NCBI RefSeq assembly: GCF_004349245.1
Contig: NZ_SMLC01000017.1
Location: forward strand, 1 to 64,000
Direction: 5' to 3'
Origin: Actinomadura sp. 6K520
Lineage (GTDB): Bacteria > Actinomycetota > Actinomycetes > Streptosporangiales > Streptosporangiaceae
DNA length: 64,000 nt
Shown: positions 1-64,000 of the stretch, piece by piece
How the letters are laid out: each line of letters opens with the position of its first letter
Numbering within the stretch: position 1 is the stretch's first letter
Program-made: the position numbers and the translations under genes
Notes under the pieces: model-generated
The model's input: the letters and a program-made list of their open reading frames with translations, nothing else
What the model was told of the DNA's origin: nothing
The model's database searches: none

Positions 1-1
1 C

Positions 2-466
2 GGATCACTCCTGCACTGGACCCGCAAAATGATCGAGATCCGGCAACGCCACCCCGTCTTCGGCGTCGGCTCCTACGTCGAACTGTCCGCCTCCAACCCC
101 TCCGTCCTCGCCTTCACCCGCGAGATCACCGAGGAGGAGAGCCCGTGGGACGAGATGGACACGATCCTCTGCGTCAGCAACCTGTCCCGGTTCCCCCAGC
201 CGGTCGAACTGGACCTGCGGCGCTTCGAGGGGTACTCCCCCGTCGAGTGCATGGGCGGCGTCCAGTTCCCCGCCATCGGCGAACTGCCCTACCTGATGAC
301 GCTTCCCGCGCACGGATTCTTCTGGTTCCAGCTGATCCCGCCGGACGAGGGCGACGGCGTCCCGGAGACCATCCCGGGCGGGGCCGCCGGCACCCTCCCC
401 GGTACGGACGGTACGGACGCCGCCCCGGGCGCGGGTGGCGGCACGGGCGCCGGAAAGGCCGGCTGA
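2..466 (+). CDS. treS: Trehalose synthase (maltose alpha-D-glucosyltransferase), C-terminal part
   Basis: This is the 3' end of a gene that begins before the window; the reading frame is open from base 2. The visible 154 residues carry the last helix of a GH13 barrel (LLHWTRKMIEIRQRHP) and the C-terminal beta-domain typical of TreS (VLAFTREITEE, ILCVSNLSRFPQPVELDL, LPAHGFFWFQL). TreS interconverts maltose and trehalose in the cytoplasm. The tail after residue 120 is Gly/Ala-rich and looks non-conserved. The stop is followed after 2 nt by the maltokinase start, so the two are surely co-translated; in actinobacteria they are sometimes fused. The catalytic domain cannot be inspected because it lies outside the window. 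Confidence 0.93.
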   Translation, partial: GSLLHWTRKMIEIRQRHPVFGVGSYVELSASNPSVLAFTREITEEESPWDEMDTILCVSNLSRFPQPVELDLRRFEGYSPVECMGGVQFPAIGELPYLMTLPAHGFFWFQLIPPDEGDGVPETIPGGAAGTLPGTDGTDAAPGAGGGTGAGKAG

Positions 467-468
467 GC

Positions 469-1953
469 GTGCTGCCGACCGAGACGGCCCTCGTGCGCGA
501 CCTCGCGGAGTGGCTGCCCCGGCAGCGGTGGTTCGGCGGCAAGGACGGTCCCATCGACGAACTGACCATCGGCACCGCCACCGAACTGCGCTCCGGCGAC
601 CCGGCCCTGCACCACCTCGTCCTGGACGTCCGGCAGCACGGCGCCACCGACCACTACCAGCTGCTCCTCGGCGTCCGCCGGTATCTGCCGGACCGGCTCC
701 GGCACGTCGAGATCGGCGGAGCGTCCGGCCACCCCGACCCGCCGGGCGGGCGCCCGTACGACGCCTACCTCTACGACGCCGCCCACGACCCGGAGCTGAC
801 CCGGATCCTGCTCGACGACCTCGCCGCGGAGGCGTCCATCGGCCCGCTGCGCTTCCGCCACGTCGACGGCACCCGCATCCGGACGGACCTGACGAGCCTG
901 CCCATCACCGCCGAGCAGAGCAACACCTCGCTGCTGTTCGGGGACACCTACATCTGCAAGCTGTTCCGGCGGCTCAGCCACGGCGTCAACCTCGACCTGG
1001 AGGTCAACCTCGCGCTGACCCAGGGCGGGTGCACGCACGTGCCCGCCGTCCACGGGTGGATCGAACTGGAGCCGGCGGGAGGCCCGGAGGAGAGCACGGC
1101 CGGGAACGGCGAGCCGGTCACGCTCGGGCTGCTGTCGGACTACCTGTACACCGGCGCGGACGGGTGGAGCCTGGCGATCGCCAGCGTCCGGGACTGGTTC
1201 GCGCACACGCCGCCGGCGGGCGGCTCGCACACCCCGCCCGCCGGCGGCGACGAGTGGGCGGAGCTGGACGCGAGCGCGGCGGGCGGCGACTTCGCCGCCG
1301 AGGCCGAACGCCTGGGGGCCGCGACCGCGGCGGTGCACCGGGCGCTCGCCGCCGCGTTCGGGGTGCGGACGCTCCCCCCGGCGGAGGTGCGGGCGATGGC
1401 GGCGCGGATGAACGCCGAGCTGACCGCCACCTGCCGCGCCGTGCCCCGGCTGGCGCCGCACGCGAAGGCGCTCACGGCCGCCTACCTCGATCTGGCCGCG
1501 CGGCCGGGGCCGCTGCCCGTCCAGCGCGTCCACGGCGACTACCACCTCGGCCAGGTCCTGCGCACCGAGAGCGGCTGGACGCTGCTGGACTTCGAGGGCG
1601 AGCCCGCGCGGACGCAGCACGAGCGCCGGGCCCTCGCGCACCCGCTGCGGGACGTCGCCGGGATGCTGCGCTCGTTCGAGTACGCGGCCCGGTTCCTCAT
1701 CGACAAGTCCGGGACGGTCCCGCCGGAGCCGGGCGGCCGGCTGGAGACGCGGGCGCACGCGTGGGCGGCGCGCAACCGGGCCGCGTTCTGCCGCGGCTAC
1801 GCCGCCGCGGGCGGCGCGGACCCCGCGGCGCATTCGGTGCTCATCCGGGCCTTCGAATTCGAGAAGGCGGTCTACGAGGTGCGGTACGAGGCGCAGAACC
1901 GGCCGGCCTGGCTGCCCGTTCCGCTCACCTCGCTCGCCCATCTGGCCACTTGA
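469..1953 (+). CDS. mak: Maltokinase (maltose + ATP to maltose-1-phosphate)
   Basis: 494 residues with the maltokinase/aminoglycoside-phosphotransferase-like fold: N-terminal cap with LPRQRWFGGKD at 16-26, catalytic HGDYHLGQ at 355-362 and the metal-binding DFEGEPA at 374-380. It phosphorylates maltose made by TreS, feeding GlgE alpha-glucan synthesis (established pathway; glgE is not in the window). I chose the GTG at 469, two bases after the treS stop, because the protein then begins with the family's LAEWLPRQRWFGG segment; the longer open frame upstream is antisense-like GC noise. The protein is slightly longer than usual because of a low-complexity insert at about 246-261 (HTPPAGGSHTPPAGGD), encoded by a perfect inverted repeat described separately. 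Confidence 0.93.
   Translation: MLPTETALVRDLAEWLPRQRWFGGKDGPIDELTIGTATELRSGDPALHHLVLDVRQHGATDHYQLLLGVRRYLPDRLRHVEIGGASGHPDPPGGRPYDAYLYDAAHDPELTRILLDDLAAEASIGPLRFRHVDGTRIRTDLTSLPITAEQSNTSLLFGDTYICKLFRRLSHGVNLDLEVNLALTQGGCTHVPAVHGWIELEPAGGPEESTAGNGEPVTLGLLSDYLYTGADGWSLAIASVRDWFAHTPPAGGSHTPPAGGDEWAELDASAAGGDFAAEAERLGAATAAVHRALAAAFGVRTLPPAEVRAMAARMNAELTATCRAVPRLAPHAKALTAAYLDLAARPGPLPVQRVHGDYHLGQVLRTESGWTLLDFEGEPARTQHERRALAHPLRDVAGMLRSFEYAARFLIDKSGTVPPEPGGRLETRAHAWAARNRAAFCRGYAAAGGADPAAHSVLIRAFEFEKAVYEVRYEAQNRPAWLPVPLTSLAHLAT
1208..1249. repeat. Perfect 16-bp inverted repeat inside the maltokinase gene
   Basis: The arms at 1208-1223 (CGCCGCCGGCGGGCGG) and 1234-1249 are exact reverse complements around a 10-nt loop (ctcgcacacc). 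Read as protein they give the near-duplicate HTPPAGGS/HTPPAGGD. The repeat falls in a region of the kinase where no catalytic residue is expected and lengthens a surface loop. It may be an expanded or inserted sequence. Confidence 0.8.
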
Positions 1954-2052
1954 TCAAAGACACTGAACGGCGCCATTAATTCCGCGCCATGATCATGCAA
2001 AATCGAGGCGTTCCGCCAATTCCGCAGCGATCTGCCGGGTACCCGGACTCTC

Positions 2053-2090
2053 GGCGAGGTGATGATCACTCGCCCCGCGGAAATTCGCGG
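2053..2090 (+). promoter_or_regulatory. Two adjacent small hairpins in the leader of the NlpC/P60 gene
   Basis: GGCGAG (2053-2058) pairs with CTCGCC (2069-2074) over a 10-nt loop, and immediately after it CCGCG (2075-2079) pairs with CGCGG (2086-2090) over GAAATT. A further palindrome, CCGGGTACCCGG, lies just upstream. Actinobacterial NlpC/P60 genes are often behind c-di-AMP (ydaO-yuaA) riboswitches, but I could not match that consensus here, so this is only a structured leader of unknown role. Confidence 0.3.
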
Positions 2091-2122
2091 CACTTCCGAC
2101 ATCGCGGAACGGAGAACACAGA

Positions 2123-3118
2123 ATGGCCACCGAACGCCACTCGCTCGGGGACACCACCGGGAGCGGCACATCTGCCCACCATACCCACCGAAATCGGACG
2201 GGTGCCCGAAAACAGGGACTGCTCCGTACCGCCGTCACCCTGACGGCGACCGGGCTCGCCCTGGCGGTCCCGCTGAGTTCCCAGGCCTGGGCCGACCTCA
2301 ATACCACCGTGCTGCAGAGCCTGCACCTCGACAGGGCCACGCTGAAGCAGGTCAAGGCGTACGACAGGTACCGGACCCGCGTGGCCGAGCAGCGCAGGAG
2401 CGCCAAGAAGGCGCTCAGGTTCGCCCGCAAGCAGATCGGCAAGCCGTACCGGTGGGGCGCCGAGGGACCGGGCGGCTACGACTGCTCCGGGCTCGCGATG
2501 GCCGCGTGGCGCAAGGCGGGCGTCGAGATTCCCCGCGTCACCCACGCCCAGTACCGCCAGGTGAAGCGCAAGGTCAAGCTGAAGGAACTGAAGCCCGGGG
2601 ACCTCGTCTTCTTCCGGAACCGCAACCATGTGGGGCTCTATGTGGAAGGCGGAAGGTACCTCCACGCGCCGCGCACCGGGGAGACGGTGCGGATCGACAA
2701 GCTCGGCAAAAGGCGCAAGAGGCAGTTCGCCGGCGCCGTCCGGCCCGGCGCGCCCGAGCACAGGACGTGGTCGCCGTCGGTGATGGAGCTCGTCGAGAAG
2801 ATCGACCGGATGAGCGCGGAGAAGCGCGCCGATAAGAAGCCGCCAGATAAGGAGCGGACCCCCCAGACTCCGCCATCCACCGACACAATGCCCAGAAACG
2901 ACGACTCCCCCAAGAAATCCCCCCGGCACACCCCGGCGAAGAAGGCCGCGCCGCCAGGCGGCCCCGCCTCATCGAAGCCGGCCCGTCCCCCGGCGAAGAC
3001 GCGGCCGGAGCCGCGGCCGCGGTCCGCGACGCCCGACAGCCCGGACTTCCGTCCCTGGGCCATGTACACGGGCTCCACCTTCGAGTTCCTCTCGGCACCG
3101 GGCCACCAAGCGATCTGA
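2123..3118 (+). CDS. Secreted NlpC/P60-family peptidoglycan endopeptidase
   Basis: 331 residues. Residues 1-57 form a long signal peptide with basic KQGLLR and a hydrophobic stretch ending SSQAWA. The NlpC/P60 domain spans about 95-210 with catalytic Cys121 (YDCSGL), His169 (RNHVGLY) and a third polar residue His181 (YLHAP). Such enzymes cut D-Glu/mDAP stem-peptide bonds outside the membrane. The tail from about 230 is Pro/Lys-rich with low complexity, probably wall-associated. The start has GGAG 8 nt upstream. The gene stands alone, with a terminator-like hairpin after it, and its transcript seems to have a structured leader. Confidence 0.9.
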   Translation: MATERHSLGDTTGSGTSAHHTHRNRTGARKQGLLRTAVTLTATGLALAVPLSSQAWADLNTTVLQSLHLDRATLKQVKAYDRYRTRVAEQRRSAKKALRFARKQIGKPYRWGAEGPGGYDCSGLAMAAWRKAGVEIPRVTHAQYRQVKRKVKLKELKPGDLVFFRNRNHVGLYVEGGRYLHAPRTGETVRIDKLGKRRKRQFAGAVRPGAPEHRTWSPSVMELVEKIDRMSAEKRADKKPPDKERTPQTPPSTDTMPRNDDSPKKSPRHTPAKKAAPPGGPASSKPARPPAKTRPEPRPRSATPDSPDFRPWAMYTGSTFEFLSAPGHQAI

Positions 3119-3202
3119 CGGAGCGACCGGCCGACGACCCGCCGCGGCGCGACCGGGCGGCGGGGCACCGGGCCGGCGCGGGACCGCGGCGAGCCGGGGA
3201 CA

Positions 3203-3232
3203 CTCCGGGAACGAGCACGGCCGTTCCCGGAG
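3203..3232. terminator. Bidirectional terminator-like hairpin between convergent genes
   Basis: CTCCGGGAAC (3203-3212) and GTTCCCGGAG (3223-3232) are perfect 10-bp arms around a 10-nt loop, located between the NlpC/P60 gene and the oppositely oriented methylase stop at 3239. There is no U-tract, as is common in high-GC actinobacteria. Confidence 0.55.
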
Positions 3233-3238
3233 ACCTCG

Positions 3239-5053
3239 TCAGGGGGACGGACGCAGATGGCCGTCCAGGAGCCCGTCGAAGCTCAGCCGGACCAGGGCCT
3301 CTCCCAGGGACGACATCTCCCGCAACGTCTCCGTCATGCGGGCCAGTTCCTGGAAGGCGCGGCCGTAGGCGCGCTGGCTTTCGAGGGACAGCCGCGGGAC
3401 CCGGGTACGGCGCGGATCCATGCGGCCCGATCCGCCGCCGTTGCCGTCACGGCCGCCGGCGAAGCCTAGGAACCCGGCGAGGAACCGCGGGTCGAGCCGC
3501 CCCGCGTCCGGGCGGTAGAGGGTGAGGCCGGGGCCGAGTGCCGCACCGGGCTCGGTGACCACCCGCGCCGGGCCCGCGGCGGTCGCGACGACGTCGCCCG
3601 CTTCGAGCATGACCAGGCCGGGCCCGGCGGCGGACGTCCCCGATGGGCCCGTCCCGGCGCCCACGTCGTCCGCGGTGAGGACCGGGACGTCGCCGCCGGA
3701 CGGGAGCCGGGCGGGCGCGTGGCTGATCGTGACGACGCCGGCCTTGGCCAGTTCGGACAGGGTGGTGAACGACAGGGGCCGCCGGTCCGGCAGCAGTTCC
3801 AGGCGGGGCGGGGCGGGCGCCGCGGCGCGCAGCCGCTCCAGCGTCTCGGTGAAGCGGCGGTCGAACGCGTCGCCGCTCTGCCGGGGCCGGTGGCGCGACG
3901 GGCCGAGGTCGACCTCGTCGTCGAGCAGGTCGATGACCGGCACGCAGAACTCGCCGTCCGGGTACGCCGCCCATTCCCGCTCGGCCCGCACGAGGTCGCC
4001 CTCGGTGTCGAGCAGCAGGACGGCGGGCGGCGGCCGCTCGCCGGGCCTCGGGCGCCGCAGGAGCCACAGGTCGGGGCCTCCGGGCGCCAGCGTCACCACG
4101 GCCCGCAGCGCGCCCGCCCGCAGGAGGTTGCCGCGGACGCGGCGGCCGGGGCGGCGGCTCGCCACCGCCGACGGCATCAGCACGGCGGCGCGTCCCCCGG
4201 GCCGGAGGTGCGCGAGGCAGTGCTGCACCCAGGCCAGTTCCGGTTCGCCGCGCGGCGGCAGCCCGTACTCCCAGCGCGGATCGCCGGCCAGGTCGTCGTG
4301 CCCCCACGAGCGGTCACCGAACGGCGGGTTGCACACGATCGAGTCGGCGACCTCGCCGGGGAAGGCGTCGCGGCGCAGGGAGTCGCCGGAGACGACCTCG
4401 GCGGGCGTCCCGGCCAGCAGCAGCCGGACCGCGGTGATCCGGGCCGCCGCGTCGTTGCCGTCCTGGCCGAGCGCGAGCCGCGCGCCGGGCGCCGCCAGCA
4501 GCAGGGTGCCGAGGCCGCACGCCGGGTCGAGGACGACGTCGCCCTCCCGGCAGGCGAGCCGTGTCATGAGCCGGGCCACGTCCGCGCGCGTGACGACGAG
4601 CCGCCGCGAGTGCGCCCGGACGTAGCGCTGGAAGAGCATGTCGAACGCCGCGGCGTGGCCGTGCTCGGCGGCGAGTTCGGCGAGCAGGCCGGGCAGGCCC
4701 GGGTCGTCGGGCTCGACGGCGGGTACCGGCGTCCGCACAGGCACCTTGACGGTGTCGCCGCGGAGTTCGAGCAGGCGCAGCCCGGCCCAGCCGACGAGGT
4801 CGGCGAGCCGGAAGTCGTCGCCGGAGGCGCGCAGCCGCTGCCAGAGCCGGTCGGCGGGCGACACCTCGAACGGCTTGCCGTTGCGGTGCAGCCAGTCCTC
4901 GATGTCGGCGAGTGAGAACAGCGGGCTCGTCGCGGTGCCGCCGACGGGGCGCGGGAAGTCGCCGTGGCGGCGACGCCAGTTGCTGACCGTGGCCCGCCCC
5001 ACGCCCGCCAACCGGGCGATGTCGCCGGCGGTCACCCCAGGGTCACCGCTCAT
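3239..5053 (-). CDS. Orphan N-6 adenine DNA methylase with N-terminal HTH and C-terminal specificity-like domain
   Basis: 604 residues in three parts. Residues 7-57 look like a MerR/AlpA-type helix-turn-helix (DIARLAGVGRATVSNWRRRH). Residues about 120-400 are an HsdM-like methyltransferase with SAM motif DPACGLGT at 176-183 and catalytic NPPF at 242-245. Residues about 420-590 resemble an HsdS target-recognition domain (GDVVATAAGPARVV, then DPRFLAGFL, then VPRLSLESQRAYGRAF). No restriction subunit lies nearby, so a solitary modification or regulatory role is inferred. Similar multi-domain methylases are common in streptomycetes and relatives. A TTGACA on the minus strand at 5112-5117 could be its -35. 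It follows the PP2C gene in the same direction. Confidence 0.85.
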   Translation of the reverse strand: MSGDPGVTAGDIARLAGVGRATVSNWRRRHGDFPRPVGGTATSPLFSLADIEDWLHRNGKPFEVSPADRLWQRLRASGDDFRLADLVGWAGLRLLELRGDTVKVPVRTPVPAVEPDDPGLPGLLAELAAEHGHAAAFDMLFQRYVRAHSRRLVVTRADVARLMTRLACREGDVVLDPACGLGTLLLAAPGARLALGQDGNDAAARITAVRLLLAGTPAEVVSGDSLRRDAFPGEVADSIVCNPPFGDRSWGHDDLAGDPRWEYGLPPRGEPELAWVQHCLAHLRPGGRAAVLMPSAVASRRPGRRVRGNLLRAGALRAVVTLAPGGPDLWLLRRPRPGERPPPAVLLLDTEGDLVRAEREWAAYPDGEFCVPVIDLLDDEVDLGPSRHRPRQSGDAFDRRFTETLERLRAAAPAPPRLELLPDRRPLSFTTLSELAKAGVVTISHAPARLPSGGDVPVLTADDVGAGTGPSGTSAAGPGLVMLEAGDVVATAAGPARVVTEPGAALGPGLTLYRPDAGRLDPRFLAGFLGFAGGRDGNGGGSGRMDPRRTRVPRLSLESQRAYGRAFQELARMTETLREMSSLGEALVRLSFDGLLDGHLRPSP

Positions 5054-5119
5054 GCGGTCACCATACTTGATCTTCGCAACATCGATCGGCTCGGAGAATG
5101 ACTGTGAACAGTGTCAACT

Positions 5120-5962
5120 CTACCGGGCGACGGCGTCGGCCGGGCGTGCCGGGCGGCGGGCGCGGCGGCCGCGACCGGTGAGGCGGGCGAGCAGTCCCGG
5201 CTCCCGGGCGGCGCCGATCATCAGCGGCTCCCGCGGCACTTCTCTGGAGGGGGCGACGACGTCCGCGACGACGCAGGTGGCGTTGTCGTGCCCGCCGGCG
5301 AGGGCCGCGAGGTCGACGAGGCGCTTCACGGCCTCCGCCGGACGCGCCGCGCGGACCAGCGTCTCGCGGATCTCCTCCGGCCCGACGAAGCCGGAGACGC
5401 CGTCGGAGCACAGCAGGTAGCGGTCGCCGGGCTGCGCGTCGTGCCGGAACAGGTCGGCCTCGGCGGCGGCGCCGCTCTGCAACGCCTTGACCAGCTTCGA
5501 GCGCTGGGGGTGGCCGGCGGCGTCGCCCTCGGCGAGGCGCCCGCCCTCCACGAGCGACTGGACCATCGTGTGGTCGCGGGTGAGCCGGTGCAGTTCTCCC
5601 GCACGCAGGAGGTAGGCGCGGGAGTCCCCGATGTGGGCGACCGTGAAGCCGTGGCCGTCCCAGGCCATCGCGGTCAGCGTCGTCCCCATCCGGGCCATCG
5701 CGGGGTCGTCGCGGCCCAGGTCGTCGAGGCGGGCGGAGATCGCGGCCACGCCGGAGGTGAGGTCGGCGGCCGGATCCGCGGTGAACGGGATGCCGGCCAG
5801 GGTCGTGATCGCGGTCCTGCTGGCGATGTCGCCGTGCGGGTACCCGCCCATGCCGTCGGCGACGGCGAGCAGCCGCGGGCCCGCGAACGCGGCGTCCTCG
5901 TTCACCTTCCTCCGCATGCCGACATCCGTTCCGGCGGCGTAACGAAGTACATGGTGAGTCAT
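5120..5962 (-). CDS. PP2C-family serine/threonine protein phosphatase
   Basis: 280 residues, essentially only the catalytic domain. Metal-binding and catalytic motifs are intact: GTDVGMRRKVNEDA near the N-terminus, VADGMGGYPHGD, HIGDSRAYLL, LLCSDGVSGF and GGHDNATCVV. It dephosphorylates Ser/Thr on proteins and could reverse Hanks-type kinases such as the one at 26.4 kb (inference). The ATG at 5962 gives the family's usual N-terminus; a start at 6001 would add 13 atypical residues. The region upstream is unusually AT-rich and probably contains its promoter. It lies just upstream of the orphan methylase in the same orientation. Confidence 0.9.
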   Translation of the reverse strand: MTHHVLRYAAGTDVGMRRKVNEDAAFAGPRLLAVADGMGGYPHGDIASRTAITTLAGIPFTADPAADLTSGVAAISARLDDLGRDDPAMARMGTTLTAMAWDGHGFTVAHIGDSRAYLLRAGELHRLTRDHTMVQSLVEGGRLAEGDAAGHPQRSKLVKALQSGAAAEADLFRHDAQPGDRYLLCSDGVSGFVGPEEIRETLVRAARPAEAVKRLVDLAALAGGHDNATCVVADVVAPSREVPREPLMIGAAREPGLLARLTGRGRRARRPARPADAVAR

Positions 5963-6085
5963 GCAACCATTGAAACATACTAAAACACTATTCACAAGCA
6001 CTTACCCGGCCAGCCGGTTTTTCTGGAGGTCGCACGGGCCGTCCACGCCCGACTCGTGCCACGCCTGACTCGTGCTAGCTTGTTT

Positions 6086-6106
6086 TGAAAACCGTTATCA
6101 TTTTCA
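6086..6106 (+). promoter_or_regulatory. Zur-box-like operator of the zinc transporter operon
   Basis: A 21-bp imperfect palindrome TGAAAA-N9-TTTTCA, whose right half also contains ATCATTTTCA, the classic half-site of Fur/Zur-type boxes. It ends directly against the AAGGAG ribosome binding site of the znuA-like gene, so repressor binding would block transcription. Zur rather than Fur is inferred from the metal-transporter gene family that follows. Confidence 0.8.
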
Positions 6107-6118
6107 AGGAGTCCCCCG

Positions 6119-7039
6119 ATGACCTCTGTTCAGCGCGCCCGGCTGCTCGGGACGAGCGCCGTGCTCGCCGTCTCGGTACTGGCGGCCGGTGCCTGCGGCT
6201 CATCCGGCGACGGGGCGGTCACCCCGGGCGGCGACGCGGTCTCCGTCGTGGCCTCGACCAACGTCTACGGCGACATCGCGCAGCGGGTCGGCGGCGACAA
6301 GGTGGCGGTGACCTCGCTCATCAGCGACCCGACACAGGACCCGCACTCCTTCGAGCCCGGGACACGTGCCCGTCTCGCCGTGTCCAGGGCCGCGGTCGTG
6401 ATCGAGAACGGCGGCGGCTACGACCCGTTCATGGGCACGCTGCTGCAGGGCTCCGGGTCCGGGGCCGAGGTGCTCAACGCCGTCGAGATCTCCGGGAAGA
6501 CCGCGCCGGAAGGCGAGGAACTGAACGAGCACGTCTGGTACGACCTGCCGTCCGCCGCGCGGCTGGCCGACCGCGTGGCCGCCGCGCTCGCCAAGGCCGA
6601 CCCCGAGGGCGCGGGCACGTACTCGGCCAACGCCGCCGCCTTCAAGGCCGGCGTCCAGACCCTCGAAGGCAAGGTCGCGGCCATCAGGACCGCGCACGAG
6701 GGCGACGCCGTCGCGATCACCGAACCCGTGCCCGTCCACCTGCTGGAGGCCGCCGGTCTGCGCGACGAGACCCCCGGCGAGTTCAGCGAGGCGATCGAGG
6801 AAGGCGACGACGTGCCGCCACGCGCGATGCAGGAGACGCTGGCGCTGCTCACGGGCGGGAAGGTCGAGGCGCTCGTCTACAACGAGCAGACCAGCGGCCC
6901 GCTGACCGAGCGGCTCAGGAAGGCGGCCGAGGACAACGGCGTGCCCGTCGTGCCGGTCACCGAGACCCTGCCGGAGGGCCGGGACTACATCGCGTGGATG
7001 GACGCCAACATCGCCGCCCTGCAGAAGGCCCTGTCGTGA
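6119..7039 (+). CDS. znuA: Zinc ABC transporter substrate-binding lipoprotein
   Basis: 306 residues of the cluster A-I metal-binding family (ZnuA/TroA). A lipoprotein signal ends in LAAGAC with the acylated Cys at 26. Candidate metal ligands are His76 (DPHSFEPG), His138 (NEHVWYD) and His207 (PVPVHLL). The His-rich loop of Proteobacterial ZnuA is absent. It captures Zn2+ outside the membrane and hands it to the permease encoded two genes downstream. AAGGAG lies 7 nt before the ATG and overlaps the end of the Zur-like box. The stop overlaps the ATPase start. Manganese as the true substrate cannot be excluded, but the operator favours zinc. Confidence 0.92.
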   Translation: MTSVQRARLLGTSAVLAVSVLAAGACGSSGDGAVTPGGDAVSVVASTNVYGDIAQRVGGDKVAVTSLISDPTQDPHSFEPGTRARLAVSRAAVVIENGGGYDPFMGTLLQGSGSGAEVLNAVEISGKTAPEGEELNEHVWYDLPSAARLADRVAAALAKADPEGAGTYSANAAAFKAGVQTLEGKVAAIRTAHEGDAVAITEPVPVHLLEAAGLRDETPGEFSEAIEEGDDVPPRAMQETLALLTGGKVEALVYNEQTSGPLTERLRKAAEDNGVPVVPVTETLPEGRDYIAWMDANIAALQKALS

Positions 7040-7755
7040 TCCGGTTGCGCGACGCCACCCTGGCCCTCGGTGACCGGACCCTGTGGCGGGGGCTCGACCT
7101 CGACGTCGCGGCGGGCGAGTTCGTGGTCGTGCTCGGGCCGAACGGATCGGGGAAGACCAGCCTGATGAAGGTGCTGCTCGGGCTCCTGCGCCTCACCGCC
7201 GGAAAAGTCACGGTGGACGGCCGCCCGCCGCGCCGCGGCAGCGACCTGATCGGCTACGTCCCCCAGCACCGGGCCGTCCTGCCGCACACCCCGCTGCGGG
7301 CCCGTGACCTGGTGCGGCTCGGAATCGACGGGCACCGCTGGGGGCCGCGGCGGCCCCGGCCGGAGGCCCGCCGCCGTGTCGCGGCCGTCCTGCGCGACGT
7401 CGGCGCCGCCGAGTTCGCGGACGTGCCACTGGAGCTGCTGTCGGGCGGCGAGCTGCAGCGCGTGCGGGTCGCGCAGGCGCTCGCGACCGACCCGCGCATC
7501 CTGCTGTGCGACGAGCCGCTGCTGTCGCTGGACACCGAGCACCAGCGGATCGTCGCCCAGCTGGCCGACCGGCGCCGCCGCGAGCACGGCACCGCCGTCG
7601 TGTTCGTCACGCACGTGACCGGCGCCCGCGACGCCGATCCCGTGCTGCCGCTGGCGGACCGCGTCCTGGACCTCGGCCGGGCCGGTGACCTCCAGGCCGG
7701 TGACGTCCGGGTCTGCGATGTACGGGCCGGTGATGTACAGGTCGGCGCCGCATGA
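7036..7755 (+). CDS. znuC: Zinc ABC transporter ATP-binding protein
   Basis: 239 residues. Walker A GPNGSGKTS at 35-43, Q-loop GYVPQHRAV, signature LSGGELQRV, Walker B ILLCDEPLLSLD and H-loop VFVTH are all present, so it should power zinc import. The GTG at 7036 shares four bases with the znuA stop (GTGA) and gives the usual N-terminus. Downstream it overlaps znuB by four bases. The last 24 residues are unusual: a degenerate pentapeptide repeat (AGDLQ, AGDVR, VCDVR, AGDVQ) encoded by four 15-bp tandem units, beyond the normal end of the family. Confidence 0.93.
   Translation: MIRLRDATLALGDRTLWRGLDLDVAAGEFVVVLGPNGSGKTSLMKVLLGLLRLTAGKVTVDGRPPRRGSDLIGYVPQHRAVLPHTPLRARDLVRLGIDGHRWGPRRPRPEARRRVAAVLRDVGAAEFADVPLELLSGGELQRVRVAQALATDPRILLCDEPLLSLDTEHQRIVAQLADRRRREHGTAVVFVTHVTGARDADPVLPLADRVLDLGRAGDLQAGDVRVCDVRAGDVQVGAA
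7681..7740 (+). repeat. Four 15-bp tandem repeats encoding the ZnuC tail
   Basis: Units start at 7681, 7696, 7711 and 7726 (for example gccggtgacctccag and gccggtgatgtacag). They keep frame and encode AGDLQ-AGDVR-VCDVR-AGDVQ at the extreme C-terminus of the ATPase. Confidence 0.8.
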
Positions 7756-8645
7756 GCTGGGCCGAGGTCTGGGGCGAGATCTTCAACTTCGCGGACTACG
7801 GGGCGCTGCTCGGGCTCGTCCGCAACTCGCTCGTCGCCGGGGCGGTGCTCGGGCTGGTCGGCGGGCTCGCCGGGACGTTCGTCGTCATGCGCGACCTCGC
7901 GTTCGCCGTGCACGGGATCGCGGAGCTGTCGTTCGCGGGCGCCGCCGCGGCGCTGCTGCTCGGCACGGGCGTGGCGGGCGGGTCGATCGCGGGCGCGCTG
8001 CTGGCCGCCGCGCTGATCGGCGTACTGGGCGCCCGGGCCCGCGACCGCGGGTCGGTCATCGGCGTGCTCATGCCGTTCGGGCTCGGGCTCGGCGTGCTGT
8101 TCCTGTCGCTCTACAAGGGGCGGTCGGCCAACAAGTTCGGCCTCCTCACCGGGCAGATCGTCGCGATCGACACTCCCGCGCTGTCCTGGCTGCTGGTGAC
8201 GTCGGCGATCGTGCTGGCCTGCCTCGCGGTCATGTGGCGCCCGCTGGCGTTTGCGAGCCTCGACCCGGAGGTGGCGGCGGCGCGGGGCGTGCCGGTGCGG
8301 GCGCTGTCGCCGGTCTTCATGCTCCTGCTCGGCCTCGCGGTGGCCGTGTCGGTGCAGATCGTGGGGGCGCTGCTGGTGCTCGCGCTGCTGTGCACGCCGG
8401 CCGCGGCGGCGGTGCGGGTCACCGCATCGCCGGTGCTCGTCCCGGTGCTGAGCACCGTCTTCGCGACCGTGTCGGTGCTGGGCGGGATCCTGCTGTCGCT
8501 CGGGTCGAGCATCCCGATCAGCCCGTACGTCACGACGATCTCGTTCGTCCTCTACGGGGTGTGCCGCGCGGCCGGGGCGATCCGGGCGCGGCGCGGCTGG
8601 ACGGCCCGGCCGGGCGCGGCCGGGCCGCAGACCGTCCCCACATGA
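7752..8645 (+). CDS. znuB: Zinc ABC transporter permease
   Basis: 297 residues with about eight hydrophobic segments and the ABC-3 family pattern (GGLAGTFVVMRDLAFAVHG at 35-53, then GVPVRALSPVFMLLLGLAV). It forms the membrane channel for metal import with the two preceding products. The ATG overlaps the znuC stop by four bases, so all three genes are translationally coupled. A hairpin follows 6 nt after the stop. Confidence 0.93.
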   Translation: MSWAEVWGEIFNFADYGALLGLVRNSLVAGAVLGLVGGLAGTFVVMRDLAFAVHGIAELSFAGAAAALLLGTGVAGGSIAGALLAAALIGVLGARARDRGSVIGVLMPFGLGLGVLFLSLYKGRSANKFGLLTGQIVAIDTPALSWLLVTSAIVLACLAVMWRPLAFASLDPEVAAARGVPVRALSPVFMLLLGLAVAVSVQIVGALLVLALLCTPAAAAVRVTASPVLVPVLSTVFATVSVLGGILLSLGSSIPISPYVTTISFVLYGVCRAAGAIRARRGWTARPGAAGPQTVPT

Positions 8646-8651
8646 ACCCTT

Positions 8652-8686
8652 GGTGCCCGCTCGGCGTTCCCGGCCGGGCGGGCACC
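8652..8686 (+). terminator. Terminator-like hairpin after the zinc operon
   Basis: GGTGCCCGC (8652-8660) and GCGGGCACC (8678-8686) are perfect 9-bp arms with a 17-nt loop, starting 6 nt after the znuB stop. Confidence 0.5.
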
Positions 8687-8826
8687 GCGCGCCGCTCGGC
8701 GTTCCCGACATGCCGGACCCGTGTGCGCCATGACCTTGCCATTCGCTTACCCGCGCGTGGGCATCGCCCCGGGGCGCGAGGGCATCAACCGGGTCCTTGC
8801 GACTTTCGGGGCGATTGGGGGACGCG

Positions 8827-9891
8827 ATGTGGGACTTCGCCGGCCGGGACACCGCCATCGACATGGGCAGCGCCACGGTCCGGATGCATCTCAAGGACCG
8901 CGGAGTCGTCTGCCGGGAGCCGTCGCTCCTCGCGCGGTGCCGGCGGACCGGGCGGATCCTCGCGCTGGGCGTCCCGGCGCAGAAGATGGCCGGGCGCAAT
9001 CCCGACGTGACCCTCGTGCGGCCCGTCCGCGAGGGCGCGCCGACCGAGACCGACGCGGCCGAGTACATGATGCGGGCGCTCGTCCGCCGCCACCACAAGC
9101 GCCACTACACGGCCCGCCCGCGGCTGGTCGTGACGGTCCCGAGCGGGCTGACCCCCGTCCACTACCGGGCGCTGCGGTTCTCCGCCTACCAGGCCGGCGC
9201 GCGCCGGCTCACGCTGCTGCCGACGCCGATCGCCGCCGCGATCGGGATGGGCATGACCTCGGCCCTGCGGTCGGATGTCACGGTCATCGCCAACATCGGC
9301 GCCGAGGTCACCGACGTCGGCGTGATCGCGTTCGGCGGCCTCGTCACCTCGCACACCGCGCTCATCGGCGGCTCGGCGCTGGACCGCGCGATCGTCGATC
9401 TCGTCCGCCGCGAGTACCACGTGTCGCTGTCGCGGTCCGCCGCCGAGGAGGCGAAACTGGAGGTCGGAGCGGTGCCGCCGCTCGGGCGGCGGCCGGTGCG
9501 GCAGACCGAGGTGAACGGGCGGGACATCGCGACGGGCATGCCGCGGTCGCTGGTGCTCACCACCGTCGACGTCGGCCGCGCGATCGCCGGGCCCGTCGCC
9601 GAGATCGTGGACGCGATCGGCGCCGGCGTCACCGGCTGCTCCCCCGAGATCTCCGGGGACCTGCTCAACGTCGGCGTCACCCTCACCGGCGGGTGCGCCC
9701 GGCTGCCCGGCCTGGAGCGGCTCATCCACGACCGGACGGGCCTGCCCGCGCGGCTCGGGGACGACACCGGCGACGCGGCCGTCCTCGGCGCGGCCGAGGT
9801 GCTGCGCTCGGCCCGCTCGCAGGAGCCGCCCACCCGCGACACGTCCCCGCACCCGCAGCTGATGACGACGCTGCCCGACCTCGAATACTGA
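8827..9891 (+). CDS. Divergent MreB-like actin-family ATPase
   Basis: 354 residues, about the MreB length. Actin-fold motifs are recognisable but altered. Phosphate-1 is AIDMGSATVRMHL at 10-22 (MreB usually GIDLGTANT). The phosphate-2 segment reads NIGAEVTDVGVIAFGG where canonical MreB has DIGGGT. The adenosine loop LTGGCARLPGL is conserved. MreB filaments guide peptidoglycan synthesis; in hyphal actinobacteria they act in spore-wall building (family knowledge). Here no mreC, mreD or penicillin-binding protein is adjacent, so the role is open. ATG at 8827 follows a G-rich ribosome site; an upstream ATG at 8797 is possible but gives an atypical N-terminus. Confidence 0.82.
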   Translation: MWDFAGRDTAIDMGSATVRMHLKDRGVVCREPSLLARCRRTGRILALGVPAQKMAGRNPDVTLVRPVREGAPTETDAAEYMMRALVRRHHKRHYTARPRLVVTVPSGLTPVHYRALRFSAYQAGARRLTLLPTPIAAAIGMGMTSALRSDVTVIANIGAEVTDVGVIAFGGLVTSHTALIGGSALDRAIVDLVRREYHVSLSRSAAEEAKLEVGAVPPLGRRPVRQTEVNGRDIATGMPRSLVLTTVDVGRAIAGPVAEIVDAIGAGVTGCSPEISGDLLNVGVTLTGGCARLPGLERLIHDRTGLPARLGDDTGDAAVLGAAEVLRSARSQEPPTRDTSPHPQLMTTLPDLEY

Positions 9892-9943
9892 GGCGTGCTC
9901 CGTTTCCGCCGCGCGGGACGCGGCGGCGCGTCACGATGGACGC

Positions 9944-10867
9944 ATGTCCTTCGAAGGGATGCCGGGACACGACCTGATCAACGTCGTCAGGGACCTGGAG
10001 CCCGTGGCCGCCGTCCGCGACCAGGAGGCCGCCGAGCGAGCCCGGGCCTACCCCGGGCTCGTGCCCGTGGGCCCGCCGGAGTTCGGCTGCGCCGAGCAGG
10101 CGGGCGGCGCCTGGCGGACCCTGTCGCTCGGCGCGGCGGCGCCCTCCGGTGCCCGCGCCGGCCTGGCGGCGCACCTGCGCGGCGCCGCCGCCGGCCACGA
10201 CCCGGCCGTGGGCAAGGAGATGCTGCTCCTCGCGGACGCGCTCGAGACCGCCCGGGACACGGGCGGGCCGGAACGCAACGAGTGCGCGGCCGGGCCGCTG
10301 CGGTTCCGGGTGGTCCGCGTGCCGGGCTTCGCCCGGTTCGGGGCGGACGGGCCCGAACCCGCCCGCGTCACCGACGCCGAGGACGGGCGGCCGGACCGGC
10401 GCATCGACCCCGCGGCCCCGGTCGGCCCGGCCGACGCGGCGCTGCGGCTGGAACTGCTCGGCCTGCCGCCGGCCGCCGGGCCCGTCCCGGAGCCGCTGCG
10501 CCGCGAGGCCGCCTCGGCGGTCAGGGCCTATCCCGGCGTCGTGCTGCTGCCCCCGTACTTCACCGTCATGGAGGACCGCGACGGCCAGTGGCGGCCGGTC
10601 GTCGGCGGGACCGGCCCGCAGGGCGCCCGGGACGCGCTGGCGCACCACTTCCGCGTGCTCATGCCGCGGGAGGCGCCGGAGGGCGGCGCGCCGCCGAGCC
10701 CGGGCGAGCTGGCCGAGTACGCGCGGGCCGCCGACCGCATCGACGCGGACGGCGGCGTCGAGTTCGCGGCGTGCGGGCGGCTGTTCCGGATCGTGCGGGT
10801 CATCCGGACGCTCCGCGTCGGCCCGGACGGCCCCGAACCGGCCCGCCCCTCCGACGAGGGCGCGTGA
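9944..10867 (+). CDS. DUF5954-like protein of unknown function
   Basis: 307 residues, soluble, no signal or membrane segment. It contains an internal duplication: the first half ends FRVVRVPGFARFGADGPEPAR and the second ends FRIVRVIRTLRVGPDGPEPARPSD, each preceded by a segment with ARAYPG or RAYPGV and a mid-repeat Trp (GGAWRTL, DGQWRPV). This two-repeat pattern matches my recollection of the actinobacterial DUF5954 family, which has no known function. The ATG lies 52 nt after the MreB-like stop and the gene reads toward the MBL hydrolase. Confidence 0.75.
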   Translation: MSFEGMPGHDLINVVRDLEPVAAVRDQEAAERARAYPGLVPVGPPEFGCAEQAGGAWRTLSLGAAAPSGARAGLAAHLRGAAAGHDPAVGKEMLLLADALETARDTGGPERNECAAGPLRFRVVRVPGFARFGADGPEPARVTDAEDGRPDRRIDPAAPVGPADAALRLELLGLPPAAGPVPEPLRREAASAVRAYPGVVLLPPYFTVMEDRDGQWRPVVGGTGPQGARDALAHHFRVLMPREAPEGGAPPSPGELAEYARAADRIDADGGVEFAACGRLFRIVRVIRTLRVGPDGPEPARPSDEGA

Positions 10868-10904
10868 CCCGGCCCCGCGGCGGGGCCCGCAATAGGATTC
10901 CGTC

Positions 10905-11843
10905 ATGAGCGACGCGCCCGATCGCGAAGGTCCCGGCACACCGCGCCTGCGGGAGGTCTCGGACGGGGTGTTCGCCTACGTCCAGCCCGACGGCACCTGG
11001 TGGATCAACAACACCGGCTTCCTCGTCGGGGAGCGCGGCGTGACCAGCGTCGACTCCTGCTCCACCGAGCGCAGGACCCGCGCCTACCTGGACGCGATCC
11101 GGTCGGTCACGGACCGTCCCGTCCGGACGCTGGTCAACACGCACCACCACGGCGACCACACGTTCGGCAACTACCTGTTCCCCGGCGCGACCGTCGTCGG
11201 CCACGAGCAGACCCGCGCGAACGCGCTCGCCTGGGGCAGGCCGTTCGACGAGCCGTTCTGGACGAAGGTCGACTGGGGCGACGTCGAGATCGAGCCGCCG
11301 TTCCTCACCTACACCGACGGCGTGACCCTGTGGGTGGACGGGCTGCGCTGCGAGATCCGCCACGTCGGGACGCCCGCGCACACCACCAACGACTCGATCG
11401 TGTGGATCCCGGAGCGGCGGGTGCTGTTCTGCGGCGACCTGCTGTTCAACGGCGGCACCCCGTTCCTGCTCCAGGGCTCGGTCTCCGGCCTGATCAAGGT
11501 CCTGGAGGAGGTCATCGCGCCGCTGGACGCGGAGGTGATCGTCCCGGGCCACGGCCCCGTCGGGGGCCCGGAGCTGATCGACCGCGTGGTCGGCTACGCC
11601 CGGTTCGTGCAGACGACGGCCGCCGCCGGGAAGGACGCGGGCCTGACGCCGCTGGAGGCGGCGCGCGAGGCCGACCTCGGGCCGTTCGCCGAGCTGACCG
11701 ACGCCGAGCGGCTGGTCGGCAACCTGCACCGCGGCTACGCCGAGCTGGACGGGCTCGAACCGGGCGGGCGGATCGACATCGTCTCCGCCATCGGCGACAT
11801 GGTCACCTTCAACGGCGGCCGTCCGCTGACCTGCCGCGCCTGA
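10905..11843 (+). CDS. MBL-fold metallo-hydrolase
   Basis: 312 residues. The metal-binding signature is clear: THHHGDHTFGN at about 83-93 (HxHxDH type), a later His at GTPAHTTND, Asp in FCGDLLFNG and His in VPGHGPVGG. It resembles glyoxalase II-like and quinohemoprotein-associated hydrolases; the substrate cannot be told. The ATG follows the DUF5954-like stop by 37 nt. Its 3' end faces the flavoprotein gene on the other strand, 22 nt away, with no room for a long terminator. Confidence 0.85.
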   Translation: MSDAPDREGPGTPRLREVSDGVFAYVQPDGTWWINNTGFLVGERGVTSVDSCSTERRTRAYLDAIRSVTDRPVRTLVNTHHHGDHTFGNYLFPGATVVGHEQTRANALAWGRPFDEPFWTKVDWGDVEIEPPFLTYTDGVTLWVDGLRCEIRHVGTPAHTTNDSIVWIPERRVLFCGDLLFNGGTPFLLQGSVSGLIKVLEEVIAPLDAEVIVPGHGPVGGPELIDRVVGYARFVQTTAAAGKDAGLTPLEAAREADLGPFAELTDAERLVGNLHRGYAELDGLEPGGRIDIVSAIGDMVTFNGGRPLTCRA

Positions 11844-11865
11844 GCGCCCGCCGGTCGCGCACGGG

Positions 11866-13302
11866 TCATTCCCCGGCCCGCCCCATCATGTCCCGCTCGA
11901 CCGCCTCGGCGGCCTTGCGCGCCGCGATCAGGACCGGGTCCCAGGTGGGCGCGAACGGCGGCGCGTAGCCGAGGTCCAGGCCCGTCATCTCCTCGGCCGT
12001 CATCCCGTTCCACAGCGCGATGGCGAGGCCGTCGACGCGCTTGGCGGCGTTCTCCGCACCGACGATCTGGGCACCGAGCAGCCGGCCCGAGCGGCGCTCC
12101 ACGATCAGCTTGGTCCACATCTCCGTGGCGCCCGGGTGGTAGCCGGCGCGGGTGGTGGACTTCACCACCGCGCTCAGCGTCTCGAACCCGGCGGCGGCCG
12201 CCTCCCGCTCGGACAGCCCGGTGCGGGCCACCTCCGCCCGGCAGATCTTGGAGACGGCGGTGCCGACGACGCCGGGGAACGTGGCGTATCCGCCGCCGAG
12301 GTTGATGCCCGCGACGCGCCCCTGCTTGTTGGCGTGCGTGCCGAGCGGGATCGCGACGGGCCCGCCGGAGACGAGGTGGCGGGACTCGACGCAGTCCCCG
12401 GCGGCCCACACCCGCTCGGTGCGGGTGCGCATCCGGCGGTCGGTGACGATGCCGCCGGTCGGGCCGACCTCGATCCCGGCGTCGCGGGCGAGGCCGGAGG
12501 CCGGTTTCACGCCCAGGCCGAGGACGACGATGTCGGCGGGCAGGGTGCGGCTCCCGGTCCGGACGGCGGTGACGTGCCCGTCCGGGGAGGTGTCGAAGCC
12601 CTCGACCGGCTCGCCGAGATGCAGCCGCACGCCGACCCCGCGCATCGCGTCCGCGACGAGCTCGCCCATGTCCGGGTCGAGGGTCTGCATCGGCTGGTCC
12701 GCGAGGTCCACGAGGGACACCTCCAGGCCCCGCATCACCATCGCCTCGGCCATCTCCAGGCCGATGTAGCCGCCGCCCACGACGACGGCCCGGCGCGCCC
12801 CGTCCTCGACGACGGCCCGGCGGATGGCGACCCCGTCGCCGAGGATCTGGACGCCGTGCACGCCCTTCGCGTCCGCGCCGGGCAGCCGCGGCCGCGTCGG
12901 GACGGCACCGGTCGCGATCATGAGGTGGTCGTAGGGCTCCCAGCGCTCGCCGCCGCCCGCCAGGTCGCGGACGCGGACGCGCGCCCGGTCCGGGTCGATC
13001 TCGACGGCCTCGGTGCGCATCCGCACATCGATGCCGCGCTCCCGGAACTCGGCGGGCGTGCGGGCGATCAGCCTGTCGAGATCGTCGACCACGCCGCCGA
13101 CGTAGTACGGGATGCCGCACGCCGAGTACGACACGTGGTGCCCGCGCTCGACCACGACGATCTCCAGGTCGTCCGCCCCGCGCCGCCTGCGGGCCTGCGA
13201 CGCGGCGCTCATCCCGGCGGCGTCCCCGCCGATCACGAGCAGCCGTTCGCGCGCGGGCCCGCCCGTCCGCTGAGCCGTGTCCCGGTCCGTGGTCCTACGC
13301 AA
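11866..13302 (-). CDS. CoA-disulfide-reductase / NADH-oxidase-like FAD flavoprotein
   Basis: 478 residues of the pyridine nucleotide-disulfide oxidoreductase family. An N-terminal FAD motif (LLVIGGDAAGMSAA), the single redox Cys61 in SYSACGIPYYVGG, a second NAD(P)H Rossmann motif (VVVGGGYIGLEMAEA) and a C-terminal dimerisation domain are present. The Cys pattern is that of CoA-disulfide reductase and Nox. I place the start at TTG 13302 because GGGAGG lies 8 nt upstream; a longer frame from 13332 also begins with TTG and has no such site. It follows the amidohydrolase by 64 nt on the same strand, with three tandem 19-bp repeats in between. Confidence 0.85.
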   Translation of the reverse strand: MRRTTDRDTAQRTGGPARERLLVIGGDAAGMSAASQARRRRGADDLEIVVVERGHHVSYSACGIPYYVGGVVDDLDRLIARTPAEFRERGIDVRMRTEAVEIDPDRARVRVRDLAGGGERWEPYDHLMIATGAVPTRPRLPGADAKGVHGVQILGDGVAIRRAVVEDGARRAVVVGGGYIGLEMAEAMVMRGLEVSLVDLADQPMQTLDPDMGELVADAMRGVGVRLHLGEPVEGFDTSPDGHVTAVRTGSRTLPADIVVLGLGVKPASGLARDAGIEVGPTGGIVTDRRMRTRTERVWAAGDCVESRHLVSGGPVAIPLGTHANKQGRVAGINLGGGYATFPGVVGTAVSKICRAEVARTGLSEREAAAAGFETLSAVVKSTTRAGYHPGATEMWTKLIVERRSGRLLGAQIVGAENAAKRVDGLAIALWNGMTAEEMTGLDLGYAPPFAPTWDPVLIAARKAAEAVERDMMGRAGE

Positions 13303-13319
13303 GGCGATCGCCTCCCATG

Positions 13320-13376
13320 TCGTGATGCTCAAATTCCGTCGTGATGCCCGGATTCCGGCGCGATGCTCAGATTCCG
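13320..13376. repeat. Three tandem 19-bp repeats between amidohydrolase and flavoprotein genes
   Basis: Copies at 13320-13338, 13339-13357 and 13358-13376 follow the pattern (t/g)cgYgatgcYcRRattccg, for example TCGTGATGCTCAAATTCCG. The third copy contains the last codons and TGA of the amidohydrolase; the first lies directly upstream of the flavoprotein ribosome site. The array is therefore probably a duplication of the amidohydrolase 3' end. Confidence 0.8.
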
Positions 13377-14464
13377 TAGACGCGGCGGGCGTTGCCGGAC
13401 GCGATCAGCCCGGCCACGCGTTCGGCGTCCCCGGCCGTCCAAGCGCCGTCGTCCACCCCCCGGGCGAGGAAGCCCGCGAGGCCGTGCCGGAACAGCAGCG
13501 CGCCCAGGTGGTACAGCTCGGCGAGCGCGAACGCGTCCGACGAGTACAGCACCTTCCCGAACGGCGCGAGCTCCAGCAGCTCGGCGATCAGCGCCGGCGC
13601 GCGGTGCCCGAGGTTGTGCGTGGCGAGACCGGCGTCGACGTACACGTTGGGAAGCACCTGGGCAAGGTAGCCCGCGTGGCGGTGGAACGGGTAGTTGTGC
13701 AGCAGCATCGCGGGCACCGGGTCCATGGCCCGCAGCAGCTCGATGAGGAGCAGCGGGTCGCCGCGGCGCAGGTCGGCGTCCACGTCCCCGTACCCGACGT
13801 GGAACTGCACCGGGAGCCCAGCGTCGACCGCGCAGAACACGAGGAACCGGTGCAGGACCTCGTCGCGGACGCGCGGTGCCTCCTGCCGCATGAGCCGCCC
13901 CGCCGCCGCGGCGACCTCCGCGGCGGCCGGGCGCTCCCCCGACAGCTCCAGCCCGGCGCGGTACGCGGCGATGGACTTGGCGCCCACGGCGTCCCGGGCG
14001 TCCAGCCGGGACCGGACCTCGTCGGCGAACCGCGCCGCGTCCACCCCCTGGGCCGCGACCTGCTCGGCGACCGTCTCCAGCCGGACGATCTCGTGCGCGT
14101 GCGCCCCGGCGAGCCGTCCCAGCTCCGGCGGGCCGAGCAGCGCCCGCGGGCGGTACCCGGTGTCCACGCACAGCGCCGCCAGGCCCGCCGCGCCGAGGAA
14201 CCGCCGGTTCACCTCGGCCGCGCCCAGCTCGGCGCGGCGCGCGAGGTAGGCGTCCGGCTCCGCGTGGGCGTCCAGGTCCAGGACGGGCGGGCACCAGCGG
14301 CGCAGCGCGAACCCGACCTGGGTGTCGAACATGCTCACACCCGGCGGTCCCGTGGTCTCCGCCTCGGTGAGCGACTCCTCGAACGCCTCCCGCCCGAGAC
14401 CGCGGTCCAGGACGCCGTGGCAGTGGTGGTCCACCAGCGGCGACGCCTCCAAGAACTCCAGCAC
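13367..14464 (-). CDS. Amidohydrolase-family protein, FluG N-terminal-like
   Basis: 365 residues. The metal-binding HxH is at His14-His16 (LVDHHCHG), with further likely ligands in PVQFHVGYGD, MLLHNYPFHR and LYSSDAF. This is the amidohydrolase-2 (TIM barrel) pattern seen in the N-terminal half of fungal FluG and in bacterial proteins paired with glutamine-synthetase-like ligases. GTG at 14464 was chosen because GGGGAGGAGG lies 8 nt upstream; the longer frame upstream is antisense to the ligase gene. It is divergent from that ligase, 97 nt apart, suggesting shared regulation. The likely role is hydrolysis of a gamma-glutamyl or related amide (inference). Confidence 0.82.
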   Translation of the reverse strand: MLEFLEASPLVDHHCHGVLDRGLGREAFEESLTEAETTGPPGVSMFDTQVGFALRRWCPPVLDLDAHAEPDAYLARRAELGAAEVNRRFLGAAGLAALCVDTGYRPRALLGPPELGRLAGAHAHEIVRLETVAEQVAAQGVDAARFADEVRSRLDARDAVGAKSIAAYRAGLELSGERPAAAEVAAAAGRLMRQEAPRVRDEVLHRFLVFCAVDAGLPVQFHVGYGDVDADLRRGDPLLLIELLRAMDPVPAMLLHNYPFHRHAGYLAQVLPNVYVDAGLATHNLGHRAPALIAELLELAPFGKVLYSSDAFALAELYHLGALLFRHGLAGFLARGVDDGAWTAGDAERVAGLIASGNARRVYGI

Positions 14465-14561
14465 CTCGCCCGCCTCCTCCCCGCAACCGCCGCCCGGTCT
14501 TCCTACGATGCCCCTACGGGCCGTACCCGCGGTCCGCCCACTCCGACCGGGAGCCAGCAAC

Positions 14562-15989
14562 GTGGAACAGATCCCCGAACCCCTCGTCCCAGGACAGGCG
14601 CTCGACGCCCGCGCACGCGCGCGGTTCGGCGCCCGCGGCTCCTCGGAGGCGCGCCGCCTGGCCGGTCTGGACATCGTGGCCGTCGCCCTGACGTGGGTGG
14701 ACATCAGCGGGATCACGCGGACCAAGACCGTCCCGGTGGAGCGGCTGGAGCACGCCTCGGCGTGGGGCGTCGGGATGTCGCCGGTGTTCGACGCGTACCT
14801 GCTCGACGACTCGATCGTGCCCGGGCGCCACGTCGGCGGGCCGGTCGGCGACCTGCGCCTCCACCCGGACCTGGACCGCCTCGTCCCGCTGGCCGCGCTG
14901 CCGGGCTGGGCGCACGCGCCGGCGTTCCGGTACGACCAGGACGGCGCCGTCCACCCGCTGGACACGCGGGCCCTGCTGCGCCGCCTGACGAACCGGCTCG
15001 CCGACGACGGCTGGACGGTGAAGGCGGCGTTCGAGATCGAGTGGGCCGTGTCGCGGGGCGCCGGGGAGGAGTTCTCCCCCGCCGTCCGCGGCCCCGCGTA
15101 CGGGATGACGCGGATCACCGAGCTGGCCGGGTACCTGCGGGACGTCCTCACGGCGCTGAAGGAGACCGGCGTCACGGTCATGCAGCTGCACCCGGAGTAC
15201 GCGGCCGGGCAGTACGAGGTGTCGGTGGCCGCCGAGGACCCGCTCGGCGCGGCAGACACCGCCGTCGTGGTCAGGGAGACGATCCGGGCGGTGTCGATGG
15301 AGCACGGCCTGGCCGCCACGTTCTCCCCGAAGGTCGAGCCGGACTCGGTCGGCAACGGCGCGCACGTCCACCTCAGCCTGTGGCGGTCGGGCGGCGAGGG
15401 CCCGGTGAACGCGATGGCGGGCGGCGAGGGGCCGTGCGAGATGTCGGCCCCCGGAGAGGCGTTCGCCGCCGGGATCCTGCGCCGGCTCCCGGCGCTGCTC
15501 GCGATCGGCGCGCCGTCGGTGGCCAGCTACCTGCGGCTGATCCCGTCCCACTGGGCGGGCGCGTTCACCTGCTGGGGACCGGAGAACCGGGAGGCGGCGC
15601 TGCGCGTGGTGACCGGCGCGGAGGGGGAGCGGCCGGCGGCGGCGAACCTGGAGGTCAAGTGCCTGGACGCCGCCGCCAACCCCTACCTGGTCCTCGCGGC
15701 GCTGCTCGCGGCGGGCCACGAGGGGCTCGGCGGCCGCCGCGAGCTCCCGGCCCCCGTGGACGTGGACCCGGCCACCCTGCCGGAGGAGGAGCGCGTCGCC
15801 CGCGGGATCGTCCGGCTGCCGGCGTCGCTGGACGAGGCGGTCGCCGCGTTCGAGGCCGACGACGTCCTGCGGGACGCGCTCGGCGACGCCGTCGCCGACA
15901 CGGTGGCGACCGTGCGGCGGGGCGAGATCGAACTGCTGGCCGGCGCCACCCCCGAGCAGATCACGGCGGCCACCCGCTGGCGCCACTAA
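14562..15989 (+). CDS. Glutamine synthetase-like gamma-glutamyl ligase
   Basis: 475 residues of glutamine synthetase class I-like fold. Visible are the N-terminal beta-grasp (LTWVDISGITRTKTVP), the metal/ATP region (HPEYAAGQYEVSV, GNGAHVHLSLW) and C-terminal RLIPSHWAGAFTCWGPENREAALRV and NLEVKCLDAAANPYLVLAALL. Paralogues in streptomycetes glutamylate polyamines or ethanolamine rather than ammonia (established for GlnA3/GlnA4). Substitutions from true GlnA make an alternative amine substrate likely here. GTG at 14562 has GGGAG 8 nt before it. It is divergently paired with the amidohydrolase and followed 87 nt later by a LacI regulator. Confidence 0.88.
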   Translation: MEQIPEPLVPGQALDARARARFGARGSSEARRLAGLDIVAVALTWVDISGITRTKTVPVERLEHASAWGVGMSPVFDAYLLDDSIVPGRHVGGPVGDLRLHPDLDRLVPLAALPGWAHAPAFRYDQDGAVHPLDTRALLRRLTNRLADDGWTVKAAFEIEWAVSRGAGEEFSPAVRGPAYGMTRITELAGYLRDVLTALKETGVTVMQLHPEYAAGQYEVSVAAEDPLGAADTAVVVRETIRAVSMEHGLAATFSPKVEPDSVGNGAHVHLSLWRSGGEGPVNAMAGGEGPCEMSAPGEAFAAGILRRLPALLAIGAPSVASYLRLIPSHWAGAFTCWGPENREAALRVVTGAEGERPAAANLEVKCLDAAANPYLVLAALLAAGHEGLGGRRELPAPVDVDPATLPEEERVARGIVRLPASLDEAVAAFEADDVLRDALGDAVADTVATVRRGEIELLAGATPEQITAATRWRH

Positions 15990-16034
15990 CGGACGGGACC
16001 GCACCGGCGCCCGCGCCGCCCGTGCGGAAGGTAG

Positions 16035-16045
16035 GTCAACTTTCG
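16035..16045 (+). promoter_or_regulatory. Possible LacI-family operator before the 16.1 kb regulator
   Basis: GTCAACTTTCG matches 8 of 11 positions of the CGAAASTTTCG palindrome bound by several actinobacterial LacI-family repressors. It lies 31 nt before the regulator start and is followed by another TTCGA at 16054-16058, so autoregulation is plausible. Confidence 0.35.
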
Positions 16046-16076
16046 AAGTCACCTTCGAGATCCATATGCTTCGGGA

Positions 16077-17090
16077 ATGCAACAGGACGAGGAAACAGGC
16101 CGGGTCACCCTGGCCACGGTGGCCGATCAGGCCGGTGTCTCCGTTTCGACCGTTTCGAAAGTCCTGAACGGGCGCGAGGACGTGGCGCGCAAGACCCGCC
16201 TCCGGGTGGAGCGCCTGCTGGAGCACCACGGCTACCAGCGCGGCGTGCGATCGGCGCCCGACGCCGCGCTCATCGAGATCGTCCTGCACGAGATCGAGAG
16301 CCTGTGGACCATGGAGCTGATCCGCGGGGTGGAGAGCGTCGCCAAGGCCAACGACGCGAGCGTGGTGCTGACCGAGAGCGGCACCCGGCACTCCCCCGGC
16401 CCGGAGTGGATCGGCGGGGTGCTGCGCCGCCGCCCCCTCGGCGTGGTGCTGCTGTTCTCCAGCCTCGCGCCGGAGTACAAGAAGCGGCTGCGGGCCCGCT
16501 CGATCCCGTTCGTCATCATCGACCCCGCCGGGGACCCCGAGCCCGACGTCCCGTCGGTCGGCTCGGCCAACTGGTCGGGCGGGCTGGCCGCGACCCGGCA
16601 CCTCATCGACCTCGGCCACCGGCGCATCGCCATCATCACCGGACCCGCGGACATGCTGTGCTCCGTCGCGCGCCTGGACGGGTTCCGCTCGGCGATGGGC
16701 ATGGCCGGACTCGACGTCGACCCGTCCCTCGTCGCCTACGGCGACTTCCACGTCCAGGGCGGCTTCGAGCGGGCGATGGAACTGCTCGGCAGGCCCGACC
16801 GCCCCACCGCGATCTTCGCCGGGAGCGACCTGCAGGCGCTCGGCGCCCTGGAGGCCGCCCGCGTCCACGGCCTCCGCGTCCCGGAGGACCTGTCGGTGGT
16901 GGGCTACGACGACGTCGCGGTCGCGCCGTGGGCCAGCCCCGCCCTGACGACCGTCCACCAGCCGCTCCGCCAGATGGCGGAGTCGGCCACCCAGATCCTC
17001 CTCGGCATCCGCGCCGGCGAGGCCGTCGCGACGCGCATGGAGCTGTCCACCAGCCTCGTCATCCGCAAGAGCACCGCCCCGCCCTGCTAG
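16077..17090 (+). CDS. LacI-family transcriptional regulator
   Basis: 337 residues. The LacI helix-turn-helix is at about 11-35 (TLATVADQAGVSVSTVSKVLNG), then hinge helix KTRLRVERLLEHHGY, then a periplasmic-binding-like effector domain ending VGYDDVAVAPWASPALTTV, the standard C-terminal signature. It should repress a sugar or amine gene set and respond to a small ligand. It could control the adjacent ligase/amidohydrolase pair, or distant glycoside genes; the upstream half-operator favours at least autoregulation. The ATG at 16077 lacks a strong Shine-Dalgarno sequence. Confidence 0.9.
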   Translation: MQQDEETGRVTLATVADQAGVSVSTVSKVLNGREDVARKTRLRVERLLEHHGYQRGVRSAPDAALIEIVLHEIESLWTMELIRGVESVAKANDASVVLTESGTRHSPGPEWIGGVLRRRPLGVVLLFSSLAPEYKKRLRARSIPFVIIDPAGDPEPDVPSVGSANWSGGLAATRHLIDLGHRRIAIITGPADMLCSVARLDGFRSAMGMAGLDVDPSLVAYGDFHVQGGFERAMELLGRPDRPTAIFAGSDLQALGALEAARVHGLRVPEDLSVVGYDDVAVAPWASPALTTVHQPLRQMAESATQILLGIRAGEAVATRMELSTSLVIRKSTAPPC

Positions 17091-17091
17091 C

Positions 17092-17156
17092 CCAGGGGGG
17101 CGACCCCCTGGAACCCCCGTCACGCACTGTGCCAGCCCAGGGGGGCGACCCCCTGG
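17092..17156 (+). repeat. Two tandem copies (45-bp period) of an NCGA-tetraloop hairpin element
   Basis: The hairpin CCAGGGGG-GCGA-CCCCCTGG occurs at 17092-17111 and again at 17137-17156, each followed by gaacccccgt and then (c/a)acgcac. Stem 8 bp, loop 4 nt. It starts 2 nt after the LacI stop. The same architecture recurs at 38986 and, on the other strand, inside rhaI at 38108. It may serve as a terminator here, but its dispersal suggests a small mobile repeat. Confidence 0.85.
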
Positions 17157-17225
17157 AACCCCCGTAACGCACGGCGCACCGTTTCCCGATCCGCTCCGCG
17201 TCTCGTGAAACGGCCCGCCGTGCGG

Positions 17226-17274
17226 CGGGTCCTGCGGCCTGCGCTCGCTGCGCTCGCTCCGGCCGCACGACCCG
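17226..17274. terminator. Large bidirectional terminator-like hairpin
   Basis: CGGGTCCTGCGGCC (17226-17239) pairs with GGCCGCACGACCCG (17261-17274) with one mismatch; the 21-nt loop carries two TGCGCTCGC direct repeats. It separates the convergent LacI and recD2 genes. Confidence 0.6.
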
Positions 17275-17301
17275 TGGGTGATCATGCGGGTGGTCGGTTC
17301 T

Positions 17302-17312
17302 CGAAAGTTTCG
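17302..17312. promoter_or_regulatory. Perfect CGAAASTTTCG-type LacI operator in a convergent intergenic region
   Basis: CGAAAGTTTCG is exactly the CGAAASTTTCG consensus of xylan/glycoside-type LacI repressors in actinobacteria. It lies 6 bp beyond the recD2 stop and 211 bp beyond the LacI stop, where no promoter is expected. It may be chance or an auxiliary looping site. Confidence 0.35.
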
Positions 17313-17317
17313 GGCCG

Positions 17318-19552
17318 TCAGTGTCGGGTGAGGCGGTGGGAGAGGGCGGTGTGGCGGCGGCCGGCGCCGGCGGTGCGGACGGCGGCGGCCAGGGCGCGGC
17401 GGGAGCCGACCAGGACCACCAGCTTCTTCGCGCGGGTGATGCCCGTGTAGAGGAGGTTGCGGCGCAGCATCATCCACGCGCCGGTCGTCAGGGGGATGAC
17501 GACGGCGGGATACTCGCTGCCCTGCGAGCGGTGGATCGTGATCGAGTAGGCGTGGGCGAGTTCGTCCAGCTCGTCGAAGGCGTAGTCGATGCTCTCGTCC
17601 TCGTCGGTCAGGACGGTGAGGGACTGGTCTTCGAGCGAGACCGTCGTGACGACGCCGACGGTGCCGTTGAAGACGCCCGCCTCGCCCTTGTCGTAGTTGT
17701 TGCGCAGCTGGGTGACCTTGTCGCCGACGCGGAAGACGCGTCCGCCGTAACGGCGCTCCGGACGCGCGTCGCCGTGGGGGGTCAGGGCCTCCTGCAGCAG
17801 CGTGTTCAGCGTCCCGGACCCGGCGGCGCCCCGGTGCATGGGCGTGAGCACCTGGACGTCGCGGCGCGGGTCGAGGCCGAACCTGCGGGGGATGCGGTTG
17901 GCGACGACGTCCACGGTGAGCTCGGCGGCCTCGTCCTGCTCCTCGCAGGGGAACAGGAAGAAGTCGGGGTAGCCGCGGGTGTGGGGGTGGTCGCCGGAGT
18001 TGACTCGGTGCGCGTTGACCACGATGCCCGACTGCTGCGCCTGCCGGAAGATCTTCGTGAGCCGGACGCGGGGGATCACCTCGGCGCCCAGGAGGTCGGC
18101 GAGCACCTCCCCGGCGCCGACGGACGGGAGCTGGTCGACGTCCCCGACGAGTAGCAGGTGCGCGCCGCGCGGGATCGCCCTCACCAGCTTGTTCGCGAGG
18201 ATGAGGTCGACCATCGAGCTCTCGTCCACGACGACCAGGTCGGCGTCGAGGGGGTTGTCCTGGTCGTACTTGGGGTCGCCGCCGGGCTGGAGCTGGAGGA
18301 GGCGGTGGACGGTCGCGGCCTCGTGCCCGGTCAGCTCGGCGAGCCGCTTGGCGGCCCGCCCGGTCGGCGCGACCAGGACGATCTTCGCCTTCTTCGCGGC
18401 CGCCAGCTCCACGACCGAGCGGACGGTGAAGCTCTTGCCGCAGCCGGGTCCGCCGGTCAGCACCGACACCTTCGAGGTGAGGGCGAGCTTGACGGCGTCC
18501 TCCTGCTCCGGGGCGAGCGCCTGGCCGGTGCACCGCCGCAGCCACGGGAGGGCCCTGTCCCAGTCGACGTCGGCGAACGCCTTGAGCCGGTCGGTCGGGG
18601 CGTCGAGCAGTTCCAGCAGGCCGCGGGCGAGGGACCGCTCGGCGCGGTGGAACGGGACCAGGTAGACCGCCGGGATCGTCGCCGCGTCCTCCCCCGCCCC
18701 CGGTATCGGCTCGCGGACGACGCCCTCGTCGCGGACCAGCTCGTCCAGCGCCGGGACGATCAGCTCCCGCGGCACCCCGAGGATCTTCTCCGCCGCCGTG
18801 ACGAGGTTGGGCTCGGGCAGGAAGCAGTGCCCGTCGTCGGCGCCCTCCGACAGCGTGTACTGCAGGCCGGCCTTGATCCGCTCCGGGCTGTCGTGCGGGA
18901 TGCCGACGGCCTGCGCGATCGTGTCGGCGGTCTTGAACCCGATGCCCCACACGTCCGACGCGAGCCGGTAAGGCTCCTTGCGCACCGTGTCGACGGACTT
19001 GTCGCCGTACTGCTTGTAGATGCGCACCGCCAGGGACGTGGAGACCCCGACGCCCTGCAGGAAGACCATCACCTCCTTGATGGCCTTCTGCTCCTCCCAC
19101 GCCTCACCGATGCGCTTGGTGCGCTTGGGGCCGAGGCCCTGCACCTCGACGAGGCGCTCCGGCTCCTCCTCGATGATCCGGAGGATGTCGGTCCCGAAGT
19201 GCTCCACCATCCGGTCGGCCATCACCGGCCCGATCCCCTTGATCATGCCGGAGCCGAGGTAGCGGCGGATGCCCTGCACGGTCGCCGGCAGGACGGTCGT
19301 GTACGACTCGGCCTCGAACTGCTTGCCGTACTTCGGGTGGGACCGCCACCGCCCCACCAGCCGCAGGCTCTCCCCGACCTGCGCGCCGAGCAGCGCGCCC
19401 ACGACGGTGAGCAGATCGCTCCCGCTCTTGGCCGTCGCCACCCGCGCGACGGTGTAGCCGGTGTCCTCGTTGGCGTAGGTGATCCGCTCCAGGACGCATT
19501 CGAGTTCCGCGGGCTGGGGCGGTGTGGTGTGGGGGGTCGGCACGACCCTCAT
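17318..19552 (-). CDS. recD2: RecD2-type 5'-3' DNA helicase
   Basis: 744 residues, the usual RecD2 length. Order: N-terminal OB-like segment, helix-hairpin-helix region (GSGMIKGIGPVMADRMVEHF, VQGLGPKRTKRIGEAW), Walker A GGPGCGKS at 367-374, Walker B VVVDESSMVD, motif GDVDQLPSVG and the C-terminal YSITIHRSQGSEYPAV and YTGITRAKKLVVLVG. RecD2 acts without RecBC in repair or replication-fork processing. The ATG at 19552 overlaps the mtnA stop by four bases, so it is translationally coupled to a methionine-salvage gene. The very long frame extending further upstream is antisense to imuB and is not real. Confidence 0.92.
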   Translation of the reverse strand: MRVVPTPHTTPPQPAELECVLERITYANEDTGYTVARVATAKSGSDLLTVVGALLGAQVGESLRLVGRWRSHPKYGKQFEAESYTTVLPATVQGIRRYLGSGMIKGIGPVMADRMVEHFGTDILRIIEEEPERLVEVQGLGPKRTKRIGEAWEEQKAIKEVMVFLQGVGVSTSLAVRIYKQYGDKSVDTVRKEPYRLASDVWGIGFKTADTIAQAVGIPHDSPERIKAGLQYTLSEGADDGHCFLPEPNLVTAAEKILGVPRELIVPALDELVRDEGVVREPIPGAGEDAATIPAVYLVPFHRAERSLARGLLELLDAPTDRLKAFADVDWDRALPWLRRCTGQALAPEQEDAVKLALTSKVSVLTGGPGCGKSFTVRSVVELAAAKKAKIVLVAPTGRAAKRLAELTGHEAATVHRLLQLQPGGDPKYDQDNPLDADLVVVDESSMVDLILANKLVRAIPRGAHLLLVGDVDQLPSVGAGEVLADLLGAEVIPRVRLTKIFRQAQQSGIVVNAHRVNSGDHPHTRGYPDFFLFPCEEQDEAAELTVDVVANRIPRRFGLDPRRDVQVLTPMHRGAAGSGTLNTLLQEALTPHGDARPERRYGGRVFRVGDKVTQLRNNYDKGEAGVFNGTVGVVTTVSLEDQSLTVLTDEDESIDYAFDELDELAHAYSITIHRSQGSEYPAVVIPLTTGAWMMLRRNLLYTGITRAKKLVVLVGSRRALAAAVRTAGAGRRHTALSHRLTRH

Positions 19553-20583
19553 GATGGCCGATGGGGGTGACGCGGCGTCACTCCCGCGGAGACCTCCAGC
19601 ACGCCCGTCTCGGTGACCAGCGCGGTCACGAGATGAGCGGGCGTGACGTCGAAGGCCGGATTGAACGCGCCCACGCCGTCCGGGGCGGTCTTCACCCCGC
19701 CCCAGGTCAGGATCTCCTCTTCGGCGCGTTCCTCGATGGGGATGCCGCCGCCGTCCGGGACGGCCAGGTCGACGGTGCTCCACGGCGCCGCGACGACGAA
19801 GGGGACGCCGGCCGCCGCGCAGGCCAGCGCCACGCCGACCGAGCCGATCTTGTTGGCGGTGTCGCCGTTGGCGGCGACGCGGTCGGCGCCGATGACGGCC
19901 ACGTCCGCCAGGCCGCGCAGGATCGTGCTCGGCGCCGCGCCGTCCGCCTGCACGACGCACGGGACACCCGCCTGTTCGAGTTCCCACGCGGTGAGGCGGG
20001 CGCCCTGGAGGAGCGGGCGCGTCTCGTCGGCGTAGACGAGCGCCACGCGTCCCCGCTGGTGCAGTTCGCGGACGACGCCGAGGGCCGTCCCCCAGCCGGC
20101 CGTGGCGAGGGCGCCGGCGTTGCAGTGGGTGAGGACGCGCAGGGGCCGGTCCCCGGTGCGGCCGAGAATCCAGTCGGCGCCGAACGCTCCGATGGCGCGG
20201 TTGCCGCGGACGTCCTCGTCCAGCAGCGCCTGCGCCTCTGCCGCCACCGCGCCCGCCCCCGCGGCGACGAACGGCAGCACGCGGTCGACGCCCGCGGACA
20301 GGTTGACCGCGGTCGGGCGCGCCTCCCGGATGCGGGCGATCGCGGTGTCGCGTGCGGCGTCGTCCCAGCCCTCCCGCGCGGCCTGGCGGACGGCGATGGC
20401 GACGCCGAACGCGCCCGCCACGCCCAGCGCGGGGGCGCCGCGCACGACCAGCCGGCGGATCGCGTCGACCAGCGTGCCGACATCGCGGGCCACGAGGTAC
20501 TCGACCCTTCCGGGCAGGACGGTCTGGTCCAGCAGCCGCAGCCCGTCGCCGGTCCATTCGATGGTCCGCACATCGCTCGTCAT
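19549..20583 (-). CDS. mtnA: S-methyl-5-thioribose-1-phosphate isomerase
   Basis: 344 residues of the eIF2B-alpha-like aldose-ketose isomerase family. Diagnostic segments: VRGAPALGVAGAFG, THCNAGALATAGWGTALGV, YADETRPLLQGARLTAWEL, GADRVAANGDTANKIG and GIPIEERAEEEI. The catalytic Cys (HCNAG) and Asp (GADR) are conserved. It converts methylthioribose-1-P to methylthioribulose-1-P in methionine salvage. I use the ATG at 20583 (MTSDVRTIEW), ten residues inside the longest frame. It is divergent from the LexA-controlled mutasome operon and shares a 143-bp intergenic region with it. Confidence 0.93.
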   Translation of the reverse strand: MTSDVRTIEWTGDGLRLLDQTVLPGRVEYLVARDVGTLVDAIRRLVVRGAPALGVAGAFGVAIAVRQAAREGWDDAARDTAIARIREARPTAVNLSAGVDRVLPFVAAGAGAVAAEAQALLDEDVRGNRAIGAFGADWILGRTGDRPLRVLTHCNAGALATAGWGTALGVVRELHQRGRVALVYADETRPLLQGARLTAWELEQAGVPCVVQADGAAPSTILRGLADVAVIGADRVAANGDTANKIGSVGVALACAAAGVPFVVAAPWSTVDLAVPDGGGIPIEERAEEEILTWGGVKTAPDGVGAFNPAFDVTPAHLVTALVTETGVLEVSAGVTPRHPHRPS

Positions 20584-20669
20584 ACCGCCATGATGCCCGC
20601 GAAAAGCCGCCATCCCCTACGCCACCGGGGATCACGGGCCCATCGTCGCGCTCTGTGACCTGCGAGAAC

Positions 20670-20695
20670 TTGACACAGGTCGAACTCGTGTTCGA
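20670..20695 (+). promoter_or_regulatory. LexA (SOS) box overlapping the imuA'-imuB-dnaE2 promoter
   Basis: TTGACA (20670-20675) is followed directly by the perfect palindrome TCGAACTCGTGTTCGA (20680-20695), which matches the actinobacterial SOS-box consensus. LexA bound here would lie between the -35 and -10 elements. The start of the first gene is 32 nt downstream. Confidence 0.9.
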
Positions 20696-20726
20696 AATTG
20701 TGCGGAGGGATGAAGGGAGGGCGACC

Positions 20727-21497
20727 GTGCCGGAGGCGGTGCTGCGGGAGCTGGTGCGGGACACGGTGCCGCCCGGTGCGGGGGACACGCTGCCCGTGCT
20801 GCCCGCGCTCAGGCCCGCCGTCCCCGGCGGGCTGCGCCCGGGGTCGGTCGTGGGGCTGCGGGGGCCCGGCGCAGCGTCCCTCGGTCTCGCCCTCGTCGCG
20901 GGCGTGTCCCGGCACGGCGGCGAGGACGGCACCGGCGGCTGGTGCGGTGTCGTCGGCGTCCCGGAGTTCGGCGTGGCCGCCGCGGCCGGCATGGGGGCCG
21001 CACCGGAGCGGCTCCTCCTCGTCGACGAGCCGGGCGAGCGCTGGCCGGACGTGGTCGCCGCGCTCTGCGAGGCCGTGGACCTGATCCTGCTGTGCCCTCC
21101 GGAGCGTCCCGGCGCCGCGGCGGTCCGCCGCCTGTCGGCGCTGGCCCGCAAGCACGGGTGCGTCCTCACGCTGACCGGCGCGTTCGCCGGCGACTGGGCG
21201 GGCACGCGCCTCCGGCTGCGCCTGGAGGGCGGGGTCTGGGACGGTCTCGCCGACGGCCACGGCCGACTCACCGGCCGCCGCGCCGAGGTCGTCGCCGAGG
21301 GCCGCGACGCCCCCGGCCCGGGCCGCCGGGCCCGTGTCTGGCTCCCCGCCCCGGACGGCACCGTCACACCGGACGAGACGGTCCGGCCACCGCTGGAGCT
21401 CGTCCCCGAGCCCGTCGCGAACGGCGGACCCGTCCACCGGGCGCCGTCCGGTGTCCCGCCGCGAGTGCGCGTGCCGGTCGAGGAGGGAATCGCGTGA
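20727..21497 (+). CDS. imuA': ImuA'-like RecA-fold mutasome accessory protein
   Basis: 256 residues with a weak RecA-like ATPase core: GLRGPGAASLGLALVAG sits where a Walker A belongs but lacks the GKT/S lysine, followed by LLLVDEPGERWPDVV and DLILLCPPER. In mycobacteria ImuA' with ImuB recruits DnaE2 for damage-induced mutagenesis. The identity rests mainly on position: first in a LexA-boxed operon before imuB and dnaE2. GTG at 20727 has GGGAGG 6 nt upstream. Its stop overlaps the imuB GTG by four bases. Confidence 0.78.
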   Translation: MPEAVLRELVRDTVPPGAGDTLPVLPALRPAVPGGLRPGSVVGLRGPGAASLGLALVAGVSRHGGEDGTGGWCGVVGVPEFGVAAAAGMGAAPERLLLVDEPGERWPDVVAALCEAVDLILLCPPERPGAAAVRRLSALARKHGCVLTLTGAFAGDWAGTRLRLRLEGGVWDGLADGHGRLTGRRAEVVAEGRDAPGPGRRARVWLPAPDGTVTPDETVRPPLELVPEPVANGGPVHRAPSGVPPRVRVPVEEGIA

Positions 21498-23011
21498 CGC
21501 GGGTCCTGGTCGTGTGGTGCCCGGACTGGCCGGCCACGGCGGTGGGGGTGGACGCGTCCGCCGCCGGGGCGGTGGTGGAGAAGGGCCAGGTGGCGGCCTG
21601 CACGGCGGCGGCACGGGCCGAGGGGGTGCGGCGGGGCCAGCGGCTGCGGGACGCGCAGCGGCGGTGCCCGGAGCTGGTGGTGCGGGAACGCGACCGCGAC
21701 GCGGAGGGGCGGCTGTTCGAGACGGTCGCCGGGGCTGTCGCGGAGCTCACACCGCGCGTCGAGGTGGTGCGGCCGGGGCTGTGCGCGCTGCCCGCGCGGG
21801 GCCCGGCGCGGTTCTACGGGGGCGAGGAGGCGCTGCGCGTCCTCGTCCAGGACACGGTCGTGGAGGCCGGGTACGACTGCGGGGCCGGCGTCTCGGACGG
21901 GCTGTTCGCCGCGGAGCTGGCCGCGCGGGCCGGGCAGGGCGGCGTCGTGGTGCCGGAGGGCGGCGCGGCGGCGTTCCTCGCGCCGTACCCGCTGTCGGTG
22001 CTGGACCGGCCGGAGCTCGCCGATCTGCTGCGGCGCCTCGGCGTCAAGACCCTGGGGGACTTCGCGGCGCTGCCGTCCGGGGACGTCGCCGGGCGGTTCG
22101 GAGCGGACGGGACGCTCGCGCACCGGCTGGCCAGGGGCGAGGAGCCGCGCCCGCTCGCGCCCGTCCGCGCCGCCGCCGACCTGTCGGTGCGCGCCGCGTT
22201 CGAGCCGCCCGCCGAGCAGGCCGAGCGGGTCGTGTTCGGGGCGAAGCGGCTCGCCACCGAGCTGCACGAGGGGCTCGCGGCGGGCGGGCTGGCCTGCGTC
22301 CGGCTGGAGGTCGCGGCCGGGTTCGCGGACGGCCACGTGCTGCGACGGCTGTGGCGCCATGACGGCCTGTCTGCGCTGGCGGTGGCCGAGCGGGTCAGGT
22401 GGCAGCTGTCGGCGTGGCAGCCGCGGGGCGCCCAGGCCGAGCACGTGTGGGGCGGGGTGACGTGGCTGGAGCTGGTTCCCGACCAGCTCGTCCCGGACGA
22501 GGGGCGGCAGGAGGCGCTCTGGGGCCGCACCACCGTCACCGACCGGATCGCGCGGGCCGCCGACCGCGTCCAGGCGCTGCTGGGCCACCGGGGGATCACC
22601 CGCCCGATGCTGGTCGGCGGGCGCGGGCCGGGCGAGCAGGTCGTCCGGGTGCCGGTGGGCGATCTGGCCCCGGCCGACCTGCCGGAGGGGCCGTGGCCGG
22701 GCCGGGTCGGGGCGCCGGCCCCGGCGGTCGTGCCGGTGGCGCCGCCGGGCGCCGAGCTGCTCGACGCGTCGGGCGGCGCCGTGGTGGTGTCGGCGCGGTG
22801 CGAGGTGTCCGCGCCGCCCGCCACGCTCACCGTCGGGGGCCGTCCCGCCGCGGTCACCGGGTGGACGGGCCCGTGGCCCGCCGACGAGCGCTGGTGGGAC
22901 CCCGGCCGGGCGCGGCGCCGCGCGAGGTTCCAGGTCACCACGGACGACGGCGCCGCCTACCTGCTCGCCGTCGAGGGCGGCCGGTGGCACGTGGAGGCCG
23001 TCTATGACTAG
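21494..23011 (+). CDS. imuB: ImuB, catalytically degenerate Y-family polymerase-like protein
   Basis: 505 residues. The N-terminal two thirds resemble a Y-family polymerase (VVWCPDWPATAVG, AEGVRRGQRLRDAQRRCPEL, FYGGEEALRVLVQD, ELADLLRRLGVKTLGDFAAL), but the acidic metal ligands of active enzymes are not evident, as expected for ImuB. The C-terminal region (RWWDPGRARRRARFQV) is typical of the family. It acts as the hub between the beta clamp, ImuA' and DnaE2 in translesion synthesis. GTG at 21494 has GAGGAGGG 6 nt upstream and overlaps the previous stop (GTGA). Confidence 0.88.
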   Translation: MTRVLVVWCPDWPATAVGVDASAAGAVVEKGQVAACTAAARAEGVRRGQRLRDAQRRCPELVVRERDRDAEGRLFETVAGAVAELTPRVEVVRPGLCALPARGPARFYGGEEALRVLVQDTVVEAGYDCGAGVSDGLFAAELAARAGQGGVVVPEGGAAAFLAPYPLSVLDRPELADLLRRLGVKTLGDFAALPSGDVAGRFGADGTLAHRLARGEEPRPLAPVRAAADLSVRAAFEPPAEQAERVVFGAKRLATELHEGLAAGGLACVRLEVAAGFADGHVLRRLWRHDGLSALAVAERVRWQLSAWQPRGAQAEHVWGGVTWLELVPDQLVPDEGRQEALWGRTTVTDRIARAADRVQALLGHRGITRPMLVGGRGPGEQVVRVPVGDLAPADLPEGPWPGRVGAPAPAVVPVAPPGAELLDASGGAVVVSARCEVSAPPATLTVGGRPAAVTGWTGPWPADERWWDPGRARRRARFQVTTDDGAAYLLAVEGGRWHVEAVYD

Positions 23012-23035
23012 GTCTCACCGGAGCGGTGGCGGCTG

Positions 23036-26000
23036 ATGGGGTGGCACAACCCGCCGATCCCGTGGCGGGAGTTCGAGGAACGGCTGTCGTGGCGGCCCTC
23101 CAGGCAGCGGGCGGCGGAGCCGCCGGAGGCGCCCCCGCCGCCCCGCCGCGAGACCGGGGACGTGCCGTGGGCGGAGCTGCACTGCCATTCGTCGTTCAGC
23201 TTCCTCGACGGCGCCAGCGACCCCGGCTCGCTGGTCGCGGAGGCGGCGCGGCTCGGCGTGGAGACGATGGCGATCACCGACCACGACGGCATGTACGGGG
23301 CGGTGCAGTTCGCGCAGGCCGCGGCCGAGGCCGGCATCGGGACGGTGTTCGGCGCCGAGCTGGGCCTCGGCCTGCCCGGGCCGCGAACCGGTGCGCCCGA
23401 CCCGGGCGGACGGCATCTGCTGGTGCTCGCGCGGGGCGCCCCCGGGTACGCGCGGCTCTGCTCGGCGATCACGTCCGCGCAGCTCGCGGGCGGGCGGAAG
23501 GGCCGTCCCGTGTACGACCCGGCCGCGCTCGCCGGCGCCCACGACGGGCACTGGGCCGTGCTGACCGGCTGCCGGAAGGGCCCGGTGCCGGCGGCGCTGG
23601 CGGCGGGCGGGCCGGACGCGGCGGAGCGGGAGCTGCGGAACCTGACCGGCATGTTCGGGCGGGAGAACGTGTTCGTCGAGCTGATCGACCACGACCAGCC
23701 GGACGACGACCACCGCAACGACGCCCTGTTCGAGCTGGCCGCGCGGGTCGGGTGCGGCGCGGTGGCGTCGAACAACGTGCACTTCGCGGCGCCGGGCGCC
23801 GACGCGCGGCTGGCGCAGGCGATGGCGGCCGTCCGCGCCCGCCGCGGCCTCGACGACATGGCGGGCTGGCTCCCGGCGGGCGGCACGGCGCATATCCGGA
23901 GCGGCGCCGAGATGGCGCGGAGGCTGGCGCGGTTCCCCGGCGTCCTGGAACGGACCGCCGCGCTCGGCAGGGAGTGCCGGTTCGGCTTCGGCGTCGTCGC
24001 GCCCCGCCTGCCGGACTGGCCCGTCCCGGACGGGCACACCGAGGCGAGCTGGCTGCGCCACCTGGTGCGGGAGGGCGCGCTCAAGCGGTACGGGCCGCCG
24101 GAGCGGGAACGGGTGTCCGGCGCGCACGAGCAGATCGCCAGGGAGCTGGACGTCATCGAGCAGCTCGGTTTCCCCGGCTACTTCCTGATCGTGCACGACA
24201 TCGTGGAGTTCTGCCGCGGCCGGGGCATCCTGTGCCAGGGCCGGGGGTCGGCGGCGAACTCGGCGGTCTGCTACGCGCTCGGCATCACCGGGGTCGACGC
24301 CGTCCGGCACGGGCTGCTGTTCGAGCGGTTCCTGTCGCCGGGCCGGGACGGGCCGCCCGACATCGACCTGGACATCGAGCACCGCCGCCGCGAGGAGGCC
24401 ATCCAGTACGTCTACGGGAAGTACGGGCGCGAGTGCACCGCCCAGGTCGCGAACGTCATCACCTACCGGCCGCGGATGGCCGTGCGGGACGCGGCACGCG
24501 CGCTCGGGTTCTCCCCCGGCCAGCAGGACGCCTGGTCGAAGGGCGTCGACCCGCGCGACCCGGTCGGCGCGGAGAGCGACGTCCCCGCGCCGGTCATGGA
24601 GCTGGCGAACCGGATGCTGGCGCTGCCCCGCCACCTCGGCATCCACTCCGGCGGCATGGTGATCGCCGACCGGCCCGTCGGGGAGATCTGCCCGATCGAG
24701 TGGGCGACGATGCCGGGCCGCAGCGTCCTGCAGTGGGACAAGGACGACTGCGCGGCGGCGGGGCTGGTGAAGTTCGACCTGCTCGGCCTCGGCATGCTCG
24801 CGGCGCTGCACGACTGCTTCGACCTCGTGGCCGGGCATCACGGGCGGCGGTACGACCTGCAGTCCGTCCCGCCGGACGACCCGCTCGTGTACGACATGCT
24901 GTGCGACGCCGACACCGTCGGGGTCTTCCAGGTGGAGTCGCGGGCGCAGATGGCCACGCTGCCGCGGCTGAAGCCCCGCGAGTTCTACGACCTGGTGGTG
25001 GAGGTGGCGCTGATCCGGCCCGGGCCGATCCAGGGCGGTTCCGTCCACCCGTACCTACGGCGCCGCAAGGGCATGGAGCCCGCGAGCTGCCCGCATCCGC
25101 TGATGGAGCCTGCCCTGTCGCGGACGCTGGGCGTGCCGCTGTTCCAGGAGCAGATGATGCAGCTCGCCGTGGACTGCGCCGGGTTCACGCCGGCCGAGTC
25201 CGACCGGCTCCGGCAGGCGATGGGCGCCAAGCGCGCGCCCGAGCGCGTCGAGCGGCTGCGACGGAGGCTGCTGGACGGGATGGCGGAGCGCGGCATCCCC
25301 GCCGACGTCGCGGAGAGCGTGTACGAGAAGATCCTCGGCTTCACCGGCTTCGGCTTCCCCGAGTCGCACGCGCAGAGCTTCGCGCACCTGGTCTACGCGA
25401 GCGCCTACCTCAAGAGGCACTACCCGGCCGCGTTCACCGCCGCCCTGGTCCGGAACCAGCCGATGGGGTTCTACAGCTCGCAGAGCCTCCTGGCGGACGC
25501 CCGGCACCACGGCGTCGTGGTCAGGGGCGTGGACATCAACGCGAGCGGCGTCCACCCGACGCTGGAGGAGCCGATACCGGTCGACTCCGGCCATCCGCAC
25601 GCGCCCGCCGAGCCGCAGCCCGCGATCCGGCTCGGTTTCGCCGGCATCCGCAACCTGGGCGAGGAGTCGGCGGAGGCGATCGCGGCGGGCCGCCCCTACA
25701 CGAGCATGGAGGACCTCGCCCGGCGGGTGCCCCTGTCGGCCGGGGCACTGGAGGCCCTGGCGACGGCGGGCGCGTTCGACCGGTTCGGCCTGTCCCGGCG
25801 TGCGGCGCTGTGGGCGGCGGGCGCGCTGGCGGGTTCCGGCCCGGGGCGGCTCGAAGGGGTGACGCCGGGCGCGGCCGCTCCCCCGCTGCCCGCGATGACG
25901 CCGATCGAGGAGACACTCGCCGACCTGTGGGCGACGGGCGTCTCCCGCACCCACCCGGTGGCGCACGTCCGGGAGGCGCTGGACGAGCTGGGCGCGCTGT

Positions 26001-26305
26001 CGTCCAGGCGGCTCGCCGGGACACCGGGCGAGACCAACGTCGTCGTCGCCGGGCTCGTCACCCACCGGCAGCGCCCGCCGACCGCCGGCGGCATCGTGTT
26101 CATGACGCTGGAGGACGAGACCGGCATCATCAACGTGGTGTGCCCGCCACAGGTGTTCCGGCGGCACCGCGGCCTCGCCGTCGACTCGCAGGCGCTGCTG
26201 GTCAGCGGGCGGCTGGAACGCACGGACGGCGTCACCAGCGTCCGCGCCACCCGCCTGCGCCGCCTGCCGGTGCCCGGCCGCGTCCGGGCCAGGAACTTCC
26301 ACTGA
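23036..26305 (+). CDS. dnaE2: Error-prone DNA polymerase III alpha subunit DnaE2
   Basis: 1089 residues, the DnaE2 length. A PHP domain begins at about 43 (ELHCHSSFSFLDGAS, AITDHDGMYG). The polymerase palm carries the catalytic PDIDLDIE motif and GRGSAANSAVCYALG. Later come LIRPGPIQGGSVHPYLRR, the fingers, and an OB-fold near the C-terminus (VVVAGLVTHRQRP, FMTLEDETGIINVV). It performs SOS mutagenic synthesis with ImuA' and ImuB. It lies 24 nt after imuB and is the last gene of the LexA operon. Confidence 0.95.
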   Translation: MGWHNPPIPWREFEERLSWRPSRQRAAEPPEAPPPPRRETGDVPWAELHCHSSFSFLDGASDPGSLVAEAARLGVETMAITDHDGMYGAVQFAQAAAEAGIGTVFGAELGLGLPGPRTGAPDPGGRHLLVLARGAPGYARLCSAITSAQLAGGRKGRPVYDPAALAGAHDGHWAVLTGCRKGPVPAALAAGGPDAAERELRNLTGMFGRENVFVELIDHDQPDDDHRNDALFELAARVGCGAVASNNVHFAAPGADARLAQAMAAVRARRGLDDMAGWLPAGGTAHIRSGAEMARRLARFPGVLERTAALGRECRFGFGVVAPRLPDWPVPDGHTEASWLRHLVREGALKRYGPPERERVSGAHEQIARELDVIEQLGFPGYFLIVHDIVEFCRGRGILCQGRGSAANSAVCYALGITGVDAVRHGLLFERFLSPGRDGPPDIDLDIEHRRREEAIQYVYGKYGRECTAQVANVITYRPRMAVRDAARALGFSPGQQDAWSKGVDPRDPVGAESDVPAPVMELANRMLALPRHLGIHSGGMVIADRPVGEICPIEWATMPGRSVLQWDKDDCAAAGLVKFDLLGLGMLAALHDCFDLVAGHHGRRYDLQSVPPDDPLVYDMLCDADTVGVFQVESRAQMATLPRLKPREFYDLVVEVALIRPGPIQGGSVHPYLRRRKGMEPASCPHPLMEPALSRTLGVPLFQEQMMQLAVDCAGFTPAESDRLRQAMGAKRAPERVERLRRRLLDGMAERGIPADVAESVYEKILGFTGFGFPESHAQSFAHLVYASAYLKRHYPAAFTAALVRNQPMGFYSSQSLLADARHHGVVVRGVDINASGVHPTLEEPIPVDSGHPHAPAEPQPAIRLGFAGIRNLGEESAEAIAAGRPYTSMEDLARRVPLSAGALEALATAGAFDRFGLSRRAALWAAGALAGSGPGRLEGVTPGAAAPPLPAMTPIEETLADLWATGVSRTHPVAHVREALDELGALSSRRLAGTPGETNVVVAGLVTHRQRPPTAGGIVFMTLEDETGIINVVCPPQVFRRHRGLAVDSQALLVSGRLERTDGVTSVRATRLRRLPVPGRVRARNFH

Positions 26306-26354
26306 TCCGTATCCACCGGGCACGCGCTAGAACCTTGGGCCGTCCTCTGACATC

Positions 26355-26365
26355 GTAAGGAAAAG
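26355..26365 (+). promoter_or_regulatory. GTAAGGAAAAG motif upstream of the kinase gene
   Basis: This AT-rich 11-mer, rare by chance in such GC-rich DNA, lies 56 nt before the kinase start. An identical copy is at 58851-58861 upstream of the ECF sigma gene. It could be part of a promoter; function unknown. Confidence 0.2.
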
Positions 26366-26421
26366 TTGGGGCCGCGTGCCGCCGCGTCGGCGGCCGCCAA
26401 GACGCGGCTCGTGGGCGGAAG

Positions 26422-28584
26422 GTGGACGGCATGGACGGCCCGCGAGCGTCTTCTCTGCGCGAACTGCGCCCCGAGGACCCCACGCGGATCGGCCGGTACC
26501 GGATCGAGGCCAAGATCGGCGAGGGCGGGATGGGCGCGGTGTACCTCGGCCGCGACCCCGGCGGGCGCCAGGTCGCGGTGAAGGTCGTGCGGTCCGCGCT
26601 GGCCGACGACCGGACGTTCCTGGCCCGCTTCCACGACGAGGCCGCCAACGCGCAGCGCGTCGCGTCGTTCTGCACCGCGCAGGTCCTGGAGCACGGCGAC
26701 GACCTCGGCCTCGCCTACATGGTCACCGAGTACATCGACGGCCCGTCCCTGCTGGAGCACGTCACCGAGAACGGTCCCCTCTCCCCCGGGATGCTGCACG
26801 GCGTCGCGGTCGGGGTGGCCGCCGCGCTCGTCGCCATCCACAGCGCCGGGCTGGTGCACCGCGACCTCAAGCCCAGCAACGTGCTGCTGTCCATTTCCGG
26901 GCCGCGCGTGATCGACTTCGGGATCGCGCGGGCGCTGGACGTGGCGTCCGCGCACACCCGGACCGGCCAGGTCGTCGGCACCCCCGGCTGGATCGCCCCC
27001 GAGCAGATCACGACCCAGCAGGTCACCCCGGCCGTGGACGTGTTCGCGTGGGGGTGCCTGGTGGCGTTCGCGGCGAGCGGGCACAACCCGTTCGGGCAGG
27101 GCTCGTTCCAGATCCTGGCCGCCCGCGCCGTGCACGCCGAGCCGGAGATCGGGGACCTGCCGCCCGCGCTGGCGGGACTGGTCGGGTCCGCGCTGCGCAA
27201 GGAGCCCGAGCGCCGGCCGAGCGCCCGCGACCTGCTGCTCGGCCTGGTCGGCGGCGCCGGCGAGGCCGCGGTGACGACGGAACTCGGCGAGACGTGGACG
27301 GCCCCGCCGGACGACCCGGCCGTCACCTCCCGCGACGCCGGCTCCCCCGCAGCCGGACCACCCGCGGCTGCCGGGCCCCCGGAGGCCGAGGCCCCGGAAG
27401 CCAGGGCCCCGCAAGTCAAGGCGCCCGGCGTCCCGGCTCCCGCGCCGGTGACCCGGCTGGCGCCGGAGTGGCCGCTGGAGCAGCCCGCCCCCGAGCCCCG
27501 GGCCGAGTCCCGGGCCGAGCCACGGACAGAGCCACGGCCCGGGCCGCGAACCGAACCGCCCGGCGTGCCGCCCACCGAGCGGCAGTTCGCCGTGCCGCCG
27601 CCCGTCCTCCCCCCGGTGACCGGCGGGCAGGCCCGCCGGGACGGGCCGTCCCGGCGCACCACGCTCATCGCTTCGACGCTCGTGGGGGTGCTCGTCGCCG
27701 GGGCGGTGGCCGGGGGCCTCTACTACTTCACCCGGCCGTCGGACGAGCCGGAGCGGCGGACCGGGCCGGCGGCGTTCCCGTCCGAGCCGCTGCTCGTGCG
27801 GCTGGACACCGAGCCGGGCTGGCCGAAGACGTGCCACGCCGACATCGGCCTCTTCAAGCCGGGCGAGGCGTCCGCCACCACGCTCGTCGGCGGCGACCGG
27901 TGCGAGATGCTGCCCGAGCCGTCGCCGGACGGCGCGCGCATCGCGTTCACCCGGACGGGCGGCGGCAAGAGCGAGGCGTGGGTGATGAACGCCGACGGGA
28001 GCGGCGCGCGGAAGGTCACCGACATCGCGGGCGGGCGGGTGGCCTGGTCCCCGGACGGCACCCGGCTGGCCTACATGGGCAGGGACGGCGACACCCGCCA
28101 GATCTTCACCGTCGCCCTGGACGGGCGGGAGGTCACGCAGCTCACCGACGACGACTCGGTCAAGGACGACCCGATGTGGTCGGCCACGAAGAAGCTCGTG
28201 TTCTGGAGCAAGCGGGACGGCACCGAGCAGATCTACACCCTCGACCCGGGGCGCCCGGGGTCGGCGTGGACGCGGCTGACCGAGGACGGCGTGCGCTCGG
28301 TGGACCCCGAATGGTCCCCGGACGGATCGAAGATCGCCTTCACCCGGGGCTCGCCGGAGCACAGCTCGATCTGGGTCATGAACGCCGACGGGTCCGGGGC
28401 GCGCGCCGTGACCACCGGCGGGCAGGACGACATGGACCCGGCGTGGTCCGCCGACGGGCGCTGGCTCTGCTACGTGCGCGGGTCCCTCGCCGACCCGGTG
28501 GTCCACGCCGTCCGGGCGGACGGCACCGGCGACCGGGTTCTCACCCCGGAGGGCCGCACGTTCGGCCACCCGAGCTGGATGTAG
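26422..28584 (+). CDS. Receptor-like Ser/Thr protein kinase with extracellular TolB-type propeller
   Basis: 720 residues. The Hanks-type kinase domain has the glycine loop GEGGMGAV at 33-40, Lys54, HRDLKPSN at 146-153, DFG at 165-167 and GTPGWIAPEQ. A Pro/Glu/Ala-rich juxtamembrane linker spans about 295-410, then one membrane helix at about 413-433. Outside the membrane lies a PD40/TolB beta-propeller with repeats EPSPDGARIAFTR, AWSPDGTRLAYMG, EWSPDGSKIAFTRG and AWSADGRWLCYVRG. The propeller probably senses a wall or ligand signal. Active-site residues are intact. The gene is monocistronic and convergent with the Ppx/GppA gene. Confidence 0.92.
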   Translation: MDGMDGPRASSLRELRPEDPTRIGRYRIEAKIGEGGMGAVYLGRDPGGRQVAVKVVRSALADDRTFLARFHDEAANAQRVASFCTAQVLEHGDDLGLAYMVTEYIDGPSLLEHVTENGPLSPGMLHGVAVGVAAALVAIHSAGLVHRDLKPSNVLLSISGPRVIDFGIARALDVASAHTRTGQVVGTPGWIAPEQITTQQVTPAVDVFAWGCLVAFAASGHNPFGQGSFQILAARAVHAEPEIGDLPPALAGLVGSALRKEPERRPSARDLLLGLVGGAGEAAVTTELGETWTAPPDDPAVTSRDAGSPAAGPPAAAGPPEAEAPEARAPQVKAPGVPAPAPVTRLAPEWPLEQPAPEPRAESRAEPRTEPRPGPRTEPPGVPPTERQFAVPPPVLPPVTGGQARRDGPSRRTTLIASTLVGVLVAGAVAGGLYYFTRPSDEPERRTGPAAFPSEPLLVRLDTEPGWPKTCHADIGLFKPGEASATTLVGGDRCEMLPEPSPDGARIAFTRTGGGKSEAWVMNADGSGARKVTDIAGGRVAWSPDGTRLAYMGRDGDTRQIFTVALDGREVTQLTDDDSVKDDPMWSATKKLVFWSKRDGTEQIYTLDPGRPGSAWTRLTEDGVRSVDPEWSPDGSKIAFTRGSPEHSSIWVMNADGSGARAVTTGGQDDMDPAWSADGRWLCYVRGSLADPVVHAVRADGTGDRVLTPEGRTFGHPSWM

Positions 28585-28612
28585 CGCCGCGGGGCCGCAC
28601 GTTCCGGGCGGG

Positions 28613-29542
28613 TCAGCCGGTGATGGTGTCGAGGCGGCGCAGGATCACGCCCTCGCGCAGCGCCCACGGGCAGACCTCCAGCTCGCCGAGCCCGAACAGG
28701 TCCATCGCGGCGTCGGCGACGATCGCGCCGGCGAGCAGTTGCTGGGCGCGCCGCTCGGAGACGCCCGGCAGCCCGGCGCGCTCCGCGGACGGCATCGGCG
28801 CGAGCTTCTCGGCCCACTCGGTCAGGTCGGTGGCGGCCAGCACGCGCCGCTGGAGGGGCCCGTCGGCCGTGGGGGCGGCGCCGCCGATCCGGGCGAGCTG
28901 CTTGAAGGTCTTGGACGTGGCGACCGCGTGGTCGGCCGCCCCGTACCTGGCGACGTCGCCGACCCGGCGGGCGATCTCCGTCCGGACGTCCCGGCGCAGT
29001 TCGCGGACCTCGTCCGGGTGCGGCGGATCCGCGGAGAAGCGGGTGCGGGTGAGCCGGCCCGCGCCGAGGGGCAGCGAGAACGCCACGTCCGGCTCCTCGT
29101 CGATCCCCGACGCGACCTCCAGGGAGCCGCCGCCGATGTCCACCACGAGCAGCCGCCCCGACGACCAGCCGAACCAGCGGCGCGCGGCGAGGAACGTCAG
29201 CCGCGCCTCCTCCTCGCCCGACAGCGCCCGGATGCCGATCCCCTTGTCCGCGCGGATCCGGGCGAGGACCTCCTCGCCGTTGGCGGCGTCGCGCACGGCG
29301 GAGGTGGCGAACGCGAGGAGGTCCTCGACGCCCTTGTCCTCGGCGACCCGCAGCGCCTCGTCGACGAAGTCGCGCAGGAGCGCCTCGCCCTCCCCGGTCA
29401 GGCGGTCCGCGTCGTCCAGGTGGTCGGCGAGCCGCAGATCCGCCTTGTGGGAGTACGCCGGGAGGGGCCGGGCTCCCCGGTGGGCGTCCACCACCAGCAG
29501 GTGCACGGTGTTCGAGCCCACGTCCAGCACGCCGAGTCGCAT
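28613..29542 (-). CDS. Ppx/GppA-family phosphatase (exopolyphosphatase or pppGpp hydrolase)
   Basis: 309 residues, the short two-domain form found in actinobacteria. ASKHA-fold motifs: [16 protein letters not shown] at 5-20, [22 protein letters not shown] and [14 protein letters not shown]. It hydrolyses polyphosphate and/or pppGpp; which one cannot be read from the sequence. Mycobacterial homologues are short-chain exopolyphosphatases. The ATG at 29542 has only a weak ribosome site. It is separated from the ribokinase gene upstream by 131 nt. Confidence 0.88.
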
Positions 29543-29673
29543 GGAAGAAAACTATCGGACGGCTTTCCCCGGATTCGGGATGACCAGGGCGAAACCCCCG
29601 CGGCCCGGATGTTTCCGCACGTGAGGCGGGGGCCGGGTCACACCACTGTCACCGCCGCGCGGACCCCGGCGGG

Positions 29674-30600
29674 TCAGCGCGGCGGCGGTTCGGGCAGCTC
29701 GTCCGGCCTCGGGTAGGAGCTCTGCGCGCCCCTCTTGCGGACGGCGGCGGCGCCCACGCGGGTCGCGTAGCGGGCGGCGTCCCGCAGCGTGTCGCCGCGG
29801 GCGAGCCGCAGGCAGAGCGCGGCGGTGAACGCGTCGCCCGCGCCGGTCGTGTCGACGGCCTCCGCCTTCGGCGACGGGATGGCCGCCGTTCCGTCGCCGT
29901 CCGCGACCACGACCCCCGCCGCGCCGAGCGTGACGACGGCCGACCGCGCCCCGGACCGGACGAGCGCCTCCGCCGTCTCCTCCGCGCGCTCGCGCGCACC
30001 GCCCAGCAGGTAGGCGGCCTCGTGCTCGTTGACCACGAGGGGGTCGCAGCGGCCGAGCAGCCCGTCCGGGACGGGGGCGGGCGGCGACAGGTTGAGCACG
30101 ACCCGCCCGCCCGCCTCGGCGGCGGCGCGGGCGGCGGCCTCCACGGCGGGCAGCGGCACCTCCAGCTGGCACGACACGACGGACGCGCCGGTGATCATGT
30201 CGCGGGCCGCGGCGATGTCGTCCGGGGCGAGCCGGGCGTTGGCGCCGGGCGAGACGATGATGCTGTTGTCGCCGTCCGGCCCGAGCGTGATCAGCGCCAC
30301 CCCGCTCGGGGTGCCCTCGGTGACCGTGAGCCGGCCGAGGTCCACGCCGGCCGCGGCGAGCGCGCCGCGCAGCAACTCGCCGTGCCCGTCGTCGCCGATC
30401 CGCCCGACGATGCCGACCCGCCCGCCGAGCCGCGCCGCCGCCACGGCCTGGTTGGCACCCTTGCCGCCGGGGTGGGTGGCAAGGTCGGAGCCGAGCACGG
30501 TCTCCCCCGGTGCGGGCCTGCGGTCGACGCCGACCACCAGGTCCGCGTTGACCGAACCGACGACGACGACTTCCCAGCTCCGCGAGCGTTCTTCGTTCAC
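29674..30600 (-). CDS. rbsK: Ribokinase (PfkB family)
   Basis: 308 residues. PfkB motifs are clear: VVGSVNADLVVGVDRRPAPG near the N-terminus, HPGGKGANQAVAAARLG (substrate motif) and VDTTGAGDAFTAALCLRLA with the catalytic Asp of GAGD. It phosphorylates D-ribose or a related sugar. It sits downstream of the rhamnose cluster on the same strand after a 72-aa gene, so it may phosphorylate the product of the isomerase-family protein at 31-32 kb (inference). Confidence 0.9.
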   Translation of the reverse strand: MNEERSRSWEVVVVGSVNADLVVGVDRRPAPGETVLGSDLATHPGGKGANQAVAAARLGGRVGIVGRIGDDGHGELLRGALAAAGVDLGRLTVTEGTPSGVALITLGPDGDNSIIVSPGANARLAPDDIAAARDMITGASVVSCQLEVPLPAVEAAARAAAEAGGRVVLNLSPPAPVPDGLLGRCDPLVVNEHEAAYLLGGARERAEETAEALVRSGARSAVVTLGAAGVVVADGDGTAAIPSPKAEAVDTTGAGDAFTAALCLRLARGDTLRDAARYATRVGAAAVRKRGAQSSYPRPDELPEPPPR

Positions 30601-30649
30601 GGGACAACCGACTACACGCGCCGGGCCCTCCGGCGCAACCCGGAGGCGG

Positions 30650-30868
30650 TCACCGGGTGTGCAGCTCGGCCAGGTCGACCACCTCCGCCAGGCTCTCCAC
30701 GGACGGGTAGTAGCCGCGCCCGACGAGCGCCCCGTTCCGCGTCACCAGGAACGCGCTGTGCCCCAGCACGCCGGCGCGCTCGGCCAGCACCCGGTGCGCA
30801 CCGCTCAGCCGCACGGCCCGCACCCGCAACCCGCCGGGCCCGGTCCAGCTCCCCGCCCCCTCCCCCAT
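30650..30868 (-). CDS. Small 72-residue actinobacterial protein of unknown function
   Basis: The sequence runs WTGPGGLRVRAVRLSG at 8-23, LVTRNGALVGRGYYPSVES and finally LAEVVDLAELHTR. This matches the pattern of a small protein family I recall as widespread in Streptomyces and relatives and sometimes mis-annotated as transposase; its function is unknown. A GTCACG-N3-CGTGAC palindrome lies 20 bp upstream of the ATG, so the gene may have its own regulated promoter. Codon use looks coding, but the short length limits certainty. Confidence 0.6.
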   Translation of the reverse strand: MGEGAGSWTGPGGLRVRAVRLSGAHRVLAERAGVLGHSAFLVTRNGALVGRGYYPSVESLAEVVDLAELHTR

Positions 30869-30887
30869 GCACAGAAAGTTACATCAA

Positions 30888-30902
30888 GTCACGATCCGTG
30901 AC
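30888..30902. promoter_or_regulatory. Palindrome upstream of the 72-aa gene
   Basis: GTCACGATCCGTGAC has perfect 6-bp arms around ATC and lies 20 bp before the small gene's ATG. It is operator-like; no protein is assigned. Confidence 0.35.
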
Positions 30903-30951
30903 GTAGGTGGGTCTTGCCGGGCCCGCCTCTCGAAACAGGTAATGGCAGCGG

Positions 30952-32382
30952 TCAGGGGCTCACCTCGACGAGCTCGATCTCCAGGAGGTCGGCGAGGGCC
31001 TTCAGATCGGCGACGCGGTGGCCGGTGCCGAGGGCCCAGTGGTGGGAGATCCCGGTGGCGCTCCACGCGTCGGTCCACTCGCCGGGGTCGCAGCCGAAGT
31101 CGACGCGGGACGTGGTGTTCCCGATCCGCAGCAGGGGCCCGTCCACGGTCTCGCCCTCGGACGCGGCGAACGCGAACCGGCCGTCGCGGCGCTGGATGAT
31201 CCCGAACGCGGTGACGGGGCCGTGCTCGACGTCGAACTCGACGGACACGCCGTAGCCGCGCTTGCCGTGGTAGACGCCGAGGCCGCGCAGCAGCGGGCGG
31301 CGGGCGCTGATCGCGAGGTGGGCGGGCCCGTCGTGGCCCATCTCGACGTGGCCGCGGTGGAAGTCCAGGGCCTGCAGCTCGGTGAACGAGCCGCCCGCGC
31401 CGAGCCGGTCGGCGATCAGCATGGCGAGGGACGTGCGCAGCTCGTACTCGCCGGCCGCCGGGATCCCGCGGGCGGTCAGCAGCGACGCGCCGAGGATCAT
31501 CCCGGCGCCGAGCCGCTCGTGGATCTCGCCGTCCAGGCCCCGGTGGTAGTAGGCGAGGCTGTCGAGCCCGAAGTCCGCCACGAGCCTGTCGAGGCCGGCC
31601 GCGACGCGGGCCGCCCAGGTCAGGTCGTCGTCGTTGACGGACGGGTCCAGCTCGAAGATCTTCTCCGCCTCGGCCTTCTTCGCCGCGGTCTCGGCGCCGG
31701 TGACCTGCTCCACCCGGACGCGCAGGTCGTCGAACTCCAGCACCTCGACGTGCCCGCCGAAGTTGGCGCTGACGAGCGTCAGGTCGGTGGAGACGTCCAG
31801 CATGCCCGGGTACAGGTGCCCCATCAGACCGTGCCTGCCGCGGCGCAGCGCGGCCCGCACCCCGGCGGCCCGGACCCACCGGCCGATCTTCGTCCAGGCC
31901 CGCTCGTCCTCCAGATACCCGGAGACCGAGCGGAACGGGACGCCGTGGCGCTCGAACGCGTTCGCCATCTCCGGCAGCGGGCAGGCGCCGCAGTAGGCGA
32001 GCCACTGCCCGGTGTCGAAGGCGGCGTGGTCCATCGACTCGGCCGGCTGCAGGTTGATCAGCAGGACCGGGGCGTCCGCCCGCTGCGCGACGGGGACCAG
32101 CATGGACGCGGTCATGTAGGTGGTGAGGAAGCCGACGATGATGTCGCAGCCCGCCGCGCGGAGCTTCTCGGCGGCCGCCGCGCCCTCCTGCGCGTCGGAG
32201 ACGAACCCGGCGTCGACGACCTCGGCGCCCAGCCCGCGCATCCGTTCCGAGACCCGCTCGGCGGACCGCCGGAGCTGCGGCAGCAGGTCGGGGAACTGGG
32301 GCCAGTAGGCGCCCAGCCCGCCGGCCACCAGGCCGACCTTGACCGGGTGGCCGGTCACGGGCCGCAGTGCGTTGTCCGTCAT
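30952..32382 (-). CDS. L-fucose/L-arabinose isomerase-family protein
   Basis: About 476 residues of the fucose/arabinose isomerase fold. Recognisable parts: VGLVAGGLGAYWPQFPDLL, a middle Rossmann region with VGFLTTYMTASMLVP, VLLINLQPAES, GHLYPGMLDVSTD, then a C-terminal barrel with EIHERLGAGMILGASLL and HHWALGTGHRVADL. Such enzymes interconvert aldoses and ketoses using Mn2+. The substrate is uncertain because the cluster already has a RhaI-type rhamnose isomerase. AGGAGG abuts the first ATG (32385), so the second ATG (32382) is the more likely start. It follows the bifunctional aldolase gene by under 20 nt and is thus in the rhamnose operon. Confidence 0.82.
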   Translation of the reverse strand: MTDNALRPVTGHPVKVGLVAGGLGAYWPQFPDLLPQLRRSAERVSERMRGLGAEVVDAGFVSDAQEGAAAAEKLRAAGCDIIVGFLTTYMTASMLVPVAQRADAPVLLINLQPAESMDHAAFDTGQWLAYCGACPLPEMANAFERHGVPFRSVSGYLEDERAWTKIGRWVRAAGVRAALRRGRHGLMGHLYPGMLDVSTDLTLVSANFGGHVEVLEFDDLRVRVEQVTGAETAAKKAEAEKIFELDPSVNDDDLTWAARVAAGLDRLVADFGLDSLAYYHRGLDGEIHERLGAGMILGASLLTARGIPAAGEYELRTSLAMLIADRLGAGGSFTELQALDFHRGHVEMGHDGPAHLAISARRPLLRGLGVYHGKRGYGVSVEFDVEHGPVTAFGIIQRRDGRFAFAASEGETVDGPLLRIGNTTSRVDFGCDPGEWTDAWSATGISHHWALGTGHRVADLKALADLLEIELVEVSP

Positions 32383-32401
32383 CATCCTCCTGTCGGTCCC
32401 G

Positions 32402-34453
32402 TCAGCGCAGGAACGCGGCGGCGACGCCGGCGTCCACGGGGATGTGCAGTCCGGTGGTGTGGGTCAGGTCCCCGCCGGTGAGGGCGAAGACGGCGGCGGC
32501 GACGTGCTCGGGCAGCACCTCGCGCTTCAGCAGCGTCCGCTGCGCGTAGAACTCGCCGAGCCTCTCCTCCTCGACGCCGTACACGGCGGCGCGCTCGGCG
32601 CCCCATCCACCGGCGAAGATGCCGGATCCGCGGACCACCCCGTCGGGGTTGACGCCGTTGACGCGGATGCCGTGCCCGCCCAGTTCGGCGGCCAGCAGCC
32701 GGACCTGGTGGGCCTGGTCGGCCTTGGTGGCGCCGTAGGCGACGTTGTTCGGCCCGGCGAACACCCCGTTCTTGGACGAGATGTAGACGATGTCGCCCCC
32801 CATCCCCTGGTCGATCATGACGCGGGCGGTCTCGCGGGAGACCAGGAACGAGCCGCGCGCCATGACGTCGTGCTGCAGGTCCCAGTCGGCCGCCGTCGTC
32901 TCCAGCAGCGGCTTCGAGATCGACAACCCGGCGTTGTTGACGACGAGGTCGACGCCGCCGAAGGCGAGGACCGCGTCGCGGACGGCCGCGGCGATTTCAT
33001 CTTCGGACGTGACGTCGGCGCCGACGGCGACGGCGGCGTCCGAGGGGCGGAGCGCACCGGCGCCGATCTCGGCGGCGACCTTCCCGGCGGCCGCGGCGTC
33101 CCGGTCGGCGACGACGACGCAGGCGCCCTCGGCGGCCAGGCGGCGGGCCGTGGCCGCGCCGATGCCCGAGCCGCCGCCGGTGACCAGCGCGACCCGCGTG
33201 GCGAGCGGCTTCGGCCGGGGCATCCGGCGGAGCTTCGCCTCCTCCAGTTCCCAGTACTCGATGCGGAACTTCTCCGCCTCGTCGATCGGCGCGTAGGCGG
33301 ACAGGGCCTCCGCGCCGCGCATCACGTTGATCGCGTTGACGTAGAACTCGCCCGCGACCCGGGCGGTCTGCTTGTTCGCGCCGAAGCTGAACATGCCGAC
33401 GCCGGGCACGAGGACGATCGCCGGGTCCGCGCCGCGCATCGGCGGCGAGCCCGGGGCGGCGTGCCGCTCGTAGTAGGCCGCGTACTCCTCGCGGTAGGCG
33501 GCGTGGAGTTCCCTGAGGCGGGCCCGGACGTCGTCCAGCGGCGCGTCCGGCGGCAGGTCCAGCACCATCGGGCGGACCTTGGTGCGCAGGAAGTGGTCCG
33601 GGCAGGACGTGCCGAGCGCGGCGAGCCGCGGATGCTCGGCGCGGGAGACGAAGTCGAGCACGGTCCCGCTGTCGGTGAAGTGCCCGACCTGTGGCCGGTC
33701 GGTGGACGCCAGCCCCCGGAGCAGCGGGAACAGCGCGGCGGCGCGGGCGCGCCGCTCCTCCTCCGGCAGCGTCCGGTGGACGACATCGCCGAACGGGTCG
33801 GGCTTCCCGTGCTCGGCGATGTACGCCTCGGCGGTGCGGATGATGTCGAGGGAGTTGTCCCCGCACTCCTCGCTGGTTTCGCCCCAGGCGGTGATGCCGT
33901 GCCCGCCGAGGATCACGCCGATCGCCTGCGGGTTCGCCCTCTTGATCTCGGCGATGTCCAGGCCGAGCTGGAATCCGGGACGCCGCCACGGCACCCACGC
34001 GACCCGGTCGCCGAAGATCCGCCGGGTGAGCTCCTCCCCGTCCGCCGCCGTCGCGATCGCGATGCCGGAGTCGGGGTGCAGGTGGTCGACGTGCGGGGCG
34101 TCGACCAGGCCGTGCATGGCGGTGTCGATCGACGGCGCCGCGCCGCCCCTGCCGTGCAGGCAGTAGTCGAACGCGGCGACCATCTCGTCCTCGCGCTCGA
34201 CGCCCGGGTACACGTCCACCAGGGCGCGCATCCGGTCGAGCCGCAGGACGGCCAGGCCCTGCTCGGTGAGGGTGCCGAGGTCGCCGCCGGAGCCCTTCAC
34301 CCACATCAGCTCGACGTCGCGGGCCGTCACGGGGTCGGTGACGGTGCCCTTGGCCGAGGCGTTGCCGCCCGCGTAGTTGGTGTTGCGCGGGTCCGAGCCG
34401 AGGGTGTTGGCCCGTGCCAGCAGCTGCTCCACCTCGGGTGGAGTGGCGGTCAT
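32402..34453 (-). CDS. rhaEW: Bifunctional L-rhamnulose-1-phosphate aldolase / L-lactaldehyde dehydrogenase
   Basis: 683 residues in two domains. Residues 1 to about 420 are a class II aldolase (NYAGGNASAKG, VDHLHPDSGIAIA, LGGHGITAWGETSEEC) with Zn-binding histidines. Residues about 430-683 are a short-chain dehydrogenase (VTGGGSGIGAATA nucleotide motif, Ser in IVYISSKNG, YGATK catalytic Tyr-Lys). This fusion, called RhaEW in Chloroflexus and Bacillus, splits rhamnulose-1-P to DHAP plus L-lactaldehyde and oxidises the latter to L-lactate. The ATG at 34453 has GAGGAG 7 nt upstream. It sits between the GH78 gene (11 nt) and the isomerase-family gene. Confidence 0.92.
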   Translation of the reverse strand: MTATPPEVEQLLARANTLGSDPRNTNYAGGNASAKGTVTDPVTARDVELMWVKGSGGDLGTLTEQGLAVLRLDRMRALVDVYPGVEREDEMVAAFDYCLHGRGGAAPSIDTAMHGLVDAPHVDHLHPDSGIAIATAADGEELTRRIFGDRVAWVPWRRPGFQLGLDIAEIKRANPQAIGVILGGHGITAWGETSEECGDNSLDIIRTAEAYIAEHGKPDPFGDVVHRTLPEEERRARAAALFPLLRGLASTDRPQVGHFTDSGTVLDFVSRAEHPRLAALGTSCPDHFLRTKVRPMVLDLPPDAPLDDVRARLRELHAAYREEYAAYYERHAAPGSPPMRGADPAIVLVPGVGMFSFGANKQTARVAGEFYVNAINVMRGAEALSAYAPIDEAEKFRIEYWELEEAKLRRMPRPKPLATRVALVTGGGSGIGAATARRLAAEGACVVVADRDAAAAGKVAAEIGAGALRPSDAAVAVGADVTSEDEIAAAVRDAVLAFGGVDLVVNNAGLSISKPLLETTAADWDLQHDVMARGSFLVSRETARVMIDQGMGGDIVYISSKNGVFAGPNNVAYGATKADQAHQVRLLAAELGGHGIRVNGVNPDGVVRGSGIFAGGWGAERAAVYGVEEERLGEFYAQRTLLKREVLPEHVAAAVFALTGGDLTHTTGLHIPVDAGVAAAFLR

Positions 34454-34464
34454 GGATGGTCTCC

Positions 34465-37400
34465 TCACGTGCGTGCGTGGAATCGGTAGGTACCGGAGGC
34501 GGCCTCCAGCCGGACGACGTCCCCGTTGGCGCCCTGTCCGGCGCCGGTGACGCGCACGCCCTCGGCGGAGGTCACGGCCCGCCCGCTCTCGGTCACGCGT
34601 TCCACGGCCGCGGCGGGCAGCTCGATCTCGGCGGTGGCGCCGACCGGGACGGTCACGTCGAGGGCGAATCCGGAGCCGGACCGCTTCCAGCGGACCGAGA
34701 CCGGGCCGTGCGGGGTGGGGGTCGAGGCGTTCACCGAGGTCAGGTCGCCCAGCGGCTGCGGTGCGATCCTGACGCGGTCGAAGCCGGGCGCGGCGGGCTC
34801 GATCCCGGCGAGATCCTCGGTGTACCACTCGCCGACGGCGCCGCCGAGGAACACGTGGCCGCGGGACCGGGCGTCGAGGTCCCAGCGCTCCCACAGCGTG
34901 GTGGCGCCGTTGTCGACCCAGTAGCCCCAGCTCGGGTAGGTGCGCTGGTCGGCGACCCGGTAGGCGAGGTCGCCGTGGCCGCGTGCGGTCAGCTCGGTCA
35001 GCAGGTACTTGGTGCCGAGCGCGCCGGTGTTGAGGTGGTCGCCGCGCTCCTCCACGTCGCGTACCAACCGGTCGGTGACGGCCTTCTGCGACTCCTGCGG
35101 CACCAGGCCGAGGGCGAGCGCGATCAGCGCCGAGGTCTGCCGGTACCCGGGGTCGGTCGAAGTGACGTAGGCGTCCCCGCGCAGGAACGCCTTGTTGAAC
35201 GCGTCCCTGATCCGGGCGGCGGTGGCCCGGTAGCGGCCGGCGTCGTCCGCACGGCCGAGGACCTCCGCCACGTTCGCGACGATGAGCGTGTTCGAGTACG
35301 TGTAGGCGGTGCCGTGCAGGCGCGCGTCCTCGGGGGTGTTGCCGCCGTACCCGGGTGCGAGGTAGTCGTTCAGGCTGCTCGGGTACAGCCCCTCGCCGTC
35401 CGCGCGGCCGAGCCAGCCGTCGAGGTAGGCGCTCATCGCGGGGTAGTTGGCGGAGAGCACGTCCCGGTCCCCGTACCGCCGGTACATCTGCCAGGGGATC
35501 TCGGTGAACGAGGCGTGCCACGGCGGCGCCTGGCCGTAGGAGCCGAGGCCCCAGCCGTTGTCGGGAACGATCGCCGGGACGAGCCCGCCGGGACCCTGGC
35601 TGTCGCGGTGATCGGTCATCCACTTGGCGAACAGGCGGCGCAGGTCGTACCGGTCCATCTCCATCTCGGCCATGAGCTGGGCGTCGCCCGTCCAGCCGTT
35701 CTTCTCGTACATCGGGGTGTCGGTGGGGATGCCGTGCCAGTTGTTGAGCACGGTCTGCCGGGTGATCTTCTCGACCGTGTTGAACAGCGGGTTGGAGCTG
35801 CGGAACGCGCCCGCCGAACGCAGGTCGCTGTGCACCTCGCGGCCGTCGAGGTCGCCGACGGCGGGCGGCTCCCCCGGCCACCCGGTCACCTGGACGTACT
35901 GGAACCCCTTGTAGCTGTAGCGGGACTCCCAGGTCTCGGTCCTCCCGCGTCCGGCCAGAATGTACTCGTCGGTCTGGAAGCGTCCGGTGACCAGTCCGTT
36001 GCCCGCCTGGACGGTGCCGTCGGAGTGGAGCCGCTCACCGTACTTGAGGCTGATCTTCGTGCCCTCGGGGCCGCGGACACGGAGACGGGCCCAGCCGGCG
36101 GTGTTGTGCGGCATCTTGAAGACGTGGACGCCCGGCTTGGGGTTGGTGACCGCGACGGGGCGGAGGGTCCGGGTGACCCTGATCGGCTCGTGTTCCTCGG
36201 GTACGACCGCGGCCGCCGGGGCCCCGAGGGTCGCGGCCTGCTTCCAGGCGGAGGCGTCGAAGCCGGGGCGGTCCCAGCCGGGCTTCTCTTCCCGGGCGTC
36301 GTAGGTCTCGCCGCCGTAGAGGGAGTCGTAGCGCACCGGCCCCTCGGCGTGCCGCCACCGGCCGTCGGTCGCGACGGTCGAGGTGGTGCCGTCGTGGTAG
36401 GTGACGATGAGCTGCGCCAGGAGCCGGGGCTCGGCGGTCCAGGGGGTGTCGTGCCACTTCCACACGTTCTCCTGGGTCATGCCGTAGAAGCCGCGGCCGA
36501 GCCGCGCCCCGATCACGTTGTCCCCTTGCCGCAGCATCCGGGTCACGTCGCGGGTGACGTACTGGACGCGTTTGTCGTAGCGGACGAAGCCGGGTTGCAG
36601 TACCTCGTCCCCGACGCGCCTGCCGTTCAGGGACAGCTCGACGTAACCGGCCGCCGCCGCGTACAGCCGCGCCTTGGCGACCTTCTTGCCGGGGACGGTG
36701 AAGTCGCGGCGCAGGAGCGGTTCCGGAAGAGTGGGCTTCTCGGGCCTCACCTCGCCCCAGGGGGCGCCGCCCCAGGCCGTCAGCACCTTCGCCTTCGCCC
36801 AGCCGACGTCGTCGAAGCCGGCGGCCCGCCAGTCGCCGGCCGGCTCCTCGTTCGCCGAACGCCAGTCCGCACCGGTGTCGAACCGCTCGGGGTCCTGGCC
36901 GGGCAGTTCCAGCCGTCCGAGGAGCCCGGCGGGGCTCGGCCTGCCGTTGGCGGCCTCGACGGCGATGACGTTGCGGCCCTCGCGAAGCTTCGAGGTCACG
37001 TCGACCACGATGGGCCGCTTCCAGTTCTCCTGCGCCGGGTCGGGGTCGCGTCCCCCGGCCTCGGCTCCGTTCACCCAGGCGGTGAAGCCGTCGTCGGCGG
37101 TCATGACCAGGCGGGCGCCGTCGGGAACCGACGCCAGGTCGAACGTCCCGCGGAAGTAGCGCGTCGCGGCGGGCGCCTCGGCCGCCGGGTCTCCCTCGGG
37201 GTACCAGATCCAGCTGGTGCCGGCGAGGTCGGGGCTGGACGCGGCGTCGCCGGGGGCGCCGATCCACGAGCCGCGCCAGCCGTCCCCGGCGAGCGCGGTC
37301 TCGAACCAGGTCTCCTCGCTCCAGCGCGTCCAGTCGCCTTCGGCGTCGGCGACCTTGACCCGCCAGGTGTAGCGGGTGGCGGGCTTGAGCGCGGGCCCGC

Positions 37401-37707
37401 CGTAACGGACGTCGTAGGAGCTGGCCCCGGACACGGGTCCGGAGTCCCAGACCCTGCGGTCCCCGTCGGCGGTGGCGACGGAGATGCGGTAGGCGCTCTG
37501 CCGCTGGCCGCGCTCCTCGGAGGTCAGCAGCCAGCCGAACCGGGGCTTCGGGGCGGACACGGCGATCGGGGTGGTGGCGTGTTCGGTCTCCAGCCCGGCG
37601 ACCCGCAGCTCCGCCCCTTCCCGCGCGTGCGCGGGTGCGGCGAGGGAGACGACGAGCCCGGCGGAGACGGCGGCGGCGGTCCAACGGCGTTTCGAGGTGG
37701 GGGGCAT
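34465..37707 (-). CDS. Secreted alpha-L-rhamnosidase, GH78
   Basis: 1080 residues. A signal peptide covers about 1-28 (SKRRW, then a hydrophobic core, cut after AHA). Then come fibronectin/beta-sandwich domains (RFGWLLTSEERGQRQSAYRI), a carbohydrate-binding-like region and the (alpha/alpha)6 catalytic barrel with the GH78 block around DTPMYEKNGWTGDAQ, which carries the acidic catalytic residues, followed by DNGWGLGSYGQAPPWHASF. A C-terminal beta-domain follows. It releases L-rhamnose from plant glycosides or polysaccharides outside the cell for the ABC importer in the same operon. I use the ATG at 37707, giving a clean signal peptide; GAAGGAG lies 10 nt upstream. Confidence 0.93.
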   Translation of the reverse strand: MPPTSKRRWTAAAVSAGLVVSLAAPAHAREGAELRVAGLETEHATTPIAVSAPKPRFGWLLTSEERGQRQSAYRISVATADGDRRVWDSGPVSGASSYDVRYGGPALKPATRYTWRVKVADAEGDWTRWSEETWFETALAGDGWRGSWIGAPGDAASSPDLAGTSWIWYPEGDPAAEAPAATRYFRGTFDLASVPDGARLVMTADDGFTAWVNGAEAGGRDPDPAQENWKRPIVVDVTSKLREGRNVIAVEAANGRPSPAGLLGRLELPGQDPERFDTGADWRSANEEPAGDWRAAGFDDVGWAKAKVLTAWGGAPWGEVRPEKPTLPEPLLRRDFTVPGKKVAKARLYAAAAGYVELSLNGRRVGDEVLQPGFVRYDKRVQYVTRDVTRMLRQGDNVIGARLGRGFYGMTQENVWKWHDTPWTAEPRLLAQLIVTYHDGTTSTVATDGRWRHAEGPVRYDSLYGGETYDAREEKPGWDRPGFDASAWKQAATLGAPAAAVVPEEHEPIRVTRTLRPVAVTNPKPGVHVFKMPHNTAGWARLRVRGPEGTKISLKYGERLHSDGTVQAGNGLVTGRFQTDEYILAGRGRTETWESRYSYKGFQYVQVTGWPGEPPAVGDLDGREVHSDLRSAGAFRSSNPLFNTVEKITRQTVLNNWHGIPTDTPMYEKNGWTGDAQLMAEMEMDRYDLRRLFAKWMTDHRDSQGPGGLVPAIVPDNGWGLGSYGQAPPWHASFTEIPWQMYRRYGDRDVLSANYPAMSAYLDGWLGRADGEGLYPSSLNDYLAPGYGGNTPEDARLHGTAYTYSNTLIVANVAEVLGRADDAGRYRATAARIRDAFNKAFLRGDAYVTSTDPGYRQTSALIALALGLVPQESQKAVTDRLVRDVEERGDHLNTGALGTKYLLTELTARGHGDLAYRVADQRTYPSWGYWVDNGATTLWERWDLDARSRGHVFLGGAVGEWYTEDLAGIEPAAPGFDRVRIAPQPLGDLTSVNASTPTPHGPVSVRWKRSGSGFALDVTVPVGATAEIELPAAAVERVTESGRAVTSAEGVRVTGAGQGANGDVVRLEAASGTYRFHART

Positions 37708-37750
37708 CCTCAGCGTGCTCCTTCTCGGCCTGCTCCGGCCGCGATCGTGG

Positions 37751-38965
37751 TCAGGCGCCCCAGCCGGCGGCCTGTCCGTCCTTGCGTTCCTCGACGACGC
37801 GCTCGTAGTAGCCGGACGCCTTGTAGGCGGCGACCGGGTCCGGGTCCAGGCCCATCTCCTCGCGCAGTTCCGCCAGCAGCGGGCGGACGTCGGTGTTGTA
37901 GGCGTCCATGAACACCGCGTTGGCTTCGAGCACGTCACCCGACGACTGCGCGGCCGAGAGCGCCTCCCGGTCCACCAGCAGCGCCTTCGCGGTGGCCTCC
38001 TGGACGTTCATCACCGAGCGGATCTGGCCCTGGATCTTCGGCTCGATGTTGTGGCACTGGTCGAGCATGAACGCCACGCCGGTGTCCCCATGCTCTTGCC
38101 GGGGGGCGTGGGGGGTCGCCCCTCCACCGGTGTAGGCGTCGTAGCCGCCGCCGCGCACGACCTCGTACATGATCCGGAAAAGCTGGAACGGGTCGGCGGC
38201 GCCGACCATCAGGTCGTCGTCGGCGTAGAAGCGGGAGTTGAAGTCGAACCCGCCGAGCTTCCCCTCCCGCAGCAGGAACGCGACGATGAACTCGATGTTC
38301 GTGCCGGGGGCGTGGTGCCCGGTGTCCACGACGACCTGCGCCTTCGGGCCGAGCTTCAGGCAGTGCGCGTAGGAGGCGCCCCAGTCGGGCACGTCGGTCA
38401 TGTAGAACGCGGGCTCGAACAGCTTGTACTCCAGCAGGAACCGCTGGTCGTCGCCGAGCCGCTGGTAGACGGCGGCGAGGGCCTCGGCCATCCGGTCCTG
38501 GCGGGCGCGGATGTCGTCCTGCCCCGGGTAGTTCGTGCCGTCCGAGAACCACAGCTTGAGGTCGCGCGAACCCGTCATGTCCATGATGTCGACGGCTTCG
38601 AGCAGGTGGTCCAGGGCCTTGCGGCGGACGGCGGGGTCGGGGTTGGTGACGCTGCCGAGCATGTAGTCGTCGTCCTGGAAGACGTTGGTGTTGACGGCGC
38701 CGATCCGCACCCCCTTCTCCTCGGCGTGCGCGGAGAGCGCGGCGTAGTCGTCGACCTTGTCCCAGGGGATGTGCACGGCCACCCTGGGCGCGACGCCCGT
38801 GAAGCGGTGCACCTGCGCGGCGTCGTCGATCTTCTCCTGCGGGGTGCGCGGCACGCCCTGCTGGGCGAAGACCTTGAACCGGGTCCCCGAGTTCCCGTAC
38901 GCCCACGAGGGAGTCTCGATCTGCTGGCGGCGCAGGGCGTCCTTCACCGCGCTGGTGTCGTTCAC
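37751..38965 (-). CDS. rhaI: L-rhamnose isomerase, RhaI type
   Basis: 404 residues of the Pseudomonas-type xylose-isomerase-like RhaI. Key parts: HIPWDKVDDY, LKLWFSDGTNYPGQDD, VVVDTGHHAPGTNIEFIV, GGFDFNSRFYADDDL and FMLDQCHNIEPKI, with metal-binding His and Asp residues present. It converts L-rhamnose to L-rhamnulose. GTG start at 38965 with AGAGG 6 nt upstream. Odd feature: residues about 279-294 (TGGGATPHAPRQEHGD) look like an in-frame insertion just before the conserved VAFMLDQCHN segment, encoded by a hairpin repeat (see 38084-38131). Whether activity survives is unknown; the loop lies close to an active-site strand. Confidence 0.92.
   Translation of the reverse strand: MNDTSAVKDALRRQQIETPSWAYGNSGTRFKVFAQQGVPRTPQEKIDDAAQVHRFTGVAPRVAVHIPWDKVDDYAALSAHAEEKGVRIGAVNTNVFQDDDYMLGSVTNPDPAVRRKALDHLLEAVDIMDMTGSRDLKLWFSDGTNYPGQDDIRARQDRMAEALAAVYQRLGDDQRFLLEYKLFEPAFYMTDVPDWGASYAHCLKLGPKAQVVVDTGHHAPGTNIEFIVAFLLREGKLGGFDFNSRFYADDDLMVGAADPFQLFRIMYEVVRGGGYDAYTGGGATPHAPRQEHGDTGVAFMLDQCHNIEPKIQGQIRSVMNVQEATAKALLVDREALSAAQSSGDVLEANAVFMDAYNTDVRPLLAELREEMGLDPDPVAAYKASGYYERVVEERKDGQAAGWGA
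38084..38131 (-). mobile_element. 48-bp hairpin repeat inserted in frame within rhaI, flanked by 7-bp direct repeats
   Basis: CCGGTGT occurs at 38079-38085 and again at 38127-38133, bracketing a 48-bp segment whose removal restores a plain DAYTGVAFML reading. Inside it, 38108-38127 forms an 8-bp stem (one G-T pair) with a TCGC loop, beside a C/G-run. On the minus strand this is the same stem-GCGA-stem-C-run pattern as the intergenic copies at 17092, 17137 and 38986. The direct repeats look like a target-site duplication. No transposase is visible, so it would be a non-autonomous or dead element. Confidence 0.65.
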
Positions 38966-38985
38966 AAATTGCCTCTTTCAGTCTC

Positions 38986-39013
38986 TCTGGGGGACGACCC
39001 CCAGACCCCCCGG
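38986..39013 (+). repeat. Intergenic copy of the NCGA-tetraloop hairpin element
   Basis: TCTGGGGG-ACGA-CCCCCAGA (38986-39005) followed by CCCCCCGG (39006-39013), in the 53-bp gap between rhaM and rhaI. Same 8-bp stem, 4-nt loop and trailing C-run as the copies near 17.1 kb. It could attenuate transcription within the operon. Confidence 0.75.
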
Positions 39014-39018
39014 AAGGG

Positions 39019-39354
39019 TTAGTCCAGGTGGAAGACCTCGGGGAGCGGCCGCATCCCCTCGTCGGGGCGGCCGTCGAGGTCCTCGAAGTACGGCGCCATC
39101 TCGGCCTGCCACCGCGCGTTGACCTCGGTGCGGGCCATCCGCTCCTGCGCGGCCTCGAAGTCGTCGGTCTCCAGGTAGCCGACGAGGAGGCCGTCCTCGC
39201 GCAGGAACAGCGAGTAGTTGTGCCATCCGGATTCGCGGAGGGCCGCCCGCATGTCGGGCCAGACCGCCTGGTGGCGCAGCTTGTACTCCTCCAGGCGGTC
39301 CTGCCTGACCTTCAGCAGGAAGCAGATCCGCTTCCGGCGCGAAGAGTCGTCCAT
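39019..39354 (-). CDS. rhaM: L-rhamnose mutarotase
   Basis: 111 residues, the standard length. Family landmarks: CFLLKVRQDRLEEYKLRHQAVW, ALRESGWHNYSLFLRED and the C-terminal APYFEDLDGRP...LPEVFHLD. It interconverts alpha- and beta-L-rhamnose anomers in the cytoplasm. It lies 22 nt after the binding-protein gene and 53 nt before rhaI; the second gap holds the hairpin element. Confidence 0.94.
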   Translation of the reverse strand: MDDSSRRKRICFLLKVRQDRLEEYKLRHQAVWPDMRAALRESGWHNYSLFLREDGLLVGYLETDDFEAAQERMARTEVNARWQAEMAPYFEDLDGRPDEGMRPLPEVFHLD

Positions 39355-39376
39355 GTGCTCGGAACTTCCGGGTGGC

Positions 39377-40474
39377 TCAGAAGTCGTAGTCGTCGATGTT
39401 CTTCTTCTCGAAGACCGTCGGCGGGCCGAGGACGATCTCCCCGTCGGCGCCGATGGTGCGCTCGCCGAGCTTGCCGGCCTTGAACTTCTGGCCCTGCTCG
39501 CCGGTGATCTGGCCGGACGCCAGGGCGCCCGCCGCGTATCCCGCGAGGTAGCCGAGGTTCGCCGGGTCCCACAGCGCGAACTTCTCGACCGTGCCGTCCT
39601 TGACGAACTTGCGCATCTGGTTCGGCGTGCCGAGGCCGGTCAGCGCGACCTCGCCCTTGTACTGCGAGCCCGAGATGTAGCGGGCCGCGGCGGCGATGCC
39701 GACCGTGGTCGGCGAGATGATGCCCTTGAGGTTCGGGTACGCCTGCAGCAGGCCCTGCGTCTGCTGGAACGACTTCTGGTCGTCGTCGTCGCCGTAGGCC
39801 ACCTTGACGAGCTTCATCTTCGAGTACTCGGGCTTCTTCAGCTCGTCCTGCATGAACTTGATCCACGTGTTCTGGTTCGTGGCGTTCGCGGTCGCCGACA
39901 GGATCGCGATCTCGCCCTCGGCGCCGATCTGGTCGGCGAGCAGCTTGACCTGGCTGCGGCCGATGTCCTCGGAGGACGCCTGGTTGATGAACACGTCCCG
40001 GCAGTCGGGGTTGGTGTCGGAGTCGTAGGCGACGATCTTGATGTCCTTGGACATCGCCTGCTTGAGCGGTCCGCACACCGCGTTCGCGTCGTTGGCGGCG
40101 ATGAGGATCGCGTCGTGCCGCTGCTGGATGAGCGTGTTGATGTAGGAGACCTGCGAGGACGCCGAGGCGTCGGACGGGCCGACCTCCTTGGCCTCCGCGC
40201 CGAACTCCTTGGCCGCCGCGATGCCGGCGTTGTCGACGATCGTGGAGTAGGGGTTGTTGACCTGCTTCGGCAGGAACGCGATCTTCAGGCCCTGCTTCAT
40301 CGGCGCGTTCGGGTCCGCCGTGGCGTTGCCGCCCGACGTGCCCTCCCCGGACGCGGACGAGGAGTCCTTGGTGGTTCCGCCGCAGGCGGCCAGGCCGAGG
40401 GCCAGGACGCCCGCCGCCGCCGTGGCCGTCAGCCGGGCCAGCGGCCGTCGCGGGGCGCGCGAACGAGTGGTCAT
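39377..40474 (-). CDS. rhaS: Rhamnose ABC transporter substrate-binding lipoprotein
   Basis: 365 residues. An N-terminal basic segment and hydrophobic core end in LALGLAACGG with lipid Cys at 31. The type-1 periplasmic-binding fold follows (GLKIAFLPKQVNNPYSTIV, ILIAANDANAVCGPLKQAM, IAILSATANATNQNTWIKFM, GIISPTTVGIAAAARYI). This is the sugar-binding RhaS of rhizobial-type rhamnose transporters, not the E. coli regulator of the same name. The ATG at 40474 was preferred over the longer upstream frame, which runs antisense-like through the permease. Confidence 0.92.
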   Translation of the reverse strand: MTTRSRAPRRPLARLTATAAAGVLALGLAACGGTTKDSSSASGEGTSGGNATADPNAPMKQGLKIAFLPKQVNNPYSTIVDNAGIAAAKEFGAEAKEVGPSDASASSQVSYINTLIQQRHDAILIAANDANAVCGPLKQAMSKDIKIVAYDSDTNPDCRDVFINQASSEDIGRSQVKLLADQIGAEGEIAILSATANATNQNTWIKFMQDELKKPEYSKMKLVKVAYGDDDDQKSFQQTQGLLQAYPNLKGIISPTTVGIAAAARYISGSQYKGEVALTGLGTPNQMRKFVKDGTVEKFALWDPANLGYLAGYAAGALASGQITGEQGQKFKAGKLGERTIGADGEIVLGPPTVFEKKNIDDYDF

Positions 40475-40521
40475 CTGGGTGCCTTTCGATTCCGGGTCTT
40501 GCTTCAGGGGTGGGTGGAGGG

Positions 40522-41520
40522 TCACGGAACGGCGGCGGGGGGCGCGGATCTCGCGCCGCCGCGTCTGCCGCGGGCCTCCCGCGCCACGGCGATCAGCCGC
40601 GGCGTGAGGACGCTGATGATGAGCAGCAGGCCGGTGACGATCGACTGGACCTCGGTGGAGACGTCGTTGAGCATCAGCAGGTTGCGGAGCAGGCCGATCA
40701 GCAGCACCGCGGCGATGACGCCGCCGAGGGTGCCCTTGCCGCCCTCGAAGTCGACGCCGCCGAGCAGCACCGCCGCGATGACGGCGAGTTCCAGCCCGAG
40801 GCCGTTGTCGGCGCGGGCGCTGCCGTAGCGGAGCGTGTAGACGATGCCGGCGAACCCGGCGACCAGGCCGGACACCACGAACAGGAGCAGCTTGATCCGC
40901 TTGACGCGGATGCCGGCGAAGTAGGCGGCGTCCTCCTGCGCGCCGATCGCGAACAGCGACCGCCCGATGCCGGTGGCGTGCAGGACGACGCCGGTGACGA
41001 TGGCGAGCAGCACGAACAGCGCGACCGGGTACGGGACCGGGGTGCCGGGGACGGTCGAGGTCGCGAGGTCGGTGTAGGTGGACGGGAACTGGGAGATGGC
41101 GCCGGTGCCGAGCGTCACGTAGGCGAGGCCCCGGTAGAGGGTCATCGTGCCGATCGTGACGGCGAGGGACGGCAGTCCCAGCTTGGTGACGAGCAGCCCG
41201 TTGACGAGCCCGCAGACGACGCCGACGGCGAGGACCAGCGGGATGATCGTCTCGATCGCCATGCCGCCGTCCCACATCTTGCCGGTCAGCGCGCTGCACA
41301 GGCCGAGGATGGAGGCGACCGACAGGTCGACCTGCCCGCACACGACCAGCAGCGTCATCGGCAGCGCGATCAGCGCGATCTCGCTGAGGTCGAGCAGCGC
41401 GAACGACAGGTTGCCGTCGCTCGCGAAGTCGGGCGAGAATCCGGCGCCGCCGAAGAACACCGCGACCAGCAGCACGGTGATGGCGGTCTCCCACCGCACC
41501 AGGTGTCCCAGCCGGGTCAT
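40522..41520 (-). CDS. rhaQ: Rhamnose ABC transporter permease RhaQ
   Basis: 332 residues with about nine hydrophobic helices, a ribose-type (BPD_transp_2) permease. Conserved stretches are VCGQVDLSVASILGLCSAL, GLPSLAVTIGTMTLYRGLAY and GAQEDAAYFAGIRVKRIKL. Pairs with RhaP to form the channel. Its start overlaps the rhaP stop by four bases. RhaQ versus RhaP was assigned by gene order and is interchangeable. Confidence 0.92.
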   Translation of the reverse strand: MTRLGHLVRWETAITVLLVAVFFGGAGFSPDFASDGNLSFALLDLSEIALIALPMTLLVVCGQVDLSVASILGLCSALTGKMWDGGMAIETIIPLVLAVGVVCGLVNGLLVTKLGLPSLAVTIGTMTLYRGLAYVTLGTGAISQFPSTYTDLATSTVPGTPVPYPVALFVLLAIVTGVVLHATGIGRSLFAIGAQEDAAYFAGIRVKRIKLLLFVVSGLVAGFAGIVYTLRYGSARADNGLGLELAVIAAVLLGGVDFEGGKGTLGGVIAAVLLIGLLRNLLMLNDVSTEVQSIVTGLLLIISVLTPRLIAVAREARGRRGGARSAPPAAVP

Positions 41521-42605
41521 GACCGGTCCTTCCCTTCCGCCGCGGGCACGTCGTGGTGGACGGTCGACTCAAGGGATCGCTGTTTCAGCGCGCGGGTGAC
41601 GCGGAGCGCCAGCAGCCGGTCGACGCTGATGGCCAGCAGCAGGAGGACACCGGTGATCGCCTCCTGCCAGAACGAGTTGACCTTGAGCACCACCAGCACG
41701 CTGCCGATGGTGGTGAGCAGCAGCGCGCCGAGCGCGGCCCCGTACACGGTGCCGACGCCGCCGGTGATCGCGACGCCGCCGACCACGACCGCGGCGACGA
41801 CCGTCAGCTCCCAGCCGTGCGCGGCGTCCGCGACGACGGTGCCGAACCGGGCGAGCCACAGCACCCCGGCGAGTCCCGCGAGCGCGCCGCTGACCAGGTA
41901 GGCGGTGAGGATGCGGCGGCGGATCGGGACGCCGGCGAGCAGCGCGGCCTCGGGGCTGGAGCCGATGGCGTAGAACTCGCGCCCGGACGAGTAGGAGCGC
42001 AGGTAGTAGCCCACGGCCAGCATGACGGCGACGGTGATGATCGGCAGGTAGGGGATGCCGAGGACGCCGTCGCTGCCGAGGCCGAGCACCGACGCGGGCA
42101 GTTCGGACGCGCTGATCTGGTCGCCCTGGGCGATGCGGTAGTCGAGCCCCTGGATCACGTACAGCGTGCCGAGGGTGACCACGAGGGACGGGACCCGGCA
42201 GAAGCTGACGAGCAGGCCGTTCACCAGCCCGCACGCCAGCCCGATGAGGACGCCGATCACGAGCACCAGCACGACGTTCCGGTCGCCGCCGGAGGCGAAC
42301 TTGCCGGTGGTGAACGCGACGAGCCCGACGACGGAACCGACCGACAGGTCGATGTTGCGGGTGACGACGACCACGCTCTGCCCGACGGCGAGCAGCACCA
42401 GGATCGAGGCGTTGAGGAAGATGTCCGTCACGCCCTGCCCCGACAGGAACCGCGGGTTGGCGATCGTGGTGCCGACGACGAGCACGACCAGCGCGCCGAG
42501 GATGCTCAGCTCGCGGGCGCGCAGGACGAGTTCGACCAGGCGGCGCCCGCCCCCGCCGGCGCCGCCCGATCCCGGCCGGGCCGGAGACTGGGTGAGTACG
42601 GTCAT
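41517..42605 (-). CDS. rhaP: Rhamnose ABC transporter permease RhaP
   Basis: 362 residues, a second ribose-type permease with VVTRNIDLSVGSVVGLVAF, RVPSLVVTLGTLYVIQGLDY and GSSPEAALLAGVPIRRRIL. A Gly/Pro-rich cytoplasmic leader precedes the first helix. It starts 4 nt after the ATPase stop and overlaps rhaQ by four bases. Confidence 0.92.
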   Translation of the reverse strand: MTVLTQSPARPGSGGAGGGGRRLVELVLRARELSILGALVVLVVGTTIANPRFLSGQGVTDIFLNASILVLLAVGQSVVVVTRNIDLSVGSVVGLVAFTTGKFASGGDRNVVLVLVIGVLIGLACGLVNGLLVSFCRVPSLVVTLGTLYVIQGLDYRIAQGDQISASELPASVLGLGSDGVLGIPYLPIITVAVMLAVGYYLRSYSSGREFYAIGSSPEAALLAGVPIRRRILTAYLVSGALAGLAGVLWLARFGTVVADAAHGWELTVVAAVVVGGVAITGGVGTVYGAALGALLLTTIGSVLVVLKVNSFWQEAITGVLLLLAISVDRLLALRVTRALKQRSLESTVHHDVPAAEGKDRS

Positions 42606-42609
42606 CGGC

Positions 42610-44148
42610 TCAGGCCGCCCTTCCGGTGCCGGCCCGGCCGGTCGCGGCGGCCAGCACGCTCTCCTCGGTCGCCTCGGCGCGCGGTATCTCGGCCGCCAGC
42701 CGGCCCTCGTGCATGACGAGGACGCGGTCGGCCATGCCGAGCACCTCCGGCAGGTCGGAGGAGATCATCAGCACCGCGATGTCCCGCGCGGCCAGCTCCG
42801 ACAGCAGCCGGTGCACCTCGGCCTTGGTGCCGACGTCGATGCCGCGGGTCGGCTCGTCCACGATCAGGACGTCCGGCTCGGTGGCCAGCCACTTGGCGAG
42901 CACGACCTTCTGCTGGTTGCCGCCGGACAGGACGCCGACGGCGTCGGTGAGCCGCGAGTACTTGAGCTGGAGCCGCAGCCCCCAGTCCGCGGCACGGCTC
43001 CGCTCGACCCTCCGGGAGATGAGGCCGCCGCGGCCGGTCTCGCGGCGCAGCGTGCGCAGCTGGGTGAGACCCATGTTGCGTTCGATGGACATGTCCATGA
43101 CCAGGCCCTGCTGGCGGCGGTCCTCGGGGACGAGCGCGAGCCCCGCCGCCATCGCCGCGGTCGGGCTGCCGGACGGCAGCGGCCGGCCGGAGACCTCGAC
43201 GGACCCGGCGTCCCGGCGGTCCACGCCGAAGACCGCGCGGGCGACCTCGCTGCGGCCCGCGCCGACCAGCCCCGCCAGCGCGACGATCTCGCCGCGGCGG
43301 ACCTCGAAGGAGACGTCGGTGAAGGCGCCCTCGCGGGTCAGCCGGGACACCCGCAGCGCGACCTCGCCGGGTACCACGTCCTGCTTGGGGTAGAGCGCGT
43401 CGAGGTCGCGGCCGACCATCCGGCGGACGAGGTCGTCGGGGGTGAGTTCCGCGGTCGGGTCGGTGGCGACGTGGGCGCCGTCGCGCAGCGTGGTGACGCG
43501 GCGGCACAGGCTGAAGATCTCCTCCAGCCGGTGCGAGATGAACAGGACGGCGCAGCCCGCCTCGGCGAGGGTGCGGGTCACCGCGAACAGCCGGTCGGCC
43601 TCCTGGCCGGTGAGCGCGGCGGTGGGCTCGTCCATGATGAGGACCCGCGCGTCCCGGGAGATGGCCTTGGCGATCTCGACGACCTGCTGGTCGGCGATCG
43701 ACAGCCCGCGGGCGGGCTGCCGCGGGTCGAGCGCGACGCCGAGCCGCCGGAACAGCTCCGCGGTCCCGGCGTGCACGGCGCGGCGGTCGATGCGGCGCAG
43801 CGTGCCGCGCGGCTGGCGGCCCATGAAGATGTTCTCCGCGACCGACAGGTCGGGGAACAGGGTGGGCTCCTGGTAGATGACGGCGACGCCGGCGGCCTGC
43901 GCGTCGGCGGGGCCGTGGAACGTCACCGGCTCGCCGTCGACCCGGACCTCGCCCGCGTCCGGGCGGTGCACGCCTGCGAACGTTTTTACGACCGTGGACT
44001 TGCCCGCGCCGTTCTCCCCGGCCAGCGCGTGCACCTCGCCCGCGTGCAGCTCCAGGGTGACGTCCTGCAGAGCGCGCACGGCGCCGAACGACTTGCTCAC
44101 GTTGACCAGTGCCAATGTCGGCGGCGCCGACCGGCCGGGTGCACCCAT
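42610..44148 (-). CDS. rhaT: Rhamnose ABC transporter ATPase, duplicated nucleotide-binding domains
   Basis: 512 residues with two ABC domains as in the RbsA/RhaT class. The first has Walker [10 protein letters not shown], signature [13 protein letters not shown] and Walker [13 protein letters not shown]. The second has a degenerate Walker A ([10 protein letters not shown]), signature [13 protein letters not shown] and Walker [13 protein letters not shown]. That asymmetry is normal for the class. It powers rhamnose uptake. First gene of the leftward operon; GAGGAGGG lies 5 nt before the ATG, and an operator-like site lies about 40 nt further upstream. Confidence 0.93.
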
Positions 44149-44186
44149 CGCGGCCCTCCTCGCGGGGCACGTCTGTGCCGTACGAA

Positions 44187-44204
44187 TGAAAAACGTTTTA
44201 ACCA
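44187..44204. promoter_or_regulatory. Operator upstream of the rhamnose transport/catabolic operon
   Basis: The site contains the palindrome AAAACGTTTT (44190-44199) and the sequence ACGTTTTAACC (44193-44203). The latter recurs as ACGTTTTAATC in the divergent regulator promoter. A LacI-type palindrome in this position fits control by the adjacent regulator. Confidence 0.65.
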
Positions 44205-44377
44205 GATGTTGCCGAGGACGCTAGAGACAGCCCGCGCGGCCGTCAAGAGGGCGGTGTCCGGAAAGTTCGGCCCGAACGTCGCGCAGGCCCGGTAACGCAA
44301 GGGTTAGGAGATTTTCCAGATCGATCACCGCCGCGCCCCGCCGCCGGAAGCCGCACCCCGGCGTCCCGGCTGCGGGC

Positions 44378-44394
44378 TTGACACGTTTTAATCC
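44378..44394 (+). promoter_or_regulatory. Promoter -35 and overlapping operator of the regulator-lutABC-rhaB operon
   Basis: TTGACA (44378-44383) overlaps ACACGTTTTAATCC (44381-44394), which shares ACGTTTTAAYC with the operator at 44187. A repressor here would cover the -35 element. The regulator start is about 50 nt further on. Confidence 0.6.
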
Positions 44395-44444
44395 GATGAC
44401 CAGAGTGAGCGGCACATCGAGCGGACGGACCGGGGGCACACGGA

Positions 44445-45509
44445 GTGAGCACAGAGGCGACCGGACGTCCCGAGCCGCTGAGCAGGACGGTGGGCATCAA
44501 GCAGGTCGCGGCGCAGGCCGGCGTCTCGCCGGGCACCGTGTCCAACGTGCTCAACCGCCCCGAACGGGTCGCCGAGGCGACCCGGGTCCGCGTCGAGCGC
44601 GCCATCCGCGATCTCGGCTTCGTCCGCAACGGCTCGGCGTCCACGCTGCGCGCCGGGCACAGCAGCACGATCGGGCTGATGGTCCTCGACCTCGCCAACC
44701 CGTTCTTCACCGACGTCGCCCGCGGCGTCGAGGACACCGCCAGCGAGCGCGGCTACGCGGTGATCCTGTCGTCGTCCGGCGAGTCGGACGAGCGGGAGCA
44801 GCGCAACCTGCGGGTGTTCGCCGAGCAGCGGGTCCGCGGCGTCCTGCTGACGCCGGTCGGCGACGACGGCGAGGCCGCGGCACGGCTGCAGGAGCGGGGC
44901 GTCCCGGTGGTGCTGCTCGACCACCCGACGCCCCGCACCAGCCAGTGCTCGGTCGCCGTCGACGACGTCGCGGGCGGTGAGCTCGCGGTCGGCGAGCTGC
45001 TGGACGGCGGGGCCCGCACGCTGGCGTTCGTCACCGGCCCGAGCGTCCTGCGGCAGTGCGCGGACCGCCGCAGGGGCGCGCTGCGGGCGCTGCGCGCCGC
45101 CGGCCTCGGCCGCGAGGCGATGCGGGAGATCACGGTCGGCGCGATGAACGCCCGGTCCGGGCAGGAGGCGGCGCGGCGGCTGCTGGAGGCCGGCCCGCCG
45201 CTGCCGGACGCGATCTTCTGCGCGAACGACCTGCTCGCGCTCGGCGTGCTGCGGGTGCTGCTGCAGGCCGGGCTGGAGGTCCCGGCCGACATCGCGCTGA
45301 TCGGGTACGACGACATCGAGTTCTCCGCGGCGGCCGCGGTCCCGCTGAGCTCGGTGCGGCAGCCCACCTACCAGCTCGGGCGGATAGCGACCGAGCTGCT
45401 GCTGGAGGAGTGCGACGATTCAGGCGGGCATGCCCACCAGCAGGTCATGTTCCAGCCCGAGCTCGTCGTCCGCGAGTCCAGCCGTCCCGCCGCGGGAGGG
45501 AGACCATGA
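44445..45509 (+). CDS. rhaR: LacI-family regulator of the rhamnose regulon
   Basis: 354 residues. The helix-turn-helix is at about 17-40 ([21 protein letters not shown]), followed by the LacI hinge, [20 protein letters not shown] and the closing [22 protein letters not shown]. The name rhaR is functional, by position: it is divergent from the transporter operon and heads the lutABC-rhaB operon. It is not the AraC-type RhaR of E. coli. GTG start at 44445. The stop overlaps the lutA ATG by four bases. The shared ACGTTTTAAYC sites are its probable targets, with rhamnose or rhamnulose as likely inducer (inference). Confidence 0.88.
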
Positions 45510-46219
45510 AGGTCGCGCTGTTCCTCACCTGCGTGAACGACACCCTGTACCCGGAGACCGGCAAGGCGATGGTGCGGCTGCTGCGGCGGCTCGGCCACGA
45601 CGTCGAGTTCCCGTCCGGGCAGACGTGCTGCGGGCAGATGCACCTCAACACCGGGTACCGGCGGCAGGCCCTCCCCCTGGTGAAGGGGTTCGCGGAGACG
45701 TTCCAGCCGTACGACGCCGTCGTGACGCCGTCCGCGTCGTGCGCCGCGATGGTCCGCGACTGGCATCCGAGGCTCGCGCCGCGCACCGCCGGGATCGCGT
45801 CCCGCGTGCACGAGCTGTCGGAGTTCCTCGTGGACGTGCTGGGCGTCACCGACGTGGGCGCCTACTTCCCGCACCGCGTCACCTACCACCCGACGTGCCA
45901 TTCGCTGCGGATGCTGCACGTCGGCGACCGGCCGCTGCGGCTGCTGCGGGAGGTCCGCGGCATCGACCTGGCCGACCTGCCCGACGCGGACGAGTGCTGC
46001 GGGTTCGGCGGGACGTTCGCGCTGAAGAACTCCGAGGTGTCGGCCGCGATGTGCGCGGACAAGGTCACCGCCGTCCGGGCGACCGGGGCGCGGGCGCTCT
46101 GCGCCGCCGACAACTCGTGCCTGATGCACATCGGCGGCGCGCTCACCCGCACCCGCGCCGGGGTGCGGACGGTCCACCTCGCCGAGATCCTCGCTTCCAC
46201 GGAGGAGACTCCCCTATGA
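45506..46219 (+). CDS. lutA: Lactate utilisation protein LutA, CCG-domain (Fe-S) subunit
   Basis: 237 residues. Two CCG modules are visible: [13 protein letters not shown] and [13 protein letters not shown], with earlier and later cysteines ([18 protein letters not shown]). These bind Fe-S or act as heterodisulfide-like modules in LutABC, which oxidises L-lactate to pyruvate. GGGAGGGAGACC precedes the ATG, which overlaps the regulator stop. Placement in the rhamnose operon suggests it consumes lactate made from lactaldehyde. Confidence 0.92.
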
Positions 46220-47667
46220 GCGAAGCGATGCCGACCTACCTCGGGATGCCGTCCTTCCCCGACGCGGCGCGCGGCGCGGTGGCCGACCCGCGGCTCCGCG
46301 GCAACCTCGCCCACGCGACCACGACGATCCGGGAGCGGCGCGCCGCCGCCGTCGCCGAACTCGACGACTGGCCCGCGCTGCGCGAGGCGGGCAAGCAGAT
46401 CAAGGACCACGTCCTGGAGCACCTCGGGCACTACCTGCGCCTGCTGGAGCAGCGGGTCACCGAGGCGGGCGGAACGGTGCACTGGGCCCGCGACGCCGGA
46501 GAGGCCAACCGGATCGTCGCGGATCTGGTGAAGGCCACCGGCGAGACCGAGGTCGTCAAGGTCAAGTCGATGGCGACGCAGGAGATCGGCCTGAACGAGT
46601 TCCTGGCCGAGGAGGGCGTCACCGCCTACGAGACCGACCTCGCCGAGCTGATCGTGCAGCTCGGCGACGACCGCCCGTCGCACATCCTCGTCCCCGCCAT
46701 CCACCGCAACAGGGCCGACATCCGCGACATCTTCCTGCGCGCGATGGACGACGCGCCCGAGGGGCTGACCGACTCCCCCGCCGAGCTGGCCGAGGCCGCC
46801 CGCCGGCACCTGCGCGCCAAGTTCCTGTCCGCGAAGGTGGCCGTGTCGGGCGTGAACTTCGCCGTCGCCGACACCGGAACCCTCGTCGTGCTGGAGTCGG
46901 AGGGCAACGGGCGGATGTGCCTGACCCTCCCCGAGACGCTGATCTCGGTGATGGGCGTGGAGAAGATCGTCCCGAGCTGGCGGGACCTGGAGGTGTTCCT
47001 CCAGCTGCTGCCCCGCTCGTCCACGGCCGAGCGGATGAACCCCTACACCTCCACCTGGACGGGCGTCTCCCCCGGCGACGGCCCGCGCGACTTCCATCTC
47101 GTCCTGCTGGACAACGGCCGCACCGCCACGCTGGCCGACGAGGTGGGCCGGCAGGCACTGCGCTGCATCCGCTGCTCGGCGTGCCTGAACGTGTGCCCCG
47201 TCTACCGGCGCGCGGGCGGCCACGCCTACGGGTCGCCGTATCCGGGGCCGATCGGCGCGATCCTGTCGCCGCAGATCCGCGGCATCGGCTCGGACGTGGA
47301 CGCCTCGCTGCCCTACGCGTCGACGCTGTGCGGGGCGTGCTTCGATGCCTGCCCGGTCGCGATCGACATCCCGGAGGTGCTCGTCCACCTGCGGGCACGC
47401 GCCGTCGAGCAGGGCCCCCGCCACCCGCTCGAACGGGTGGCGATGACGGCGGCCGGGTGGACGCTGCGCTCCCCCACCCGGCTCGGGCTCGCGCAGCGCG
47501 CCGCGTCCGCGAGCCGCCGCGTCGTGGCGCGCGGCGGCCGGATCCGGCGGCTGCCCGGGCCGCTGGGCGCGTGGACCGAGACGCGGGACGCGCCCGCGCC
47601 GCCGCCCGAGTCGTTCCGCGCCTGGTGGGCCCGCACGGACGGCGGCCGGAAGGAGGACGAGCGGTGA
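46216..47667 (+). CDS. lutB: Lactate utilisation protein LutB, ferredoxin-type iron-sulfur subunit
   Basis: 483 residues. An N-terminal LUD domain ([39 protein letters not shown]) is followed by two 4Fe-4S motifs: [15 protein letters not shown] and [15 protein letters not shown]. The C-terminal region is basic and poorly conserved. It relays electrons during L-lactate oxidation with LutA and LutC. The ATG at 46216 overlaps the lutA stop; GGAGGAG lies 8 nt upstream. Confidence 0.93.
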
Positions 47668-48296
47668 ACGCCCGCGAGGAGATCCTCCGCCGGATCGAGG
47701 GGATCGCGCCCACCCGCCCGGCCGCCGAGGTCGCCGCCGCCTACGACCGGATCGACCGCGGGTACCTGCGCGGCCACCACGGCGACGCGTCGGCGGGAGG
47801 CGTCCTCGACCTGTTCGCCGAGCGGGTCGCCGACTACCGCGCGACGGTCCTGCGGGTCTCCCCGCCCGACGTCGCGGCCACGGTCGCGGAACGGCTCGCG
47901 GCCCGCCCCGGCGCCTACGGCGTCCCCGGCGACCTGCCCGCCGAGTGGCTCGCCGCGACCGCCGCCCCGATCGTCCGCGACCCGGACCCCGCGTCGCTGG
48001 ACGGGCTTGCGGGCGCGGTCACCGGCTGCGCCGCCGCGATCGCCGAGACCGGCACGGTCGTCCTCGACCACGGCGCCGCGCAGGGCCGCCGGGCACTGTC
48101 GCTCGTCCCCGACTACCACCTGATCGTCGTCCTCGCCGGCCAGGTCGCGCCGGACGTGCCCGAGGCCCTCGAACGGCTCGACCCGCGCCGCCCGCTGACG
48201 TTCGTGTCCGGCCCGTCGGCGACGAGCGACATCGAACTCTCCCGGGTGGAGGGCGTGCACGGACCCCGCACACTGGAGGTACTCGTCGTCCGATGA
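47664..48296 (+). CDS. lutC: Lactate utilisation protein LutC
   Basis: 210 residues, an LUD-domain protein without cysteine clusters: [36 protein letters not shown] and a closing [19 protein letters not shown]. It completes the LutABC set. GTG at 47664 overlaps the lutB stop (GTGA), and its own stop overlaps the rhaB ATG. Confidence 0.92.
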
Positions 48297-49726
48297 GCGA
48301 AGCGACCTTCGCGGCCGTCGATCTGGGGGCGTCCAGCGGGCGCGTCATGGCCGGGCGCGTCCGGCCCGGTTCCGTGGAACTGACCGAGCTCCGCCGGTTC
48401 GCCAACCGTCCCGTCCGGGTCGGCGGCACCCTGCACTGGGACATCCTCGGCCTGTACGGCAACGTCCTCGACGGCCTGCGGGCCGCTCCGCCCGGCCTGG
48501 CCTCGGTCGGCGTCGACTCGTGGGCCGTCGACTACGGGCTCCTGGACACCGCCGGCCGCCTGGTCGGCAACCCCGTCCACTACCGGGACTCGCGCACCGA
48601 CGGCGTGATGGAGCGCGTCCGCGCCGAACTCGGCGACGACCTCCTCTACCGGACGTCGGGCCTGCAGTTCCTCCCGTTCAACACCATCTACCAGCTCGCG
48701 GCGGACGACCTGTCCCGGGCGGGCACGCTCCTGCTGATCCCCGACCTCCTCGCCTACTGGCTCACGGGCGAGATCGGCGCCGAGCGGACCAACGCGTCCA
48801 CGACCGGCCTGCTGGACGTCCGCGACGGCACCTGGTCGCGCGGCCTCCTGGCGAAGCTGGACCTCCCGGCCGGGCTCCTGCCGCCCCTCCGGGACCCGGG
48901 CCAGGTCATCGGGACCGTCCGCGCGGACGTGGCGGCCGAGACCGGCCACGCCGGCCTGCGGGTCGCCGCCGTCGGCTCCCACGACACCGCCTCCGCCGTG
49001 GCCGCCGTCCCCGCCACGACCGGGCGGTTCGCCTACATCTCCTGCGGCACGTGGTCGCTCGTCGGGGTCGAACTCGACGCCCCCGTCCTGACCGAGGCGA
49101 GCCGCGAGGCCAACTTCACCAACGAGGGCGGCATCGACGGGAAGGTCCGCTACCTGCGCAACGTGATGGGACTGTGGCTGCTGCAGGAGTGCCTGCGGAG
49201 CTGGGGCGACCCGGACCTGCCCGCGCTGCTCGCCGAGGCCGCGCACGTTCCCGGCCTGCGCCGCCTCATCGATCCCGACGACCCGGAGTTCCTGCCGCCC
49301 GGCGACATGCCCGCGCGCATCGCCGCGCACTGCCGCCGCCGCGGCTTCCCCGAGCCGGCCACGCGCGCCGAGACCGTCCGCTGCGTCCTGGACAGCCTGG
49401 CCCTGGCGCACCGCGCCGCGCTCCGCGAGGCGTCCCGCCTGTCCGGGCGGGAGATCGACGTGGTGCACCTGGTCGGCGGGGGCAGCCGGAACGACCTGCT
49501 GTGCCGGCTGACCGCCGACGCCGCCGGCCTGCCCGTCGTCGCCGGGCCGGTGGAGGCCACCGCCCTCGGCAACGTCCTGGCCCAGGCCCGCGCGCACGGC
49601 GTCATCGGCGGCCTGGCCGAGTCCCGCGCCCTCGTGGCCGCGACCCAGCCGCTACGCCGCTGGGAGCCGTCCGGCGGCGAGTCCGCGTGGACCGCGGCCG
49701 CGGCCCGCCTCGGGCTGGAACCCTGA
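48293..49726 (+). CDS. rhaB: L-rhamnulokinase
   Basis: 477 residues of the FGGY kinase family. Motifs: AAVDLGASSGRVMAGRV at the N-terminus, VDSWAVDYGLLD, GSHDTASAVAAVP (phosphate), YISCGTWSLVGVEL and HLVGGGSRNDLLCRLTADA. It phosphorylates L-rhamnulose from RhaI to rhamnulose-1-phosphate, the substrate of the aldolase on the other strand. It ends the five-gene operon in which every junction is a 4-bp overlap. Confidence 0.94.
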   Translation: MSEATFAAVDLGASSGRVMAGRVRPGSVELTELRRFANRPVRVGGTLHWDILGLYGNVLDGLRAAPPGLASVGVDSWAVDYGLLDTAGRLVGNPVHYRDSRTDGVMERVRAELGDDLLYRTSGLQFLPFNTIYQLAADDLSRAGTLLLIPDLLAYWLTGEIGAERTNASTTGLLDVRDGTWSRGLLAKLDLPAGLLPPLRDPGQVIGTVRADVAAETGHAGLRVAAVGSHDTASAVAAVPATTGRFAYISCGTWSLVGVELDAPVLTEASREANFTNEGGIDGKVRYLRNVMGLWLLQECLRSWGDPDLPALLAEAAHVPGLRRLIDPDDPEFLPPGDMPARIAAHCRRRGFPEPATRAETVRCVLDSLALAHRAALREASRLSGREIDVVHLVGGGSRNDLLCRLTADAAGLPVVAGPVEATALGNVLAQARAHGVIGGLAESRALVAATQPLRRWEPSGGESAWTAAAARLGLEP

Positions 49727-49994
49727 GCAGGGGAAGCGCGATGTCACGACGGCGAGACGGTTTACCCTCCCGAGGTTGACACGGGGCGCCCGGCGACGGT
49801 TCATGGCAGTGGACGTTGATGGCCGTGAAGGAGAGGTCACGGAGGAGGCCGGTCCGTGGGACGACGCGCTGGCTGCGGCGTTGGCCACCTTATTGACGTT
49901 CCACCCGATAGGGTGATTCACGCCAATTCTCAGGAACCGCAACGTTAACCATGATCACGGCGTATCGGCCGCCTGTCGCTGTTGGGGTGTTGAC

Positions 49995-52961
49995 ATGGAG
50001 GGTCGTGCGGCCCGCGATGCCGGGGACGTGCCCGGCAACACACCGCTGGTCGGGCGGCGGAAGGCGCTGCAGGAGATCGGGAGGGTGCTCGACGCGGCCG
50101 AGCGGGGCTACGGTTTCCTCGCGCTGGTCGGCGAGCCCGGCGCCGGCAAGACGCGGCTGCTGAACGAGCTCGCGGATGCGGCCAACGCGCGCAAGCTGCC
50201 GTTCGTGGCGGGCCGCGCCGCCGAGTTCGAGCAGGAGATGCCGTTCGGCGCCGTGGTCGACGCCCTCGACGACCGCCTCGAAGAGCACGCCCCCGGCCTG
50301 CCTCCGGGCGCGCTGCGGCTGCTCGGGACGGTCTTCCCCGCGCTGGGCGACCCGGCCGACCCGGCCCGGCTCGCCGGCGGGACCGCCTCCCCCGACTCGC
50401 GGGTGGCCCGCTACCAGCTGCACCGCACCGTCCGCCACCTGCTGGAGGACCTCGCCGAACCGGACGGCCTCGTCCTGATCCTGGACGACCTGCACTGGGC
50501 CGACGACGCGACGATCGAGCTGCTGGACCACCTCGTCCGCCATCCGCCGCGCGCCCGGGTGCTGGTGGCGGTCGCCTACCGGCCGGCGCAGGCGACGCCG
50601 CGGCTGGCGGCGCTGGTGGACGCGGCCGGTCCGCAGGGCGTGCGGATCACCGCCGACCCGCTCACCCACAGCGAGGTGGCCGAGTTCCTCGGACCGAGCG
50701 TGAGCCGGTCGCGGTGCGAGGCGCTGTTCAAGGCCAGCGGCGGCAACCCGTTCTACCTGGAGGCCCTGTCCAGGATGGGCGACGGGACCGTACCGGCCGG
50801 GCGCGGCGGCGCGGAACTGGGGGGCTGGGAGGACGGCGTCGCGAGCCTGACCGAGGTGCCGCCCGCGGTGCGGGCCGCCCTGCAGGTGGAGCTGAGCGCG
50901 CTGCCGCCCGAGGCGCTGCTGATGGCGCGGGGCGCGGCGGTGGCCGCGGACGTGTTCGAGCCCGCGCTCGCCGCGGTCGCCGCGGAGATGGAGCAGGACG
51001 CCGCGCTGGCGGCGCTGGACGTGCTGACCGGTCATGACGTGGTGCGCCCCACCGGCGGCGGGCGGTTCCGGTTCCGGCACCCGCTGGTGCGGCACGTGGC
51101 CTACGCCTCGACGGCGGCGGGCTGGCGGCTCGCCGCGCACTCGCGGGTGGCGGCGCGGCTGGCCGAGCTGGGCGCGCCCGCGTCCGTCCGCGCCCACCAC
51201 GTGGTGCGGTCGGCGCGGTTCGGCGACCGGGAGGCGATCGGGACGCTGGTGGAGGCCGCCCGGGTCGTCGCGCTCCAGGCGCCCGCCACCGCCGCGTACT
51301 GGCTGGAGGCGGCGCTGGAGCTGATGCCCGGCACCGCCGAGGCGGGTACGGGCGGCCCGCATCCCGACCGGATCGAGCTGCTGGTCGAGCTGGCGCACGT
51401 GCAGGCCGTCAGCGGGCACGCCGAGCAGGGCCGGGAGACCGCCCGCACGCTGCTCGGGCTGCTGCCCGCCGACGACACCGTCCGGCGCGCCCGGACGGTG
51501 CACCTGTGCGCGGTGATGGAGCGCCAGCTCGGCCGGATCCACGAGGCGCGGGCGCTGGTGCTGGACGAGCTGCGCCGCATCACCGACCGGCAGACCCCCG
51601 AGGCGGTGCTGCTGCGGATCCGCCTGGTCGCCGACCGGATCCAGCGGATCGACACGCGCGGGTCCCACGCCGTCCTGGACAGCATCCCCGAGAGCGCCCC
51701 CGAGTGGGGCCCGGGGCTCCGCGCGGCCGTGGCGTCGATGCGGCCGATGGTGGCCTACGGGCGCGGCGAGGTCGAGGAGGCGATCCGCTACGCGCAGCGG
51801 GCCGACCAGCTGTTCTCCGCCGCGTCCGACAACGACTTCGCCGACTGCCTGGACTGCTTCGCCTGGCTGGTGTTCGCCGAGTCGTTCCTCGGCATGTACG
51901 ACAGCGCGCTGCGGCACGCCGAACGGCTGGTGTCGATCACCCGGACGACGGGCCAGACGTTCATCCTGGGCTACATGCTGGCCGGGCAGTCGCGCGTGCT
52001 GGCCCAGTTGGGCCGGATGGAGGAGGCCGCCGCCGTCGCCGACGAGGCCGCCGCCGTCGGCCGCGACCTGCGCTCCAAGGAGGTCCTGGCCTACGGGCTG
52101 ATCCAGCAGTGCCTGACCGCGTCCTGGATGGGCGACCACGACCGGGCCCTGCAGGCCGGGGACGAGGCGGTCGCCAACGACACCGGCTCGGGCGAGTGGT
52201 GGACGCACATGGCGCACGTCGCCCGCGCCCTGGCCATCATCGGCGCGGGGCGGCCCGACGAGGGCGCCGAGGCGCTGGTCGCCGCGTGCGGCGACGGAAC
52301 CCAGGGCCTGGACTTCAGCACCCTGGTGATCTGCGCCGAGACGCTCGCGGCCGTCCGCACGGCGCAGGGCGACCAGGCCGACGCCGCGAACTGGGCCGAC
52401 ATCGCCGAGGCGATCGCCAACCCGGCGCTGACCGGCGACGTGGGCCTGGCCCGGCTCACCCGCGCGCACGCCGTCCGCGCCGCCGACCCCGCGGGCGCGG
52501 CGGCGCTGGCCGCCGAGGCCGCCGACCTGCTGGCCAAGGCCGGCCGCCGCCCCGAGGCCGGCCGCGCCGAACTGGCCGCCGGCCTCGCGCACGCCGCCGC
52601 CGGCGACCGCGCGGCGGCGCGCGAGCGGGTGCGCGCGGCGGCGGACATGTTCCAGGCGTGCGGGATGCGGGGGCTGCACGCGCAGGCCGTCCGCGAGCAG
52701 CGCCGCCTCGGCGTCCGCGTCCCGGCCCCCGGCCGGCCCGCCTCCGCCGCCGGGAGCGGCAAGGAGAAGCTGCCGTTCGGGCTGTCCCCGCGCGAGCACG
52801 AGATCGCCCTGCTCGTCGTGGAGGGCTGCAGCAACCAGCAGATCGCCGAACGGCTGTTCCTCAGCGTCCGGACGGTCGAGACCCACCTGTCCCGCGTGTT
52901 CGCCAAGATCGGCGTCTCGTCCCGCGTCGGGGTCGCGACCGCCATGAACCGCCCAGAGTGA
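49995..52961 (+). CDS. Large LuxR-family (LAL) ATP-binding transcriptional regulator
   Basis: 988 residues. An N-terminal AAA/STAND ATPase has Walker A GEPGAGKTR at about 45-53 and Walker B LVLILDDLHWADDA. A long TPR-like alpha-helical middle follows. The C-terminal LuxR helix-turn-helix spans about 925-988 (LSPREHEIALLVVEGCSNQQIAERLFLSVRTVETHLSRVFAKIG). LAL proteins activate catabolic or secondary-metabolite operons. Two operator-like repeats lie between this gene and the downstream hydrolase/GMC operon, its likely target. The ATG at 49995 has a G-rich stretch (ttggggtgttgac) just before it. Confidence 0.9.
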   Translation: MEGRAARDAGDVPGNTPLVGRRKALQEIGRVLDAAERGYGFLALVGEPGAGKTRLLNELADAANARKLPFVAGRAAEFEQEMPFGAVVDALDDRLEEHAPGLPPGALRLLGTVFPALGDPADPARLAGGTASPDSRVARYQLHRTVRHLLEDLAEPDGLVLILDDLHWADDATIELLDHLVRHPPRARVLVAVAYRPAQATPRLAALVDAAGPQGVRITADPLTHSEVAEFLGPSVSRSRCEALFKASGGNPFYLEALSRMGDGTVPAGRGGAELGGWEDGVASLTEVPPAVRAALQVELSALPPEALLMARGAAVAADVFEPALAAVAAEMEQDAALAALDVLTGHDVVRPTGGGRFRFRHPLVRHVAYASTAAGWRLAAHSRVAARLAELGAPASVRAHHVVRSARFGDREAIGTLVEAARVVALQAPATAAYWLEAALELMPGTAEAGTGGPHPDRIELLVELAHVQAVSGHAEQGRETARTLLGLLPADDTVRRARTVHLCAVMERQLGRIHEARALVLDELRRITDRQTPEAVLLRIRLVADRIQRIDTRGSHAVLDSIPESAPEWGPGLRAAVASMRPMVAYGRGEVEEAIRYAQRADQLFSAASDNDFADCLDCFAWLVFAESFLGMYDSALRHAERLVSITRTTGQTFILGYMLAGQSRVLAQLGRMEEAAAVADEAAAVGRDLRSKEVLAYGLIQQCLTASWMGDHDRALQAGDEAVANDTGSGEWWTHMAHVARALAIIGAGRPDEGAEALVAACGDGTQGLDFSTLVICAETLAAVRTAQGDQADAANWADIAEAIANPALTGDVGLARLTRAHAVRAADPAGAAALAAEAADLLAKAGRRPEAGRAELAAGLAHAAAGDRAAARERVRAAADMFQACGMRGLHAQAVREQRRLGVRVPAPGRPASAAGSGKEKLPFGLSPREHEIALLVVEGCSNQQIAERLFLSVRTVETHLSRVFAKIGVSSRVGVATAMNRPE

Positions 52962-52999
52962 ACCACACGGGCTGATCGCGACTCTTAGTTCACGTCGGT

Positions 53000-53039
53000 C
53001 CCGTAGGTACGGGGGTCCGATCACGCACGTAAGTACGGG
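53000..53039 (+). promoter_or_regulatory. Two repeated operator-like palindromes before the hydrolase-GMC operon
   Basis: CCCGTAGGTACGGG (53000-53013) is a palindrome with 6-bp arms. CGTAAGTACGGG (53028-53039) repeats its core (CGTARGTACGGG) 26 bp further on. They lie 39 nt after the LAL gene and about 70-100 nt before the hydrolase start, a typical activator position. Confidence 0.6.
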
Positions 53040-53107
53040 TTCTCCACGATGCCGCGCCGATGTGCGTGTTTGGCAAGGTTATGGCGTCAGATGCGGAGGG
53101 GATCGAC

Positions 53108-54202
53108 ATGGACGAGCAGCGGATCGCGCGCTTCACCCGCGCGGGCGTCGCCGACGCCGAGGTGTCCGATCACCCCTTCGGCACCGCCGACGGGCTCACC
53201 CTGAACCTGACCCGCTTCCGCCGCGCCCCCTCCGACGACGTGGTCCTGCTGGTGCACGGCCTGACGACGTCCAGCGACATGTACATCATGCCGGAGCACA
53301 CCAACCTGGTGAACTTCCTCCACGACGCCGGGTTCGGCGACGTGTGGGCGCTGGACTTCCGGATGAGCGGGCGGTTCCCCTACAACAGCGAGACCCACCG
53401 CCACGACCTCGACGACATCGCGCTGCACGACCATCCGGCGGCGCTGGCCGAACTGCGCCGCCACATCGGCGACCGGCGGGTGCACGTCATCGCGCACTGC
53501 CTGGGCTCGGTGTCGTTCTCGATGGCGCTGTTCGCCGGGACCGTCACCGGCATCACCAGCCTGACCTGCAACAGCGTCTCGCTGACCCCGCGGACCCCGG
53601 CCTGGTCGAAGCTCAAGCTGCGGTACGGGCCGCCGCTGATGGAGTACCTCCTCGGACCGTGCCAGATCGACCCGCGCTACGGTGAGGCCCCCGCGCTGAC
53701 CCGCGGCTGGATGCTCGCCAAGGCGGTCGCGCCGTTCCACCGCACGTGCGACGAGCCCGCGTGCCACATGCTCAGCTTCATGTGGGGCGGCGGGAAGCCG
53801 ATCTTCTCGCACGGCAAGATGTCGCCGGTCACGCACGGCCGCCTCTCCGACCTGTTCGGGGCCTGCAACGTCCACTACTACCGGCACGTCCACGCGATGG
53901 TGAAGGCCGGCCGGGCCGTGAAGTTCGACCGGCGCGACCCCGCGCACGCGGACCTGCCCGCCGACTACCTGGCGGGCGCCAAGGCGGTCACCACGCCGAT
54001 CCTGTTCCTCACCGGAGACCGCAACCACGTGTTCACCGACTCCAACATCGTCTGCCACCGGCTGCTCGAATCGGTCGCGCCCGGCCTGCACGAGCTGGCG
54101 ATCCTGCCCGGCTACGGCCACCAGGACCCGTTCATGGGCGCGGACGTCGCCACCGAGGTGTTCCCGCAGGTCCTCGACTTCCTGAAGCGGAAGGCGGGCT
54201 GA
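53108..54202 (+). CDS. Alpha/beta hydrolase with cysteine nucleophile
   Basis: 364 residues. Oxyanion region LLVHGLTTSSDMY; nucleophile elbow IAHCLGS puts Cys131 where most relatives have Ser; acid in TGDRNHVF at about 307; His in GYGHQDPF at about 338. Proteins of this type neighbour, or are fused to, cholesterol-oxidase-like GMC enzymes. The substrate may be a steroid or fatty ester or lactone (inference). I use ATG 53108, with GGAGGGG 6 nt upstream, rather than an earlier ATG at 53060. It directly precedes the GMC gene (2-nt gap). Confidence 0.85.
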   Translation: MDEQRIARFTRAGVADAEVSDHPFGTADGLTLNLTRFRRAPSDDVVLLVHGLTTSSDMYIMPEHTNLVNFLHDAGFGDVWALDFRMSGRFPYNSETHRHDLDDIALHDHPAALAELRRHIGDRRVHVIAHCLGSVSFSMALFAGTVTGITSLTCNSVSLTPRTPAWSKLKLRYGPPLMEYLLGPCQIDPRYGEAPALTRGWMLAKAVAPFHRTCDEPACHMLSFMWGGGKPIFSHGKMSPVTHGRLSDLFGACNVHYYRHVHAMVKAGRAVKFDRRDPAHADLPADYLAGAKAVTTPILFLTGDRNHVFTDSNIVCHRLLESVAPGLHELAILPGYGHQDPFMGADVATEVFPQVLDFLKRKAG

Positions 54203-54204
54203 CC

Positions 54205-56706
54205 ATGGGACACGACACCGAGTACGGGGGCATCGAGCACGGGGGCATCGACGAGCACGTGGACACCGTCGTCGTCGGCTCCGGCTTCGGCGGGTCGGTG
54301 GCCGCGTACCGGCTGGCGGAGGCCGGGCGGCAGGTCGTGCTGCTGGAGCGCGGGCAGCCCTACCCGCCGGGCGCCTTCCCGCGCTCGCCCGCCCAGATGG
54401 GACGGGCGTTCTGGGACCCCGACGCCGGGCTGTACGGGATGTTCGACGTGTGGAGCTTCCAGGGCTGCGACTCGGTCGTGTCCTCCGGGCTCGGCGGCGG
54501 CTCCCTCATCTACGCCAACGTGCTGCTGCGCAAGGACGAGAACTGGTTCGTGCACGACCGGCCGCTGCCCGGCGGCGGATACGAGCCCTGGCCGATCTCC
54601 CGCGCCGACCTCGACCCGCACTACGACGCCGTCGAGAAGATGCTGGGCGCGACGCCGTACCCGCTCGACCGGGTGCCGTACGACGACACCCCGAAGGCGC
54701 ACGCGATGCAGGACGCCGCGGCGGAACTCGGCCTGCAGTGCACGCTGCCGCCGCTGGCGGTCAGCTTCGCCTCCCAGCCGGACGGCACCCCCGCCCTCGG
54801 GCTGCCCATCGCCGACGCCGGGTACGGCAACATCCACGGCGTCCCGCGGCGGACGTGCCGGCTGTGCGGCGAGTGCGACATCGGCTGCAACGACGGCGCC
54901 AAGAACAGCCTCGACCACACCTACCTGTCGGCGGCGGCGCACCACGGCGCCGACATCCGCACGTCCCACGAGGTGAAGGCGCTGCGGCCGCGGCCCGGCG
55001 GCGGGTACGAGGTCGACTACGTCCACCACGCCGATCTGACCGCGAAGCAGAGCCGCCCGCCCGTCCGGACGATCGGCTGCGACCGGCTGGTCCTCGGCGC
55101 CGGCACCTACGGCACCACGTTCCTGCTGCTGAAGTCGCGGGCCGCGTTCCCCGGCCTCGGCGACGCGCTCGGCACGCGGTTCAGCGGCAACGGCGACCTG
55201 CTGACGTTCCTGCTGCGGGCCAGGGACCGCAACCGGGTCCGCCCGCTGAACGCCAGCCGCGGCCCGGTCATCACCACCGCGATCCGGCTGCCCGACGAGG
55301 TGGACGGCGTGCCCGGCGCGGGCCGCGGCGCCTACATCCAGGACGGCGGTTACCCCGGCTTCACCGACTGGATCGTCGACGGCTTCGACATCGGCCGCGA
55401 CTTCGAGCGCGCGGTGAAGTTCCTGTGGGACCGGTTCACCGACCTGTTCCGGGACGCGCCGGACACCAACCTGTCCAAGGAGATCTCCGACCTGATCGGC
55501 GACGGGGCCCTCACGGTCAGCTCGCTGCCGCTGCTCGGCATGGGCCGCGACGCCGCCGACGGGCGGCTGCACCTGCGGGACGGCAGGCTCGCCGCGGACT
55601 GGTCGGCGGAGACCAGCGAGGAGCTGTTCACCCGGGTCCGCAAGACCATGCAGCGCATCGCGGACGTGCTCGGCGCCGAGTACGCCGACAACCCGATGTG
55701 GTTCCGCAAGCGCATCATCACCGTCCATCCCCTGGGCGGCGCCCCGATGGGCGCCCACCCGGGCGAGGGCGTCTGCGACGCCTTCGGCGAGGTGTTCGGG
55801 TTCCCGGGCCTCTACATCGCCGACGGGGCGGCGATGCCGGGGCCGGTGGGCCCGAACCCCTCGCTCACCATCGCCGCGCAGGCAGACCGGATGGCCACGC
55901 GGATGCTGGAGCACGCGTCCGCGCGGCGGGGCGCGGGCGGCTCCGCCAGCACCGTCCCGTCTCGCACGGGGGCCGAGCCGGCCGGGGGAGCCGGCTCGCC
56001 TGACGGGGCGGGGAACGGCTCGGCGTACGGTCCGGTTTCGGGGCGCCACGGAGGGTCACGGGGACCGTCCGACGTGGCGACGGACCGTACGTCGCTGTCG
56101 TTCACCGAGGAGATGAAGGGGTTCGTCACCTACGGGGAGACCGATCCGCGGATCGGGGAGCTGGCCGACGGCCGCCGCCCGCTGTCGTTCCGCCTGACGA
56201 TCACCGCGGACGACATCGACCGCTTCCTCGCCGAGCCCGCCCACGAGGCCCGCGCCGAAGGGTGGGTGGACGCGACCGGCCACGGGGGCCGGCGCCCCGT
56301 CGAGCAGGGCACGTTCAACCTGTTCGTCGAGGACGGCCCGGACGACCGGCGCCTGATGCGGTACCGGCTGTGCTACACCGACGGCGAGGGCCGGCGGCGG
56401 ACGCTGAGCGGGACCAAGAAGGTCCTGCACGGCCCGCCGACGCGGATCTGGCCGGACACCTCCACGCTGTACGTGCGGCTGCTCGACGGGCACGTCGGCG
56501 CGGGCGAGGAGGACGGCGAGGAGGACGGCGAGGAGGACGGCGCGGAGGTCGTCGCGGCGGGTGTGCTGAACATCCGGCTGACCGACTTCGCGCGGCAGCT
56601 CACCACGTTCCGGACGTCGGGCCCGGACGGCCTGGAGAAACTGCTCAGGTTCGGCAGGTTCTTCGCGGGTGAGCTGTGGGAGGTCTACGGCCCCGACCTC
56701 GTGTGA
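54205..56706 (+). CDS. GMC-type FAD oxidoreductase (cholesterol-oxidase-like) with extra C-terminal domain
   Basis: 833 residues. The FAD-binding GSGFGGS is at 25-31, a four-cysteine cluster at 218, 221, 224 and 228 (CRLCGECDIGC), and GMC C-terminal motifs HPLGGAPMG and NPSLTIAAQADRMA lie near 515-560. From about 630 a further domain of some 200 residues (SFTEEMKGFVTYGETDPR, TFNLFVEDGPDDRRLMRYRL, RIWPDTSTLYVRLLDG) follows a Gly/Ala/Ser linker; this resembles the linker domain of larger GMC-hydrolase proteins. It probably oxidises a sterol or bulky alcohol. An EEDG tandem repeat lies at about 766-780. Confidence 0.87.
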   Translation: MGHDTEYGGIEHGGIDEHVDTVVVGSGFGGSVAAYRLAEAGRQVVLLERGQPYPPGAFPRSPAQMGRAFWDPDAGLYGMFDVWSFQGCDSVVSSGLGGGSLIYANVLLRKDENWFVHDRPLPGGGYEPWPISRADLDPHYDAVEKMLGATPYPLDRVPYDDTPKAHAMQDAAAELGLQCTLPPLAVSFASQPDGTPALGLPIADAGYGNIHGVPRRTCRLCGECDIGCNDGAKNSLDHTYLSAAAHHGADIRTSHEVKALRPRPGGGYEVDYVHHADLTAKQSRPPVRTIGCDRLVLGAGTYGTTFLLLKSRAAFPGLGDALGTRFSGNGDLLTFLLRARDRNRVRPLNASRGPVITTAIRLPDEVDGVPGAGRGAYIQDGGYPGFTDWIVDGFDIGRDFERAVKFLWDRFTDLFRDAPDTNLSKEISDLIGDGALTVSSLPLLGMGRDAADGRLHLRDGRLAADWSAETSEELFTRVRKTMQRIADVLGAEYADNPMWFRKRIITVHPLGGAPMGAHPGEGVCDAFGEVFGFPGLYIADGAAMPGPVGPNPSLTIAAQADRMATRMLEHASARRGAGGSASTVPSRTGAEPAGGAGSPDGAGNGSAYGPVSGRHGGSRGPSDVATDRTSLSFTEEMKGFVTYGETDPRIGELADGRRPLSFRLTITADDIDRFLAEPAHEARAEGWVDATGHGGRRPVEQGTFNLFVEDGPDDRRLMRYRLCYTDGEGRRRTLSGTKKVLHGPPTRIWPDTSTLYVRLLDGHVGAGEEDGEEDGEEDGAEVVAAGVLNIRLTDFARQLTTFRTSGPDGLEKLLRFGRFFAGELWEVYGPDLV
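56504..56539 (+). repeat. Three 12-bp tandem repeats in the GMC gene
   Basis: GCGAGGAGGACG is repeated exactly at 56504, 56516 and 56528, giving an acidic GEEDGEEDGEEDG run in a surface loop of the C-terminal domain. Confidence 0.85.
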
Positions 56707-56734
56707 GGGAGGGGCGAAACGGGGGGCCATGAAC

Positions 56735-56774
56735 GTGCAGGCCGAGGGAACTGCGGGGTGCTCTCGGCCTGCAC
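56735..56774. terminator. Perfect 12-bp hairpin after the GMC gene
   Basis: GTGCAGGCCGAG (56735-56746) and CTCGGCCTGCAC (56763-56774) pair perfectly over 16 nt and are followed by ctttc. It starts 28 nt after the stop. Confidence 0.6.
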
Positions 56775-56780
56775 CTTTCA

Positions 56781-56814
56781 CCGGAGGTCGCGCGGGGGGT
56801 CGCGCGGCCTCCGG
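56781..56814. terminator. Second terminator-like hairpin in the convergent gap
   Basis: CCGGAGGTCGCGCG (56781-56794) pairs with CGCGCGGCCTCCGG (56801-56814) with a single G-T/mismatch over a 6-nt loop. With the preceding hairpin it separates the GMC gene from the oppositely oriented SRPBCC gene. The rest of the 244-bp gap shows no gene. Confidence 0.55.
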
Positions 56815-56950
56815 GCGTGCTTGCTGCAGTCCAGGCCCACTTCGCCCGCTGGCGCTCGCTACGTGACCTGGCCTGTGCGAGCGCGGCACCGTCCTCCAGC
56901 CCCCGCGCCGGGGTCGTCGCGGCGACACCGCTCTTGGTGCGGGCGGGCCC

Positions 56951-57409
56951 TTAGATGTCGGCGGCCTGGCGGGCCGGGCAGTCCGGGGGGCATTTCTCCG
57001 TGTGCCTGGGCAACCGGCGGGTGAAGTTCTTCAGCATCAGCCGGAACAGGGCGCGTATCAGGGGGCCGGTGCCGGGGATCAGAGGCACCAGGACGGCGTT
57101 CCAGCGGATCTCGGTGCCGGAGCCGGCGGCCTCCAGATGCACGTCGGAGCGGTAGCTGCGGACGGGCAGGCCGGACAGCGCCTTGTAGGCGAAGTGCGAG
57201 TACGGCTCGTAGGCGACGGTCTGCTCGCTGGCGGGCCAGATCTTCTTGACCGACCCGACGCCGTAGGTGGTCGTGTCGCCCTTGCGGGTCTGCTTGGCGG
57301 GGATGGGGAACCCGCCCCACGCGCCCCACGCCTCCGGAACGGCCAGGTGCCGGAACAGTTCCTCGGGCGTCGCGGTCGAGGTGGCGGTGAGCTGGATCTC
57401 GTACGGCAT
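56951..57409 (-). CDS. SRPBCC (START-like) family protein
   Basis: 152 residues with the polyketide-cyclase/dehydrase pattern: IQLTATSTATPEELFRHLAVPEAW at the N-terminus, a central beta-sheet region (GSVKKIWPASEQTVAYEPYSHFAYKAL) and a C-terminal helix LIRALFRLMLKNFTRRLPRH. It forms a hydrophobic ligand cavity; no catalytic residues can be assigned. The C-terminal CPPDCPARQ adds two cysteines not typical of the fold. It is convergent with the GMC gene and 74 nt downstream of the flavin-reductase-like gene. Confidence 0.8.
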   Translation of the reverse strand: MPYEIQLTATSTATPEELFRHLAVPEAWGAWGGFPIPAKQTRKGDTTTYGVGSVKKIWPASEQTVAYEPYSHFAYKALSGLPVRSYRSDVHLEAAGSGTEIRWNAVLVPLIPGTGPLIRALFRLMLKNFTRRLPRHTEKCPPDCPARQAADI

Positions 57410-57483
57410 GCTCTCTCCCGTGGCTGATCACCGAACGGTAGTCAGCCGGACACCACCGGCACAAGCCGCCCCGGGCCGCGGTG

Positions 57484-57909
57484 TCAACGCGCGAGGCCGT
57501 AGAGGCGCTGGACGTGGAGGCGGACGACGAGGCGGCGGTCCTCGACCATGGCGCGGCGGTAGTCGTCCCAGTCGGGGTGCTCACCGCGGATGTCCCGGTA
57601 CACCGAGATCAGCTCCTCCACCGCGGCGTCGGCGGGGTCGGCGGCGACGGCCGACAGTTCGGCGTCGCCCTCGGCGACCGCGTACGACCAGCCGTCCGGT
57701 GAGCTGACGTGCAGGCTCGCCCGCGGGTCGCGCGCCAGGTTGCGGGCCTTGGCGCGGTCCGCGGTGATCGAGATGCGGACGAGCCGGCGGTCCGGGTCGA
57801 AGTGGTAGTTGATGTTGGACAGCTGGGGCCGTCCGTCCCGCTTGAGGGTCGCGAGGACCCCGAGGTCGCGTCCCGCGACCAGTTCCGCCAGCGCCACGTC
57901 GTCCGCCAT
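57484..57909 (-). CDS. PPOX/FDOR-family F420- or FMN-dependent oxidoreductase
   Basis: About 141 residues, a single split-barrel domain: LVAGRDLGVLATLKRDGRPQLSNINY, then VRISITADRAKARNLARDPRASLHV, SYAVAEGDAEL and the closing YRRAMVEDRRLVVRLHVQRLYG. This is the pattern of FDOR-B proteins (Rv1155-like), which use F420 or flavin to reduce small molecules. Two ATG codons are adjacent; GGAGG lies 6 nt before the second (57909), which I prefer. Confidence 0.87.
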   Translation of the reverse strand: MADDVALAELVAGRDLGVLATLKRDGRPQLSNINYHFDPDRRLVRISITADRAKARNLARDPRASLHVSSPDGWSYAVAEGDAELSAVAADPADAAVEELISVYRDIRGEHPDWDDYRRAMVEDRRLVVRLHVQRLYGLAR

Positions 57910-57984
57910 CATCCGCCTCCAGGAAAGACCGTTTCCCTGGGCAACCCCGCGCCGGGCCGATCCCTTCCCGCTGGAGGCGGGGTG

Positions 57985-58677
<693 letters not shown>

Positions 58678-59013
58678 GCCGATCCCGCCCTCGGTCCTCT
58701 GTGGGCAAATGGGCCCGATGCCCGCATTCGCTCCAAAGCGTGGAGTGAGCGTTGCCCGGCGGAGGTCCGCCGCGGTGGGTCCGGTTGCCTCCCCGCTGAT
58801 TCGGAGTCGTACGGCCCTACGACGCGGCGGCCGGACGACAGGCGCCACAGGTAAGGAAAAGGTCGCGAACTAGTAAGGGATGAATCGGAAAATTCCCGGC
58901 CGATCGGTCACGGATTGAACCCCTGGCCGCCGGGGTCCCGTACTGCCTCCCGACGTGACACCTGGCGCACGGTCACCGCGTCGCCCCGCCCCCGCACCAG
59001 CCGGAGACCCCCG
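58678..59013. other. 336-bp divergent intergenic region, cyclase-like gene / ECF sigma gene
   Basis: No further gene is convincing here. It contains a GTAAGGAAAAG motif (58851-58861) identical to one before the kinase gene, followed by an AT-rich stretch (gaactagtaagggatgaat) that is the best promoter candidate toward the sigma gene. I could not fix an ECF-type -35/-10 pair. Confidence 0.4.
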
Positions 59014-59610
59014 ATGGCACACAGATCACCGACCGCCTCGGCCACCCGAGAACGTCCAGCCGGGCCGTGGAGCTGGTTCCGCGGATCGCACCCCACGGGC
59101 GGCGTCGACGACCAGGTGATCGTGACCGAGCTGTACCGCGTGTACGGCCGCCCGCTGCTGTCGTTCGTGCTCCGCCTGACCGGCGGCGACCGGCACTGGG
59201 CCGAGGACGTCGTCCAGGAGACGATGATCCGCGCGTGGCGCAGCGCGCACCAGCTCGACGAGAACGCGACGTCCCTGCTGCCGTGGCTGGCGACGGTCGC
59301 CCGCCGGATCGTCATCGACGACCAGCGCCGCAAGAACGCCAGGCCGCAGGAGGCGGGCGAGGGCCCGCTGGAGAACATGCGCGTCCCCGACGGGTTGGAG
59401 GATCTGCTGCGCTCCGTCGTCGTGTCCGAAGCCCTCCTCGCGCTGTCCCCGGCCCACCGCGAGATCCTGAACGAGACCTTCTTCCGGGACCGCTCGGTGA
59501 ACGAGGCCGCCAGGAATCTCGGCATCCCCGTGGGCACGGTCAAGTCCCGGGTCTACTACGCGCTACGGGCGCTAAGGGTCGCCCTGGAGGAGAGGGGTGT
59601 GACGCCATGA
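59014..59610 (+). CDS. ECF sigma factor
   Basis: 198 residues with sigma-70 region 2 (LYRVYGRPLLSFVLRLTGGDRHWAEDVVQETMIRAWR) and region 4 (LSPAHREILNETFFRDRSVNEAARNLGIPVGTVKSRVYYALRALR). A linker replaces region 3, as in ECF factors. It directs RNA polymerase to stress promoters when freed from its anti-sigma partner. ATG 59014 has GGAG 7 nt upstream; an earlier ATG at 58915 would add a basic, low-complexity leader. The stop overlaps the anti-sigma ATG by four bases. Confidence 0.92.
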   Translation: MAHRSPTASATRERPAGPWSWFRGSHPTGGVDDQVIVTELYRVYGRPLLSFVLRLTGGDRHWAEDVVQETMIRAWRSAHQLDENATSLLPWLATVARRIVIDDQRRKNARPQEAGEGPLENMRVPDGLEDLLRSVVVSEALLALSPAHREILNETFFRDRSVNEAARNLGIPVGTVKSRVYYALRALRVALEERGVTP

Positions 59611-60332
59611 GCGCGGACATGCTGCACATCGACGTCGGCGCCTACGCCCTCGGTCTCCTGGAGGAGCCCGACCGGCGCGCGTTCGAGGCGCACCTGTCGA
59701 CGTGCATGGCCTGCCACGAGGAGCTCGGCGAGCTGCGCGGGATCGCCCGGACGCTGGACGGCATCGGGCCGATCGCCGAACCCCCCGACGCGCCGCCGGT
59801 GCCGCCGGAGCCCGCGGTGGTCACCGACCTGATGCGGCACCGGAACCGCCGCGAGCGGCGGCACCGCATGGCGCGCGGGCTCGCCGCGGCGGCCGCCGGG
59901 GTCGTCCTGCTCGGCGGGGCGCTCGGTACCGGGTACACGCTCGGCGCCGACCGGGAGCAGGCGCCGCCGGCCCGGCCCGACACCGGGACGGCCGCGCTGA
60001 TGCGCGACGGCCGGACGGTGTCGGCCGCGGACACCGGCACCGGGGTGACCGGGACGGTCGCGATGGACGGCAAGATGTGGGGCAGCCGCGTCGGGCTCCG
60101 GCTCAGCAAGGTCCGCGGGCCGCTGCAGTGCGAGCTGGTCGCCGTGGACGCCCGCGGCAACGCGCACACGGTCGCCGGCTGGTCCGTCCCGCCCAAGGGT
60201 TACGGGTTCGCCGACTCCGCGCAGCCGCAGCTGACGGTGCAGGGCGCCACGGCGCTGACGCCGGAGGAGATCAGCCGGTTCGAGGTCCGGACCATCGGTG
60301 CGGGCCGCACGCTGCTCACCGTCCCGGCGTAG
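59607..60332 (+). CDS. Zinc-containing anti-sigma factor (ZAS type) with membrane anchor
   Basis: 241 residues. The N-terminal zf-HC2/ZAS module holds HLSTCMAC (Hx3Cx2C) at about 31-38. A Pro-rich linker and basic RHRNRRERRHRM precede one membrane helix (about 92-113). The extracytoplasmic part (GTVAMDGKMWGSRVGLRLSKVRGPLQCELVAVDARG) is a RskA-like anti-sigma-K C-terminal domain. It should hold the adjacent sigma factor at the membrane and release it by redox signal or proteolysis. The 4-bp overlap with the sigma gene ensures balanced synthesis. Confidence 0.9.
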   Translation: MSADMLHIDVGAYALGLLEEPDRRAFEAHLSTCMACHEELGELRGIARTLDGIGPIAEPPDAPPVPPEPAVVTDLMRHRNRRERRHRMARGLAAAAAGVVLLGGALGTGYTLGADREQAPPARPDTGTAALMRDGRTVSAADTGTGVTGTVAMDGKMWGSRVGLRLSKVRGPLQCELVAVDARGNAHTVAGWSVPPKGYGFADSAQPQLTVQGATALTPEEISRFEVRTIGAGRTLLTVPA

Positions 60333-60407
60333 GTCCCGGCGTTGGTCCCGGCGCAGGGGCACCGCCGCGCTTACCGGCCGGCGGCACGGTTCTCATAGGG
60401 TGGAACG

Positions 60408-61130
60408 GTGAGTGCCACCCGACCGTCCGCGGACCCGGAGCTGATGCTGCCGGGCCTCCGCGAGGTGTACGCGGCCTACGTCCGGGAGGCCGACGCCCTG
60501 CCGTCGCTGCCCGGCCCGCTGCAGGCGGAGGTGTGGACGTCCGCGCGGCTCGGGAGCCTGGAGGCGGCGGCCCCGCACGTCCAGGGGCGGCGTGCCGCGC
60601 TCGGTGACCTGATCACCTGCCTGCGGGCGGCGGCGACGCCGGGCGCGCGGGCGTTCCTGCGGGCGCTCGCCGCGATCGGCCCGGCCGAGGGGCGCAAGGC
60701 GGCGGGACGCGCCGCCGGCGCGCTCGCCGACGTACCGGCCGCCGCCTGGGAGGAGGCGCTCGGACGCGTCGTCCCCGGCCACGTGTGGCTGATCCAGGAG
60801 GGCCCGCTCGACGGCGACCGGCTCGTCTGCGAGTTCCGCTACGCGGACGCGGGCACCGCGGGGATGCACGCGCTGGCCGTGCGGCTGTCCCACGGGGACG
60901 TCCCCGCCGAGGTCGTGATCGTCGGGGACGTCCCGGCGCTGCTGGGGGCGGCGCGGCAGGCGATGCAGGCCGAGCTGTGCGTCGTCCAGCCCTACGACCC
61001 CGCGGCCGTCGGGCGCAGGCTCCGCGCCGCGCTGGACGGCACCGCCCCCGGCCGGCCGGACCCGCCCGAGGACTGCTATCCGGCGCTGCCGCTGGCCCGC
61101 CACCGCGCCGCCCTCCTGCCCGGCGGCTGA
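60408..61130 (+). CDS. Uncharacterised 240-residue protein
   Basis: Not recognised. It is a soluble protein with an alpha-helical first half (LREVYAAYVREADALPS, ARAFLRALAAIGPAEGRKAAGRAA) and a second half that reads like an alpha/beta domain: GHVWLIQEGPLDGDRLVCEFRYADAGTAGMHALAV, then VVIVGDVPALLGAARQAM. No signal, membrane segment or metal motif. GTG start at 60408 after ggaacg. It follows the anti-sigma gene by 75 nt on the same strand and converges with the ABC exporter, 4 nt apart at the stops. Confidence 0.8.
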   Translation: MSATRPSADPELMLPGLREVYAAYVREADALPSLPGPLQAEVWTSARLGSLEAAAPHVQGRRAALGDLITCLRAAATPGARAFLRALAAIGPAEGRKAAGRAAGALADVPAAAWEEALGRVVPGHVWLIQEGPLDGDRLVCEFRYADAGTAGMHALAVRLSHGDVPAEVVIVGDVPALLGAARQAMQAELCVVQPYDPAAVGRRLRAALDGTAPGRPDPPEDCYPALPLARHRAALLPGG

Positions 61131-61134
61131 CGCC

Positions 61135-61932
61135 CTACCGGCCCATGGCGCGGTAGCGGCGCACCGACAGCGGAATGAACACCGCCGCGATCACCAGCGG
61201 CCACACCACCGCCATCAGGACGCTGTTCTGCGCCGCCCACGAGGTGCCCGCCTGCCCGGGATCGCCGAACAGCTCCCGGCACGCGGTCACGGTCGCCGAC
61301 ATCGGGTTCCACTCGGCGACGGCGCCGAGCCAGCCCGGCATCGTGCTCGGCGCGATCAGCGCGCTGGACAGGAACCCGATCGGCCACACCAGGATCTGGA
61401 CGACCGCGACCGACTCCGGTCCCTTGGCGATCAGGCCGAGGTAGATCCCCATCCACACGAGCGAGAACCGCAGCAGGAGCAGCAGCCCGAACCCGGCGAG
61501 CGCGCCGGCGGCCCCGTCGTGGACGCGCCAGCCGATCAGGACGCCGCAGACCGCCATGACGGCCAGGGCGGCGACCGAGTGCAGCATGTCGGCGGTGGCG
61601 CGCCCGACGACGACCGCGGACGGCGCCATCGGCATCGCGCGGAACCGGTCGGTCACGCCCTTGGCCGCGTCGCCGGCGACCGCGGCGAACGTCGTCTCGA
61701 CGCCGAACGCCATCGTCAGCGCGAACATGCCGGGGACGATGAACTCCCGGTAGCTTCCGCCGCCCGGCACGTCCATCTGGCCGCCGAACAGGTAGCCCAT
61801 CATCAGCACGACCATGACGGGGAACAGCAGCGCGACGGCCACCTCCCCCGGGCGGCGGGCCCAGTGGGCGAGGGCCCGCCCGGTCAGGGTCCGGCCGTCC
61901 GCGACGGCCCAGCGCAGGGTCTGGACGCTCAC
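61135..61932 (-). CDS. ABC-2 type exporter permease (DrrB-like)
   Basis: 265 residues with about six membrane helices: VALLFPVMVVLMMGYLFGG, FIVPGMFALTMAFGVE, LHSVAALAVMAVCGVLIGW, LIAPSTMPGWLGAVAEWNPMS and LMAVVWPLVIAAVFIPLSV. The pattern matches daunorubicin-resistance DrrB-type permeases. The GTG start at 61932 overlaps the ATPase stop by four bases, with GGAGG 7 nt upstream. With the ATPase it should export a drug-like or lipid compound; the substrate is unknown. Confidence 0.9.
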   Translation of the reverse strand: MSVQTLRWAVADGRTLTGRALAHWARRPGEVAVALLFPVMVVLMMGYLFGGQMDVPGGGSYREFIVPGMFALTMAFGVETTFAAVAGDAAKGVTDRFRAMPMAPSAVVVGRATADMLHSVAALAVMAVCGVLIGWRVHDGAAGALAGFGLLLLLRFSLVWMGIYLGLIAKGPESVAVVQILVWPIGFLSSALIAPSTMPGWLGAVAEWNPMSATVTACRELFGDPGQAGTSWAAQNSVLMAVVWPLVIAAVFIPLSVRRYRAMGR

Positions 61933-62909
61933 GCGGGCACCTCCTTCTCGCTCTTGGGGGCATCGGTGAGGTGCAGGAACACCTCGTCCAGGGTGGGGCG
62001 GCGCAGGCCGATGTCGGCGACCGTGACGCCCGCCTCGTCCAGGGCCCGGACGGCCTCGGTCAGCGCGGCGGCCCGCCCGGTCACCGGCGCGCCGACGCGC
62101 AGGGCCTCGGCGTCCACGTCGACCTCGCCGGACGCGACCCGGCCGACGATCCCGGCGGCGGCGGACAGCGCGCCGGGGTCGTCGAGGACGACCTCGATGC
62201 GGTCGCCGCCGAGCCGCGCCTTCAGCTGGTCGGGGGCGCCCTCGGCGATGACGCGGCCGTGGTCGATCACCGAGATGCCGGTGGCGAGCCGGTCGGCCTC
62301 CTCCAGGTACTGGGTGGTGAGCAGGACGGTGGTCCCGCCGTCGACGAGGGTGCGGATCGCGTCCCACACCTCGTTCCGGCCGCGCGGGTCGAGGCCGGTG
62401 GTCGGCTCGTCCAGGAACAGCACCGGCGGCGCGAGGATCATGGACGCGGCCAGGTCGAGGCGGCGGCGCATGCCGCCGGAGTACTCGCCCGCGGGCCGGT
62501 CGGCGGCGTCGGTGAGCCGGAAGCGCTCCAGCAGCTCGTCGGCCCGGCGGCGCGCCCGCGCGGTCCCCAGGTGGTAGAGGCGGCCGAACATGACGAGGTT
62601 CTGGCGCCCGCCGAGGACCTCGTCGACCGCCGCGTGCTGGCCGACGAGCCCGATGCTGGTGCGCACCCGCGCCGCCGCGCGCACCACGTCGTGCCCGGCG
62701 ACGCGGGCGGTCCCGCCGTCCGGCCTGGTCAGGGTGGTCAGGACCCGGACGGCGGTGGTCTTGCCGGCGCCGTTCGGGCCGAGCAGCCCGTGCACGGTGC
62801 CCGCGGGCACGCGCAGCTCCAGCCCGTCGAGGGCCTGCGTTCCGTCGCGGGGGCCGCCGTAGCGCTTGCGCAGCCCTTCGGCCTCGACGGCGAACCGTGG
62901 TTCGGCCAC
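61929..62909 (-). CDS. ABC exporter ATPase (DrrA-like)
   Basis: 326 residues. Walker A GPNGAGKTT, Q-loop GLVGQHAAVDEVL, signature YSGGMRRRLDLA, Walker B VLFLDEPTTGLD and H-loop region VLLTTQYLEEA. The C-terminal domain ends GLRRPTLDEVFLHLTD, the DrrA hallmark. GTG at 62909 has GGGAGG 4 nt upstream; the longer upstream frame crosses the operator region and is unlikely. It is divergent from the TetR gene, with shared control implied by repeats in the 94-bp gap. Confidence 0.92.
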   Translation of the reverse strand: MAEPRFAVEAEGLRKRYGGPRDGTQALDGLELRVPAGTVHGLLGPNGAGKTTAVRVLTTLTRPDGGTARVAGHDVVRAAARVRTSIGLVGQHAAVDEVLGGRQNLVMFGRLYHLGTARARRRADELLERFRLTDAADRPAGEYSGGMRRRLDLAASMILAPPVLFLDEPTTGLDPRGRNEVWDAIRTLVDGGTTVLLTTQYLEEADRLATGISVIDHGRVIAEGAPDQLKARLGGDRIEVVLDDPGALSAAAGIVGRVASGEVDVDAEALRVGAPVTGRAAALTEAVRALDEAGVTVADIGLRRPTLDEVFLHLTDAPKSEKEVPA

Positions 62910-62926
62910 GGGTCCTCCCAAACTAT

Positions 62927-62982
62927 GTACGGCATACGGAGTTTCCATCTCGGCCAATATAACGTACGCAGTACAGAGTTTC
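62927..62982. promoter_or_regulatory. Duplicated TetR-type operator in the exporter/TetR intergenic region
   Basis: GTACGGCATACGGAGTTTC (62927-62945) and GTACGCAGTACAGAGTTTC (62964-62982) match at 15 of 19 positions, 37 bp apart; each contains a small GTA...TAC palindrome. TATAAC at 62958-62963 is a likely -10 of the TetR gene. One copy covers each divergent promoter. Confidence 0.65.
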
Positions 62983-63003
62983 ATCCCTGAGAGGATCGGA
63001 ACC

Positions 63004-63756
63004 GTGACGACCGAGTACAGCGGGGCCGGCGATCCGCGGCGCAGCCTGGAGCTCCTCTGGGGGGTCAGGGAGCGCCCGCGCCGCGGCCCGAAGCCCCGGC
63101 TGACCGCCGAGGAGATCGTCCGGACGGCGATCGAGGTGGCCGACGCCGCGGGCCTGGACGCCCTGTCGATGCGGCGCATCGCCGACGCGCTGGGCGTGTC
63201 CCCGATGTCGATCTACACCTACGTCCCGGGCAAGGCCGAGCTGATCGACGTGATGGTGGACCGCGCGTTCGGCGAGCTCACACCGCCGGAGCACGACTCC
63301 TGGCGGGCCCGGCTGGAGCACATCGCCCGCGACAACTGGGACCTGTTCCACCGCCATCCCTGGCTGCTGCAGATCACCATGACCCGCCCGCCGATGGGCC
63401 CGAACACGATCGGGAAGTACGAGTACGAGCTGCGCGCCGTGGACGGCCTCGGCCTCACCGACCTGGAGATGGACTCGGTCGTCGCGCTGGTCACCGGGTT
63501 CGCCGAGAGCGCCGCCCGCACCTCGGTCAACGCCGCCGAGGCCGAGCGCCGCACCGGCATCAGCGACGAGCAGTGGTGGGAGGCCAGCGCACCCGTCCTC
63601 GACCGGTTCGTGAACGAGGCGGACTATCCCGTCGGCACGCGCGTCGGCACCGCCGCCGGGCAGGAGTACCAGGCCGCCGTCGCGCCGGCCCGCGCCTTCG
63701 AGTTCGGCCTGGCCCGCGTCCTGGACGGCATCGAGGTGCTGATCAGGTCCCGCTAG
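63004..63756 (+). CDS. TetR-family regulator, probable repressor of the DrrAB-like exporter
   Basis: 250 residues. The helix-turn-helix at about 40-80 (TAEEIVRTAIEVADAAG, MRRIADALGVSPMSIYTYV) is followed by a TetR_C-type ligand domain (DNWDLFHRHPWLLQITMTRPPMGPN, VALVTGFAESAARTSVNAAEAE). GTG 63004 has GAGAGG 9 nt upstream. It is divergent from the exporter and flanked by the duplicated operator, so it likely represses both and is released by the exported compound. Its last 14 bases overlap the end of the convergent hrpB gene. Confidence 0.9.
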   Translation: MTTEYSGAGDPRRSLELLWGVRERPRRGPKPRLTAEEIVRTAIEVADAAGLDALSMRRIADALGVSPMSIYTYVPGKAELIDVMVDRAFGELTPPEHDSWRARLEHIARDNWDLFHRHPWLLQITMTRPPMGPNTIGKYEYELRAVDGLGLTDLEMDSVVALVTGFAESAARTSVNAAEAERRTGISDEQWWEASAPVLDRFVNEADYPVGTRVGTAAGQEYQAAVAPARAFEFGLARVLDGIEVLIRSR

Positions 63757-64000
63757 CCCGCTTGGTCCGCTTCGTCGGGAGGGCCCGCGCCGGGTCCTCG
63801 GGCCAGGGGTGCCTGGGGTAGCGGCCGCGCAGCTCGGCCCGCACCGCCCGGTAGCCCTCGCGCCAGAACGACGCGAGGTCCGCGGTGACCGCCGCGGGAC
63901 GGCCCGCCGGCGACAGCAGGTGCACGACCAGCGGTACCCGCCCGCCGGCCAGTCGCGGCGCCGCGTCCCACCCGAACAGCTCCTGCAGCTTCACCGCGAG
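63743..64000 (-). CDS. hrpB: ATP-dependent helicase HrpB, C-terminal end (partial)
   Basis: Only the last 85 residues lie in the window; the frame stays open to base 64000. KLQELFGWDAAPRLAGGRVPLVVHLLSPAGRP, then DLASFWREGYRAVRAELRGRYPRHPWPEDP is the diagnostic HrpB C-terminal domain. HrpB is a DEAH-box-like helicase of unclear physiological role. Its 3' end overlaps that of the TetR gene by 14 bases on the opposite strand. Confidence 0.9.
   Translation of the reverse strand, partial: LAVKLQELFGWDAAPRLAGGRVPLVVHLLSPAGRPAAVTADLASFWREGYRAVRAELRGRYPRHPWPEDPARALPTKRTKRASGT

Follow-up and report, generated by a model that had tools for sequence, protein, structure and literature searches.

The hydrolase and the GMC flavoprotein encoded by two adjacent genes in the 64,000-nucleotide stretch of Actinomadura sp. 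6K520 DNA analysed here (the window) appear to belong to one three-module system. We take it, with a probability of about 0.5, to be a probably cytosolic, lipid-processing system composed of an acyl-cleaving hydrolase, an alcohol-oxidising GMC dehydrogenase and a barrel domain, X. Co-occurrence, gene order and fusions give strong support to the three acting together, and because the parts recur, reshuffled or fused, in several phyla they are best read as one unstudied machine, probably for lipids. No signal peptide was found by eye in the sequences of the system's proteins. The features of the locus are as follows.

49995 to 52961, plus strand: LAL-type regulator with AAA_16 and GerE (LuxR) domains, upstream of the hydrolase
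53108 to 54202, plus strand: alpha/beta hydrolase reading frame, 364 aa, predicted gastric/lysosomal-acid-lipase fold
53498 to 53500, plus strand: codon of Cys131, the predicted nucleophile, in the elbow IAHCLGS (Cys in 86/86 rows)
54023 to 54025, plus strand: codon of Asn306, at the catalytic Asp position (Asn in 85/86 rows)
54119 to 54121, plus strand: codon of His338, the predicted catalytic His, in GYGHQD (His in 86/86 rows)
54205 to 56706, plus strand: reading frame of the GMC flavoprotein with domain X, 833 aa
54205 to 55929, plus strand: GMC domain, about residues 1-575, with the active pair His508/Asn551
54856 to 54888, plus strand: cysteine loop C218/C221/C224/C228, predicted 3Fe-4S (or 4Fe-4S) site
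56095 to 56703, plus strand: domain X, about residues 631-833, predicted eight-stranded barrel
56951 to 57409, minus strand: SRPBCC (Polyketide_cyc2) protein, convergent, conserved downstream in Actinomadura

The two reading frames of the system are separated by a 2-nt gap, at which the sequence is gcgggcTGAccATGgga. The preliminary description had noted AHCLGS in the hydrolase in place of a serine elbow. The reading frame was found as described, and a cysteine nucleophile is supported by the alignment of 86 related rows, which leaves out the window's own copy (L089). The related loci, 80 in all, were found with six peptide patterns. Cys131, Asn306 and C214 lie outside all six, and the invariance of Cys131 outside every pattern rules out a chance elbow or an alignment artefact; His338 and C219 each fall inside one pattern, and the conservation of those two was therefore partly selected for. 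The single row lacking Asn306, L054, also has Gln replacing His130. In 15 distant relatives, the Cys131 column is Ser in all 15, the Asn306 column is Asp in 14 (L104 is the exception) and the His338 column is His throughout. Because the family keeps Cys and Asn at the sites where the distant relatives have Ser and Asp, a Cys131-His338-Asn306 triad on the gastric/lysosomal-acid-lipase fold is predicted. D304 was ruled out as the catalytic acid, since it is Asp in only 37 of the 86 rows and the Asp of the relatives aligns at 306. A dead hydrolase was likewise rejected for the family in general, because all three triad residues, Cys, His and Asn, are retained together. The fused copy of L071, in which the elbow of the hydrolase part reads AHGAGG, may be degenerate. 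Several rows of a 32-row set checked for the triad residues were repeat fetches of one gene.

The structural model of the hydrolase (pLDDT 94.0) places residue 131 between a strand (124-130) and a helix (131-143), residue 306 after strand 298-303, and residue 338 after strand 329-333. Its closest structure is lysosomal acid lipase, a cholesteryl-ester hydrolase. Gastric and lysosomal acid lipases (1hlg, 1k8q and 6v7n) share the full-length fold, with Z scores of 31.9-33.6 over 332-339 aligned residues; VIA-align to 6v7n gave Z 33.6 over 337 residues with an rmsd of 3.0. Asn306 aligned to the Asp of gastric lipase, and the nucleophile and His positions aligned too. The fold of the acid-lipase-type alpha/beta hydrolases is thus found in full, but their Ser-His-Asp triad is replaced by Cys-His-Asn; identity is 18%, and the present enzyme is bacterial and linked to a flavoenzyme. 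The hydrolase may represent a naturally occurring cysteine version of the acid lipases, with Asn306 orienting a Cys131-/His338+ pair that would attack a hydrophobic substrate at its acyl ester (or thioester) bond. From the fold and the triad, an acyl-thioester intermediate would form on the enzyme and the alcohol would be freed.

The second structural group comprises the PHA synthases, in which the nucleophile is likewise Cys and the acid is Asp. PhaC (9knj) has the alpha/beta-hydrolase fold in common with the hydrolase (Z 25.4), but its Z score is lower than those of the acid lipases and its function is polymerisation; the match to the NCBIfam model PHA_synth_I, at 15.7 bits, is weak and far from the cut-off of 622.65. 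These likenesses, and the genomic setting of some relatives, would fit acyl transfer, in which Cys131 would take up an acyl group from a thioester of CoA or of a carrier protein and pass it on to an alcohol or amine, much as in PHA synthase, with the GMC enzyme preparing or finishing the acceptor. A hydrolase-only branch of the family adjoins PKS/NRPS-type genes and thioester reductases, so the reaction of the hydrolase may be a transfer of acyl groups or their release from a carrier protein; acyl-activating genes of the AMP-binding type are found near L058 and L029. Acyl transfer is nevertheless unlikely, as over the full length the hydrolase clearly matches the hydrolytic acid lipases better and the recurring neighbours of the GMC-bearing loci scanned are phosphoesterases, not assembly lines.

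A portion of PMC6642262 asks whether cysteine-lipases exist in nature and presents cysteine-CALB, an engineered lipase with a Cys nucleophile. That enzyme is a man-made Cys-His-Asp variant, whereas the family here is natural and has Asn as its third residue. If the predicted Cys-His-Asn triad, which is papain-like, is correct, the family would answer the question posed there, and it is a ready natural candidate, with a matching Asp to Asn change, Ser-type relatives and dozens of natural variants. Among open PMC papers no recognisable natural Cys-His-Asn lipase or GMC-X-hydrolase fusion was found, which is weak evidence of absence.

In the flavoprotein, both GMC domains pass their Pfam cut-offs (GMC_oxred_N, 30.1 bits against 23; GMC_oxred_C, 57.2 against 24.6), and His508 and Asn551 are conserved in all 71 aligned GMC rows, from which L030, L054 and L092 were left out as too short. 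The CxxCxxCxxxC cluster pointed out in the preliminary description is real and spaced C218-x2-C221-x2-C224-x3-C228; C218, C224 and C228 are present in 71/71 rows and C221 in 66/71. The Cys-x5-Cys-x3-Cys spacing found in every row is that of the ligands in the structurally solved 3Fe-4S site of BcGDH, given as Cys212/218/222 in the relevant part of PMC6719666. The likeness to the Burkholderia FAD-glucose dehydrogenase alpha subunit (6a2u), also a GMC protein, is one of spacing, and 6a2u was not among the structures returned by a fragment search. The Burkholderia enzyme acts on a different substrate class and works with a gamma subunit and a multihaem c subunit; a glucose-oxidising GMC protein is also the subject of at least part of PMC12542777. 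In the system proposed here the GMC enzyme, with FAD and His508/Asn551, would oxidise a hydroxyl of the hydrolase product. Judged by the residue spacing, electrons would exit to a partner through a 3Fe-4S-type cluster at C218/C224/C228, and on that account the enzyme would act as a dehydrogenase.

The label of sterol oxidase found no support in the form given. Class I cholesterol oxidases (1b4v, 1coy; NF058674) do share the GMC fold and the His/Asn pair, and cholesterol oxidase is the closest match in the PDB. The best NCBIfam match is likewise the cholesterol oxidase model NF058674 (CholsOxChoxAB), presumably named after Acinetobacter ChoxAB, but the score, 181.9 bits, falls far below the cut-off of 850. 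With that model, two further GMC proteins encoded in the genome reach 539 and 564.6. The cysteine loop had no counterpart in five solved cholesterol oxidase chains among the matches listed, and it speaks for a dehydrogenase whose electrons leave through an Fe-S cluster. Cholesterol oxidase requires the glutamate E361 for isomerisation, and Gln379 occupies that position here; domain X is a further difference. A sterol pathway, pairing a cholesteryl-ester-type hydrolase with a cholesterol-oxidase-type GMC enzyme, has in its favour that both parts have sterol-ester and sterol enzymes as their closest relatives of solved structure, as well as the NCBIfam match. To our knowledge, however, the family occurs in organisms without known sterol use, and the low score relative to the two other GMC proteins also counts against it. 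In support, ChoxAB is reported as an active cholesterol oxidase in part of PMC8409315. A passage of PMC4626898 states that M. tuberculosis ChoD does not convert cholesterol into cholestenone, which would count against the pathway if ChoD is of the same GMC subgroup. A sterol is a possible but not favoured substrate, and we consider the sterol pathway very improbable.

The extra C-terminal domain of the preliminary description, X, was confirmed. No model in the Pfam copy used matched it, and no clear match to a known fold was found. Erythrocruorin linker, avidin and designed barrels head the lists, the best values being Foldseek E 2.9e-3 and VIA Z 9.8, with avidin-type chains at 6.8-8.0 among the matches listed; this does not establish a new fold. 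X is a separable third module. Elsewhere it is a stand-alone gene or is fused to the hydrolase or, in two other genomes (L160, L157), to patatin-like lipases; one row, L039, was left out as too short. Its class of fold, and the three different enzymes to which it is fused, suggest that X may bind lipid or dock the two enzymes. The repeated re-fusion of the three modules would make substrate handover from acyl hydrolase to flavin dehydrogenase directly testable, and it draws attention to X itself.

Co-occurrence of hydrolase and GMC genes had been set beforehand as one point on which the description could fail, and on this point it held. A GMC match was found within the fetched flanks of the hydrolase at 72 of the 80 loci and X at 70; six had neither in those flanks and two more had X without GMC. 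The orders observed are hyd|GMC-X, GMC|X-hyd, X|GMC|hyd and a single GMC-X-hyd chain, the last in Rhizobium, Bernardetia, Azospirillum, Leptospira and Variovorax plasmid records and in L071. The family is present in records of eight phyla. X was found somewhere in all 12 genomes searched, including all six whose hydrolase locus, as fetched, shows neither GMC nor X. Among 296 Actinomycetota genomes, our own included, the hydrolase was detected in 8 and X in 12 (one partial), with both in 6 against 0.32 expected (P about 3e-8). The other 6 of the 12 X-bearing genomes gave no hydrolase match, but such absences are soft because only part of each genome's candidates (10 and 6) was scored. A tree separated 56 family rows from six Ser-type rows with support 100/100, a long branch connecting the Ser-type rows to the rest. 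Five labels, one being Ser-type, required 7 changes on it (minimum 4, shuffled mean 27.1), and the module association therefore outlives gene order.

Simple scripts were used to call the neighbouring genes, not always correctly (L042:562-4632, for example, is probably antisense), and only calls with profile or similarity support were used. The suggested LAL activator is fairly so called, since AAA_16 and GerE domains are both present, but as a regulator of the system it is a local feature, found at 32 of the 80 loci and kept in its upstream place across Actinomadura and its near relatives. The SRPBCC gene is present at 21 of the 80, and its tie to the system is uncertain. Calcineurin-like or PhoD-like phosphoesterase genes, detected with HMMs built here, lie beside 31 of the 80 loci; none is present in the 64-kb window. 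Like the patatin fusions of X, they speak for a role in lipid processing. One such family covers 20 loci, and support for its assignment is weak: when five members were scanned against PF00149, one passed, two gave E values of 0.004-0.005 below the cut-off and two gave nothing. Near L049, a VAO-type (FAD_binding_4) neighbour was considered as a class II cholesterol oxidase but found no support as one, EncM-like and cytokinin-dehydrogenase entries ranking highest among the best 60 of 78 matches.

The phosphoesterases are one point in favour of a reversed order of events, in which the GMC enzyme would make a lactone from a cyclic hemiacetal or sugar-like hydroxyl, the phosphoesterase having supplied the dephosphorylated substrate, and the Cys hydrolase would then open it. 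The two enzymes would be like Fe-S glucose dehydrogenase and dienelactone hydrolase, respectively. Cys lactonases exist, the Fe-S spacing is common to the GMC protein and glucose dehydrogenase, and the PDB matches listed for the L049 neighbour include L-galactono-1,4-lactone dehydrogenase and xylitol oxidase. We regard this order as quite improbable, given that in sequence the GMC protein resembles sugar dehydrogenases less than it does cholesterol oxidase, that the match of the hydrolase to acid lipases spans its entire length and that X is fused to patatin-like lipases. The cleave-then-oxidise scheme first suggested for the two genes is a reasonable reading of the sequences. The most far-reaching reading is that a natural and widespread Cys-His-Asn lipase family, paired with a GMC dehydrogenase of the Fe-S type and a barrel so far undescribed, hydrolyses and oxidises a phospholipid-derived or other lipid; we put this somewhat below an even chance. 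Asn in the place of the acid, X as a separable module and the phosphoesterases recurring alongside are observations additional to the preliminary description.

The hydrolase and the GMC flavoprotein are encoded by two closely spaced + strand genes that form a unit, the GMC gene beginning 2 bases past the hydrolase stop codon. The genes concerned, with their Pfam domains, are:

49995-52961, upstream of the hydrolase gene: AAA_16 and GerE gene
53108-54202, + strand: hydrolase gene, 364 aa, Abhydrolase_1
54205-56706, + strand: GMC flavoprotein gene, 833 aa, GMC_oxred_N/C
downstream of the GMC gene, opposite strand: SRPBCC gene

The AAA_16 and GerE domains agree with the LAL-type activator that the preliminary description had placed upstream. 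Beyond residue ~575 the GMC flavoprotein matched no Pfam family; its C-terminal domain (residues 631-833) is called X here.

The hydrolase was aligned with relatives from the best 80 of 97 confirmed loci (fetched loci are numbered L) and with five matches from other genomes, giving 86 rows with the window counted. All 86 rows have Cys131 and His338, and 85 have Asn at position 306, the sole deviation being Ser at L054. Residue 304 is Asp in the window hydrolase, yet Asp occurs there in just 37/86 rows. Alignment with human gastric lipase places Cys131 opposite the elbow Ser, Asn306 opposite the GGKD Asp and His338 opposite the NHLD His. A control set of 15 aligned stretches from distant matches to the hydrolase has Ser (15/15), Asp (14/15, L104 deviating) and His (15/15) at the triad columns. 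The profile of these distant relatives aligned with that of the hydrolase family over 344 columns with a probability of 99.9, and in the printed rows Cys131 faces Ser and Asn306 faces Asp. Cys, Asn and the His motif were retained in 31 of 32 further rows, many of which are repeat fetches of one gene and which include the window; the exception is a fused copy, L071, whose elbow reads AHGAGG. Neither Cys with Asp nor a Ser nucleophile with Asn was seen in the alignment sets of 86, 15 and 32 rows.

In the AlphaFold model of the hydrolase (pLDDT 94.0, from a 57-row alignment), residue 131 lies where strand 124-130 gives way to helix 131-143, and residues 306 and 338 follow strands 298-303 and 329-333, respectively, positions that are standard for such a triad. 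Among solved chains, that of human lysosomal acid lipase is nearest, with Z 33.6 over 337 residues at rmsd 3.0; gastric lipases (Z 32.4 and 31.9) come next and then PHA synthase (Z 25.4). Four further residues between 211 and 243, C214, C219, H235 and H243, are invariant across the 86 rows, C219 falling inside one search pattern used to find the loci. They are lost in four of six one-chain fusions (L121, L122, L123 and L170), and may form a metal or structural site.

The hydrolase, GMC and X belong together. With HMMs built for this analysis, GMC was found in 72/80 and X in 70/80 hydrolase loci, scanning flanks of up to 6 kb, shorter at contig ends. The order hydrolase, GMC-X occurs in 28 loci, plus four cut off before X by contig ends; GMC, X-hydrolase, with variants, occurs in 24 and X, GMC, hydrolase in two, and other orders also occur. 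The flanks of L029, L031, L042, L058, L064 and L074 have neither GMC nor X, and those of L044 and L047 have X without GMC. X was present somewhere in each of 12 genomes tested, among them the genomes of the six loci lacking both. A single chain carries all three, in the order GMC-X-hydrolase, at L071 and in plasmid records of Rhizobium, Bernardetia, Azospirillum, Leptospira and Variovorax. Across 296 evenly drawn Actinomycetota genomes, the window's own counted, the hydrolase was in eight, X in 12 and both in six (hypergeometric P 2.8e-8). In a 62-row tree, 56 hydrolase-family rows separated from six Ser-type rows at 100/100, and the elbow Cys is present in 55 of the 56, the remaining row being the fused L071 copy. 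Five labels, Ser-type being one, required seven changes on this tree (minimum 4, shuffled mean 27.1), with 12 rows unlabelled. Record titles or lineages assign the rows to Actinomycetota, Pseudomonadota, Planctomycetota, Gemmatimonadota, Nitrospinota and Myxococcota; plasmid records add Bacteroidota and Spirochaetota.

The preliminary description had suggested an ester- or lactone-cleaving hydrolase acting with a sterol-oxidase-like GMC enzyme. In the PDB the GMC domain best matches class I cholesterol oxidases (E 1.8e-27), and its His/Asn pair is present in 71/71 rows. Its top NCBIfam match, cholesterol oxidase NF058674, scored 181.9 bits, far under the cut-off of 850. Q379 occupies the Glu361 position of cholesterol oxidase in an alignment to 1b8s, an E361Q mutant; of the 71 rows, 50 have Glu and 21 have Gln in that column. 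The domain carries a CxxCxxCxxxC loop, a predicted Fe-S site, in which C218, C224 and C228 are present in 71/71 rows and C221 in 66/71; five printed cholesterol oxidase chains have no Cys at this position. Compared by spacing alone, the loop shares x5, x3 with Burkholderia glucose dehydrogenase, in which, according to an excerpt of PMC6719666, Cys212, Cys218 and Cys222 bind a 3Fe-4S cluster. Two more GMC proteins of the same genome have the loop (CTACGSCMIGC and CMECGECMVGC), scoring 539 and 564.6 bits against NF058674; the loop therefore characterises a broader subgroup rather than this operon in particular. A sterol substrate is one option among several: it is weakened by the missed cut-off, the loop and an excerpt of PMC4626898 reporting no conversion of cholesterol by M. 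tuberculosis ChoD, and kept alive by Acinetobacter ChoxAB, described in part of PMC8409315 as an active cholesterol oxidase.

The AlphaFold model of X (pLDDT 82.6, 51-row alignment) is an eight-stranded barrel with C-terminal helices, and it matched solved folds weakly, with Foldseek E 2.9e-3 and VIA Z 9.8 at best. X lies behind GMC, as in the window, ahead of the hydrolase in many Pseudomonadota, or stands alone. Later fetches, many of which overlap, gave 44 loci with an X match. A GMC match accompanies X in 37; the remaining seven are the short L142, L143, L144, L150 and L152, a patatin fusion (L160) and a partial match (L168). Patatin-like phospholipases of two actinobacterial families, in genomes G253 (L160, c6029-7591) and G009 (L157, c5665-7620), each have a Pfam Patatin domain and end in a copy of X.

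The analysis shows residue conservation, the exchange of triad residues, a predicted fold, co-occurrence and fusion, whereas every catalytic step, their order, the Fe-S cluster and the substrate class are inferred. The most likely scheme would run as follows. A hydrophobic ester would enter the acid-lipase-like pocket of the hydrolase, where Cys131, activated by His338, would form an acyl-thioester and release the alcohol; water, or another acceptor, would then release the acid. The GMC domain would use its FAD to oxidise the freed alcohol, or another lipid hydroxyl, with electrons leaving through the predicted Fe-S cluster, and X may bind lipid or hold the partners together. The hydrolase and GMC are each of known fold. 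Within the literature searched, what appears new is domain X, a naturally occurring lipase-fold family whose predicted Cys-His-Asn triad is fixed, and the teaming of that family with a putative Fe-S-type GMC. The family makes testable the question, raised in PMC6642262 on engineered cysteine-CALB, of whether cysteine-lipases exist in nature.

In the two hydrolase-only genomes of the draw, G128 and G182, and on Rhodococcus plasmids, the hydrolase adjoins PKS/NRPS-type genes, and the gene directly upstream has a thioester-reductase domain at L154, L155, L156 and L120 (Pfam) and at L172 (annotation). This branch has the same Cys/Asn signature and may represent a release or transfer enzyme that has gone unrecognised in PKS/NRPS pathways.

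A large phosphoesterase-like gene adjoins 28/80 loci, in two families of 20 and eight loci (HMMs), and a PhoD-like gene adjoins 3/80 (HMMs), with a fourth PhoD at L069 (Pfam). Both families match PF00149 weakly, its cut-off being passed by two of three scanned members of the smaller and one of five of the larger; the motifs SD.H, GD..D, GNHDKE and GHTH were recognised by eye. Neither the phosphoesterase nor the FAD_binding_4 HMMs matched within the 64-kb window, and none of the 13 PF00149 matches of its genome is on its contig. A FAD_binding_4 gene adjoins 6/80 loci. The FAD_binding_4 oxidase lies directly upstream of the hydrolase at L049, L058, L064, L070 and L074, is joined to an SRPBCC domain in L058 and L074, and in three of the five no GMC was seen nearby.

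A LAL regulator lies upstream in 32/80 loci and SRPBCC downstream in 21/80. The nearest of the fetched relatives is L009, from Actinomadura livida; its SRPBCC gene block of ~530 bp (56955-57480 in the window) has the opposite orientation to that in the window and in L010, both flanks being collinear. On a Pseudonocardia plasmid (L119:12570-16340), genes for a SARP-type regulator and for a multicopper-oxidase-like protein of 1256 aa adjoin the hydrolase, GMC and X genes.
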